Origin: an uncultured Cryomorphaceae bacterium
GTDB lineage: Bacteria; Bacteroidota; Bacteroidia; Flavobacteriales; Schleiferiaceae
Assembly (NCBI GenBank): GCA_913060465.1
Contig: CAJXTR010000003.1
Span: forward strand, 1 to 46,511
Reading direction: 5' to 3'
Length of the DNA: 46,511 bases
The stretch's first letter is position 1. Every line of letters begins with the position of its first letter. This document shows, piece by piece, positions 1 to 46,511 of the stretch. The notes below the pieces were generated by a model that had not been told where the DNA came from, made no database searches, and was given only the letters and a program-made list of their open reading frames with translations. Made by a program: the position numbers and the translations under genes.

Positions 1-2
1 TA

Positions 3-1169
3 CGTACCAAGCCTCACTTGAACATTGGTACAATTGGTCACGTTGACCACGGAAAGACAACTTTGACTGCAGCCATCACCACTGTGTTGGCTAACGCTGG
101 TTTGTCTGAATTGAGATCTTTCGATTCTATCGACAACGCTCCTGAAGAAAAAGAGCGTGGTATTACTATTAACACTTCACACGTAGAGTACGAAACTGCA
201 AATCGTCACTACGCTCACGTTGACTGTCCAGGTCACGCGGATTACGTGAAGAACATGGTAACTGGTGCTGCTCAGATGGACGGTGCTATCTTGGTAGTTG
301 CTGCTACAGATGGTCCTATGCCACAAACTCGTGAGCACATCCTTCTAGGTCGTCAGGTAGGTATTCCACGTATCGTTGTGTTCTTGAACAAAGCGGATAT
401 GGTTGATGACGAAGAATTGATGGAACTAGTAGACATGGAAGTTCGTGATCTTCTTTCTTTCTACGAGTACGATGGTGATAATACTCCAGTAATTGCTGGT
501 TCTGCCTTAGGTGGTTTGAACGGAGAGCAAAAATGGGTTGATACTATCATGGAATTGATGGCAGCAGTTGACGAGTGGATCGAAGAGCCAGAGCGTGATC
601 GCGATAAGCCATTCTTGATGCCAATCGAAGATGTATTCTCTATTACTGGTCGTGGTACTGTAGCAACTGGTCGTATCGAGACTGGTGTTGCAAACACAGG
701 TGAAGCAGTTGAAATCATCGGTTTCGGTGACGAAAAATTGACTTCTACAATTACTGGTGTTGAGATGTTCCGTAAAATTTTGGATACGGGTGAAGCTGGT
801 GATAACGTAGGTATCTTGCTACGTGGTATCGATAAGTCTGATATCCGTCGTGGTATGGTAATCTGTAAGCCAGGTTCAATCACTCCTCACAAGAAGTTCA
901 AGGCTGAGGTCTACATCTTGAAGAAAGAGGAAGGTGGTCGTCACACTCCATTCCACAACAAATACCGTCCACAGTTCTACTTGCGTACAACTGACGTAAC
1001 AGGTGAAATTCACCTACCAGACGGTGTTGAAATGGTAATGCCTGGAGATAACTTGAGCATCACTGTTGAATTGATCGCAAATGTTGCTGTAAACAATGGT
1101 TTGCGTTTCGCAATCCGTGAAGGTGGTCGTACCGTTGGTGCGGGTCAGGTAACTGAAATCATCGAGTAA
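3..1169 (+). CDS. tuf: Elongation factor Tu (5' end outside window)
   Basis: EF-Tu is the GTPase that delivers aminoacyl-tRNA to the ribosomal A site. The reading frame is open from base 3 with Arg-Thr-Lys-Pro-His-Leu, the usual residues just after the N-terminal MAKE... stretch, so about seven codons and the true ATG lie left of the window. The TTG at 18 is an internal leucine codon. G motifs are intact: GHVDHGKT (P-loop), RGITI (switch I), DCPGH (G3) and NKAD (G4). Domains 2 and 3 follow, and the protein ends normally at GQVTEIIE. About 388 of roughly 395 residues are present. It lies directly upstream of tRNA-Trp, secE and nusG, a common bacterial order. A strong hairpin follows the stop codon. 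Confidence 0.98.
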
Positions 1170-1193
1170 TACTCGATTAGATAATTGGTAGTT

Positions 1194-1223
1194 AAGGTGC
1201 CTCCCAGTGGGAGGCGCCTTTCT
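1194..1223 (+). terminator. Strong hairpin between tuf and tRNA-Trp
   Basis: A 12-bp stem (1194-1205 with 1209-1220, one G-T wobble) closes a 3-base loop. Only two Ts follow directly, then TCTG, so the U-tract is poor. It may be a weak terminator, an mRNA 3'-end stabiliser, or a processing signal separating tuf mRNA from the tRNA that starts 12 bases downstream. Confidence 0.6.
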
Positions 1224-1231
1224 GCCTACAT

Positions 1232-1302
1232 ACGGGCATAGTTCAATGGTAGAATAGCGGTCTCCAAAACCGTTGATCAGGGTTCGAATCCTTGTGCCCG
1301 TG
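1232..1302 (+). tRNA. trnW: tRNA-Trp (anticodon CCA)
   Basis: A cloverleaf folds by eye. The 7-bp acceptor stem pairs 1232-1238 with 1295-1301. The anticodon arm is 1257-1273 with a 7-base loop and anticodon CCA at 1264-1266. The T arm contains GGTTCGAATCC. G1302 is the discriminator base. The 3' CCA is not encoded, so it must be added post-transcriptionally. A tRNA-Trp between tuf and secE is a widespread bacterial arrangement. secE starts 14 bases downstream, so this tRNA is probably co-transcribed and cut out of a tuf-secE transcript. Confidence 0.97.
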
Positions 1303-1316
1303 CAAAGAAGTAAAAG

Positions 1317-1511
1317 ATGAGTAAATTAATTACTAGTATACAAGAGTCTTGGGAAGAGTTTGCAGTCAAAGCATCTTGGCCCACAATGACTGAACTACAA
1401 AAGAGCACCACCTTGGTGATTGTTGGTACAGTTATTTTCTCTCTCGTCGTTTTTGGTATGGATAAAGTGATCTCAAGCGTGCTTGAGTTCGTTTACAAAA
1501 TCTTCGGATAA
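1317..1511 (+). CDS. secE: Preprotein translocase subunit SecE
   Basis: SecE is the small essential subunit that clamps the SecY channel. The 64-residue protein has the short bacterial form: an amphipathic N-terminal helix containing the conserved Trp-Pro (ASWPTMTEL, about residues 19-27), then a single hydrophobic transmembrane helix at about 32-52 (TTLVIVGTVIFSLVVFGMD). It lies 14 bases after tRNA-Trp and 2 bases before nusG, the near-universal secE-nusG pairing. The start is the first ATG after the tRNA. No strong Shine-Dalgarno is seen, only a purine-rich AAGAAGTAAAAG. Confidence 0.97.
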   Translation: MSKLITSIQESWEEFAVKASWPTMTELQKSTTLVIVGTVIFSLVVFGMDKVISSVLEFVYKIFG

Positions 1512-1513
1512 GC

Positions 1514-2062
1514 ATGTCAGATTCAGGAATGAAATGGTACGTGCTTCGTACCGTAAGCGGTCAGGAACACAAAACGAAGACCTACATTGAAAATGAAATG
1601 GCTCATGCAGGCATGAGTGATTTAGTAGGTCGCATTGTTATCCCAATGGAGAAGGTTGTTCAAGTTCGCAACGGCAAGAAGGTAATCAAAGAGAAGACCA
1701 AGACTCCTGGATACATGTATGTGGAAGCCACCCTAACAGGCGAGGTAAGCCACATGATTAAAAACCTTCCTAATGTGGTAGGTTTCTTAGCCAACATTAA
1801 AGGTGGCGATCCTTCACCAATGCGTTCATCGGAAGTTGCACGTTTGTTAGGTGAAGTAGATAAGGAGGCGGAAAGTGCCGCAATGCTTCTCATTCCATTT
1901 ACAGTGGGTGAGACGGTAAAAGTGATCAATGGTCCATTCAGCACGTTTGATGCGACTATTGAGAAAATCAACGAGGAGAAACAAAAACTGGAGGTTACTG
2001 TGAAAATCTTCGGTCGTAAGACTCCTGTTGAACTTGGCTTCACTGAAGTCGAGAAGTTATAA
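1514..2062 (+). CDS. nusG: Transcription termination/antitermination factor NusG
   Basis: NusG binds the RNA polymerase clamp, suppresses pausing and links polymerase to Rho or the ribosome. The 182-residue protein has an N-terminal NGN domain (WYVLRTVSGQEHK at about 8-20, then KTPGYMYVEA) and a C-terminal KOW domain (GETVKVINGPFSTFDATIEKIN at about 128-149). Length is typical for a NusG without inserts. The ATG at 1514 gives a 5-residue extension before MKWYVLR. ATG 1529 is an alternative start, but 1514 keeps the tight 2-base spacing to secE. It is followed by a 92-base spacer and rplK. Confidence 0.97.
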   Translation: MSDSGMKWYVLRTVSGQEHKTKTYIENEMAHAGMSDLVGRIVIPMEKVVQVRNGKKVIKEKTKTPGYMYVEATLTGEVSHMIKNLPNVVGFLANIKGGDPSPMRSSEVARLLGEVDKEAESAAMLLIPFTVGETVKVINGPFSTFDATIEKINEEKQKLEVTVKIFGRKTPVELGFTEVEKL

Positions 2063-2154
2063 TGATATAGATGTGAGACTATATATAGGTTCGTTTTTCA
2101 TGCTTCCACTAGAGAAACGGCCGCAACAACAACGCTAAATAGTAGAAACAAGAA
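2063..2154 (+). other. nusG-rplK spacer, possible L11/L1 mRNA leader
   Basis: This 92-base spacer is AT-rich and has no ORF of note. It contains a perfect 10-base palindrome, CTATATATAG, at 2079-2088. In other bacteria the rplK-rplA unit is feedback-regulated by L1 binding an rRNA-like stem ahead of rplK. I cannot fold a convincing L1 target here by eye, so the leader role is only inferred from position and length. Confidence 0.3.
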
Positions 2155-2592
2155 ATGGCAAAAGAGGTTAGTAAAGTAATGAAGCTTCAGGTCCGTGGTG
2201 GCCAGGCTAACCCTTCTCCTCCAGTAGGTCCAGCTTTGGGTGCTGCAGGTGTCAACATTATGGAATTCTGTAAGCAATTCAACGCCCGTTCTCAAGAGAA
2301 AATGGGTCAGATATTGCCTGTAGTGATTACAGTTTACGCTGATAAATCATTCGATTTCGTAGTAAAGACTCCTCCTGTGGCAGTTCAATTGATGGAATCT
2401 GCGAAGTTAAAGAAGGGATCGTCAGAGCCTAACCGTAACAAAGTTGCCAAAGTTACTTGGGACGCTATTCGCACAATCGCTCAGGATAAAATGGTTGATT
2501 TGAACTGTTTTACCGTAGAATCTGCAATGTCAATGGTTGCAGGTACGGCGAGAAGTATGGGTATTACTGTAACTGGCGAGAAGCCGTTTTAA
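2155..2592 (+). CDS. rplK: 50S ribosomal protein L11
   Basis: L11 binds 23S rRNA in the GTPase-associated centre with the L10-L12 stalk. The 145-residue product shows the Gly/Pro-rich N-terminal signature ([34 protein letters not shown], about residues 11-44) and the C-terminal rRNA-binding domain with the ARSMGI motif. Length matches the family (about 141-147). The start ATG (MAKEV) follows an AAGAAATGG context. It is followed by rplA after a 16-base spacer. Confidence 0.98.
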
Positions 2593-2608
2593 TTAAAAGT
2601 TTGAAGCA

Positions 2609-3301
2609 ATGGGAAAATTGACTAAAAACATGAAAAACGCGCTCGCTAAACTTGAAAAGGGTAAAGTATACTCTATTGGCGAAGCGGCAGCCCTTGTAAA
2701 AGAGGTGAACTGTACGAAGTTTGACGCTTCTGTGAACTTGGCTGTGCGTTTGGGTGTGGATCCACGTAAAGCGAACCAAATGGTTCGTGGCGTAGTGAGT
2801 CTACCTCATGGTACAGGTAAGAGCGTTCGTGTTTTGGCTTTGGTTACTCCAGATAAGGAGGAAGAAGCTAAAGCGGCAGGAGCAGATTACGCGGGCCTTG
2901 ATGAATACATCGAGAAAATTAAAGGCGGTTGGACTGACATCGATGTCATTGTAACCATGCCTTCTGTAATGGGTAAAATTGGACCATTGGGTCGTGTATT
3001 AGGTCCTCGTGGCTTGATGCCAAACCCTAAGTCTGGTACCGTTACAATGGACGTAGCTAAAGCGGTTAGCGAAGTGAAAGCTGGTAAGATCGACTTCAAA
3101 GTAGATCGTTACGGTATTGTTCACGCTGCAATCGGTAAGGTTTCTTTTGATTCAGCGAAAATCCAAGAGAACGCTGAGGAATTGATTAAAACTCTGAACA
3201 AGCTCAAGCCAAGTGCGGCAAAGGGTACGTATATGAAGAGTGTATACATTTCCTCAACTATGTCTCCAGGTATTGCTGTAGATGCTAAATCAGTTTCATA
3301 A
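2609..3301 (+). CDS. rplA: 50S ribosomal protein L1
   Basis: L1 forms the mobile L1 stalk near the ribosomal E site and in many bacteria represses its own operon. The 230-residue product has the L1 signature [13 protein letters not shown] in the second domain and the conserved [14 protein letters not shown] near the C-terminal part. Length is normal. It is separated by 16 bases from both rplK and rplJ, which supports one rplKAJL transcript. Confidence 0.98.
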
Positions 3302-3317
3302 TTAAAGAGTAAGCATC

Positions 3318-3839
3318 ATGACAAGAGAAGAGAAACTTATTCAGATTGAAGAGCTAACAGCGGTTCTTAACCAAGCACCAACCATCTATTTGGCAGATAT
3401 CGCTGCTTTGGATGCTGATACTACTTCTAGTTTGCGTCGTGCAAGCTTTGGTAAGGGTATCAAGTTGAATGTGGTTAAAAACACATTGTTACGCAAAGCT
3501 ATGGAGGCTTCAGAGAAGGACTTTGAAGGACTTTATGGCGTATTAAAAGGAAACACAAGTATCATGCTTTCTGAAGCTGGTAACGCTCCTGCGAAACTGA
3601 TTAAAGAGTTCCGTAAGAAAAGCGATAAGCCAGTATTGAAAGGTGCATGGATTGAAGAGAGCGTTTACGTAGGTGATGAGAATCTAGAAATGTTAACTGC
3701 TATCAAGTCTAAAGAAGAATTGATTGGCGACGTTATCACTCTATTGCAAAGCCCAGCGAAAAACGTTGTATCTGCACTTCAAGGCGCAGGTGGTACCTTG
3801 GCAGGTCTCCTTAAAACTTTGGAAGAGCGCAACGCGTAA
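3318..3839 (+). CDS. rplJ: 50S ribosomal protein L10
   Basis: L10 is the stalk base that anchors L7/L12 dimers to 23S rRNA next to L11. The 173-residue product starts MTREEKLIQIEEL and contains the N-terminal rRNA-binding domain (ADTTSSLRRASFGKGIKLNVVKNTLLRKAM). The C-terminal helix that carries L12 dimers includes NVVSALQGAGGTLAGLLKTLEERN. The gap to rplA is only 16 bases, too short for the long L10-binding leader that precedes rplJ in many bacteria. Confidence 0.97.
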   Translation: MTREEKLIQIEELTAVLNQAPTIYLADIAALDADTTSSLRRASFGKGIKLNVVKNTLLRKAMEASEKDFEGLYGVLKGNTSIMLSEAGNAPAKLIKEFRKKSDKPVLKGAWIEESVYVGDENLEMLTAIKSKEELIGDVITLLQSPAKNVVSALQGAGGTLAGLLKTLEERNA

Positions 3840-3888
3840 TTCCTTTATTTACAATTAATTAAGTAATAAACTTTTAAATTTTACTAAA

Positions 3889-4266
3889 ATGGCTGATATC
3901 AAAGAATTGGGCGATGCTCTAGTAAACTTGACAGTGAAAGAAGTATCTGAATTGGCAGATTACTTGAAAGAAGAATATGGCATCGAGCCGGCTGCTGCTG
4001 CAGTAGCTGTTGCTGGTCCTGCAGCTGGCGGCGAAGCTGGTGGTGGCGACGAGCAAACTGAGTTCGACGTAATCTTGAAAGCTGCTGGTGGTTCTAAACT
4101 TGCTGTAGTTAAGCTTGTTAAGGAAATGACTGGACTTGGCTTGAAAGAAGCTAAAGAAAAAGTAGATAGCGCTCCTGCTGCATTGAAGGAGGGCATATCA
4201 AAAGACGAAGCAGAGGCTTTGAAAGCACAGCTTGAAGAAGCTGGTGCTGAAGTTGAGATCAAGTAA
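3889..4266 (+). CDS. rplL: 50S ribosomal protein L7/L12
   Basis: L7/L12 is the multi-copy acidic stalk protein that recruits translation factors. The 125-residue product has the N-terminal dimerisation helices ([24 protein letters not shown]), an Ala/Gly hinge (about residues 37-55) and the conserved C-terminal domain ([36 protein letters not shown]). The Ala/Gly run is the normal flexible hinge. It is separated from rpoB by a 91-base spacer holding a terminator-like hairpin. Confidence 0.98.
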
Positions 4267-4288
4267 TTGATCGACTGCTAGGTTATCC

Positions 4289-4331
4289 GGTTTAGGTCTT
4301 TGGGGAGGTCCCCTTAGACCTAAACCTTTTT
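4289..4331 (+). terminator. Terminator-like hairpin between rplL and rpoB (attenuator)
   Basis: An 11-bp stem (4289-4299 with 4316-4326) continues through a T-T/T-T internal mismatch into 4 G-C pairs (4302-4305 with 4310-4313) and a 4-base loop. Five Ts follow (4327-4331). This is a full intrinsic-terminator shape, 27 bases before the rpoB start and inside what should be one operon. Escherichia coli also has a partial terminator at this junction to set the ribosomal-protein to polymerase ratio. The same role is inferred here. Confidence 0.8.
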
Positions 4332-4357
4332 GTGTTTAATTAACATTTTGGGCTGAA

Positions 4358-7300
4358 ATGGTAAACCAAGTTACTGCTCCTAAGGAGCGTATCAACTTCT
4401 CTTCAACCGCAATTAAGACGGATTTTCCAGATTTCTTGGACATCCAGTTGAAGAGCTTTATGGACTTCTTCCAGATTGAGACGAAGCCATCAGAAAGATC
4501 TGCGGAAGGTCTTCACCGAGTATTCGCTGAAAACTTCCCAATCTCAGATTCAAGAAACAACTTTGTTCTTGAGTTCTTAGATTACTTTGTGGACCCGCCA
4601 CGCTATTCTGAGCGTGAGTGTATCGAACGTGGATTGACGTTCTGTGTCCCACTCAAAGCTAGACTAAAATTGTACTGTACTGATCCTGAACACGAGGACT
4701 TTGAAACCATCGTGCAGGATGTGTATTTAGGTACTATTCCATACATGACACCACGCGGTACCTTTATCGTGAATGGTGCCGAAAGAATTATCGTAAGCCA
4801 GTTGCACCGTTCTCCAGGTGTATTCTTTGGTCAGTCGTACCACGCAAACGGAACAAAACTTTATTCAGCCCGTATTATTCCGTTTAAAGGATCTTGGATT
4901 GAATTCGCTACGGATATCAACCAAGTGATGTATGCGTATATCGACCGTAAGAAGAAGTTGCCTGTAACAACTTTGTTGCGTGCAATCGGTTACGAGCGCG
5001 ATAAGGATATCTTGGAAATCTTTGACTTGGCAGAAGAGGTTAAAGTGAGCAAAGCTTCACTTAAGCGTTCAATCGGACGCAAACTTGCTGCAAGAGTATT
5101 GAAGACCTGGATTGAGGACTTCGTAGATGAGGATACCGGTGAGGTAGTAAGCATCGAGCGTAACGAGGTTATTCTTGATCGCGATACCATCTTAGACAAA
5201 GAGCATACAGAAGAAATTCTTGATGCAGAAGTAAGCGCAATCCTTCTTCACAAAGAGGATATCGAATCTTCAGACTTTGCTATTATCCACAACACGCTTC
5301 AGAAAGATCCAACCAACACGGAGAAAGAAGCGGTTGAGCACATTTACCGTCAATTGCGTAATGCCGAACCACCAGATGAGGAGACAGCGCGCGGAATCAT
5401 TGAAAAATTGTTCTTCTCTGAGCAGCGTTACTCTCTAGGTGAGGTAGGTCGTTACCGTTTGAACAAGAAATTGTACGACGGATCAGAAGAGGATTCTCAA
5501 GTATTGACCAAAGGTGATATCATTGAAATCATCAAGCGTTTGATCGAGTTGATCAACTCTAAAGCGGAGATTGATGATATCGACCACTTGAGCAACCGTC
5601 GTGTTCGTACGGTAGGGGAGCAAATGGCTAACCAGTTTGGTGTAGGTCTTGCTCGTATGGCACGTACCATCCGCGAGCGCATGAATGTTCGTGATAACGA
5701 GGTGTTTACGCCGATCGATTTGATTAACGCGAAGACATTGTCTTCAGTGATTAACTCATTCTTTGGTACCAACCAGCTAAGCCAGTTCATGGATCAGACC
5801 AACCCATTGTCGGAGATCACGCACAAGCGTCGTCTTTCTGCCTTGGGACCAGGTGGTCTTTCACGTGAACGTGCAGGTTTCGAGGTTCGTGACGTTCACT
5901 ACACGCACTACGGCCGTCTGTGTCCTATTGAGACACCAGAAGGTCCGAACATTGGTTTGATCTCTTCACTTTGTGTTTATGCCAAAGTGAACTCTATGGG
6001 ATTCATCGAGACTCCTTACCGTCCAGTTGAAGAAGGTAAAGTGAGTGTAGAGAAGGAACCTGTTTATCTAAGTGCAGAGGAAGAAGAAGCAAAGGTTATT
6101 GCACAAGCAAACGCACCTATTAGCCCAGACGGTACGTTTATCAATGACCGAGTTAAAGTGCGCGAAGAAGGTGATTTCCCAGTTGTGGAGCCTGCGACCA
6201 TTGATTTGATGGACGTCGCACCAAACCAAATCGCATCGATTTCTGCATCCCTCATTCCGTTCTTGGAGCACGATGATGCTAACCGTGCATTGATGGGGTC
6301 AAACATGATGCGTCAGGCGGTACCATTGTTGCGTCCTGAAGCTCCTATCGTAGGTACAGGTTTGGAACGCCAAGTGGCCTCTGATTCACGTGTTTTAATC
6401 AATGCAGAGGGTGAAGGAACAGTAGAATACGTAGATTCTAAATGCATCAAGATTCGCTACGACCGTTCGGATGAAGAGCGTGAAATAAGTTTCGAAGAAG
6501 ATGTGAAGAGCTACGATTTGGTGAAATTCCAAAAAACTAACCAGGGTACGACCATCAACTTGAAGCCAATCGTTCGCAAGGGCGATCGCGTTGCAACAGG
6601 TCAGGTACTCTGTGAAGGATACGCAACGCAACAAGGAGAATTGGCCTTGGGACGTAATATGCTTGTATCGTTCATGCCTTGGAAAGGATACAACTTTGAG
6701 GATGCGATTGTAATCTCTGAGCGTGTAGTTCGTGAAGACATCTTTACGTCTCTTCATATCGATGAGTATTCGTTGGAGGTTCGTGATACGAAATTGGGTA
6801 CAGAGGAACTTACCGCTGATATACCAAACGTAAGCGAAGAAGCTACCAAGGATCTCGACGAGAATGGTATCATTCGCGTTGGCGCAGAAATTAAGCCAGG
6901 AGATATTCTTATTGGTAAGATTACACCAAAAGGCGAAAGTGATCCTTCACCGGAAGAAAAACTACTCCGTGCAATCTTCGGTGATAAAGCCGGTGATGTG
7001 AAGGACGCTTCATTGAAAGCTTCTCCTTCGTTGAGTGGTGTGGTGATCGACAAGAAGTTGTTTACCCGTTTGGTTAAAGACAAACGTCAGCGTGCAGAAG
7101 ACAAAGAAGAAATTGCGCAGCTAGACATGCAAATGGAAGCTGAGTTAGCCGAATTGAAAGGTGTGTTCGTTTCTAAGTTGTCAAACTTGGTGAGCGGTAA
7201 GACTTCTCAAGGTGTGATTAATGATCTTAACGAAGATGTAATTCCGAAGGGAACCAAGTTTACGTTGAAGGCATTGAACGCAATCGAAGATTACAGTCGT

Positions 7301-8176
7301 ATTGTAGGTGGTAAGTGGACAACGGATGATGATCGTAACGAGAGAATCGATACAGTTATCCACAACTATAAGATCAAGGTAAATGATATCCAAGGTGCTT
7401 ACCGTCGTAAGCGTTTTGCAATCACTGTAGGTGATGAACTACCTGCAGGTATCATGAAACTTGCTAAAGTTTACATCGCTAAGAAGCGTAAGCTCAAAGT
7501 AGGTGATAAGATGGCGGGTCGTCACGGTAACAAGGGTATTGTTGCTCGTATTGTACGTGATGAAGACATGCCATTCTTGGAAGACGGTACTCCTGTAGAT
7601 ATCGTATTGAACCCACTTGGTGTACCTTCTCGTATGAACATTGGTCAGATTTACGAAACTGTTCTTGGATGGGCTGGTAGAAAGCTCGACAAGAAATTCG
7701 CGACGCCAATCTTCGACGGTGCTTCATTGGATGATATCTCGAGCTACGTTACTGAAGCTGGTTTGCCAGAATTTGGTCACACGCAATTGTACGATGGTGG
7801 AACGGGTGAGCCATTTGATCAGAAAGCAACAGTAGGTATTATCTACATGTTGAAACTAGGTCACATGGTTGATGATAAGATGCACGCACGTTCTATCGGT
7901 CCTTACTCATTGATTACACAACAACCATTGGGTGGTAAAGCTCAGTTTGGTGGTCAGCGTTTCGGTGAGATGGAGGTTTGGGCATTGGAGGCCTTTGGTG
8001 CTGCCAATATCCTACGTGAAATCTTGACTGTTAAGTCTGATGATGTTGTAGGTCGTGCGAAGACTTACGAAAGCATCGTTAAAGGTGAGCGTATGCCTCA
8101 ACCAGGAATTCCTGAGTCGTTCAACGTATTGTTGCACGAATTGAAAGGATTGGGACTAAAAGTTACGTTGGACTAA
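4358..8176 (+). CDS. rpoB: DNA-directed RNA polymerase subunit beta
   Basis: This is the beta subunit of RNA polymerase, forming one side of the catalytic cleft. The 1272-residue product contains all expected blocks: [20 protein letters not shown] in the lobe region; the rifampicin-binding cluster [20 protein letters not shown] starting at residue 473 and followed by [14 protein letters not shown] with [10 protein letters not shown] near the active site; and the C-terminal [24 protein letters not shown]. The rifampicin cluster shows the usual sensitive-type residues (D, H and S at the key places). The start ATG follows GGGCTGAA. rpoC follows after 53 bases that hold another hairpin. Confidence 0.99.
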
Positions 8177-8189
8177 TAAAAGAATAATC

Positions 8190-8215
8190 CCCGAAGCCTC
8201 CGGGCTTCGGGTTTT
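8190..8215 (+). terminator. Terminator-like hairpin between rpoB and rpoC
   Basis: A perfect 9-bp GC-rich stem (8190-8198 with 8203-8211) closes a TCCG loop and is followed by four Ts (8212-8215). It sits 14 bases ahead of the rpoC start. The short T-tract suggests partial termination, or an RNA-processing/stability element. rpoC has no other visible promoter, so read-through must be substantial. Confidence 0.65.
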
Positions 8216-8229
8216 AATACAATCGCATT

Positions 8230-11200
8230 ATGACTCTTAGAAAAAGCGATAAGAATACAAACAGCGCCTTCAACAAGATTACTATCTCGTTGAGTGCACC
8301 AGAAACCATCCTTGAGAACAGTCATGGAGAGGTTTTGAAACCAGAAACGATCAACTACCGTACGCACAAGCCTGAGCGTGATGGTTTGTTCTGTGAGCGT
8401 ATTTTCGGTCCTGTTAAGGATTACGAATGTGCTTGTGGTAAGTACAAGCGTATCCGTTACAAGGGTATTGTTTGTGACCGTTGTGGTGTTGAGGTGACTG
8501 AAAAGAAAGTACGTCGTGACCGTGTAGGACACATCTCTTTGGTGGTTCCTGTGGTTCACATTTGGTACTTCCGTTCACTACCGAACAAAATTGGTTACTT
8601 ACTAGGTCTTCCTTCGAAGAAACTAGATATGATCATTTACTACGAGCGTTATGTGGTGATTCAAGCAGGTAATGCCGTTGATAATGAAGGAAATCCTTTG
8701 ACGCACATGCAGTTCTTGACTGAGGACGAGTATTTGGATGCGTTGGAGCGTTTGCCAATCGAAAACCAATACTTGGAGGACAGCGATCCAAACAAGTTCA
8801 TCGCAAAAATGGGTGCGGAAGCAGTTCAAGCGCTTTTAGGCCAATTGGACCTAGATTCTCTTTCTTACGAATTGCGCCACAAGGCCAACACTGAAACTTC
8901 ACAGCAGCGTAAGCAAGAAGCTTTGAAGCGTTTGTCTGTGGTTGAGAGTTTGCGTGATGCAAACTCACGTATTGAGAACAACCCTGAGTGGATGGTAATG
9001 AGCGTTATCCCAGTGATTCCGCCAGAATTACGTCCGTTGGTACCGTTAGATGGTGGTCGTTTTGCGACTTCAGATTTGAACGATCTATACCGTCGTGTAA
9101 TCATTCGTAACAACCGTTTGAAGCGTCTTCTTGAAATCAAAGCACCAGAGGTGATCTTGAGAAACGAGAAGCGTATGCTTCAAGAATCTGTAGATAGTTT
9201 GTTCGATAACACGCGCAAGTCGTCTGCAGTGAAGACAGAAAGCAACCGTCCTTTGAAATCACTTTCAGATTCATTGAAAGGAAAGCAAGGTCGTTTCCGT
9301 CAAAACTTATTGGGTAAGCGTGTGGATTACTCGGCTCGTTCGGTAATCGTCGTTGGTCCAGAATTGAAACTACACGAGTGTGGTCTTCCTAAGAACATGG
9401 CTGCAGAACTTTACAAGCCGTTCATCGTACGTAAGTTGATCGAGCGCGGTATTGTGAAGACGGTGAAGTCAGGTAAAAAGATCATTGATCGTCGCGACCC
9501 TGTTGTTTGGGATATCCTAGAAAATGTGATGAAAGGTCATCCGGTTCTATTGAACCGTGCACCGACGCTACACCGTTTGGGTATCCAGGCATTCCAACCT
9601 AAGCTTATCGAAGGAAAGGCAATCCAATTGCACCCGCTTGCTTGTACGGCATTTAACGCGGATTTCGATGGTGACCAGATGGCGGTACACTTGCCACTAG
9701 GCCCAGCGGCTATTTTGGAAGCACAGGTTTTGATGTTGGCATCGCACAACATTTTGAACCCAGCGAACGGTTCTCCGATCCAGGTTCCATCTCAGGATAT
9801 GGTTTTGGGTCTGTACTACATGACCAAGTCAATGAAAAATACCCCTGAAATGCCAGTACGTGGTGAGGGTATGGTATTCTATTCTCCAGAAGAGGTAGAG
9901 ATTGCATTGAACGAAGGTGCAGTGGATTTGCACGCTACGATCAAAATTAAGGGTCGTGTAGAGCAAGAGGATGGTTCTATGAAAATGGAATTCATCGAGA
10001 CTACTGTAGGTCGTGTATTGTTCAACCAAGCAGTTCCTGAGCAAGTACCATTCATCAATGAGGTATTGACGAAAAAGGCGCTTCGTGGAATTATTGCAAA
10101 CGTGTTGAAGAAAACAGACGTTCCTGCAACTGCGAAGTTCTTGGATGATATTAAGTCTATGGGTTACGGCCGTGCATTCCGCGGAGGTCTATCGTTCTCG
10201 TTGAATGATATCCGTATTCCTGATGCGAAGGCAACATTGATTGCAGAGGCTTCTGAAGAAGTTGATGGCATCTTTGCTTCGTACAACATGGGGCTTATTA
10301 CTAACAATGAGCGTTATAACCAGGTAATTGACGTTTGGACCAACACTAACGCACGCTTGACTCAAGCTGCGATGAGCACGTTGATCAACGACCGTCAAGG
10401 TTTTAACCCAATCTACATGATGCTTGATTCTGGAGCGCGTGGTTCTAAAGAGCAGATTCGTCAGCTCTCTGGGATGCGTGGTTTGATGGCTAAGCCACAG
10501 AAATCAGGCTCAACAGGAGGGGAGATTATTGAAAACCCTATTATCTCGAACTTTAAGGAAGGTCTATCCATCCTTGAGTACTTTATCTCTACGCACGGTG
10601 CACGTAAAGGTCTTGCAGATACGGCATTGAAAACGGCGGATGCTGGTTACTTGACTCGTCGTCTGCACGATGTTGCACAAGATGTAGTTGTAAATGAAGA
10701 GGATTGTGGTACACTTCGTGGTCTTGAAGTAAGCGCCTTGAAGAAGAGCGAAGAAATCGTTGAGTCGCTTGCTGAGCGTATCATCGGTCGCGTTTCTTTG
10801 GAAGATGTAGTTGATCCATTGACAGATGAAATATATGTGGAAGCAGGTGAGTTAATCACTGAAGATATTGCAAACCGTATCGGTGCATCTCCTATTGAGG
10901 TTGTAGAAGTTCGTTCACCACTGACTTGTGGTAGCAAACGAGGTATTTGTGCAAAATGTTACGGTACCAACTTGGCAACGAACAAAATGGCTCAAATGGG
11001 TGATAGTGCTGGTGTAATTGCTGCGCAGTCTATCGGTGAGCCTGGTACACAGTTGACACTACGTACCTTCCACGTAGGGGGTACTGCAGGTAACGTATCA
11101 GAAGAGAACAAGATCCTAGCCAAATTTGATGGTAAGGTTGAGTTGGAAGATGTACGTACAGTTGAAGGCGAAAACGGTGAGAACATCGTGATTGGCCGTA

Positions 11201-12519
11201 CTGGTGAAATGCGTTTGATTGACGTGAAGACCGGTCGTACCGTAATGACGAACAACATCCCTTACGGTGGTATCCTTAAAGTGAAGAACGGCGACAAGTT
11301 GAAGAAAGGCGATGAAATCGTTCAATGGGATCCGTATAATGCTGTAATCATCGCTGAAACACCAGGTAAGATTGCGTACCAAGATATTATCCAGGGTACC
11401 ACGTACAAGGTGGAGATTGATGAACAAACAGGTTTCCAAGACAAAGTAATCTCTGAAAACCGTAACCGTAAGTTGATCCCGACGATCCAAGTAATGGATG
11501 GTGATGGCAACGAAGTGAAGCACTACACATTGCCAGTTGGTGCACACTTGATGGTAGAAGAAGGAGAAGAGATTGCAGCAGGTAAGATCCTTGTTAAGAT
11601 TGCTCGTAAGAGTGCGAAGGCAGGGGATATTACCGGTGGTCTTCCACGTGTAACTGAATTATTCGAAGCTCGTAACCCGTCTAACCCAGCAGTTGTTGCT
11701 GCAATCGACGGTATCGTAAGCTACGGTAAGATCAAGCGTGGTAACCGTGAAATCATCATTGAAAGCCGCACAGGTGAAGTGAAAAAGTACTTGATCAACT
11801 TGAGCAAGCAGATCCTCGTTCAGGAGAATGACTTTGTGAAAGCAGGTACACCTCTTTCTGACGGTTCAATCACTCCAACGGACATTTTGAACATCAAAGG
11901 CCCAACTGCGGTTCAAGCGTATTTGGTAAATGAGATTCAGGAAGTTTACCGTCTCCAAGGGGTGAAGATTAACGACAAGCACTTCGAAGTGATTGTGCGT
12001 CAGATGATGCGTAAGGTACAGATTCAAGATCCGGGAGATACCTTGTTCTTGGAAGGAAACCTTGTCCATGCTATTGACTTTATCGAAGAAAACGATAGAA
12101 TCTTCGGAATGAAGGTCGTTGAGAATGCCGGTGATAGCGTTAACCTGAAAGAAGGTCAGATCATTTCAACACGTGATTTGCGTGATGAGAATAGTTTGTT
12201 GATGCGTGAAGACAAGGCATTGGTGGAGGCGCGTGATGCACGTGCAGCTACGGCTTCTCCAGTACTTCAAGGTATTACTCGTGCGTCATTGCAGACGAAA
12301 TCATTCATCTCAGCAGCTTCGTTCCAGGAGACTACTAAGGTGTTGAATGAGGCAGCAGTGAATGCAAAAGAAGATACCCTAGAAGGTTTGAAAGAAAACG
12401 TTATTGTTGGTCACTTGATTCCGGCAGGTACAGGTCTTAAGAAATACCGCAGCACAGTGGTAGGTTCTAAAGAGGAGTACGAGAAAATGCAGGAAACAAT
12501 GGCGGCTGACGTAGAATAA
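8230..12519 (+). CDS. rpoC: DNA-directed RNA polymerase subunit beta'
   Basis: This is the catalytic beta' subunit. The 1429-residue product has the N-terminal zinc ribbon cysteines C67, C69, C82 and C85, and the Mg-binding NADFDGD at residues 476-482 (three catalytic Asp). It also has the bridge helix/trigger loop region ([22 protein letters not shown]), the second zinc site ([13 protein letters not shown]) and the late [21 protein letters not shown]. The length suits the Bacteroidota form, with modest lineage inserts between the conserved blocks. The C-terminus ends just before the DUF3467 gene (7 bases), so both are co-transcribed. Confidence 0.99.
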
Positions 12520-12526
12520 TTTGAGC

Positions 12527-12841
12527 ATGGCAGATCAGAATAAAGAACAGCAACAAATCAACATTGAGTTGAGTGAGGAGATGGCGCAAGGTGTGTACAG
12601 TAACTTGGTAGCTATTAATCACAGCCCTACGGAGTTTGTATTGGACTTTATTCAAATGATGCCAGGTGTTCCTAAAGCTAAGGTTCAGTCTCGAGTGATT
12701 TTAACACCAGAACATGCGAAGCGATTGCTTCAAGCATTGGGTGAGAATGTAGCACGGTATGAGCAGAACTTTGGGAATGTACAGACCCATGAGCCCCCTC
12801 AAGTTCCTTTGAACTTTGGTGGACCTACAGGTCAAGCATAA
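12527..12841 (+). CDS. DUF3467 family protein
   Basis: This is a small 104-residue protein of unknown biochemical role, recognised as DUF3467 by INIELSEEMAQGVYSNLVAINHSPTEFVLDFIQMMPG and VILTPEHAKRLLQALGENVARYE. The family is widely found directly after rpoC in Bacteroidota, which suggests a link to transcription, but no activity is established. I place the start at ATG 12527 (MADQNKEQ) rather than the TTG six bases upstream. The last residues are Pro/Gly-rich and low in complexity. A good terminator follows, so this is the last gene of the polymerase operon. Confidence 0.88.
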   Translation: MADQNKEQQQINIELSEEMAQGVYSNLVAINHSPTEFVLDFIQMMPGVPKAKVQSRVILTPEHAKRLLQALGENVARYEQNFGNVQTHEPPQVPLNFGGPTGQA

Positions 12842-12860
12842 ATTATTTTAATACTCTATG

Positions 12861-12887
12861 AACCCTCGGCGCAAGCCGGGGGTTTTT
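12861..12887 (+). terminator. Intrinsic terminator after the rpoBC operon
   Basis: A 10-bp stem (12861-12870 with 12875-12884, one T-G wobble) closes a GCAA tetraloop (GNRA type), with Ts running to 12887. It lies 20 bases after the DUF3467 stop and 14 bases ahead of the next gene. Confidence 0.9.
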
Positions 12888-12900
12888 ATTTTAGGCCATA

Positions 12901-14205
12901 ATGAGAAGGATGAAGAATTGGATCATAGTTGGGATGTTGCTGAGCGCAGTTACATCATACGGACAGATTTATCAGGGGTCCACACAATTGGGGACTTCTA
13001 TGAGTTTGGATATTACTTTGAATACAAACACCGATAGCGTGAGCATGGAGTTCAGTGGGCCTTCGAGCGGTTATTATGCCGTGGGTTTTGGAGGCTCTAG
13101 CATGACCAACACCTATACTGTGGTGGTGAATGCTAATGGTACTGTTCAAGAGCGAAAGCTAGGGAATCATCAGGGTGGAAGCGTATTAAGTGCTTCAGTA
13201 ACATATAATGCCGTTGTTACAAGTGGTGTGAGAACGGCATACATAGAACGCGCTAGGGCCGGTGCTTCGGGCAATCATTATACTTTCTCTGCGAATGGCG
13301 GCCCCATTAATCTAATTTGGGCCAAAGGTGGGACCAGTTTTGGTAATCATGGAGGCTCGAACAGGGGATTCGCCAGTATTAATTTAGTAGATCAATGTAG
13401 CATCCCAAATACCTTGCTCGCAACTCAGAATATTTGTCAGGGTGATAGTGTTCAGGTGTTTGGGGATTGGATCAAACAATCGGGCACCTATTACGATTCG
13501 TTATCGACTCCAGTTGGATGTGATTCTGTTATTGTTCAGGCTGTTGTTGTAAGTGCACCTGTGATTTCTACCGTAGCATCTGCAGGAATTTGCGCTGGCG
13601 ATAGCGTTTTTTATCTGGATGCGTGGCGCACAGATACAGGTGCTGTAGTATATAATGGTATCACTGCAGGAGGTTGTGATTCTATAGTTACGGGCCAAGT
13701 AAATTTTCTCCCAACGGTGGATACGGGGTCTATTTGGTTAGCACCTTATGCTGATGCAAGTTTTTATGTTGGATTGGATACAGGCGCCACCTATTACTGG
13801 TTCAACTGTAACACGGGCGCTTTTGTAGATACCACGATGGGTGCGGATACCCTGAACCCGGGCAATGAGATTTTGCAGGCTCCGGATACAGGATTTTATG
13901 CTGCAATTATCGTGAAGCCAGGCTATTGTTCCGATACCTCTGCTTGTTACTACTTCTACATGGATGTTCCAGAGTACAACTATGGTATTTCATTGCGTCC
14001 CATTCCTACGCAAAAGGATCTGGAGATTATAGTGGATGATTTTACCAGCCCTATTGGCTATCAATTGCTGAGTGTTTCAGGAAGTGTCTTGGAAGAAGGG
14101 TTTTTAAGGTCCAATTCTACGCTGCTCGATGTACGCCATTATGCGGTGGGGATGTACCTGCTTCGATTGGACGACGGTCGAACGATGAAGTGGATGAAAG
14201 AATAA
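12901..14205 (+). CDS. Secreted DOMON-like protein with T9SS sorting domain
   Basis: The 434-residue protein has three parts. It starts with a signal peptide (MKNWIIVGMLLSAVTSYGQ). Residues about 25-165 resemble a DOMON domain (GYYAVGFGGSSM, later INLIWAKG and FGNHGGSNRGFASINL), a beta-sandwich known in haem- or sugar-binding redox proteins. Residues about 170-275 hold two repeats of the IC-GDSV ... GCDSI type common in Bacteroidota surface proteins. The last 75 residues (ISLRPIPTQKDLEI ... GMYLLRLDDGRTMKWMKE) are a T9SS type A sorting domain. It is probably exported and cell-surface attached or released. Ligand and function are unknown. ATG 12910 is an alternative start. Confidence 0.8.
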   Translation: MRRMKNWIIVGMLLSAVTSYGQIYQGSTQLGTSMSLDITLNTNTDSVSMEFSGPSSGYYAVGFGGSSMTNTYTVVVNANGTVQERKLGNHQGGSVLSASVTYNAVVTSGVRTAYIERARAGASGNHYTFSANGGPINLIWAKGGTSFGNHGGSNRGFASINLVDQCSIPNTLLATQNICQGDSVQVFGDWIKQSGTYYDSLSTPVGCDSVIVQAVVVSAPVISTVASAGICAGDSVFYLDAWRTDTGAVVYNGITAGGCDSIVTGQVNFLPTVDTGSIWLAPYADASFYVGLDTGATYYWFNCNTGAFVDTTMGADTLNPGNEILQAPDTGFYAAIIVKPGYCSDTSACYYFYMDVPEYNYGISLRPIPTQKDLEIIVDDFTSPIGYQLLSVSGSVLEEGFLRSNSTLLDVRHYAVGMYLLRLDDGRTMKWMKE

Positions 14206-14232
14206 AAAAGGCGCCCCGAGGGGCGCCTTTTT
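14205..14232. terminator. Bidirectional intrinsic terminator
   Basis: A GC-rich stem (14210-14216 with 14221-14227, plus a possible inner pair) is extended by A5 (14205-14209) against T5 (14228-14232). It therefore works as hairpin plus U-tract on both strands. It overlaps the last stop codon region of the DOMON gene and lies 8 bases from the stop of the convergent transporter gene, serving both. Confidence 0.9.
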
Positions 14233-14240
14233 GCAAATGC

Positions 14241-15536
14241 TTATTTCGCGGCGGGCTTTATCCTAAGGGTAAACAGCGCTGCCAAAAGCAATAACACACC
14301 TGCAAAGGTGATGGCCTGCCTTGGGTCGTTGTCTAGGAAGTTCTTTAAGATATATCCAAAAGTGAGGTTTTGGAAAATCATCGGAACCACAATCATCATG
14401 TTGATGACTCCCATATACACGCCATAGCGTTCCTTGGGAATGCTATTCACGACTAGTAAATAAGGTATACCCATCATCGAAGCCCAACCGATACCAAAGC
14501 CCGTGATGGCGAAGAACAAGAGGTTCTTGTTTTCGATATGAGGGAAGGCAAGGAACCCCGCAGCTGCGAGAATGAGGGCGCCGGTATGTACCGCCTTGGC
14601 TCCGTGCTTTTTTGCGAATCCGACGAGAATGAATGCCGTTAAGAAGGTGACCACATTATACCAGCCATTGACCAGTCCAGTCCAACTGACGGCACGCTCG
14701 TAATTTTCAGGATCGGTGGAAGGCGTAGCGTTCCAAACGGAAAGCGCAATGGACTTGGACGAGTTTTGCCAATAACAAAATAGCGCATACCATTGGAATA
14801 CATACACCATGGCCAATTGCCACATGACCTTGGGCATCTCGCCAATAGCAGAGAAGATTTCTTTCAACGGGCCAAATACCCCGCTGTCGTCGGCCTTCAT
14901 CTTTGCCAATTCCTCTTCCGTGGGTGGGATTTCTTTTACCCCGCGCATGCTCCACCATATGGACCCAATGCTGACCACGGCCCCAAGGAAGAACGAGGCA
15001 AACACCCAAGTAGGTAATTTCCCTGTGGTGCCTACGAAGATCATAGGGAAGATGAACAAGCTGAGGTTACTCAAGGTTTGTCCAAAACCTGTGAAGAAAC
15101 TCTGCATCTGGAAGCCCAGGGGCTGCTGCTCTTCAACAAGCGTATCGGCGATAAAGGCGCGGTACGGTTCCATAGCGGTGTTGTTTCCAGCATCAAGGAT
15201 CCAAAGAAGGCCTGCGGCCATCCATAAGGAGCTCGAGAACGGATAAATCAAAAGGGCGATACTACAAATGAGGGCGCCGACAAAGAAGAACGGCTTCCTG
15301 CGTCCCCAACGTGGACTCCACGTCCGGTCGCTCATTGCCCCAATGATGGGTTGTACCAATAGGCCGGTCATTGGCCCCGCGAGATTTAAAAGTGGAATTT
15401 CATGCGGGCTGGCGCCCAAGAAATCATAGATGGGGTTGACGGCACTTTGCTGCAATCCAAAGCTATACTGGATGCCAAAGAACCCCACGTTCATGTTGAG
15501 AATCTGGGAGAAACTCAGCTTAACCTTACCAATCAT
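14241..15536 (-). CDS. MFS transporter, SLC45/GPH-like sugar transporter
   Basis: This 431-residue integral membrane protein has about 12 hydrophobic segments. The loop after helix 2, [23 protein letters not shown], is the family signature of SLC45/sucrose-maltose type major facilitator proteins. [16 protein letters not shown] is typical for the same group. It is likely a proton-coupled sugar or glycoside importer in the inner membrane, but the substrate cannot be read from sequence and no glycoside hydrolase is adjacent. It lies 67 bases downstream of the class III aminotransferase on the same strand and ends at a bidirectional terminator. Confidence 0.82.
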
Positions 15537-15603
15537 GTGTTGTGTTTTAGAGTGTGGCAGTTAGGGAAGTGTCAATGTAACAATTTCTCCCCACAACAGC
15601 ACC

Positions 15604-16791
15604 CTACTGCGCGTCTAAGGCGTCCAAAATGGTTTGAAGTCCTTGTTCCAATTCTTCCAATGAGATCGGAAGTGGAGGGGAGATGCGTACGGCGTTGCCT
15701 GCGAACAGGAAATAATCGGAAATGACGCCGTGCTCCTCTAAATAAGCAATGACCTTACCGGCATCGGCACTGTCCTCCAAATGCGCACAGAACATCAGCC
15801 CCTTTCCAGTAACGGCTTTGATTTTTGGGTGGTCCAATTTTCGTAGAATCAACTCAGACTTCTTCGGCATTTCTTCCAACCACTGAGGGTTAGATTCGAT
15901 CACCTCAAAGGCCGCTAAGCTCGCCGCACAGCTCACAGGGTGTCCCCCGAATGTAGTGATGTGGCCTAGTATAGGGTTGGCTTTGATGACATCCATAATA
16001 TGTTTCGGCGCCACAAAAGCACCCAACGGCATACCACCACCAAAACCCTTAGCCAAACAAAGGATGTCCGGCACAATGTCGTATTGCTCAAAGGCGAACC
16101 AAGTACCCGTGCGTCCCATGCCCGTTTGAATCTCATCGAGAATGAGCAAGGCACCCATTTTTGTACAACGCTGACGCAGCGTTTGTAGCCATATGGGGTT
16201 AGCGGGGAAATAGCCAGATTCCGCTTGCACGGCTTCCACGACTACTGCCGCCGTTGTAGGGCCAATTTTCTCCAGATCCTCAAAGTTGTTGTAGCGCATC
16301 AGATGGGTATCCGGTAACAACGGATAATACCCCTGCTTGAATTCTTCCGAACCCTGAATACTCAACGCTCCGTGTGTCGAACCGTGGTAGCTGTGTTCGC
16401 AGCTCACCAATCCGGTACGCCCCGTAAATTTCTTGGCCACTTTCAGTGCACCTTCAATGGCTTCAGCGCCGCTGTTCCCAAAATACACGCTGCCAAAATT
16501 CGAGGGAAGTTTAGCGAGGACTTTCTCGGCGAGCTTTGCTTGCAAGGTCACCGCAAATTCACCGTACACCTGCAGGTGCATGTGCTTAGCAGCTTGCTCT
16601 TGAACCGCTTTTACGATGTGAGGGTGGCTGTGTCCGACATTACTGACACTTATGCCCGAGATCAGATCTAAATAGGCTTTGCCATCAGGTCCATATAGAT
16701 ACACGCCCTCAGCACGCTCGATCTCGAGGCCGGAGGGCTGGTCTACCACTTGGGCGACGTTGGAGAGGAATAATTCACGGATGCTCGCCAT
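15604..16791 (-). CDS. Class III PLP-dependent aminotransferase
   Basis: The 395-residue fold-type I aminotransferase resembles the acetylornithine / ornithine / 4-aminobutyrate group. Visible motifs are FGNSGAEAIEGALK (residues 104-117, phosphate cup), SYHGSTHGALS (about 134-144), LLILDEIQTGMGRTG (D219 contacts the PLP ring nitrogen) and LCLAKGFGGGMPLGAF with Schiff-base lysine K248. Substrate choice within class III is hard to assign, and no arginine biosynthesis genes are near, so argD is not assigned. ATG 16791 gives MASIRELFLSN, a normal family N-terminus. It may be co-transcribed with the downstream transporter. Confidence 0.85.
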   Translation of the reverse strand: MASIRELFLSNVAQVVDQPSGLEIERAEGVYLYGPDGKAYLDLISGISVSNVGHSHPHIVKAVQEQAAKHMHLQVYGEFAVTLQAKLAEKVLAKLPSNFGSVYFGNSGAEAIEGALKVAKKFTGRTGLVSCEHSYHGSTHGALSIQGSEEFKQGYYPLLPDTHLMRYNNFEDLEKIGPTTAAVVVEAVQAESGYFPANPIWLQTLRQRCTKMGALLILDEIQTGMGRTGTWFAFEQYDIVPDILCLAKGFGGGMPLGAFVAPKHIMDVIKANPILGHITTFGGHPVSCAASLAAFEVIESNPQWLEEMPKKSELILRKLDHPKIKAVTGKGLMFCAHLEDSADAGKVIAYLEEHGVISDYFLFAGNAVRISPPLPISLEELEQGLQTILDALDAQ

Positions 16792-16829
16792 GTTGCGAAG
16801 ATAGGGAAGGGCGCGGTCATATAGGGACC

Positions 16830-16861
16830 AAAAAATACGAGCGGCGCGCAGCGCCGCTCGT
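16830..16861 (-). terminator. Intrinsic terminator of the sigma/sensor operon
   Basis: Read on the minus strand, an 11-bp GC-rich perfect stem (16861-16851 with 16847-16837) with a 3-base loop is followed by T-A-T6 to 16830. A smaller hairpin (16888-16882 with 16875-16869) precedes it, right after the sensor gene. Together they close the minus-strand transcript ahead of the aminotransferase. Confidence 0.88.
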
Positions 16862-16901
16862 AGCTAAAACTTTCCGAGAAGGGAAAGTGTATCCATATAG
16901 G

Positions 16902-17387
16902 TTATCGCATCGGTCGACCACCTCTTGGTCCGCGGTCCGGGCGTTCTCCGCCTGACATGCGTTCCATTAGTCGGCGACCAAATTCTTTCTCTGCCTTCAT
17001 CAGTTTCGCAGTTTTCTTTGCTCCGATAGCGTCGATAAATTCTGGCAAGTAGCTTTTGTGTAACTCCTCGAGTTCGATGTTTAAATCGGCCAATTTCATG
17101 ATGCCTTTTTCAACTTCTTTGTCGCTCAGATTTTCAAAATCTTTCAGGCCCATTAGGGTCTCTCTTTGAGATTTACGTATTGTAAATTCTTTGTCCGACA
17201 TTTCGTTGTAAATAGGCCAAAAGGCTTGACTTTCTTCAACACTTAGTTCGAGTTCCTGGGTAATGAACCCCACTTTAATGGCCTCGATTTTTTCACGTTT
17301 TGCTTCCATATCCTCGAAACGACCTTCAGGTTGAGCGAAGGCTGCAAAGCTTGAGAAAAGGAACAGGGCTAAGATGGACTTTTTCAT
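16902..17387 (-). CDS. Periplasmic sensor-like protein of an ECF sigma operon (CpxP/Spy-like)
   Basis: The 161-residue protein begins with a signal peptide (MKKSILALFLFSSFAAFA, cleavage near AQ), followed by a highly charged helical body. It contains the motif KVGFITQELELSVEESQAFWPIYNEM, seen in Bacteroidota proteins annotated as sensors of ECF-type sigma factors and distantly like Spy/CpxP LTxxQ helices. The C-terminus is Arg/Gly-rich (GGERPDRGPRGGRPMR). It overlaps the preceding membrane-protein gene by 4 bases (ATGA), so translation is coupled. It is probably a periplasmic chaperone or stress sensor acting with the upstream sigma factor. That role is inferred from synteny. Confidence 0.72.
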   Translation of the reverse strand: MKKSILALFLFSSFAAFAQPEGRFEDMEAKREKIEAIKVGFITQELELSVEESQAFWPIYNEMSDKEFTIRKSQRETLMGLKDFENLSDKEVEKGIMKLADLNIELEELHKSYLPEFIDAIGAKKTAKLMKAEKEFGRRLMERMSGGERPDRGPRGGRPMR

Positions 17388-17764
17388 AATTGGTAATAAT
17401 CTTCTTCTGGGTTAGTGTAGTCTAGTAATAAATCATCATCTATAGATAACTCCACGAATTGAAGTGAATCAGGGTCACTCCATTCGATAAGAAGCTCCAT
17501 ATCAACATACCCGAGTTCATATAATTCTATCGAAGCCACTCCTTCGAGATCGTCGGACGGTGCTTGCAGAGAAATAGAAAAGAACAGGGCGAGAGTAGCA
17601 GCAACGCCAATCATGGCACGTCCCCACATTGGAATGATGCGGCCAGAGCGCTTTGCACGTTCCGTAGTCCGGTCCACGGGATGCAAATCCGGAATGCGAT
17701 GAAGCGCCGTTTTGAGCGTTTCATGATAGCCGGGGGGCATGCTATTTTTTGGTGTTGTTTTCAT
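17384..17764 (-). CDS. Small single-pass membrane protein, putative anti-sigma factor
   Basis: The 126-residue protein has an N-terminal cytoplasmic stretch of about 45 residues rich in basic residues, one transmembrane helix (about 46-66, MWGRAMIGVAATLALFFSISL) and a very acidic C-terminal half (DDLEGVASIELYELGYVDMELLIEWSDPDS, ending NPEEDYYQL). It shows no clear zinc-type HxxxCxxC anti-sigma motif. Its place between an ECF sigma gene (21 bases upstream) and the sensor gene (4-base overlap) is the main reason to call it a regulator of that sigma factor. No function can be read from the sequence alone. Confidence 0.62.
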   Translation of the reverse strand: MKTTPKNSMPPGYHETLKTALHRIPDLHPVDRTTERAKRSGRIIPMWGRAMIGVAATLALFFSISLQAPSDDLEGVASIELYELGYVDMELLIEWSDPDSLQFVELSIDDDLLLDYTNPEEDYYQL

Positions 17765-17785
17765 TTGTAAGTAAGACGTTAGGTT

Positions 17786-18328
17786 TTAGGGAAGGTTTAA
17801 TGCTTGAGTGAGTTGATGACCAATTTTTTGCTTAGCATGGTGGTAACTAGCCTTCAGAGCTCCCACAGAAGTTTCGGTCAAACCAGCGATTGCCTCATAG
17901 GGCATGTCTTGATAATAGCGTAGTTCAAAGACTAATCGTTGCTTTTCTGGAAGGGATGCCAAGGCCTTCTCAAGTTGCGCTTCAATTTCATCACCATCCC
18001 AGCGAAGTGGTGCGGTTTGGGTAAGATGGTGTTGATCTTCGGTGGATACATGTTTGCGCTTTGCATCCTTACGCAAGGCCGTGAGGCATTGATTTCTGAC
18101 GATGCTGTAGCACCAACTAAAAACGGCACTATCTCCTTTAAACTTGTGTAAGTTTTTCCAAATATTGATGTAGGCCTCTTGCAATGCATCATTTGCATCG
18201 TCGTGATTGCCTAAGATTCCCTTTGCGCAATGGTAGAGTCGATCGCTGTATTGCTCAACGATCTGATAAAAAGAAGCCTCCCATTGCTGGCGCAACAGGA
18301 GGCTTTTAATGTCTTTTTGTTCCTCCAT
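17786..18328 (-). CDS. ECF-type RNA polymerase sigma factor
   Basis: The 180-residue group 4 sigma factor redirects polymerase to a stress or envelope regulon. Region 2 is at about residues 22-95 (DRLYHCAKGILGNHDDANDALQEAYINIWKNLHKFKG ... FSWCYSIVRNQCLTALRK). Region 4 is at about 120-172 (LASLPEKQRLVFELRYYQDMPYEAIAGLTETSVGALKASYHHAKQKI). There is no region 1.1 or 3. It is first of a three-gene unit with a membrane protein and a periplasmic sensor, a cell-surface signalling layout. It lies 39 bases after the transketolase C-half, so it could also be read from that upstream unit. Confidence 0.93.
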   Translation of the reverse strand: MEEQKDIKSLLLRQQWEASFYQIVEQYSDRLYHCAKGILGNHDDANDALQEAYINIWKNLHKFKGDSAVFSWCYSIVRNQCLTALRKDAKRKHVSTEDQHHLTQTAPLRWDGDEIEAQLEKALASLPEKQRLVFELRYYQDMPYEAIAGLTETSVGALKASYHHAKQKIGHQLTQALNLP

Positions 18329-18367
18329 TACTGCTTAGATGAGCAGAAGGTACAAAGGTTTAATGCA

Positions 18368-19324
18368 TTATTTTCTAGCCATTACTTTTTTAGCTGCTGC
18401 TTCAATAGCTGCTGCATTCAAGCCATATTTCTCCATCAGTTGAGCAGGTGTACCACTTTCACCGAAACTGTCGTTCACAGCCACGAACTCTTGTGGAGCT
18501 GGGAGCTGGGTAGTCAACACTTGTGCAACGCTTTCGCCCAATCCGCCGAATCTGTTGTGCTCTTCAGCCGTGACAACACATCCTGTTTTTCCAACAGATG
18601 CAAGGATTGCAGCCTCATCCAAAGGTTTAATGGTGTGCATGTTAATTACTTCAGCATGAACGCCCTGTGCTTCGAGAGCTTCTGCAGCTTGCAGTGCTTC
18701 CCAAACCAAATGTCCCGTTGCAATAATGGTTATATCAGACCCTTCGGTTAATACATCTGCCTTACCGATGGTGAATCCCTCACCGTTTTCAGGAGTGAAG
18801 TTAGCCACCGATGGACGACCGAAGCGCAAGTACACAGGCCCTTCGTATTCAGCTATTGCCTTGGTTGCTGCCTTGGTTTGGTTGTAATCACAAGGATTAA
18901 TCACAACCATGTGTGGCAACATTTTCATCAAACCGATGTCTTCTAAGATTTGGTGGGTCGCCCCATCTTCACCAAGAGTTAGACCGGCATGCGAAGCACA
19001 GATCTTTACGTTTTTACCTGAATAGGCAATGCTCTGACGAATTTGATCGTACACTCGGCCCGTTGAGAAGTTCGCAAAAGTCCCTGTGAATGGGATTTTA
19101 CCGCCGATAGTAAGACCTGCTGCGATACCCATCATGTTGGCTTCTGCGATACCTACTTGGAAGAATCGGTCAGGATTCTCATCCGCGAAGGCATTCATTT
19201 TTAAAGAACCTGTTAAGTCGGCACAAAGCGCTACCACATTTTCGTTGGTTTTGCCCAATTCATGGAGTCCTGCTCCAAAACCTGAGCGTGTGTCCTTGTT
19301 GCCTGTGTTCGTGTACTTTTTCAT
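18368..19324 (-). CDS. Transketolase, C-terminal half (split subunit)
   Basis: The 318-residue protein carries the pyrimidine-binding and C-terminal domains of transketolase, the thiamine-diphosphate enzyme of the pentose phosphate pathway. The activating Glu lies in [18 protein letters not shown], and the C-terminal domain includes [21 protein letters not shown] and [20 protein letters not shown]. The N-terminal half is the separate gene at 20712-21557. Together they should form a heteromeric enzyme. The split form is known in many bacteria. Here the halves are separated by a VWA gene with 2-base spacing on each side, which is less usual. Confidence 0.93.
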
Positions 19325-19326
19325 TC

Positions 19327-20709
19327 TTAGTTGATTTTCACTATGGTTGATGAGCCCGAGCTCACTCTAAATTCTTTGGTTTTACTGTACCCAGTTTCTT
19401 GGGCAAATTTACTGCGGAAGACCACCATGTAGTTGCCCGGTTGCAACTGGAATACTTGGCGTTCACTGCTCTCGCTGAGGTCCACGACCCATTCATAGCC
19501 ATTCTCGCGCTGAACTAAAATGGCACCATAACCGCTTGTTCCTGTTTGTAGCGTGACCATTCCTGGTGGCGGGATGGCTATGGTAGTAGTGGCACTCGGG
19601 TCTATGTGAATACCGCTTTGGTAGATTCTTGGTAAGGTTAGGATTTCTAGGTCGTAAGTGCCGCTGATATAGCGCTGTATGGTACCGAATTCTTGAACGT
19701 GCAAAATTTCAGATTTGCCTTCTGGCTTGACAATGCAGGAGATCTTCATCGCTTGGCGGGCATTCGAGCGCAGTTCGAGCTGTCCTTGCGGCGTGGATGC
19801 GCCAATATGGGTGTGCGTGCCCGGGTAAATGACGATACTATCTACACGAACCGGAGGAACAGTATGCACTTCCATATCATAGACAATCAATGGATCCAAC
19901 ACCAGTGTATCGGGCTGGCCTTTGTAGTTCAAGGTATGAACGATGCTCTTCTTTACTTTTTGCGAAGTATGGTCGTAGAGCACAATAGGTACGTTGGTTT
20001 CAGTAGGCTTGCCGTTGTGGTCCAATAAGTTGATTTGTGCGGTGGTATTGTCCAAGGCTTGCGAAATAACCACACCAAGGACATTCTTGAAGGTATTCTC
20101 ATCGGCAGCATCAAAGTAGGTACCCACACATTCAAAGCTCTCCTTGAAATTCGCATCCATGCCAATGCCAATAACGAAAGGTTTAAGGATAATACCTTGT
20201 TTTTGTAGGCGTTTGCTCACAACACAAGGATCGCCATCACAAGCTTCTACACCGTCGGTAATTAAGATGATGATGTTCCGGCAGTTCGCACATGGCGGAA
20301 AATCATCCGCAGCCTTAAGTAAAGATCCAGCGATGGGGGTAGTTCCCATCGGGGTAATGGATTTTAATACGCGTTTGATTTTGTAAATATTGCCTGAGCC
20401 GAATGGAACTTCCAAACGTGTATCGGAACAATCCTGCGGTGGTACTGGCTTTTGGTGTCCGTAGACACGGAGTGCTAGTTGGAAATTTGCTTCGTTTTGA
20501 ATGCCTTGGAGGGAGTCTAGCATTTGCCCCATGAGGCGTTGTGCTACTTGGATTTTCGTTCCACTTTCCCAACGTCCATACATACTCTGTGAGCCATCGA
20601 ACACGAATAATATGCGCGTCAGCGGTTCTGGCTCAGCTTCCTGCCTGGGTTGTGCCCAAGCAAAAGTTCCTAAGAGCAGTAAGGATGCTATGGCGGCGAG
20701 GCGATTCAC
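19327..20709 (-). CDS. Secreted von Willebrand factor A domain protein
   Basis: The 460-residue protein starts with a signal peptide ([20 protein letters not shown]). A VWA domain follows at about residues 31-215, with a complete metal-ion MIDAS: D38-G-S40-Q-S42, a Thr at 123/124 in [10 protein letters not shown] and D152 in [13 protein letters not shown]. The rest (about 220-460) is beta-rich and Pro/Thr-rich without recognised domains or a T9SS tail. It probably works in the periplasm or outer envelope as a metal-dependent protein-binding module. It lies between the transketolase halves with 2-base gaps on both sides, so it is translated from the same mRNA. No functional link to transketolase is known to me. 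Confidence 0.82.
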
Positions 20710-20711
20710 TC

Positions 20712-21557
20712 TTAGTAGTCGCCTAAAGTTTCAGGGTTTTGTGCCAATGCACTAGCCAACTGTTCGTCGTTCGGCGCTATACCGTGCCATTTGTGGCTAC
20801 CCATCATGAAATCTACACCATTACCCATCTCAGTGTGCATGAGAATACATATAGGTTTGCCTTGACCAGTGGCCAATTTTGCTTGCTTCAAACCCGCCAA
20901 TACGGCCTGGAGGTTATTTCCTTCAGCGACTTCAATTACATGCCATCCGAAAGCAGTGAACTTAGCGTTCAGTGAGCCCATAGCAAGTACTTGATCCGTC
21001 GAACCGTCGATCTGCGCATCATTGACATCGACTGTACAGATAAGGTTATCCACCTTTTTCGCCGAAGCGTACATGGCAGCTTCCCAGATTTGTCCCTCTT
21101 GCAATTCTCCATCGCCGTGCAGCGTGTAGATTGTGCTCTTATCACCGTTTAACTTTTTAGCTTCCGCAGCGCCAATAGCGACACTCATTCCTTGACCCAA
21201 AGAACCTGATGCAATGCGAATGCCCGGCAGGTTGTCGTGGGTAGTAGGGTGGCCTTGAAGACGGGTATTGAGTTTTCTAAAGGTGGCCAATTCTTCCACG
21301 GGGAAGTACCCTGAGCGTGCCAATACACTGTAGATAACTGGAGAGATGTGGCCATTGGATAAGAAGAACAGGTCTTCACCCGTACCGTCCATGTTGAACG
21401 CTTTGGCATTGTGGTTCATGTGTTCGAAGTACAAGGCGACTAAAAATTCAGTACAACCTAATGAGCCTCCTGGGTGACCAGAATTTACGGCATGTACCAT
21501 TCTAACGATATCTCTGCGTACTTGTGTTACGACGGCTTGAAGGTCCTGTTGTGACAT
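20712..21557 (-). CDS. Transketolase, N-terminal half (split subunit)
   Basis: The 281-residue protein is the thiamine pyrophosphate-binding (PP) domain of transketolase. It has SGHPGGSLG near the N-terminus, the GDGELQEGQIWEAAMYAS thiamine/Mg motif followed by CTVDVNDAQIDG, and HGIAPNDEQ near the C-terminus. The frame is open upstream to 21638, but the family starts like MSQQDLQAVVTQVRRDIVRM, so I choose ATG 21557. The earlier ATG would also place a promoter-like site inside the gene. It is first gene of the transketolase-VWA-transketolase unit. Confidence 0.93.
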   Translation of the reverse strand: MSQQDLQAVVTQVRRDIVRMVHAVNSGHPGGSLGCTEFLVALYFEHMNHNAKAFNMDGTGEDLFFLSNGHISPVIYSVLARSGYFPVEELATFRKLNTRLQGHPTTHDNLPGIRIASGSLGQGMSVAIGAAEAKKLNGDKSTIYTLHGDGELQEGQIWEAAMYASAKKVDNLICTVDVNDAQIDGSTDQVLAMGSLNAKFTAFGWHVIEVAEGNNLQAVLAGLKQAKLATGQGKPICILMHTEMGNGVDFMMGSHKWHGIAPNDEQLASALAQNPETLGDY

Positions 21558-21583
21558 GTGAAAAATATTATTTCTTATTGTTT

Positions 21584-21591
21584 CAAAAATA
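21584..21591 (-). promoter_or_regulatory. Possible Bacteroidota -7 element for the transketolase unit
   Basis: On the minus strand the octamer TATTTTTG fits the Bacteroidota -7 consensus TAnnTTTG and would start transcription about 20 bases ahead of ATG 21557. No TTG is found at the expected -33 distance, so this is only half a promoter match. Confidence 0.4.
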
Positions 21592-21641
21592 AGGAAATGA
21601 TGAGGTGAGGTAATTTTTTTAAACGTGCACATATACACACG

Positions 21642-21669
21642 TTGCTAACAAAGAATCGGACTATCTTTG
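21642..21669 (+). promoter_or_regulatory. Bacteroidota-type promoter for ychF
   Basis: TTG at 21642-21644 is followed by a 17-base spacer and TATCTTTG at 21662-21669, a perfect TAnnTTTG -7 element. The ychF start codon is at 21689, so the 5' leader would be short (about 10-15 bases). Confidence 0.75.
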
Positions 21670-21688
21670 CGCCCTTAATCCTCGAATT

Positions 21689-22783
21689 ATGAAGTGCGGA
21701 ATTGTCGGTTTACCCAATGTTGGGAAAAGTACATTGTTCAACTGTTTGTCTAGCGCAAAAGCACAAGCGGCAAACTATCCTTTCTGTACCATTGAGCCCA
21801 ACGTCGGGCAGGTAACGGTGCCAGATGCTCGTCTTGAGCGTCTATCGGAGTTGGTTGACCCAGAACGCGTACAGCCGGCGAACGTTGAAATCGTAGATAT
21901 CGCAGGATTAGTTCGTGGTGCTTCGAAAGGGGAAGGATTAGGAAACCAATTTTTGGGGAACATCCGTGAAACCAATGCCATCATTCATGTCTTGCGTTGC
22001 TTCGAAAATGAAAACGTAACACACGTGGATGGTACGGTAAATCCGATTCGTGATAAAGAGACCATTGACACAGAATTGCAGCTAAAAGACCTCGAAACCA
22101 TCGAAAAACGCCTCGAAAAGGCCAAAAAGATGTCAAAAAGTGGCGAAAAAGAGGCAAAACTAAATGTGGAGACTTTAGAGCGTTTGTTGACTTATGTGAT
22201 GGAAGGTCGCAATGTGCGTGGCTTCGCTCGAGACAACGATCGCGAAGTGGTTTTGATCAAGGAAATGCAATTGCTTACAGACAAGCCTGTTTTGTACTTA
22301 TGTAATGTAGATGAAGCTTCTGCGAAAGACGGTAACGCTCATGTGGAAGCTGTTCGAGCGATGGCAGAAGGTGAGGGGGCTGGATGTATTCATATCGCAG
22401 TAAGTACGGAATCGGACATCGCAGAACTCGAAACTTATGACGAGAAGCAAATGTTCCTAGAGGAATTGGGCCTTGAAGATGCCGGCGTGAACCGCGTAAT
22501 CCGCGCAGCATATGAACTTTTGAATCTTCAGACCTACTTTACGGCTGGGGTTAAAGAGGTGCGTGCTTGGACCATTAAAAAGGGCATGACTGCACCCCAA
22601 GCTGCAGGAGTTATTCACAGTGATTTTGAGAAGGGATTCATTCGCGCTGAGGTTATTAGCTATTCAGATTATGACCAGTTAGGCAGTGAAAACGCTGTAA
22701 AAGAAGCGGGTAAGATGCGTGTTGAAGGGAAGGAATATGTGGTCAGCGATGGCGACGTGATGCACTTCCGTTTCAATGTGTAA
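21689..22783 (+). CDS. ychF: Redox-regulated ribosome-binding ATPase YchF (OLA1 family)
   Basis: This is an Obg-related P-loop NTPase that prefers ATP and associates with ribosomes. The 364-residue product has G1 GLPNVGKST (7-15), the G3 region DIAGLVRGASKGEGLGNQFL and the altered G4 NVDE (in place of NKxD), which explains the ATP preference. A coiled-coil insert is at about 130-160 (LETIEKRLEKAKKMSKSGEKEAKLN). The C-terminal TGS domain includes VRAWTIKKGMTAPQAAGVIHSDFEKGFIRAEV and ends DVMHFRFNV. Length and order are normal. It has its own promoter. No clear terminator is seen after it. Confidence 0.97.
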   Translation: MKCGIVGLPNVGKSTLFNCLSSAKAQAANYPFCTIEPNVGQVTVPDARLERLSELVDPERVQPANVEIVDIAGLVRGASKGEGLGNQFLGNIRETNAIIHVLRCFENENVTHVDGTVNPIRDKETIDTELQLKDLETIEKRLEKAKKMSKSGEKEAKLNVETLERLLTYVMEGRNVRGFARDNDREVVLIKEMQLLTDKPVLYLCNVDEASAKDGNAHVEAVRAMAEGEGAGCIHIAVSTESDIAELETYDEKQMFLEELGLEDAGVNRVIRAAYELLNLQTYFTAGVKEVRAWTIKKGMTAPQAAGVIHSDFEKGFIRAEVISYSDYDQLGSENAVKEAGKMRVEGKEYVVSDGDVMHFRFNV

Positions 22784-22868
22784 AACCTGTGCATAGATTC
22801 ACGCTATTCACCGCGTAAAATCAGGCGCCTCTTTTTAAATTGGGATTCTTTGAATTCCAAGAGATTTT

Positions 22869-24737
22869 ATGGCACAAGAGGCACAATATACCGAAGACAA
22901 CATACGGTCCTTAGAGTGGGATGAGCACATTCGTCTGCGCCCAGGGATGTACATTGGAAAGTTGGGTGATGGGAAGAGCCCCGATGATGGGATCTACATC
23001 TTGCTCAAAGAAGTCCTTGATAACTCCATCGATGAGTTTGTTATGGGCGCCGGAAAAACCATCGAGGTTAAAATCCACGACGGTCAGGTAATCGTGCGCG
23101 ACTACGGTCGAGGGATTCCATTGGGTAAAGTGGTTGATGTTGTTTCAAAAATCAACACTGGTGCGAAATACGATAGCAAAGCGTTTAAAAAATCTGTAGG
23201 GCTTAACGGTGTCGGTGCCAAAGCCGTAAATGCCCTGAGTACAGAGTTTACAGTTCAAGCATATCGCGATGGTAAGACCAAACGTGCGAAGTTTGAATAC
23301 GGGAAACTTACCGAGGATGATGCTATAGAGGAAAGCAGCCAACGCAAGGGAACAAAGATTACATTCCGTCCGGACCCTGATATTTTCCACAACTACAAGT
23401 TCATGATTGAATATGTAGAAAAGATGATGTGGAATTATGCTTACCTGAATCCGGGGCTAACCTTGTATTTGAACGGTGAGAAGTTCTATTCCGAAAACGG
23501 ATTGAAGGATTTACTTCAGGATAATCTCGATGGAAATACCCTTCACGACATTATTCACTTGAAGGCCGATGATATTGAGGTCGCGTTGACCCACAACGAA
23601 CGCATGCAGGGCGAACAGTACTACAGCTTTGTTAACGGTCAGCACACCACCCAAGGTGGAACCCACCAAAACGCATTACGCGAGGCCATTGTGACGGTCA
23701 TTCGTGATTTCTACAACAAGAATTTTGATGCAGCCGACGTACGTGCTTGTGTCATTGGTGCAATTTCGATCAAGGTCATCGAGCCGGTTTTCGAATCGCA
23801 AACCAAAACAAAATTGGGCTCGCTCGAAATGGCTCCTGGTGAGGTCCATGTGCGCACCTTCGTTGGGAATTTCTTGAAAGAACACCTGGATAATTACTTG
23901 CACAGAAACCCGCAGGTTGCTGAGGTTATCCTCAAGAAAATTCAGCGAGCGGAACGCGAGCGTAAGGACCTTCAGGGCATCCGAAAGTTAGCCCGGGAGC
24001 GCGCTAAGAAAGCTTCATTGCACAATAAAAAACTTCGCGACTGTCGTGCGCATTTGAATGATGCTAAACCAGGTAAAGAAGATCGTAGGTTAGAAACTAC
24101 CTTGTTTATTACCGAGGGCGATAGTGCATCAGGTTCCATCACAAAAAGCCGCGATGTCAATACACAGGCGGTATTCTCGTTGAAAGGAAAGCCATTGAAC
24201 AGCTACGGATTGAGCAAGAAGGTGGTGTATGAAAACGAAGAATTTAACTTGCTACAGGCGGCCCTGAACATTGAGGACGGATTGGATGATTTGCGCTACA
24301 ACAATGTCGTCATTGCCACGGATGCTGACGTTGACGGTATGCACATTCGTTTGCTTCTTATCACATTCTTCCTGCAGTTCTTCCCGGAGCTAGTGCGAGA
24401 AGGACACCTGTATATCCTGCAAACGCCGCTCTTCCGCGTAAGAAACAAGAAGGAAACGCGCTATTGCTATACCACGGAGGAGAAGAATGATGCCATTTCG
24501 AGTCTGGGACCAAAACCAGAGATTACTCGATTTAAGGGATTGGGTGAGATATCACCAGATGAATTTAAATATTTCATTGGCGAGGATATCCGTCTAGAGC
24601 CGGTGATGATTAGTAAAGATTATACCTCCGACGATTTGTTGGAGTTTTACATGGGAAAAAATACGCCAAAGCGTCAAGAGTTTATCATTGATAACCTCCG
24701 TGTAGAAAAGAACCTTGAAGAGGAATTGTTGAACTGA
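22869..24737 (+). CDS. parE: DNA topoisomerase IV subunit B
   Basis: This is the ATPase subunit of a type IIA topoisomerase. The 622-residue product has the GHKL ATP site (E48 and N52 in [19 protein letters not shown] at about 78-84), the transducer domain, and the TOPRIM Mg site: E416 in TEGDSASGS and D485/D487/D489 in DADVDG. The [15 protein letters not shown] stretch and short C-terminal part lack the longer GyrB form's extra segments. The next gene is a ParC-type A subunit overlapping by one base (TGATG), so the pair is most likely topoisomerase IV. A second GyrB elsewhere in the genome is expected but cannot be seen here. Confidence 0.92.
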
Positions 24738-27493
24738 TGAGCGACGATATTCAAAATAACGAAGATTTCGACCCTGAATTGACCCCTGATGCTGCCCAAG
24801 AAGAGGAGGGCACACGCATTACCAGGGTGAGTGGGATGTATGAAGATTATTTTCTTGATTACGCCTCCTATGTGATTTTGGAGCGTGCCGTACCTGCCTT
24901 GAACGATGGATTGAAGCCTGTGCAGCGACGATTGCTTCATTCCATGAAAGAGATGGACGATGGTCGTTTCCACAAGGTAGCTAATATTATCGGCCAGACC
25001 ATGCGCTTTCACCCGCACGGGGATGCCTCTATTGGGGATGCTTTGGTACAGATGGGGCAGAAAGACCTGTTGATTGATTGTCAGGGAAACTGGGGAAACA
25101 TATTGACTGGTGATGGTGCGGCGGCACCTCGTTATATCGAGGCTCGTTTGACGAAGTTTGCCCTTCACGTGGCGTACAGCCCGAAAGTCACAGAATGGCA
25201 ATTGTCTTATGACGGTCGTGCTAACGAGCCGTTGTACTTACCGATGAAGTTCCCGATGCTCCTTGCCATGGGGGTAGAAGGGATTGCAGTGGGTTTGAGT
25301 ACGAAGATTTTACCCCACAACTTCCTCGAGCTCATCGATGCGTCGATTAAGGTGTTACAGGAGAAGAGCTTCAAACTCTTTCCTGACTTTCCAACGGGGG
25401 GTATTGCAGACTTCTCTAACTACAATGATGGAGAGCGTGGTTCTAGGGTCCGAGTACGAGCACGTATTTCACAACTCGATAAGAATACTCTGGTCATCAC
25501 GGAGATTCCGTATAGCACGACTACGCAGAGTTTGATCGACAGTATTTTGAAGGCCAACGACAAGGGTAAGATCAAAATCAAAAAAATCGAGGACAACACA
25601 GCAGAGAATGTGGAGATTTTGGTGCACTTACCTGCAGGAATAAGTCCGGATAAGACTATAGATGCTTTGTATGCCTTCACGAACTGTGAGGTTAGTATTG
25701 CCCCATTAGCTTGTAGTATTCATGAGGATACGCCATTGTTTATTGGTGTGCGCGAAGTTTTGCGCAGGAGTACCGAAGCAACTAAGGGTATTCTCAAAGC
25801 AGAACTCGAGATACGCTTATCTGAATTGCAAGAGCAGTGGCACTTCGCCTCACTCGAACGTATCTTCATCGAGAATAAGATCTACCGCGATATTGAGGAG
25901 GCAGAGACTTGGGAACAAGTGATCGAGTTCATTCGTAAAGGGCTTATGCCACACATCAAACACCTCATGCGTGAGGTTACTGATGAGGATATTGTGCGCT
26001 TGACCGAAATCAAGATCAAGCGCATCTCGAAGTTCGACAGTGATAAGGCCAATGATAAGATTCTTGAGCTCGAAGCCAAGATTGACGCGGTGAAACATGA
26101 TTTAGCGCACTTGACCGAATTTGCAATAAATTACTTCAAAGACCTCAAAGACAAATTTGGAAAAGGCCGCGAGCGTAAAACTGAGATTGCCACCTTCGAT
26201 AGTGTGGAAGCTGCGAAAGTGGTGATCCGCAACCAGAAGTTGTATGTGAACCGCGAAGAGGGATTCGTAGGGTACGGTATGAAGCGCGATGAATACGTAT
26301 GTGATTGTTCGGACATCGACGACATCATCGTGTTCCGTAAGGATGGTAAGTTCAGCGTGAGTAAGGTTAAGGATAAAGCCTTCTTCGGAAAAGATATTGA
26401 ATATGTGGCCGTCTGGAAGAAGGGCGATGATCGAACGGTATACAATGCCATATACTTTGATGGATCCTCGAAAGTGAGCTACGTCAAGCGCTTTAGCGTG
26501 ACCAGTATTACTCGAGACCGCGAATACGATATTAGCCAAGGAAACAAGGGCTCAAAGCTGCTGTATTTCACCGCGAATCCGAACGGGGAAGCTGAGGTTG
26601 TGACTGTGCTCCTGAGACAATTGGCCAAACTCAAGAAACTGAAATTTGATTTAGATTTCGCAGAAATCGCCGTCAAGGGGCGTGGGTCCAAAGGAAATAT
26701 CGCTACAAAATTCCCTGTGAAGCGCGTCGAACTTAAAGAACGTGGAGAGAGCACGTTAGAGGCACGTAAAGTGTGGTTTGATGATACTGTACAACGATTG
26801 AACAGCGATGAACGAGGAAGATTGATTGGCTCCTTTAAAGGAGAGGACCGCATCCTTATCGCAGAGAAAAATGGTGCACTAAAAGTTGTGGTGCCAGAGT
26901 TGACCTTGCATTTTGATCCAGATATGATTTATTTGGAAAAATTGGAAGTTGATCGTCCGTTGAGTGCAGTGTATTTTGACGGAGAGAAGGGCCGCTATTT
27001 CGTTAAGCGCTTCATGTGGGAAGGTGGTGACAAAGAAGAGAATATCATTACGGCTCATCCAAAGAGCGAGTTGGTATATATAAGCAATGCTTCTTTGCCA
27101 CGGATTGAGATGGTCTTCCGCAAACAGAAAGGGGTGGAAAAAGACCCAGAAGAGGTATTACTTTCAGACTTCATATCAGTCAAAGGCATTAAAGCTAAAG
27201 GGAATCAACTAACTACTGATACACTGAACAAAGTAGTCGGATTGGAGCCACTTGATGAGCCAGAAGTGGCCGTAGAGGAATTGCCGGACATCGCACCTGC
27301 AGGACCTAGTGTTGAAGGTCCTGAGGCCGGAGTTCAAATTACAGAGCCAGTGGAAGAGAAGCCAACGGCCGATGCTGAGGTAGCGAAGAAGGAGGAAGTT
27401 ATAGAATCGGATCCTCAATCTGAACCTCCAAAGCAAAACAAAGGTTCATATGATGCAGACGATGAAGCTCCACAAATCACATTAGACTTTTAA
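24737..27493 (+). CDS. parC: DNA topoisomerase IV subunit A with acidic C-terminal tail
   Basis: This is the DNA-cleaving subunit paired with ParE. The 918-residue product has the winged-helix core, with PVQRRLLHSM at 61-70, RFHPHGDASIGDALV at 90-104 and the catalytic tyrosine Y133 in AAAPRYIEARL. A coiled-coil tower follows, and then a divergent beta-pinwheel C-terminal domain (GKFSVSKVKDKAFFGKDI, later YFVKRFMWEGG). The last 80 or so residues are an acidic Pro/Glu-rich low-complexity tail ending DEAPQITLDF. The N-terminus (1-25) is also acidic. It is translationally coupled to parE and ends one base before the next gene. Confidence 0.92.
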   Translation: MSDDIQNNEDFDPELTPDAAQEEEGTRITRVSGMYEDYFLDYASYVILERAVPALNDGLKPVQRRLLHSMKEMDDGRFHKVANIIGQTMRFHPHGDASIGDALVQMGQKDLLIDCQGNWGNILTGDGAAAPRYIEARLTKFALHVAYSPKVTEWQLSYDGRANEPLYLPMKFPMLLAMGVEGIAVGLSTKILPHNFLELIDASIKVLQEKSFKLFPDFPTGGIADFSNYNDGERGSRVRVRARISQLDKNTLVITEIPYSTTTQSLIDSILKANDKGKIKIKKIEDNTAENVEILVHLPAGISPDKTIDALYAFTNCEVSIAPLACSIHEDTPLFIGVREVLRRSTEATKGILKAELEIRLSELQEQWHFASLERIFIENKIYRDIEEAETWEQVIEFIRKGLMPHIKHLMREVTDEDIVRLTEIKIKRISKFDSDKANDKILELEAKIDAVKHDLAHLTEFAINYFKDLKDKFGKGRERKTEIATFDSVEAAKVVIRNQKLYVNREEGFVGYGMKRDEYVCDCSDIDDIIVFRKDGKFSVSKVKDKAFFGKDIEYVAVWKKGDDRTVYNAIYFDGSSKVSYVKRFSVTSITRDREYDISQGNKGSKLLYFTANPNGEAEVVTVLLRQLAKLKKLKFDLDFAEIAVKGRGSKGNIATKFPVKRVELKERGESTLEARKVWFDDTVQRLNSDERGRLIGSFKGEDRILIAEKNGALKVVVPELTLHFDPDMIYLEKLEVDRPLSAVYFDGEKGRYFVKRFMWEGGDKEENIITAHPKSELVYISNASLPRIEMVFRKQKGVEKDPEEVLLSDFISVKGIKAKGNQLTTDTLNKVVGLEPLDEPEVAVEELPDIAPAGPSVEGPEAGVQITEPVEEKPTADAEVAKKEEVIESDPQSEPPKQNKGSYDADDEAPQITLDF

Positions 27494-27494
27494 C

Positions 27495-29093
27495 ATGAAA
27501 CACCTCTACCTAATCCTCGGTTTCGTTATCTCGCTCAGTGCTGCGGCACAAAATAGTTTCAACATTACCCAGAAAAGTCACCTGACTTATTTGAATGATA
27601 ATAACGATATCTGGGGTTATACGGATTCTGTGAGCGGAATAGAATACGCCTTAGTAGGAACAACAGGTGGAGTGAGTATTGTTGATATAAGTACGCCTAC
27701 AGCTCCTGTTAAGAAGCAATTTATTCAAGGTCCGTATAGTATATGGAGAGACTTGAAAACATGGGGGCATTATGCTTATGTAACACACGATAGCCCATTT
27801 TCTTGGAATCAAATTCCTTCACACGGAATAATGATCATCGATATGGATAGCGTAAATAATCCAAACCCTACTTGGAAAAATATCAATTTTCCTTACGAGT
27901 ATCCTGCGGGCGTTTGGGACACCTTGAAAACTGCGCATAACCTTTACATCGATGAGAATGGCTATTGCTATCTTTTTGGTGCAAACATTGCTAATGGAGG
28001 AGCGCTGATTCTCGATTTAGCCACGGATCCATGGAACCCAACAGTAGTAGGGATTTACGATGATTACTATTTCCACGATGGCATGGTCCGAGGTGATACG
28101 CTGTGGGGGTCAGCAGTATATGCCGGTAAATTTGTGGTTGTCGATGTTACTCAAAAAGATTCAGCACAAACTTTGGCAACCCACGGGACACCTAATTCGT
28201 TCACGCACAATACTTGGATTAGTGATGATAATCAAACCTTGTTCTGTACCGATGAGGTAGGTGGAGCTTTTTTAAGTGCTTACGACGTCAGTGATTTGAA
28301 CAACATCACTGAAGTTGATCGGATTCAATCTTCGTTGGATTCTGGAGTTATTCCTCATAACGCCCACGTTCTAGGGCAATGGGTAGTGACCTCTTATTAC
28401 ACCTCTGGTGTTCAGATTGTTGATGCAAAATATCCTGAACTCATGGTTGAGGTGGGGTACTTCGATACTTCGCCTAATTTTTCGGGTGGTGGCTTCTATG
28501 GAAACTGGGGCGCTTACCCATATTTTGAATCGGGGCTATTAATCTGTTCAGATATTGAAGAGGGATTATGGGTATTAGACCCAGAGTATGTTGAAGCATC
28601 AAGAGTGCATGTTGTGGTCTATGATAGTATCACCAAAGGACCCCTTGGCAATGCGACCATTACCTTTAATAAGCTTGGTCAAAACTACCAAAGCAATATC
28701 GATGGTCTTGCAGATGTTGGTACGCCGATGCAAGGTTCTGATTCGTTAAACGTAAGCCTCACAGGGTTTGTTACCCACAAACAGACCTATAATTGGTTGG
28801 GTGGGCAGTTTGATACCATACGAGTTGCCTTGCTAAATGTTAACAACGTCAGTATTGGCGAAGAGTCAGCGGCACCAATTATTATTCAACCGAATCCATC
28901 GAAAGGCTCGTTCCAGATCAATGGAGCACCGGATGCTGCGTTCACACTTTACAATACAGCCGGTATGCCTGTTTATACGGGCAAAGCTGCAGGAAACTGG
29001 GTAGAACTACCCACATTACCAAGTGGACATTATATCATTGCCTTAGATGGTGCGTATCAAAACAGGAAATTCCCACTGATACTGCTTCCTTAG
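27495..29093 (+). CDS. Secreted choice-of-anchor B protein with LVIVD-like repeats and T9SS domain
   Basis: The 532-residue protein has a signal peptide (MKHLYLILGFVISLSAAAQ). Residues about 25-365 form repeated beta units of the LVIVD / choice-of-anchor-B type (VGTTGGVSIVDISTPTAPVKK, YVTHDS, GALILDLATDPWNPTVVGIYD, GVQIVDAKYPELMVEVGYFD, EGLWVLDPEYVEA), a likely beta-propeller. Residues about 370-445 resemble a carboxypeptidase-regulatory-like beta domain (VVYDSITKGPLGNATITFNKLG). The last 75 residues (IIIQPNPSKGSFQI ... LPSGHYIIALDG) are a T9SS type A sorting domain. It is exported and probably surface-located. Activity is unknown. It starts one base after the parC stop, so it is co-transcribed with parEC. 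Confidence 0.82.
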   Translation: MKHLYLILGFVISLSAAAQNSFNITQKSHLTYLNDNNDIWGYTDSVSGIEYALVGTTGGVSIVDISTPTAPVKKQFIQGPYSIWRDLKTWGHYAYVTHDSPFSWNQIPSHGIMIIDMDSVNNPNPTWKNINFPYEYPAGVWDTLKTAHNLYIDENGYCYLFGANIANGGALILDLATDPWNPTVVGIYDDYYFHDGMVRGDTLWGSAVYAGKFVVVDVTQKDSAQTLATHGTPNSFTHNTWISDDNQTLFCTDEVGGAFLSAYDVSDLNNITEVDRIQSSLDSGVIPHNAHVLGQWVVTSYYTSGVQIVDAKYPELMVEVGYFDTSPNFSGGGFYGNWGAYPYFESGLLICSDIEEGLWVLDPEYVEASRVHVVVYDSITKGPLGNATITFNKLGQNYQSNIDGLADVGTPMQGSDSLNVSLTGFVTHKQTYNWLGGQFDTIRVALLNVNNVSIGEESAAPIIIQPNPSKGSFQINGAPDAAFTLYNTAGMPVYTGKAAGNWVELPTLPSGHYIIALDGAYQNRKFPLILLP

Positions 29094-29776
29094 AAGTTTG
29101 TGGTATATCCTTTTTCGTGGTAGAAGTCTTCGATGATTTCGATAACTTCCTCAGGCGTATCTACTAGATGCAATAGATCTGTGTCGTCAGGAGAGATCTT
29201 GCCGGTGGCCTTTAGCGTATTTTCGACCCAATCTTTTAGTCCAGCCCAGAAATCTTTGCCGACAAGGATCATAGGGAAACGGTCTATCTTACCCGTTTGA
29301 ATCAATGTGACAGCCTCGAACAACTCGTCCAAGGTTCCGAAACCGCCCGGCATAACCACAAAAGCTTGGCTGTATTTGATGAACATTACCTTGCGGGCGA
29401 AGAAGTAATCAAAATTCAAGTTCTTATCGTGATCAATGAATGGATTTGAGCTTTGCTCAAAAGGCAGATCAATATTCAGCCCAACTGAAGGACCTTTTCC
29501 TTTTTGAGCACCTCTATTTGCAGCTTCCATAATACCGGGGCCACCACCAGTGATGACACCAAAACCACGCTGTGCAAGTTGAAAGGCAATCTCTTCGGCC
29601 GCGGCCAAATACTGCGGTTCCGTTTTATCCGTTCGAGCACTTCCAAAGATGCTGACACTTGGACCAATTCGGCTAAGGTTTTCATAGCCGTGGACAAATT
29701 CAGCCATAACTTTGAACAAGCCCCAGCTATTATCGCTTTGGATTTCAGTCCAGGATTTACGTGGTTGGTGGTTCAT
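29090..29776 (-). CDS. LOG family protein (TIGR00730-type Rossmann fold)
   Basis: This 228-residue protein is of the LOG / lysine-decarboxylase-like family. Many members are nucleoside 5'-monophosphate phosphoribohydrolases. Visible motifs are VSIFGSARTDK (nucleotide-binding start), GFGVITGGGPGIMEAANRGAQKG and the active-site PGGFGTLDELFEAVTLIQTGKI (PGGxGTxxE). Its N-terminal extension, about 40 residues, is usual in the longer bacterial branch. It is last in the long minus-strand gene series, 16 bases after uvrA. Its stop overlaps the stop of the convergent gene by 4 bases. Physiological substrate is not known. Confidence 0.88.
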   Translation of the reverse strand: MNHQPRKSWTEIQSDNSWGLFKVMAEFVHGYENLSRIGPSVSIFGSARTDKTEPQYLAAAEEIAFQLAQRGFGVITGGGPGIMEAANRGAQKGKGPSVGLNIDLPFEQSSNPFIDHDKNLNFDYFFARKVMFIKYSQAFVVMPGGFGTLDELFEAVTLIQTGKIDRFPMILVGKDFWAGLKDWVENTLKATGKISPDDTDLLHLVDTPEEVIEIIEDFYHEKGYTTNF

Positions 29777-29792
29777 AAAGATGTGATTCAGG

Positions 29793-32603
29793 TTATAGTT
29801 CCAATTTAAGGAATTGCCCAGTAATGCTCTCTGCTATTTTCACAACTTCTTCTGGGGTACCTGTTGCTACGATTCTACCGCCGCCAGAACCGCCTTCAGG
29901 CCCTAAATCAACGATGTGATCTGCTTGCTTGATAACGTCCATATTGTGCTCAATGATGATCACGCTATTGCCGTGGTCAACCAATCGCTGCACCACCTCC
30001 ATAAGTACGCGGACGTCCTCAAAATGAAGGCCAGTAGTGGGCTCATCCAAAATATATAACGTGTTGCCCGTGTCTTTCTTACTAAGCTCAGTGGCCAATT
30101 TTACGCGCTGCGCTTCCCCACCACTCAGCGTGGTGCTAGGTTGTCCCAAACGTATATAGCCCAAGCCTACATCCACTAATGTCTTTAGTTTAATGTTGAT
30201 TTTAGGCACATGGTCAAAGAATTCAAGGGCATCCTCGATGCTCATGTCTAAGACATCAGAAATACTCTTGCCTTTGTAGCGTACTTCGAGGGTTTCTCGA
30301 TTAAAGCGTTTTCCTTGGCACGTTTCACAGTGTACGTAAACGTCTGGTAAAAAGTTCATTTCAATCGTGCGCAAGCCAGCACCTTCACAGGTTTCGCATC
30401 GTCCACCTTTCACATTGAACGAGAACCGCCCTGGCTTGTAACCGCGTACCTTACTTTCTGGCAATCCGGCAAAAAGTTGGCGAATTTCAGACCATACGCC
30501 TGTATAGGTTGCAGGATTTGAACGTGGTGTCCGCCCAATTGGACTCTGGTCAATATCAATAATTTTATCAATCTGCTCAATGCCTTCTATGCGGTCGTAG
30601 GGCTGCGGTTTATCTAAAGCACGGAAAATAGCGGCATTTAAAATAGGGTAGAGTGTTCCATTGATTAGGGTGGATTTACCGCTTCCGGAAACTCCAGTGA
30701 TGCACGTTAGTACGCCTAATGGGATCTCGAGATCAACATTCTGAAGATTATTTCCCGTTGCTCCATATAGTTGAATACTACCAGTGGGTTGGCGTCGAAC
30801 GGAAGGTACTTCAATCGATTTCTGCCCGTTGAGGTATTGTGCAGTAATGCTATTGGAAGATTTGATAGCTTTTAAATCACCTTCAGCGACAATAGCGCCT
30901 CCATGCAGACCAGCTTTAGGGCCGATATCCAGAATATGGTCGGCGGTCTCAATCATGTCTTTATCATGCTCCACTACTAGGACACTATTTCCAATGTCAC
31001 GCAGCTGCTGCAAGGACTTTATTAGTCGAGCATTGTCCCTTTGATGAAGGCCAATTGAGGGTTCGTCCAAAATGTACAATACATTGACGAGCTGCGAGCC
31101 TATCTGTGTTGCAAGTCGAATTCGCTGCGCCTCTCCACCGCTCAAGCTGCGGGCGCTGCGGTTTAGGTTGAGGTATCCCAGCCCAACATCTAGCAAGAAT
31201 TGGCTCCGCGCTTTAAGTTCTTTGACAATCTCTTCTGCAATGATCCATTCCTTCGCGGAATAGGTCTGCTCTAGTTGATCAATCCACTGTCCAAAAGCGT
31301 CGAGGCTCTGTGTGCTTATATCTGATATGCTTTTGCCGCCAATTTTAAAATGTAAGCTCTCCTTGCGCAATCGGGCACCATCACATTTTCCGCATACCAC
31401 ATCATCCATGTAGTCATCAGCCCAGCGCTGTATGGAACGGCTTTTAACCTCTTTGCTCTGGTTTTCAATGAAGTTGATGATGCCTTCGAAGTTCAATTTA
31501 TATTCCTTGGTTACACCAATGGCTTTATGTTCAACCGTCATTACTTCATTAGAACCATGAAGGATGATGTCCATAGCCGCTTCTGGAATGTCGGAAATAG
31601 GGGAGTCCAAAGTAAAACCATGCTTCAATGCGATGATTTCGAGCTGGTTGAACATCCAGTTCTTCTTGTATTCGCCAATAGGTACAATACCACCTTTCCG
31701 AATGCTTTTGGTGGGGTCAGGAATTATTTTATCGCGGTTAACCTCTTTAGTCGTACCCAAACCGTCACAGCGCGGACAAGCACCTTTCGGGCTATTAAAT
31801 GAGAAGGTATTGGGCTCAGGCTCTTGGTAAGCAATTCCTGTAGTTGGACACATGAGCTGGCGCGAGAAATACGCCAATTCATCCGTATCTAAGTCGAGTA
31901 CTGCGATCGTGCCTTTTCCATGATTCATGGCGGTATCTACGCTTTGGGCAATTCGGCCTTCTGCGGTAGCGGCGACCACAATACGGTCCACAACAATCTC
32001 GATATCATGGGTTTTATAACGGTCTAATCGGTAACCGCTACTTACTTCGACGACCTTTCCATCTACTCGAGCACGTATGAAGCCCATGCGAACAATTTGG
32101 TCGAAGAGTTCGCGGTAATGGCCCTTTCGCGCACGTACTACAGGTGCCAACACAGCGATTCGTTTACCATTGAAGCGCTCAGCAATCAAGGATACAATCT
32201 GATTATCCGTGTAGCTGATCATTGGCTCTCCTGTTTTGTAGGAATACGCAGTAGAGGTCCGTGCGTAAAGTAGGCGTAGGAAATCACTTAGTTCGGTCAC
32301 TGTCCCAACGGTTGATCGGGGATTACGGGAAGTTGTTTTTTGCTCAATAGCAATAACCGGTGATAAACCTTCAATCTTATCGACATCGGGCCGTTCCATA
32401 TTTCCTAAAAACTGACGTGCATAAGCACTGAACGTTTCCATGTAGCGACGTTGCCCTTCAGCATAGATTGTATTAAACGCTAGGGAGCTTTTGCCGGATC
32501 CACTTAGGCCCGTGATAACTACTAAGGAGTTACGCGGAATGGCAACATCAATATTTCTCAGGTTGTGAGATCGCGCTCCAAAAACCTCAATGTTTTCGCT
32601 CAT
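29793..32603 (-). CDS. uvrA: Excinuclease ABC subunit A
   Basis: UvrA is the damage-recognition ATPase of nucleotide excision repair. The 936-residue product has two ABC modules: Walker A GLSGSGKSS (32-40) and a second GVSGSGKST, each with LSGGEAQR signature and a Walker B ending LDEPS/LDEPT. Zinc-finger cysteines appear in GACPRCDGLG, CGKCDGARL and CETCEGAGL...CETCQGKRF. In the first zinc module the upstream pair reads CPTTG, so one expected cysteine is absent. The start overlaps the stop of the lytic transglycosylase gene by one base (TAATG). Confidence 0.97.
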   Translation of the reverse strand: MSENIEVFGARSHNLRNIDVAIPRNSLVVITGLSGSGKSSLAFNTIYAEGQRRYMETFSAYARQFLGNMERPDVDKIEGLSPVIAIEQKTTSRNPRSTVGTVTELSDFLRLLYARTSTAYSYKTGEPMISYTDNQIVSLIAERFNGKRIAVLAPVVRARKGHYRELFDQIVRMGFIRARVDGKVVEVSSGYRLDRYKTHDIEIVVDRIVVAATAEGRIAQSVDTAMNHGKGTIAVLDLDTDELAYFSRQLMCPTTGIAYQEPEPNTFSFNSPKGACPRCDGLGTTKEVNRDKIIPDPTKSIRKGGIVPIGEYKKNWMFNQLEIIALKHGFTLDSPISDIPEAAMDIILHGSNEVMTVEHKAIGVTKEYKLNFEGIINFIENQSKEVKSRSIQRWADDYMDDVVCGKCDGARLRKESLHFKIGGKSISDISTQSLDAFGQWIDQLEQTYSAKEWIIAEEIVKELKARSQFLLDVGLGYLNLNRSARSLSGGEAQRIRLATQIGSQLVNVLYILDEPSIGLHQRDNARLIKSLQQLRDIGNSVLVVEHDKDMIETADHILDIGPKAGLHGGAIVAEGDLKAIKSSNSITAQYLNGQKSIEVPSVRRQPTGSIQLYGATGNNLQNVDLEIPLGVLTCITGVSGSGKSTLINGTLYPILNAAIFRALDKPQPYDRIEGIEQIDKIIDIDQSPIGRTPRSNPATYTGVWSEIRQLFAGLPESKVRGYKPGRFSFNVKGGRCETCEGAGLRTIEMNFLPDVYVHCETCQGKRFNRETLEVRYKGKSISDVLDMSIEDALEFFDHVPKINIKLKTLVDVGLGYIRLGQPSTTLSGGEAQRVKLATELSKKDTGNTLYILDEPTTGLHFEDVRVLMEVVQRLVDHGNSVIIIEHNMDVIKQADHIVDLGPEGGSGGGRIVATGTPEEVVKIAESITGQFLKLEL

Positions 32604-33502
32604 TATTTTTTAGGTAACCAAATGGTTAGTACCTGACCTTCAGTATTTGAGGTCCATCGGTCGTTGCGAATCCATGGGTTGTATTCGCGAAGTGTATTAT
32701 AGGTTGTACCGTTTTCTAACGCCCAATCGATCCAACTGTTTACAGGCCCCGAAACATTAAGCGTATCAAATTCCGGTAAAGAGTAACCGTGGTCTTGATG
32801 AAAGACATAGCCGAAGTCAGCTAGGTTTTGATGGATGTGTTTCACCGCGGCAATTCTATAAACGTATCGTGCCGTTTCGCTATTTAATAACAAGTCGAAG
32901 TAGGAGGTGACGCGCTGTTCTTCTAGCCGTCTTTCTGTACCTGCCATCCCCATGTTGTAGGAGGCTGCAGCGAGGGTCCAATTACCAAATCGCTCATAGG
33001 CTTCTTTCAAATACACGCAGGCAACTTCTGTCGACTTAACGATGTGGTAGCGTTCGTCGATATCTTTATCGACCGTTAGTCCGTTCTCTCTTCCTGTTGT
33101 CTTCATGATTTGCCAATACCCAGCGGCACCAGCAGGGCTAACTACATTCTGTAAACCACTTTCAATGAGGGCTAAGTATTTAAAATCTTCCGGAATACCG
33201 TGTTTGGCGAGTATGGGTTCAATTATTGGAAAATATTTTGCTGAACGCTTTAGCATTAGCAGGTTGTTGCTCTGCCAATAGGAGTTGACTAATATTTCAC
33301 GGTCAAGTTTTTCTTGAACATCTAATCGGTCCAAAGGGAGGGCTTCACCACAGAAATTCAAAGCTTGCGGTACTGCGAAAGGCTTTACCGTACTAGGTTC
33401 TACTTCTACGGGGTGGGGCACATCCGTTTTAGAGGCAACGAGCATGCTTCCTGCAAGAATTAAAGCCGTGAATGAGCCTAAGGCTAAGAATCTATTTTTC
33501 AT
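32603..33502 (-). CDS. Lytic murein transglycosylase (SLT domain)
   Basis: The 299-residue exported enzyme cleaves peptidoglycan glycan strands. It has a signal peptide or membrane anchor (MKNRFLALGSFTALILAGSMLVA), then the SLT domain, with catalytic glutamate E114 in YLALIESGLQN, followed by SPAGAAGYWQIMKTTGRENG and AAASYNMGMAGTERRL. This is the MltD-like (family 1D) type. The C-terminal end lacks a clear LysM repeat. The frame is open to 33577, but the longer start would add a basic stretch before the signal peptide and overlap rfbC more. ATG 33502 leaves an 11-base overlap with rfbC. Confidence 0.87.
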   Translation of the reverse strand: MKNRFLALGSFTALILAGSMLVASKTDVPHPVEVEPSTVKPFAVPQALNFCGEALPLDRLDVQEKLDREILVNSYWQSNNLLMLKRSAKYFPIIEPILAKHGIPEDFKYLALIESGLQNVVSPAGAAGYWQIMKTTGRENGLTVDKDIDERYHIVKSTEVACVYLKEAYERFGNWTLAAASYNMGMAGTERRLEEQRVTSYFDLLLNSETARYVYRIAAVKHIHQNLADFGYVFHQDHGYSLPEFDTLNVSGPVNSWIDWALENGTTYNTLREYNPWIRNDRWTSNTEGQVLTIWLPKK

Positions 33503-34046
33503 AGCGGAATGGAGATGTGAAGGTTTTAAATGCTGGTCCAGATGCATCTTTAGCACTGAGCTGAGGATCCTCAACACCCCACTGAATACCTAAATCCTCA
33601 TCATTCCATTGGATAGATCCTTCGTGTTCAGGGCTGTAGGTGTCCGTACATTTATACAGAAACACCGTTTGATCTTCAAGAGTAGCAAAGCCGTGAGCGA
33701 ACCCTTCCGGTATCCACAGCATTTTTTTGTTTTCACCTGAGAGTATCACACTGTGGTGCTGACCATAGCTCGGTGACCCTACCCGAAGGTCAACAGCTAC
33801 GTCCAAAACGCTCCCTTTTTGAACACGTACAAGTTTTCCCTGTGCTTTCGGCGGTGCTTGAAAATGAAGACCGCGAACCACTCCGGCATTCGAAAGGCTC
33901 TCATTATCTTGAACAAAATCTACGTTTATCCCTTGATTTACAAAGGATTCTGTATTGAAGCTTTCGAAAAAATAACCGCGATGGTCACCAAAGACACGAG
34001 GCTCAATTTCGAAAAGGTCGGGTATAGCGGTGGGAATGAATTTCAT
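33492..34046 (-). CDS. rfbC: dTDP-4-dehydrorhamnose 3,5-epimerase
   Basis: This enzyme epimerises C3 and C5 of dTDP-4-keto-6-deoxyglucose in dTDP-L-rhamnose synthesis for cell-surface glycans. The 184-residue cupin has DHRGYFFESFN (21-31), VVRGLHFQAPPKAQGKLVRV with general base H61, VLDVAVDLRVGSPSYG (D86) and FLYKCTDTYSPEHEGSIQWND. Length matches RmlC. The other rml genes (rfbA, B, D) are not beside it in this window, so the pathway must be completed elsewhere. It starts 24 bases after the alpha/beta hydrolase gene. Confidence 0.93.
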   Translation of the reverse strand: MKFIPTAIPDLFEIEPRVFGDHRGYFFESFNTESFVNQGINVDFVQDNESLSNAGVVRGLHFQAPPKAQGKLVRVQKGSVLDVAVDLRVGSPSYGQHHSVILSGENKKMLWIPEGFAHGFATLEDQTVFLYKCTDTYSPEHEGSIQWNDEDLGIQWGVEDPQLSAKDASGPAFKTFTSPFRYEK

Positions 34047-34070
34047 GTATTCAAAAATACACGGATATGT

Positions 34071-34733
34071 TTAGGAAAGTAAGGGATCAACGCCTTCTTT
34101 CAACAACTTTGCTATTTCTTGAGCATGTGTTTGAAAACTCAAATGTGTCGCCCCTTGAAGTACCCAATCATGAGATGCATTGTGGTTCTTGAAAGGGAAA
34201 ACTACATCATGATCCCCTCGAATACTATCGACCTCACACAAAGGGGTGTTGCGTTCCCAATTCAACACAGATCCAAGCACCCAGCGATAGTATTCGCATG
34301 GAAATTGTTCCATCATTTCAAGCACATGATCTAACGATGCATTGGGACGGCTATTTAATCGGGCCATGAAGAAAATAAAGTTCCTAATGGATCCGTTGGG
34401 TGCCCAATTCAACAACCCTGTCTTAGAAAGGCGTTTGTACAATGGGCGTATGGGGGTCTCATAATGTACAGAGTTCAGTAATACAACACGTTGCACTTTA
34501 TTGCGACTTGCCCAATCTTGTGCCACTATACCTCCGAAGCTATATCCAAAAAGAAGGTCGTTCTCTTGGATCGGATGGCGGTCAAGTAACCTATCGGCAT
34601 ACTCAGATAGCGACTCACCATCCATCGGCATGATCCACTCGAGATAAGTGGCTTGCCAAGGGAAGGAAAAAGCTTTGAAAATTCGTGAATCTGCCCCCAT
34701 TCCTGGAAGCACCCAAACGCGAGGTTTAGCCAT
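34071..34733 (-). CDS. Small alpha/beta hydrolase
   Basis: The 220-residue protein has the alpha/beta hydrolase fold. The oxyanion-region start is VWVLPGMGADSRIF. The nucleophile elbow is GYSFGG with S65. The acidic residue is likely in IRGDHDVVFPF, and the catalytic histidine in GATHLSFQ. No signal peptide is present, so it is cytoplasmic. The substrate cannot be assigned. It overlaps the inositol-monophosphatase-family gene by 8 bases, implying coupled translation. Confidence 0.78.
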   Translation of the reverse strand: MAKPRVWVLPGMGADSRIFKAFSFPWQATYLEWIMPMDGESLSEYADRLLDRHPIQENDLLFGYSFGGIVAQDWASRNKVQRVVLLNSVHYETPIRPLYKRLSKTGLLNWAPNGSIRNFIFFMARLNSRPNASLDHVLEMMEQFPCEYYRWVLGSVLNWERNTPLCEVDSIRGDHDVVFPFKNHNASHDWVLQGATHLSFQTHAQEIAKLLKEGVDPLLS

Positions 34734-35529
34734 TGCCCATTGATACTTGTATTACTTTGAGAACATCCTCAAAGACGCCATTGTTCGTGGCAATGATACT
34801 TTTTGAATCGATAGGTGCGTTTCCGCCCTGGTAATCACAAACTTGGCCGCCAGCTTCACGAACTAATAAGATGCCAGCTGCAACGTCCCAAGGGCTCAAC
34901 CCGTACTCAAAGTAACCCTCAAAACGTCCACATGCCGTGTAGGCTAAATCCACAGCCGCTGTCCCAATACGTCGAATACCACGAGTTCTAGGATAGAGGT
35001 ATTCAAGGGTTTTCTGAAAACCAGCAACGCCTGAGAAATCGTAGTATGGAAAACCTGTGGCGAGTAAAGAATCTGCTAGTGAATCTGTTGGAGAGGTTGT
35101 GATTTTGGTGCCGTTGAGTGTTGCTCCACCTCCTTTATAGGCTGAAAAACATTCGTCCATACCAACCTCGTACACGACTCCTATAACGGGCTCGTCGTTG
35201 TGCATGAGTGCAATGCTCACGCTGTAGATGGGCAGTCCATGTACGAAATTTGTTGTTCCATCTAGGGGGTCAATGACCCAATAATAGGCATGTGAGGTGC
35301 GCTGTGTAATGGTGCCTTCTTCGGTTAGAAAACCGGCTTCAGGGAGGATTTCCTGAAGGTCTCGAACCAATTGCTTTTCGGCATTCTTGTCAACGTCGCT
35401 TACTAAGGCGTTTAAGCTTTTAAGGCTTACGCGTTCTTGTGAAAAATGCTGTTGTTCTTCTCGTAAAAATGCGCCCGCAGCACGAGCTATAGCTTCAACT
35501 TTTGTGGTGAGCAGGGGTAGGTCAATCAT
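34726..35529 (-). CDS. Inositol monophosphatase family phosphatase
   Basis: The 267-residue Mg-dependent, lithium-sensitive-type phosphatase has the three family motifs: LTEEGT (E70/E71), WVIDPLDGTTNFVHGLP (D87, D90) and SPWDVAAGILLVREAGG (D215). It could act on inositol-1-phosphate (SuhB-like) or on 3'-phosphoadenosine-5'-phosphate (CysQ-like). The length and motif spacing look more SuhB-like, but I do not assign the gene name. It overlaps the upstream small gene by 4 bases (ATGA) and the downstream hydrolase by 8. Confidence 0.88.
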   Translation of the reverse strand: MIDLPLLTTKVEAIARAAGAFLREEQQHFSQERVSLKSLNALVSDVDKNAEKQLVRDLQEILPEAGFLTEEGTITQRTSHAYYWVIDPLDGTTNFVHGLPIYSVSIALMHNDEPVIGVVYEVGMDECFSAYKGGGATLNGTKITTSPTDSLADSLLATGFPYYDFSGVAGFQKTLEYLYPRTRGIRRIGTAAVDLAYTACGRFEGYFEYGLSPWDVAAGILLVREAGGQVCDYQGGNAPIDSKSIIATNNGVFEDVLKVIQVSMGNG

Positions 35530-35804
35530 AAAACTCTCGTCGCAGTGTAAATCATTCTAATGCTCTTGCACATTCCCTGCAAGGCATCGGAGTGTTCGTC
35601 CTTTGAATCGTAGTAGGATAATACGTTTTGGCGTTGTGTATCATTAAACTCAACTTGGCCCAGGAATAGACCTTCTCTTACCTTGAACAAATCACTTTGC
35701 AAAATAAGCCCCTCTTTTTGATGGCGCTTCCGCAAGCTGCTCCAGTACCTGGAGAACTCTCGCTCGCTACAAAGCGGCCTAAATTCTAGAAAAATCAGTG
35801 ACAT
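35526..35804 (-). CDS. Small protein of unknown function
   Basis: I do not recognise this 92-residue protein. It has no signal peptide or membrane helix. The N-terminal half is basic and aromatic (SREFSRYWSSLRKRHQKEG is the near pattern, with a run of Arg/Lys/His). The middle reads FKVREGLFLGQVEFND, and the end is IRMIYTATRVL. It overlaps mtaB by 26 bases and the phosphatase gene by 4 (ATGA), so it is inside a translationally coupled series. That packing on both sides is the main evidence that it is real. A short alpha+beta domain is possible. Confidence 0.65.
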   Translation of the reverse strand: MSLIFLEFRPLCSEREFSRYWSSLRKRHQKEGLILQSDLFKVREGLFLGQVEFNDTQRQNVLSYYDSKDEHSDALQGMCKSIRMIYTATRVL

Positions 35805-37128
35805 GTTCGGCGTGTTTAGGAATCTCTAAGGTAACAATTCCATCCGGACCTATGTCATTTAATTTCAATGATTTAGTAGTATTTGCGAGCTCGGGGTTCC
35901 AAAAGGTTTTTACACGTACGTAATTATCTGTGTATCCGTACATATAGCCCTCACGGTTTTCTGCCTCGAACAGTACAGGACGTGATTTGCCAAGTTGGCT
36001 TTCATAGAAGGCTCTTTTCTTCTTTTCGCTGAGAATTCGAAGCATTTTATTTCTTCGCTTCCGCTCCACAATAGGGACTACGCCTTCCATTTCTGCAGCA
36101 GAGGTATTTTCACGTTCACTGTAAGTAAATACGTGTAGATAGCTAATATCTAGCGAATTCAAGAAGTTGTAAGTTTCTGTAAAATGCGCATCCGTTTCTC
36201 CTGGAAAGCCTACAATAACATCGACGCCAATACAGGTATCTTCATTTGCCGCTTTTATTGCACTAACACGCTTATTGTAGAGTGCTGTCATGTAGCGACG
36301 CTTCATCTTCTTGAGTATAGTATCACTTCCGCTTTGCAGTGGAATGTGGAAGTGAGGGACGAATTTTGTACTATTCGCGGTAAATGCTATGATTTCATCC
36401 CTTAGCAGATTAGGCTCGATCGATGAAATGCGCATGCGTTGAACGGGTACTTCTCGATCAAGAGCTTGTACCAACTCTAAGAATGTGTTCTCGTGTTTCT
36501 TATTGCCGAATTCACCTTTTCCATAATCACCCACATTAACTCCCGTTAAAACGATCTCAGGAATGCCTTGAGCTGCAATTTCGTTGGCTTTTGCCACCAC
36601 ATTTTCTAGAGTGTCGCTTCGAGAGATGCCTCGGGCTAATGGAATGGTGCAATAGGTGCATTTGTAATCACATCCGTCTTGAACTTTCAAGAAGGCACGC
36701 GTACGGTCACCGGCACTGTAACTGGAAACAAAGGCATTGGCATCTTCGATCTCACAACTGTGTATTTGCGCAGGGCCCTCTGTCTTTTCCAATGCGCCAA
36801 GGAATTGCATCACATTGAATTTTTCAGTTGCGCCTAATACGAGATCGACGCCTGGTAGCTCCATGATTTGCTCGGGCTTGAGTTGGGCATAACATCCAAC
36901 GATCACAATGAATCCGTCCGGGTTTGCTCGGAGTGCGCGCCCGATAATATTGCGCGTTTCGCGGTCTGCATTTTCCGTTACCGAGCAGGTATTGATGATG
37001 TAGACGTCAGCAGCTTCGCTAAATTCAACTTTCTCGAATCCACCTTCGACCATGTCTTTTGCGATGGTGGAGGTCTCAGCAAAGTTTAATTTACACCCAA
37101 GGGTATGGAAGGCTACAGTACGTTTCAT
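35779..37128 (-). CDS. mtaB: tRNA t6A37 methylthiotransferase MtaB
   Basis: This radical-SAM enzyme turns t6A at position 37 of ANN-decoding tRNAs into ms2t6A. The 449-residue product has the N-terminal auxiliary iron-sulfur cluster cysteines C12, C48 and C79 and the radical-SAM CxxxCxxC at C153, C157 and C160 (CDYKCTYC). It then has PLARGISRS, HIPLQSGSD and a C-terminal TRAM-like segment (PVLFEAENREGYMYGYTDNYVRVKTFW). The motif FHTLGCKLNFAETS favours MtaB over MiaB. It directly abuts murB (no spacer) and overlaps the next small gene. Confidence 0.94.
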   Translation of the reverse strand: MKRTVAFHTLGCKLNFAETSTIAKDMVEGGFEKVEFSEAADVYIINTCSVTENADRETRNIIGRALRANPDGFIVIVGCYAQLKPEQIMELPGVDLVLGATEKFNVMQFLGALEKTEGPAQIHSCEIEDANAFVSSYSAGDRTRAFLKVQDGCDYKCTYCTIPLARGISRSDTLENVVAKANEIAAQGIPEIVLTGVNVGDYGKGEFGNKKHENTFLELVQALDREVPVQRMRISSIEPNLLRDEIIAFTANSTKFVPHFHIPLQSGSDTILKKMKRRYMTALYNKRVSAIKAANEDTCIGVDVIVGFPGETDAHFTETYNFLNSLDISYLHVFTYSERENTSAAEMEGVVPIVERKRRNKMLRILSEKKKRAFYESQLGKSRPVLFEAENREGYMYGYTDNYVRVKTFWNPELANTTKSLKLNDIGPDGIVTLEIPKHAEHVTDFSRI

Positions 37129-38136
37129 CTAGATTAAATTCACTTCGGCTTGCAGTTGAACGCCGTATTTCTTCGCGACATCGTCTATGATATCATGGGC
37201 CAAAGTCAATACTTCATCGCCTGATGCATCGCCATAGTTGACCAAAACCAAGGCTTGCTTTTCATGAACCCCAGCATCACCGCGACGGAAACCTTTCCAT
37301 CCTGCCTGTTCTATGAGCCAACCGGCCGCAAGTTTCACTCCACCGGAAACATCATAGGTAGGCATGTCGGTATAACGCTCTAGTAACTGCTGCGCGATGT
37401 CAGAAGATACCACAGGGTTTTTGAAGAAAGATCCTGAGTTCCCTAAAACTGCAGGGTCGGGTAATTTGCTTTGACGAATTTTAACGACTGCGTTGCTGAT
37501 GTCGCGCGGTGTTGGAGCATCTATTTCGGCTTTTTCAAGCTCGGATTTGATGGCGCCGTAATCCATGTTGAGGCGATGATTCACCTTGGTTAGAGCGACA
37601 GTAATGTGGGTAATAATGGCTTTGCCTTTCCACGCATTTTTAAAAATGCTGTCCCTATAGCCAAACTCACATCCTGCATTATCTAATTCAAAGGTTTGGG
37701 CAGGGTCCAATTGGACCCCTTCAACACGAATTAGAAGGTCTTTTAGTTCAACGCCATAGGCACCAATATTTTGAACCGGTGCAGTGCCACAGTTGCCAGG
37801 AATCAGACTGAGGTTTTCCATTCCACCCAAGCCTTGACTCAAGGTCCATAGAACTACTTCATGCCAATTTTCACCTGCACCAAGGCGGATATGCACCTCT
37901 TCTTCGTTTTCGAAAACTACCTCACGTCCGTGGATATCAATTTTCAACACGTCGCCTTGGACATCCTTAGTTAGCAGCATATTCGAACCTCCACCTAAAA
38001 CTAGGGTAGGTGCGCCGTGATGCTTTAGATAATCTAAAACTTCATTTGTGCTATGTGCCCAGATTAGACGTTCTGCCTGTTGGTCAATGCCAAAGGTGTT
38101 CAGGGTCTTGAGGCTTTTGTTGATTTGTACAATCAC
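37129..38136 (-). CDS. murB: UDP-N-acetylenolpyruvoylglucosamine reductase
   Basis: MurB is the flavoenzyme that reduces enolpyruvyl-UDP-GlcNAc to UDP-MurNAc in peptidoglycan synthesis. The 335-residue product has NTFGIDQQAE at the N-terminus, LVLGGGSNMLLTKD (46-58, FAD phosphate site), the catalytic serine in NSGSFFKNPVVS, and a C-terminal Glu in GVQLQAEVNLI. It is the long type I form. It lies 6 bases after the aminotransferase and directly abuts mtaB. Confidence 0.96.
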   Translation of the reverse strand: MIVQINKSLKTLNTFGIDQQAERLIWAHSTNEVLDYLKHHGAPTLVLGGGSNMLLTKDVQGDVLKIDIHGREVVFENEEEVHIRLGAGENWHEVVLWTLSQGLGGMENLSLIPGNCGTAPVQNIGAYGVELKDLLIRVEGVQLDPAQTFELDNAGCEFGYRDSIFKNAWKGKAIITHITVALTKVNHRLNMDYGAIKSELEKAEIDAPTPRDISNAVVKIRQSKLPDPAVLGNSGSFFKNPVVSSDIAQQLLERYTDMPTYDVSGGVKLAAGWLIEQAGWKGFRRGDAGVHEKQALVLVNYGDASGDEVLTLAHDIIDDVAKKYGVQLQAEVNLI

Positions 38137-38142
38137 GTTTTC

Positions 38143-39342
38143 TTAGTTGGTTCGGCCCGGGTATACTTTCAATGCTTCTCGCAAAATCTCGATACAGGCT
38201 TTCAAATCATCAATATTCAATACGTACGCTAGACGTGCTTGTTTTTCTCCGAGCTCACGCTTTGCATAGAACCCTGCAGCTGGCGCCATCATCAAGGTTT
38301 GACCTTTGTAGTCGTATTCGCTGAGCAACCATTCTGCGAAATGCTCCGCGCTCTCAACCGGGAATTCTGCCACGGCATAAAAAGCACCTTTTGGTTTCGG
38401 GCAGAAGACACCTTCAATGCTGTTCAACCCATCTACTAAAACGTTTCTACGCTCAAGGTATTCTGCATTAACCTCATCAAAATACGATTGCGGAGTTTGC
38501 AATGCTGCTTCACTCGCGATTTGTGCATAGGTAGGAGGAGACAAACGCGCCTGGGCAAACTTCATAGCGGCAGCCATGAACGCCTTGTTTTTACTTACTA
38601 AGCATCCAATTCGTGCCCCACACATACTGTAGCGCTTTGAAAAGCTATCCACAACGATGGCATGCTCTTCCAAGCCTTCCATGCTCAACACACTATGGTG
38701 TTGTGCACCGTCGTAGGTGAACTCACGGTATACCTCATCAGCGATTAGGAATAAATCGTGCTTGATAACGATCTCCTTCAGCTGATTCAACTCCTCTTGA
38801 CTGTAGAGGTATCCGGTCGGGTTTCCAGGGTTACAAATAAGAATACCCTTGGTTTTCGGGGTAATAGCCTTTTCAAATGCATCGATCGGAGGCAATGCAA
38901 ACCCATTTTGAATGCTCGCCTCTACAGGTACCACCTTCACACCACTCGCGGTTGCGAAACCGTTGTAGTTTGCGTAAAACGGTTCTGGAATGATCACCTC
39001 GTCGCCCTCATCCATCGCAGAGCCAAAAGTGAACAGCAACGCTTCTGAACCGCCCGTAGTAACGATGATATCTTCTAGGGCTACGGGTAGATTTTTACCG
39101 TTGTAGTAGCGAACTAATCCCTCGCGCAAGCTTTGAAATCCTGCGCTGTGGCTGTAGGCTAAAACGGGGATATCGGCGTTTTTGATTGCCTGCTGAGCGA
39201 CCACTGGGGTTTTAATGTCGGGTTGTCCAATGTTCAGGTAATAAACCTTCTTTCCATTGCGTTCAGCGTGCTCTGCAAAGGGAACTAACTTGCGAATGGG
39301 GCTTGATGGCATAGCCGTCCCTTTGGTAGAAATCTTGGGCAT
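38143..39342 (-). CDS. Class I PLP-dependent aminotransferase (aspartate-aminotransferase-like)
   Basis: The 399-residue fold-type I aminotransferase has LNIGQPDIKTP (36-46), ICNPGNPTG (169-177, N174), ADEVYREF (D202, Y205) and the PLP lysine K236 in DSFSKRYSMCGARIG. The Arg that binds the substrate alpha-carboxylate is likely in EKQARLAYVLN near the C-terminus. Most such Bacteroidota proteins are annotated as aspartate or broad-range aminotransferases. The exact substrate is not readable. It is the first gene of the minus-strand series that runs down to the LOG-family gene. Confidence 0.88.
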   Translation of the reverse strand: MPKISTKGTAMPSSPIRKLVPFAEHAERNGKKVYYLNIGQPDIKTPVVAQQAIKNADIPVLAYSHSAGFQSLREGLVRYYNGKNLPVALEDIIVTTGGSEALLFTFGSAMDEGDEVIIPEPFYANYNGFATASGVKVVPVEASIQNGFALPPIDAFEKAITPKTKGILICNPGNPTGYLYSQEELNQLKEIVIKHDLFLIADEVYREFTYDGAQHHSVLSMEGLEEHAIVVDSFSKRYSMCGARIGCLVSKNKAFMAAAMKFAQARLSPPTYAQIASEAALQTPQSYFDEVNAEYLERRNVLVDGLNSIEGVFCPKPKGAFYAVAEFPVESAEHFAEWLLSEYDYKGQTLMMAPAAGFYAKRELGEKQARLAYVLNIDDLKACIEILREALKVYPGRTN

Positions 39343-39365
39343 AATTTGGGTTTTTTAATAATGCA

Positions 39366-39391
39366 AAAGCCCCGCAAAAATACGGGGCTTT
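39366..39391. terminator. Bidirectional-shaped hairpin between DUF1573 and aminotransferase genes
   Basis: A 9-bp stem (39366-39374 with 39383-39391) closes an 8-base loop. On the minus strand it follows the DUF1573 gene, and three to four Ts end the descending arm, so it probably terminates that transcript. The loop, read on the minus strand, is TATTTTTG, a perfect Bacteroidota -7 element (39382-39375), which may instead be the core of a promoter for the aminotransferase gene. Confidence 0.65.
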
Positions 39392-39428
39392 CTTATTATA
39401 TCCATGCCTGAAAAAGAGTGGGGCGAGT

Positions 39429-39866
39429 TTATTTTGCAATAACGCTTCCGCCTTTTTTCTCAGGAGTTGTTTTTTGTGCTTCAGGATTCATAACCTGGCC
39501 TTTGATGGTCAATACCACAGTTTTGTTTGTTGCGTTCGATTGAACGGTAACAGTTTTGTGGAAGTTCCCCATGCGGTTGGTATCGTATTTCACCTGAATT
39601 TCACCTTCGGCGCCGGGTGCGATCGGCTCGCGAGTCCATTTTGGAGTGGTACATCCACAAGAAGCGCGAACTGAGTTCAAAACCAATGGCTCAGTACCTT
39701 CATTTTTAAATTTGAAAACGCGTGTGCCGTTAGCACCTTTTTCTACTTTTCCGTAGTTGATGACTTTCTCTTCAAAGCTGATTTTTGCGCCGTCTGCTGG
39801 AGCTTCCTGTGCTTGAGCAGCGAATCCGAAGAGCGCAACGAATAGGGTAAGGAATAATTTTTTCAT
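39429..39866 (-). CDS. DUF1573 domain exported protein
   Basis: The 145-residue protein has a signal peptide (MKKLFLTLFVALFGFAAQA) and one DUF1573 immunoglobulin-like domain, with the typical ISFEEKVINYGKVEKGANGTRVFKFKNEGTEPLVLNSVRASCGCTTPKW (two Cys in CGCTTP) and GEIQVKYDTNRMGNFHKTVTVQSN. These small beta-sandwich proteins are very common in Bacteroidota periplasm or surface. Their role is not established. Its own promoter is visible upstream. Confidence 0.9.
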   Translation of the reverse strand: MKKLFLTLFVALFGFAAQAQEAPADGAKISFEEKVINYGKVEKGANGTRVFKFKNEGTEPLVLNSVRASCGCTTPKWTREPIAPGAEGEIQVKYDTNRMGNFHKTVTVQSNATNKTVVLTIKGQVMNPEAQKTTPEKKGGSVIAK

Positions 39867-39895
39867 TGAACTAAAGCATTTAAATCTTAGTGCCT

Positions 39896-39926
39896 CAAAT
39901 GTAGGATTCTTGAACAGCTATTCAAA
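39896..39926 (-). promoter_or_regulatory. Bacteroidota-type promoter for the DUF1573 gene
   Basis: Minus strand: TTTG (39926-39923), a 19-base spacer, then TACATTTG (39903-39896), a perfect TAnnTTTG. The start codon is 30 bases further. It is divergent from the valS promoter in the same 139-base spacer. Confidence 0.72.
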
Positions 39927-39958
39927 GGAATTTAACAATCTCTTAGATATGATGTCAA

Positions 39959-39985
39959 TTGGGTGCACGAAGCAATGTATTTTTG
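39959..39985 (+). promoter_or_regulatory. Bacteroidota-type promoter for valS
   Basis: TTG at 39959-39961, a 16-base spacer and TATTTTTG at 39978-39985 match the TTG/TAnnTTTG pattern. The valS ATG is 20 bases downstream, so the leader is too short for a T-box or other long aminoacyl-tRNA-synthetase leader. Confidence 0.72.
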
Positions 39986-40005
39986 CGCTTTAAACCCTAG
40001 TAGTA

Positions 40006-42594
40006 ATGCGCGAAATAGGCAAATACACCCCTGGTGAAATAGAATCAAAGTGGTACCAGCATTGGATGGAGAAAAATTACTTCCATGCAGAGGTCGATCC
40101 TGAAAAGGAGCCTTATACCATCGTTATTCCTCCACCGAATGTTACGGGAGTATTGCATATGGGGCACATGCTGAATAACACCATTCAGGATGTGTTGATT
40201 CGACGTGCGCGCATGCTCGGATTGAATGCTTGTTGGGTGCCCGGTACGGATCATGCTTCTATCGCAACCGAAGCTAAGGTCGTAAAACGTCTGCGCGAGC
40301 AGGGAATAAAAAAATCGGACCTGAGTCGTGAGGATTTCCTGAAGCACGCTTGGGATTGGACCGACGAATACGGAGGGATAATTCTAAAGCAGTTGCGCCG
40401 ACTCGGAGCATCGTGTGATTGGGACCGTACTGCATTCACTTTAGATGAAGTACGTAGCGAACAGGTTATCGATGTATTTATCGACCTCTACAACAAAGGA
40501 ATGATTTACCGCGGTTTACGAATGGTAAATTGGGACCCTGTGGCCTTGACTGCCGTTTCTGATGAAGAGGTGATTCACAAAGAGGAGAACAGCCGATTAT
40601 ACTACATGACCTACAAGATAGAAGGGTCGGATGAGGCACTCCAGGTCGCAACAACGCGTCCTGAAACCATTTTTGGGGATACGGCAGTATGTGTTAATCC
40701 TGACGATGAGCGTTACCAGCACTTAAAAGGCAAGAATGCCATCGTTCCTTTAGTGGGTAGAGTGGTTCCTATCATCTTCGACGAATATGTGGATATCGAG
40801 TTTGGAACCGGTGCCTTGAAAGTTACGCCTGCTCATGATACAAACGACCAAATGCTAGGTGAGAAGCACAACCTAGAAGTTATTGATGTTTTTGATCAGC
40901 ACGCCGCTTTGAATGAGCACGCAGGCGCCTTCGCAGGACAAGATCGCTTTGAGGCACGTAAAAACGTTGCAAAAGCGTTGGATGAGGCAGGGCTTTTGGT
41001 AGAAACGAAAGACTTACGCAATAAAGTTGGGCGCAGCGAGCGCACAGATGCGGTTATCGAACCTCGCTTGAGCATGCAATGGTTCTTGAAAATGTCAGAC
41101 CTAGCGCAACCGGCTATTGATGGTGTAAAGTCAAAAGACATTACGTTGCATCCTCCACATACGGAGAAAACCTACCTGTACTGGATGGAAAACATCAAGG
41201 ATTGGTGTGTTTCTCGTCAACTTTGGTGGGGTCACCGCATCCCGGCATGGTACGATGCGGACGGTAATTTTGCAGTTTGTAAGACCAAAGAAGAAGCTGT
41301 GTCAGCTTTGGGTACCAGTGAGGTACATCAAGATGAAGATGTTATGGACACGTGGTTCAGCTCATGGTTGTGGCCATACAGTGTCTTCAGTGAGAATAAA
41401 GAAGAAGAGAATTATTTCTACCCGACCAATACGTTAGTGACGGGCCAGGATATTATTTTCTTTTGGGTAGCGCGCATGATTATGGCGGGTTACGAATTCA
41501 AAGGTAAACGTCCATTTAAGGATGTGTACTTCACGGGCATGGTGCGTGATAAAAAGCGCCGGAAGATGTCAAAGTCTTTGGGTAATAGCCCAGATCCGCT
41601 AGATCTTATTGATAAGTACGGTGCTGATGGTGTTCGTGTAGGGATGCTTATGACAGCTCCAGCGGGGAACGATTTGTTGTTTGATGAGGATCTTTGTTCT
41701 CAGGGTTCCTTCTTTGCGAATAAGGTTTGGAATGCCTTCCGACTCGTTGGTATGTGGGAAGCCGGTACTCAAGGTATGACCCAAAGCGAGTCATTGAGTG
41801 TGAACTGGATGCGCAACCGTATTGGTGAAGCCCTTGTAGAACTGGAGAGCAGCTTCGAAAAATACCGCCTATCTGAGGCGTTAATGACCACTTATAAATT
41901 GGTTTGGGATGATTTCTGTTCGTGGTATCTCGAAATGGTGAAACCTGCTAAAGGTGAGCAAATCTCAGCCGAAGCGTTGGAGGCGACGAAATCAATCTTT
42001 AATACGTTGTTGGAAATCATGCACCCATTCATGCCGTTTATTACGGAAGAATTGTGGCAGAATTTGGCAGAGCGTGGAGAAGGGGAGACCATCAACTTCG
42101 CGGCTTGGCCAACGCTGAAAGTAGAAGATAATCAGATTCTGAAATCATACGCTCAATTTGCTGAGGTGGTCAGTGGTGTTCGTACGGTGAGAAACGAAAA
42201 CGGTATTGCGCCGAAAGAACCATTGACCATTGAGATTGCGAAGGGGACTGCCCACGATACGGCTTTTGATGCATTGATCATGAAATTGGCCAATGTGGAT
42301 GCCATTCAAGAGGTGGACGAAACGCAAAAATCGGCCTTTAGCTTCGTGGCAGGTGGAATTAATTACACCATTCCTGCGGATGCGTTTGTCAACGTAGACG
42401 ATGAAATTGCCAAGCTTGAAGAGGAACTCGCCTATACCCAGGGCTTCTTGAAAAGCGTTGAAAAGAAACTCAGCAACGAGCGCTTTGTTGCCAATGCTCC
42501 GGAGGCTGTGGTAGCTTCAGAGCGCAAAAAACAATCGGACGCTGAAGGAAAAATTGCATTAATTACTCAGCGCTTAGAAGCATTGAAATCCTAA
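40006..42594 (+). CDS. valS: Valyl-tRNA synthetase
   Basis: This is a class I synthetase charging tRNA-Val, with an editing domain against threonine. The 862-residue product has the HIGH-type motif HMGH (51-54) and the CP1 editing domain ([37 protein letters not shown]). KMSKS is at 520-524. The C-terminal coiled-coil arm runs from about 790 to the end ([31 protein letters not shown] ... SERKKQ). Length suits bacterial ValRS. Start ATG 40006 lies just behind a recognisable promoter. The next gene starts 3 bases after its stop. Confidence 0.98.
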
Positions 42595-42597
42595 GTC

Positions 42598-43158
42598 ATG
42601 AGCCAAGACCTAAACGCAGGAATACATAGCCACATTGCAGGACTCGAAAAGAAAACGGGCCAGCCTATTTCTTATTGGGTGGAAATGGTTCGTTCTTGGA
42701 ATGAGCCTAAGCATATGGTAAATGTAAAGCGACTAAAAGAGGAGTTTGGCATCGGTCATGGACACGCGAACATGGTCGTTCATTTGACCAAGGAGAATAC
42801 GTCCTTGCATATGGATGCAGATCAAGTCGAGGACAGTGTGTTCAAGGGAAAAGAACATTGGAAGCCCTTGTACGATAGACTCGTCGAAGGACTTAAGGCC
42901 ACTGGGCACGAGTTTGAGATTAGTGGTAAAAAGAAGTACTACAGTGTGCGTACCTCGAAACAAGTCGCGTGCTTGGTTCCTGCAACGAAAGGCCGATTTG
43001 AGGTTTGGATCAACCTTAAAGGTCAAGAGCCTACTGGAAGCCTTCAGTTGATGAAGCCCGGCAGTATGTGCAGTCATGCCATACACCTCACAGAAGAAGA
43101 GGCCTCAATAGACGAGTCGTTAATGTGGCTCGAGCGGGCGATCCAGCGAACCCTATAA
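42598..43158 (+). CDS. DUF4287 / DUF5655 domain protein
   Basis: The 186-residue cytoplasmic protein has two small domains of unknown function. An N-terminal DUF4287-like part spans about residues 8-65 (GLEKKTGQPISYWVEMVRSWNEPKHMVNVKRLKEEFGIGHGHANMVVHL). A C-terminal DUF5655-like part spans about 80-184 (FKGKEHWKPLYDRLVEGLKATGHEFEISGKKKYYSVR ... KGRFEVWINLKG). It follows valS by 3 bases and so is probably co-transcribed, with a strong terminator after it. No enzymatic motif is visible and no role is known to me. Confidence 0.82.
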   Translation: MSQDLNAGIHSHIAGLEKKTGQPISYWVEMVRSWNEPKHMVNVKRLKEEFGIGHGHANMVVHLTKENTSLHMDADQVEDSVFKGKEHWKPLYDRLVEGLKATGHEFEISGKKKYYSVRTSKQVACLVPATKGRFEVWINLKGQEPTGSLQLMKPGSMCSHAIHLTEEEASIDESLMWLERAIQRTL

Positions 43159-43161
43159 TAC

Positions 43162-43193
43162 AAAAGCCCGGCGCAACGCGCCGGGCTTTTTTT
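43162..43193. terminator. Strong intrinsic terminator after valS operon, bidirectional
   Basis: A 13-bp perfect stem (43162-43174 with 43178-43190) with a 3-base loop is followed by TTT (43191-43193). The A4 on the left arm gives a U-tract for transcripts coming from the opposite side, so it can also stop the minus-strand hotdog gene transcript. Confidence 0.92.
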
Positions 43194-43217
43194 AGGTTCG
43201 AGGTATGGAACCTAGAT

Positions 43218-43273
43218 GGGGGATGAACATGATATAACCACTAACACTCACACAAACACTCGTTACATCCCCC
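43218..43273. repeat. 8-bp inverted repeat downstream of the hotdog gene
   Basis: GGGGGATG at 43218-43225 is perfectly complementary to CATCCCCC at 43266-43273, with a 40-base AC-rich interior. It lies just after the minus-strand hotdog gene's stop and before the shared terminator. It could form a long-loop 3'UTR hairpin. Function is unknown. Confidence 0.5.
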
Positions 43274-43279
43274 GAGTTA

Positions 43280-43654
43280 CTATTTCCTTGTAATGGAAAC
43301 AGTATATACTGCTTTACATACGCGTTTGGCAGGTTGACCTTTTTTAAGTTTGCTTACATACACTTTTAAGTCTACGCTTTTCTTATCGCGCTGAACGAAA
43401 CAGCTCTCAATCGTGAGTGCGTCGCCTAACGCTGCATTGGCATACATCTTCACTTGCATATTCAGGAGCTGTTCCTTCCAGGTGTTATCCAATTTCAATG
43501 CCGAAATACGTTCATGTCTCACTTTGTTGAGATGATCCATGAGTGACCACAACGTAAGGTTGCCCATCGCGTCCACCATTGATGGGGCTACAACTTCCTG
43601 TTTCCGAGTTTTAATAGGACCAGATTTGCGTACGACGTTGATGAAGTTTTTCAT
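43280..43654 (-). CDS. Hotdog-fold protein, thioesterase-like
   Basis: This 124-residue protein resembles a single hotdog domain of the acyl-CoA thioesterase (4HBT/PaaI-like) group. PSMVDAMGNLTLWSLMDHLNKVRHERISAL fits the hotdog central helix region, and LLNMQVKMYANAALGDALTIESCFVQRDKKSVDLKVYVSKLKKGQ fits the following sheet strands. The usual catalytic Asp or Glu is not obvious to me, so activity is uncertain. The start ATG 43654 lies only 11 bases beyond the T-tract of a strong intrinsic terminator on the same strand. Expression therefore needs read-through of that terminator, unless an unseen promoter lies inside it. Confidence 0.68.
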   Translation of the reverse strand: MKNFINVVRKSGPIKTRKQEVVAPSMVDAMGNLTLWSLMDHLNKVRHERISALKLDNTWKEQLLNMQVKMYANAALGDALTIESCFVQRDKKSVDLKVYVSKLKKGQPAKRVCKAVYTVSITRK

Positions 43655-43665
43655 GGTAACTGGGT

Positions 43666-43699
43666 AAAAAAAAGAGCGCCTTCTTGTGAAGGCGCTCTT
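43666..43699 (-). terminator. Strong intrinsic terminator upstream of the hotdog gene (candidate attenuator)
   Basis: Minus strand: a 12-bp perfect stem (43699-43688 with 43683-43672) with a 4-base loop, running into a T8 tract (43673-43666). It lies 30 bases after the small ORF's stop and 11 bases before the hotdog gene start. It may end the O-antigen ligase transcript, end a small gene, or act as a regulated terminator (attenuator) for the hotdog gene. Confidence 0.9.
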
Positions 43700-43728
43700 A
43701 GCTATATTCTAATATGGGTTATTCTCTT

Positions 43729-43821
43729 TTATCTTATGCCTTCACTTTGTTTCATAACAACCCATTTCCACACGTAAATGCGGTTCATATTATTGGCTGT
43801 ATGATTAAATAGCGTTTGCAT
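43729..43821 (-). CDS. Candidate small ORF / leader peptide, 30 codons
   Basis: Reading the minus strand from ATG 43821 to TAA 43729 gives 30 residues beginning MQTLFNHTANN and ending MNRIYVWKWVVMKQSEGIR. An internal ATG at 43788 gives only the last 19 residues and would suit the promoter-like site better. It is rich in aromatic and hydrophobic residues, with two Trp codons two apart (W18, W20). There is no known family. The context, between a promoter-like element and a strong terminator, suggests a leader peptide or microprotein. An ORF this short can occur by chance. Confidence 0.4.
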   Translation of the reverse strand: MQTLFNHTANNMNRIYVWKWVVMKQSEGIR

Positions 43822-43825
43822 AATG

Positions 43826-43855
43826 TAAATGTATGATTTTTAGATGAAAATCAAA
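43826..43855 (-). promoter_or_regulatory. Promoter-like site ahead of the small ORF
   Basis: Minus strand: TTTG (43855-43852), an 18-base spacer and TACATTTA (43833-43826). The latter differs from TAnnTTTG only at the last base. Transcription would start near 43820, close to the first ATG of the small ORF and about 30 bases before its second ATG (43788). Confidence 0.45.
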
Positions 43856-43881
43856 GTATTTGTCAAAAAATTATTTTTCGT

Positions 43882-45714
43882 CTAACGATTTCGCCATTTC
43901 ATCCACACTTCCCACATTTTTGAAGGAGGGACCCCCTGTAGATTTTGATGCAGCGAACGCATGCTAGGTCTTACTTCAGATTGTTTTGAGAAAGCGCGGA
44001 GGGTTTTTGTCGCTTCTGGCCCAAGGCCATTGAGATTCGCAGGATTGTATTTAGGACTGATCATTTTAAGCGCATCTAGAGATCCATAGATATCGCCCAA
44101 TGATCGCATTACTTCAACTTGTTTTAGTGCAGCGGTTGTGTTTCTAGGGCTCATCTCTAAAACCTGGTCGTACAGGGCTGCTGCCTCGTTGAGTTCGCCT
44201 TTCATTCGATGGATACTGGCCAATTGATTTAGGGTGAGCATGTGATTCGGGTGGATTTCTAATGCATATTCGAACGCTTCCTGAGCCTTATTCACATCCC
44301 TTTGAGTGGGCTGATTCCCGCTCGCACTTAGTATTCCCAAACCTTCGAAATACGCCATTGGGTTATTGTAGATGTCCATTTCAAAGAAAATACTTTGAGC
44401 AGATTCTGCGTTGGTCTGCATCAGTCGAGCATTGCGAGTCATGTAACCGTCTAACGATTGCTTTGCTTCGCGTTCACTCATCATTCGACTTGAACTTACA
44501 ACGAGGGCAAAAGTGATCAACACTCCTGCAACCATAGCATTGGTAGGGCTTTCTAGCCTTGTCTTAAGGCCTGTGGATGCATAGCCGAGTGCGATTGCCA
44601 GCGGCCACAACATTGAGGCGCGTTCAAGAGGGAATTCACCAAAGCCGTAAACGGCGAATCCCACTACGACCAATGCCATGTAGATGTTTCCTTCTTTTTT
44701 AAAGTTTTGCCAGAAACCTATTACTAGAATACCAACGAAAAGAATTGCGCCAAAGATCCCCGTTTCACTAAGCATCCATAGGAAGTCGTTGTGTGGGCGT
44801 AAGATATTGGTCACACCATTCATTACACTTTCGTTGGTTCCTTTGAGGCCTTGAGCAGGATATTCGATCTTCCACTGACCGCCTCCCACGCCACTTATGG
44901 GTTTGTCCATAAACATCTCCCATGATGCATTCCAATAGTGCAATCGGCTTTGGATGGTGTCGCTATTAAAAATCTTTTCACTCCCACCGGCTGCGATGGC
45001 AATACCTATTCCAACGGCGAGTACACCGAGAGCGATTAAACCTTGGTTGCGAAGTTTTGTGTTTCCCTGAATGATATAATGGATGGTGGCTACCAGTGCC
45101 ATTGCTATACCACCGAGCCATACACCTCGGGTACGTAAGAGTAGTATGGCAAGACCTGCTATGGCGATGGATAGGATTTGAATCCACTTTCCAGCTCCTC
45201 CTTCAAACCTACCAAGAAAAGCTAATGGAAGCAGTAAGAGTAGTGTTGCTGCTGCGTAGTTCTTGTGGGTGAACAAAGGACCATTGGCCAAGTAAATGTT
45301 GTTTTCTTGATACGCTTCGGCAAGTGAGGGTAGTATGCTCAAAGCGGCGATGGCTAATGCTATTTGACTTCCCATCCCTAAAGCCTTCAGGGCGCCTTCT
45401 TTATTTTTTGTAAAAGCTGCTTTAGCCACTAAAATCCAACCGGATAGAAATGCAATACGTGCTACAAATGCGTAAAGTTCACTCGCTGCAGCTACTTGTC
45501 CAACTTTCACTATGCTCAATACAAGAGCCATCGCCATTAAAGAAAGGATCGTAAAACCGCCTTTCATTTCATTTCTGTATAGATAAATCCCTACTAACGA
45601 CGCGGCGGAGGCAGCGGAGAATCGGACCCAAAGTCCGATATCTTGACTCGAAGGGTCGACGATGAAAATCAGGAGGATAGGAACGTAAAAAAGCAGGGAA
45701 CGAAGTGGTTGCAT
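43882..45714 (-). CDS. O-antigen ligase / polymerase-like membrane protein with TPRs
   Basis: The 610-residue integral membrane protein has about 10-12 hydrophobic helices in residues 1-400 and the Wzy_C/O-antigen-ligase-type loop YWNASWEMFMDKPISGVGGGQWKIEYP followed by RPHNDFLWMLSETGIFG. The C-terminal part (about 430-560) has TPR-like helices (AQEAFEYALEIHPNHMLTLNQLASIHRMKGELNEAAALYDQVLEMSP). It is likely to join or polymerise surface glycans at the inner membrane. The exact reaction (lipid A-core ligation, chain polymerisation or protein glycosylation) cannot be told. The frame is open to 45759, but ATG 45714 is chosen because a promoter match lies inside the longer version. Confidence 0.82.
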   Translation of the reverse strand: MQPLRSLLFYVPILLIFIVDPSSQDIGLWVRFSAASAASLVGIYLYRNEMKGGFTILSLMAMALVLSIVKVGQVAAASELYAFVARIAFLSGWILVAKAAFTKNKEGALKALGMGSQIALAIAALSILPSLAEAYQENNIYLANGPLFTHKNYAAATLLLLLPLAFLGRFEGGAGKWIQILSIAIAGLAILLLRTRGVWLGGIAMALVATIHYIIQGNTKLRNQGLIALGVLAVGIGIAIAAGGSEKIFNSDTIQSRLHYWNASWEMFMDKPISGVGGGQWKIEYPAQGLKGTNESVMNGVTNILRPHNDFLWMLSETGIFGAILFVGILVIGFWQNFKKEGNIYMALVVVGFAVYGFGEFPLERASMLWPLAIALGYASTGLKTRLESPTNAMVAGVLITFALVVSSSRMMSEREAKQSLDGYMTRNARLMQTNAESAQSIFFEMDIYNNPMAYFEGLGILSASGNQPTQRDVNKAQEAFEYALEIHPNHMLTLNQLASIHRMKGELNEAAALYDQVLEMSPRNTTAALKQVEVMRSLGDIYGSLDALKMISPKYNPANLNGLGPEATKTLRAFSKQSEVRPSMRSLHQNLQGVPPSKMWEVWMKWRNR

Positions 45715-45730
45715 AACGTTGGGTTTGCTG

Positions 45731-45759
45731 TAAAGATAACGAAAGGAATCATTGGCCAA
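45731..45759 (-). promoter_or_regulatory. Bacteroidota-type promoter for the O-antigen-ligase-like gene
   Basis: Minus strand: TTG (45759-45757), an 18-base spacer and TATCTTTA (45738-45731), one base off TAnnTTTG. It is 16 bases ahead of ATG 45714, the same short-leader layout as ychF and valS here. On the plus strand a second TATCTTTA (45768-45775) faces the mutase gene, but its TTG is only 13 bases away, so I do not call that one. Confidence 0.55.
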
Positions 45760-45799
45760 TTCTGCATTATCTTTAGGGTCCCAAATACATCACAGAATT

Positions 45800-46511
45800 A
45801 TGGAGAACCCCGCACCGTACTTACCAAAACACAAGGTTCGGATCGTTACAGCAGCATCACTTTTTGATGGCCACGATGCCGCAATTAATATCATGCGTCG
45901 TATCATTCAGAGCACTGGTTGTGAAGTCATTCACTTGGGCCATGACCGCTCCGTTGAAGAAGTAGTAAATACTGCCATTCAAGAAGATGCAAATGCCATT
46001 GCCATGACCTCTTATCAAGGAGGGCATATTGAGTACTTCAAATACATGTACGACCTACTCCAAGAAAAAGGTGCCGGTCACATCAAGATTTTTGGTGGTG
46101 GCGGTGGAACCATCTTACCTGAAGAGATAGAAGAGTTGCATGCGTACGGCATCACCCGTTTGTATCATCCAGATGATGGACGCAAAATGGGATTGCAGGG
46201 TATGATTAATGATCTGGTGGAGCAGTCCGATTTTTTGGTTGGAGATACTCTTCCTGGTAGCATTGAAGAATTGGCAGGAGCGAATAATCCTACTATAGCC
46301 CGTTGGATTTCTGCGGCTGAGAATTGTGGGGAGCAACACGGTCAAGCATTGGCTTCAATTACCGAGAAAGCTGCCGCCATACACACGCCTATTCTTGGAA
46401 TTACCGGAACAGGTGGGGCTGGAAAGAGCTCCATGGTCGATGAGTTGGTTCGTCGCTTTACCATGGATTTTACGGATAAGCGTATCGCGGTGGTATCTGT
46501 AGATCCTTCGA
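45800..46511 (+). CDS. icmF: Fused B12-dependent acyl-CoA mutase, IcmF-type (3' end outside window)
   Basis: The frame is open from ATG 45800 to the window end (237 codons) and has no stop. It begins with a cobalamin-binding domain: [20 protein letters not shown], with D23-G-H25-D26 (H25 as lower cobalt ligand), [13 protein letters not shown] and [16 protein letters not shown] MeaB/ArgK-type GTPase chaperone follows, with its P-loop GTGGAGKSS at 203-211. This order, B12 domain then G-protein then (expected) the catalytic TIM barrel, is that of IcmF, which interconverts isobutyryl- and n-butyryl-CoA or isovaleryl/pivalyl-CoA. The catalytic part, needed to settle the substrate, is not visible. 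Confidence 0.88.

Follow-up and report, generated by a model that had tools for sequence, protein, structure and literature searches.

A conserved leader, probably a ribosome-mediated transcription attenuator, precedes a divergent hotdog-fold gene in a family of Flavobacteriales

The hotdog gene and its leader

The window, as we call the whole 46,511-nt stretch of DNA analysed here, comes from an uncultured Cryomorphaceae bacterium that GTDB places in the family Schleiferiaceae (Flavobacteriales). Towards its end lies a gene for a hotdog-fold protein, which converges with a DUF4287/DUF5655 gene and is preceded by a structured leader (Table 1). The features that an initial annotation of this DNA had described there, namely a promoter-like TTTG-N18-TACATTTA, a mini-ORF, a terminator with a T8 tract and the hotdog ATG, all lie on the minus strand where it had placed them. 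Both of the pairings that it had drawn also exist. The first (43765-43759 with 43720-43714) extends to 10 pairs, one of them G-U (43765-43756 with 43723-43714; hereafter P2), and the second, between the 3' end of the mini-ORF and the 5' side of the terminator, is a perfect 8-bp duplex. The whole leader has a folding z-score of -5.2, equalled by none of 200 shuffles, an excess that we take to reflect mostly the terminator.

Table 1. Positions of the leader, the hotdog gene and their elements in the window
Feature	Position	Strand	Remarks
Promoter -33-like element, TTTG	43852..43855	-	N18 gap to the -7-like element
Promoter -7-like element, TACATTTA	43826..43833	-	Ends 4 nt 5' of the mini-ORF ATG
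Leader mini-ORF, 30 codons, peptide MQTLFNHTANNMNRIYVWKWVVMKQSEGIR	43729..43821	-	ATG at 43821; alternative start at 43788
Trp codon W18 (UGG), proposed control codon	43768..43770	-	Conserved in the window's genus
Trp codon W20	43762..43764	-	Unique to the window within the listed genus leaders
Small hairpin P1 (CCGCA/UGUGG)	43768..43783	-	Contains the W18 codon; RNAalifold structure, genus leader model R1
P2 5' strand, AUGGGUUGUU	43756..43765	-	3' of the conserved Trp codon; 10 pairs, p = 0.027 in the window
P2 3' strand, AAUAACCCAU	43714..43723	-	Partner of the P2 5' strand
Antiterminator 5' strand, GUGAAGGC	43738..43745	-	Within the mini-ORF 3' end; invariant in the genus alignment
Antiterminator 3' strand, GCCUUCAC	43686..43693	-	Terminator 5' arm and loop bases
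Intrinsic terminator	43666..43699	-	Perfect 12-bp hairpin (43699-43672) and T8 ending at 43666; -20.8 kcal/mol
Hotdog-fold protein gene, 124 aa	43280..43654	-	ATG at 43654, 11 nt past the terminator; apparently a single-gene unit
Terminator between the convergent hotdog and DUF4287/DUF5655 genes	43162..43190		Called on the plus strand; action on the minus strand inferred from the inverted repeat

Pfam gave the hotdog label below its cut-off only (4HBT_2, E 0.043), and a search of PDB sequences with the hotdog family profile gave no meaningful match. An AlphaFold2 model built from the window protein and 14 relatives adopts a hotdog fold (mean pLDDT 89.8, pTM 0.80) and matches solved hotdog thioesterases (Foldseek E 8.1e-7 to 1s5u; VIA Z 10.5, rmsd 3.7 and 110 aligned to 1lo9), which backs the label that the gene had first been given. 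The model thus suggests the same fold as that of 4HBT/YbgC-type hotdog acyl-CoA thioesterases, from which the protein differs in scoring under the Pfam cut-off and in its candidate catalytic position: Asp28, placed at 4HBT Asp17 by the aligned ranges, has an Asn counterpart in L020 and L021 and none in several genera. Since Asp28 is not kept across the family, the enzymatic activity of the protein is uncertain. Between genera the protein has diverged strongly, its identity to the first sequence of alignment A4 falling as low as 13-25%, and the logic of the leader persists.

A search of 100 genomes found relatives of the hotdog gene in 27, namely that of the window, 20 of the 24 others of its genus, and six of other genera of the family. 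A broader profile detected the gene in 45 of 88 family genomes, representing 13 of 19 genera, and at the level of the order in 39 of 395 genomes (38 in the window's family and one in another family). An earlier profile run on a phylum sample of 296 genomes returned two, the window itself and a weak match to a 4HBT-like protein (L071), which was set aside as no such leader was seen upstream of it by eye; no relative was found in the viral contigs searched. The genes around the hotdog gene vary by lineage while the leader stays with it, and include an O-antigen-ligase-like gene with valS, or place the gene near rplI or near rplT (neighbours named by eye and by Pfam search). One genome of the window's genus (G011) carries two near-identical copies of gene and leader on two contigs (C8 and C25; L017 and L028), possibly an assembly duplicate.

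We analysed 32 leaders, nine from the window's genus (of 22 genus loci fetched) and 23 others, which span 14 lineages (13 genera and one lineage of another family). This set excludes L062, where the start of the contig truncates the leader, and also L067 and several nearly identical loci of the genus. When a leader offered more than one ORF, one was chosen by hand, preferring an ATG start and a stop near the terminator; of the two ATG ORFs of L059, the Trp-containing one was taken. The terminators of L063 and L064, both with weak T tracts, were obtained with a looser T-tract rule and set by hand, respectively. A model of the genus leader (R1) gave 21 strong matches in the 25 genomes of the genus (E up to 3.2e-22), all of them before the hotdog gene. 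Its weaker matches (E 1.5e-5 to 0.09) include several on the reverse strand of hotdog leaders, a leader truncated where its contig stops (G014), and others that lie elsewhere; the best of the latter (G010, E 8.6e-4) resembled, by eye, the tail of an unrelated gene and the terminator that follows it, and was set aside.

The promoter-like element was scored against TAnnTTTG, which we take to be the consensus behind the -7-like element. At least five of six positions match in 29 of the 32 leaders, 3-22 nt before the candidate mini-ORF ATG, and the mean number of matches is 5.19 in leaders vs 4.35 in shuffles. The element ends just 4-9 nt before the mini-ORF start in 19 of the 32, so that many mini-ORFs may be translated from nearly leaderless RNA.

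An alternative pairing kept while its sequence changes

The stop codon of the mini-ORF lies 20-37 nt upstream of an intrinsic terminator in the 32 leaders, and the 3' part of the mini-ORF pairs with the terminator 5' arm. The ORF-borne strand of this antiterminator, GUGAAGGC in the window's genus, differs in other genera yet still pairs, as in GGGAAGCACCUC, GGAGAAGCA, GGGGUGCC and UUGGGGCU. In the window alone, dinucleotide shuffling of the ORF end gives the pairing p = 0.008. With one representative per lineage (n = 14), ORF ends paired with their own terminator arms at -16.85 kcal/mol vs -10.44 kcal/mol with foreign ones, a result that none of 100,000 permutations of partners equalled. The representatives were chosen after the single p-values were known, and two sets were run; the second gave -16.91 kcal/mol own vs -10.03 kcal/mol foreign, and again no permutation was as good. 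For the 14 representatives, the combined Fisher p is 1.5e-10, and a control region 60 nt farther upstream paired at -5.2. Pairing between the antiterminator strand and the terminator arm is therefore kept despite sequence change.

The signal is uneven when leaders are taken one at a time. An arm's own ORF end was the best of 14 partners for seven of the 14 arms (eight in the second set), with a worst rank of 8 (L022). Singly, the pairing reaches p <= 0.05 in 19 of the 32 leaders and in nine of the 14 representatives (eight in the second set); it stays above 0.05 in 13 leaders, including L002, L069 and L108, and the representatives of g18, g14, g7, g5 and f2 do not reach this level. As a further comparison, other terminators in the fetched DNA, a set of 70 that includes at least three leader copies, paired at a mean of -9.3, vs -16.2 for leader terminators (n = 37). 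A pairing of -15 or better occurs at seven of these 70 vs 25 of the 37, and a short ATG ORF at a leader-like distance precedes eight of the 70, three of them being unlisted leader copies.

One might propose instead that the leader is a small RNA, or an independent short transcript ending at the terminator, with the hotdog gene read by chance read-through and the ORF incidental. A promoter-like element of its own, a strong terminator and the finding of strong leader-model matches at the hotdog gene only would suit such a transcript. It would leave unexplained why the 32 leaders share the ORF, the position of its stop and its antiterminator end although their sequences have changed, and why the leader stays with the hotdog gene in differing neighbourhoods, and we consider it very unlikely.

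The first stem of the initial annotation, P2, has a narrower basis. Besides the window (L001), it is convincing in part of the genus and in one further leader (10 pairs in L007, p = 0.010; 11 in L024, p = 0.003); in several genus members p is 0.1-0.5, and g15, g9 and L057 give no signal. Taken together, 177 of 50,000 permutations did as well and the Fisher p is 0.022. With lineage signals weak or absent outside part of the genus and L024, P2 is not supported as a general element.

The Trp codon and the position of the ribosome

On sequence grounds, we judge it probable that the leader before the hotdog gene is a ribosome-mediated transcription attenuator, as first suggested for the window: 14 lineages share the short ORF, the antiterminator at its end and the terminator although the sequences differ, and 30 of the 32 leaders have a Trp codon upstream of the antiterminator strand. 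The exceptions are L070, which has no Trp codon, and L104, where the sole Trp follows the strand; the Trp of L059, L063, L064 and L108 sits some 43-72 nt away from it. Summed over lineage averages, a Trp 3-30 nt before the strand occurs in 9.4 of the 14 lineages, vs 2.0 expected from nucleotide shuffles. In L002, L010 and L018 the best duplex fell on another site, which produced negative gaps, and against GUGAAGGC their Trp is upstream; L018, where the strand was not located, entered the enrichment count as lacking Trp. L027 and L108 were clipped at the 420-nt window used for leaders, and Trp 17 of L108 was read from its longer ORF.

All 15 aligned leaders of the window's genus have UGG as codon 18, while codons 2-17 drift without third-position bias, which indicates that the genus keeps the codon and not the peptide. 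In both the window and L018, one-base changes after the Trp shift the frame, the stop staying near the antiterminator strand. Synonymous-only change, which the initial annotation had suggested looking for in the ORF, is thus not what the peptide as a whole displays. Of the two Trp codons that the annotation had singled out, W18 is kept in the genus but W20 is private to the window, and a two-Trp signature is not general.

The UGG could in principle be kept for an RNA hairpin, P1 or P2, rather than for Trp, as it sits in the small hairpin P1 in the genus and, by eye, in g8 leaders too. We find this very improbable: the 5' side of P1 opposite the codon varies in the genus and UGG does not, and Trp persists in lineages where no such hairpin is seen by eye (for instance g4, g9, g15 and g16).

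The conserved codon also recalls E. coli tnaC, a short leader with one essential Trp, arrest at the stop codon with fixed spacing and Rho-dependent termination. A ligand-induced arrest peptide of this type, in which a Trp-bearing nascent peptide stalls the ribosome on a small molecule, would agree with the Trp that recurs, by eye, after an Asn/Cys-rich stretch. Here, in contrast, the terminator is intrinsic, the residues after the Trp and its distance to the stop vary widely, the frame changes within a genus, and the distance of the Trp from the start varies too. With no fixed spacing found, an arrest peptide seems to us highly improbable.

Trp is not the only residue enriched before the antiterminator strand. 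Met is present there in 10.7 of 14 lineages (2.9 expected), Asn in 12.1 (5.5 expected), His in 6.7 (2.8 expected) and Cys in 6.8 (3.9 expected); Glu (0) and Asp (0.3) hardly occur there. Trp-specific sensing by the leader is likely from these sequences, and we grade it only as likely because Met, Asn, Cys and His are enriched too.

In the mechanism that we propose, transcription would begin just before the mini-ORF and a translating ribosome would sit on the nascent RNA. A ribosome running freely to the end of the ORF would cover its 3' part and prevent it from pairing with the terminator 5' arm, the terminator would form, and RNA polymerase would stop before the hotdog gene (OFF). A ribosome held at or before the Trp codon, by uncharged tRNA-Trp or by slow translation generally, would leave the 3' part of the ORF bare; this would act as an antiterminator by pairing with the terminator 5' arm, and transcription would continue into the hotdog gene (ON).

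We modelled the footprint of the ribosome on RNA made up to the terminator loop, with about -17 to +12 nt covered around the A site; this replaced an overly strict version in which everything upstream of the ribosome was hidden. The modelled antiterminator stays with the ribosome at Trp and shrinks as the ribosome moves on; 18 of the 32 leaders show the contrast in full, the antiterminator being formed when the ribosome is at Trp and down to half or less when it is at the stop. This behaviour suggests that translation to the stop would turn the gene off and hesitation would turn it on. In the absence of a ribosome, the model gives the antiterminator at least five expected pairs in 29 of the 32 leaders (not in L063, L064 or L104), so that the untranslated default would be ON and control need not be Trp-specific.

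For each leader we called a boundary, the last ribosome position that spares the antiterminator. Trp lies before it in at least one member of all 13 lineages with a defined boundary (L070 has none, and in L027 it was called just before the Trp), and its distance to the boundary is shorter than that of permuted codons (p = 0.0125). Met is nearer still (p = 0.003), Gly (0.006) and Cys (0.047) are also near, and Asn (0.31) and His (0.65) give no signal in this comparison with permuted codons.

Amino-acid supply in the hosts and relation to known leaders

Among the 88 genomes of the family, some of which are incomplete, TrpB reaches its curated cut-off in one, and TrpS, which served as a detection control, does so in 80. 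Weak TrpB matches (E <= 0.001) occur in 61 of the 88, two of them (G025 and G037) at about 150 bits, and we take these to be other enzymes of TrpB's fold. None of 16 genomes has TrpE over the cut-off; the one near-full-length match is in G027, the genome that also has the TrpB. HisD is over its cut-off in eight of the 88, and MetH has matches in all 20 genomes tested, 18 of them over the cut-off. In many of the genomes tested, MetH appears as two adjacent open frames. Judging from their genes, most of these bacteria appear to rely on an external supply of Trp and His. As recognisable Trp synthesis genes are missing, the switch is better read as an amino-acid starvation signal in an auxotroph than as feedback on synthesis, and we consider it more likely that it would report starvation, through slow translation of the leader.

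A starvation switch in natural auxotrophs for Trp, and mostly also for His, is our tentative but quite plausible reading of the physiology. The speed of leader translation at Trp and other scarce residues would control an orphan, fast-evolving hotdog protein, which would be a new kind of starvation effector, and in some genera a second Trp-containing mini-ORF overlapping the start of the gene would add a translational layer. It is also possible, though we hold it with more doubt, that the leader is a general sensor of slow or blocked translation, in which any delay (scarce amino acids, ribosome-targeting inhibitors, no initiation) frees the antiterminator and turns the gene on, Trp being the scarcest of several control residues. 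The enrichment of Met, Trp, Asn, His and Cys and the depletion of Glu and Asp before the antiterminator strand point this way, as do the antiterminator predicted to form without a ribosome in 29 of the 32 leaders, the Asn, Cys, Met or His seen by eye near the boundary in lineages without a nearby Trp, and the scarcity of HisD. However, a purely general sensor needs no fixed codon, and UGG alone is invariant among codons 2-18 in the genus; nor does auxotrophy explain the enrichment of Met, as MetH was matched in every genome tested.

Attenuation is known chiefly as a feedback control of amino-acid synthesis. The leader shares with the attenuator of the E. coli trp operon (trpL) a leader ORF with one or more Trp codons, a choice between antiterminator and terminator that would be set by the ribosome, and a terminator shortly before the gene. 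It differs in having mostly a single Trp codon near the control point, an antiterminator strand inside the ORF 3' end, and predicted Trp auxotrophs as hosts; downstream lies a lone hotdog gene instead of genes for Trp synthesis or transport. The predicted default also differs, since an untranslated E. coli trp leader terminates whereas the untranslated RNA is here predicted to be antiterminated.

In the Bacteroidetes, an RNA motif called Bacteroid-trp has been linked to trp genes. Weinberg et al. (2010; PMC2864571) give this motif (Rfam RF01692) as a candidate cis-regulatory RNA of this group, a likeness to the present leader, from which it differs in the downstream gene. RF01692 had no match up to E = 1 in 13 loci. 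Rfam at gathering score found one tRNA in the window and no match at the leader; at E up to 1, the 13 loci gave 13 matches, all below gathering score and to unrelated families. These map to the hotdog gene's 3' end or past it, and none falls on a leader. In the open-licence literature searched, no description of this leader was found. It is, in our assessment, real and conserved and probably an attenuator, new in its target gene, in the physiology of its hosts and in its predicted default state, and not in principle.

The architecture of attenuation persists here, with turnover of its sequence, where gene content says that the amino acid cannot be made, and the gene that would be attenuated has no known link to that amino acid. 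If our reading is right, starvation for scarce amino acids in this Flavobacteriales family would become directly testable with a reporter, and the leader would offer both a handle on an unnamed hotdog family and a comparative case of attenuation in Bacteroidota.

In genera g8 and g13 (L023, L025, L027, L057, L058 and L059), the stretch from the terminator to the hotdog gene holds a second mini-ORF. This ORF contains Trp, its UGA overlaps the hotdog AUG, and in four of the six leaders it ends in PPLL (partly judged by eye). L108 also has a second mini-ORF, without Trp and not overlapping the hotdog gene. A lookalike of the second Trp mini-ORF near position 14209 of the window was dropped, being out of frame within the end of a coding ORF. 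In the six g8 and g13 leaders, the overlap of UGA and AUG suggests that translation of the hotdog gene may be coupled to that of the second mini-ORF.
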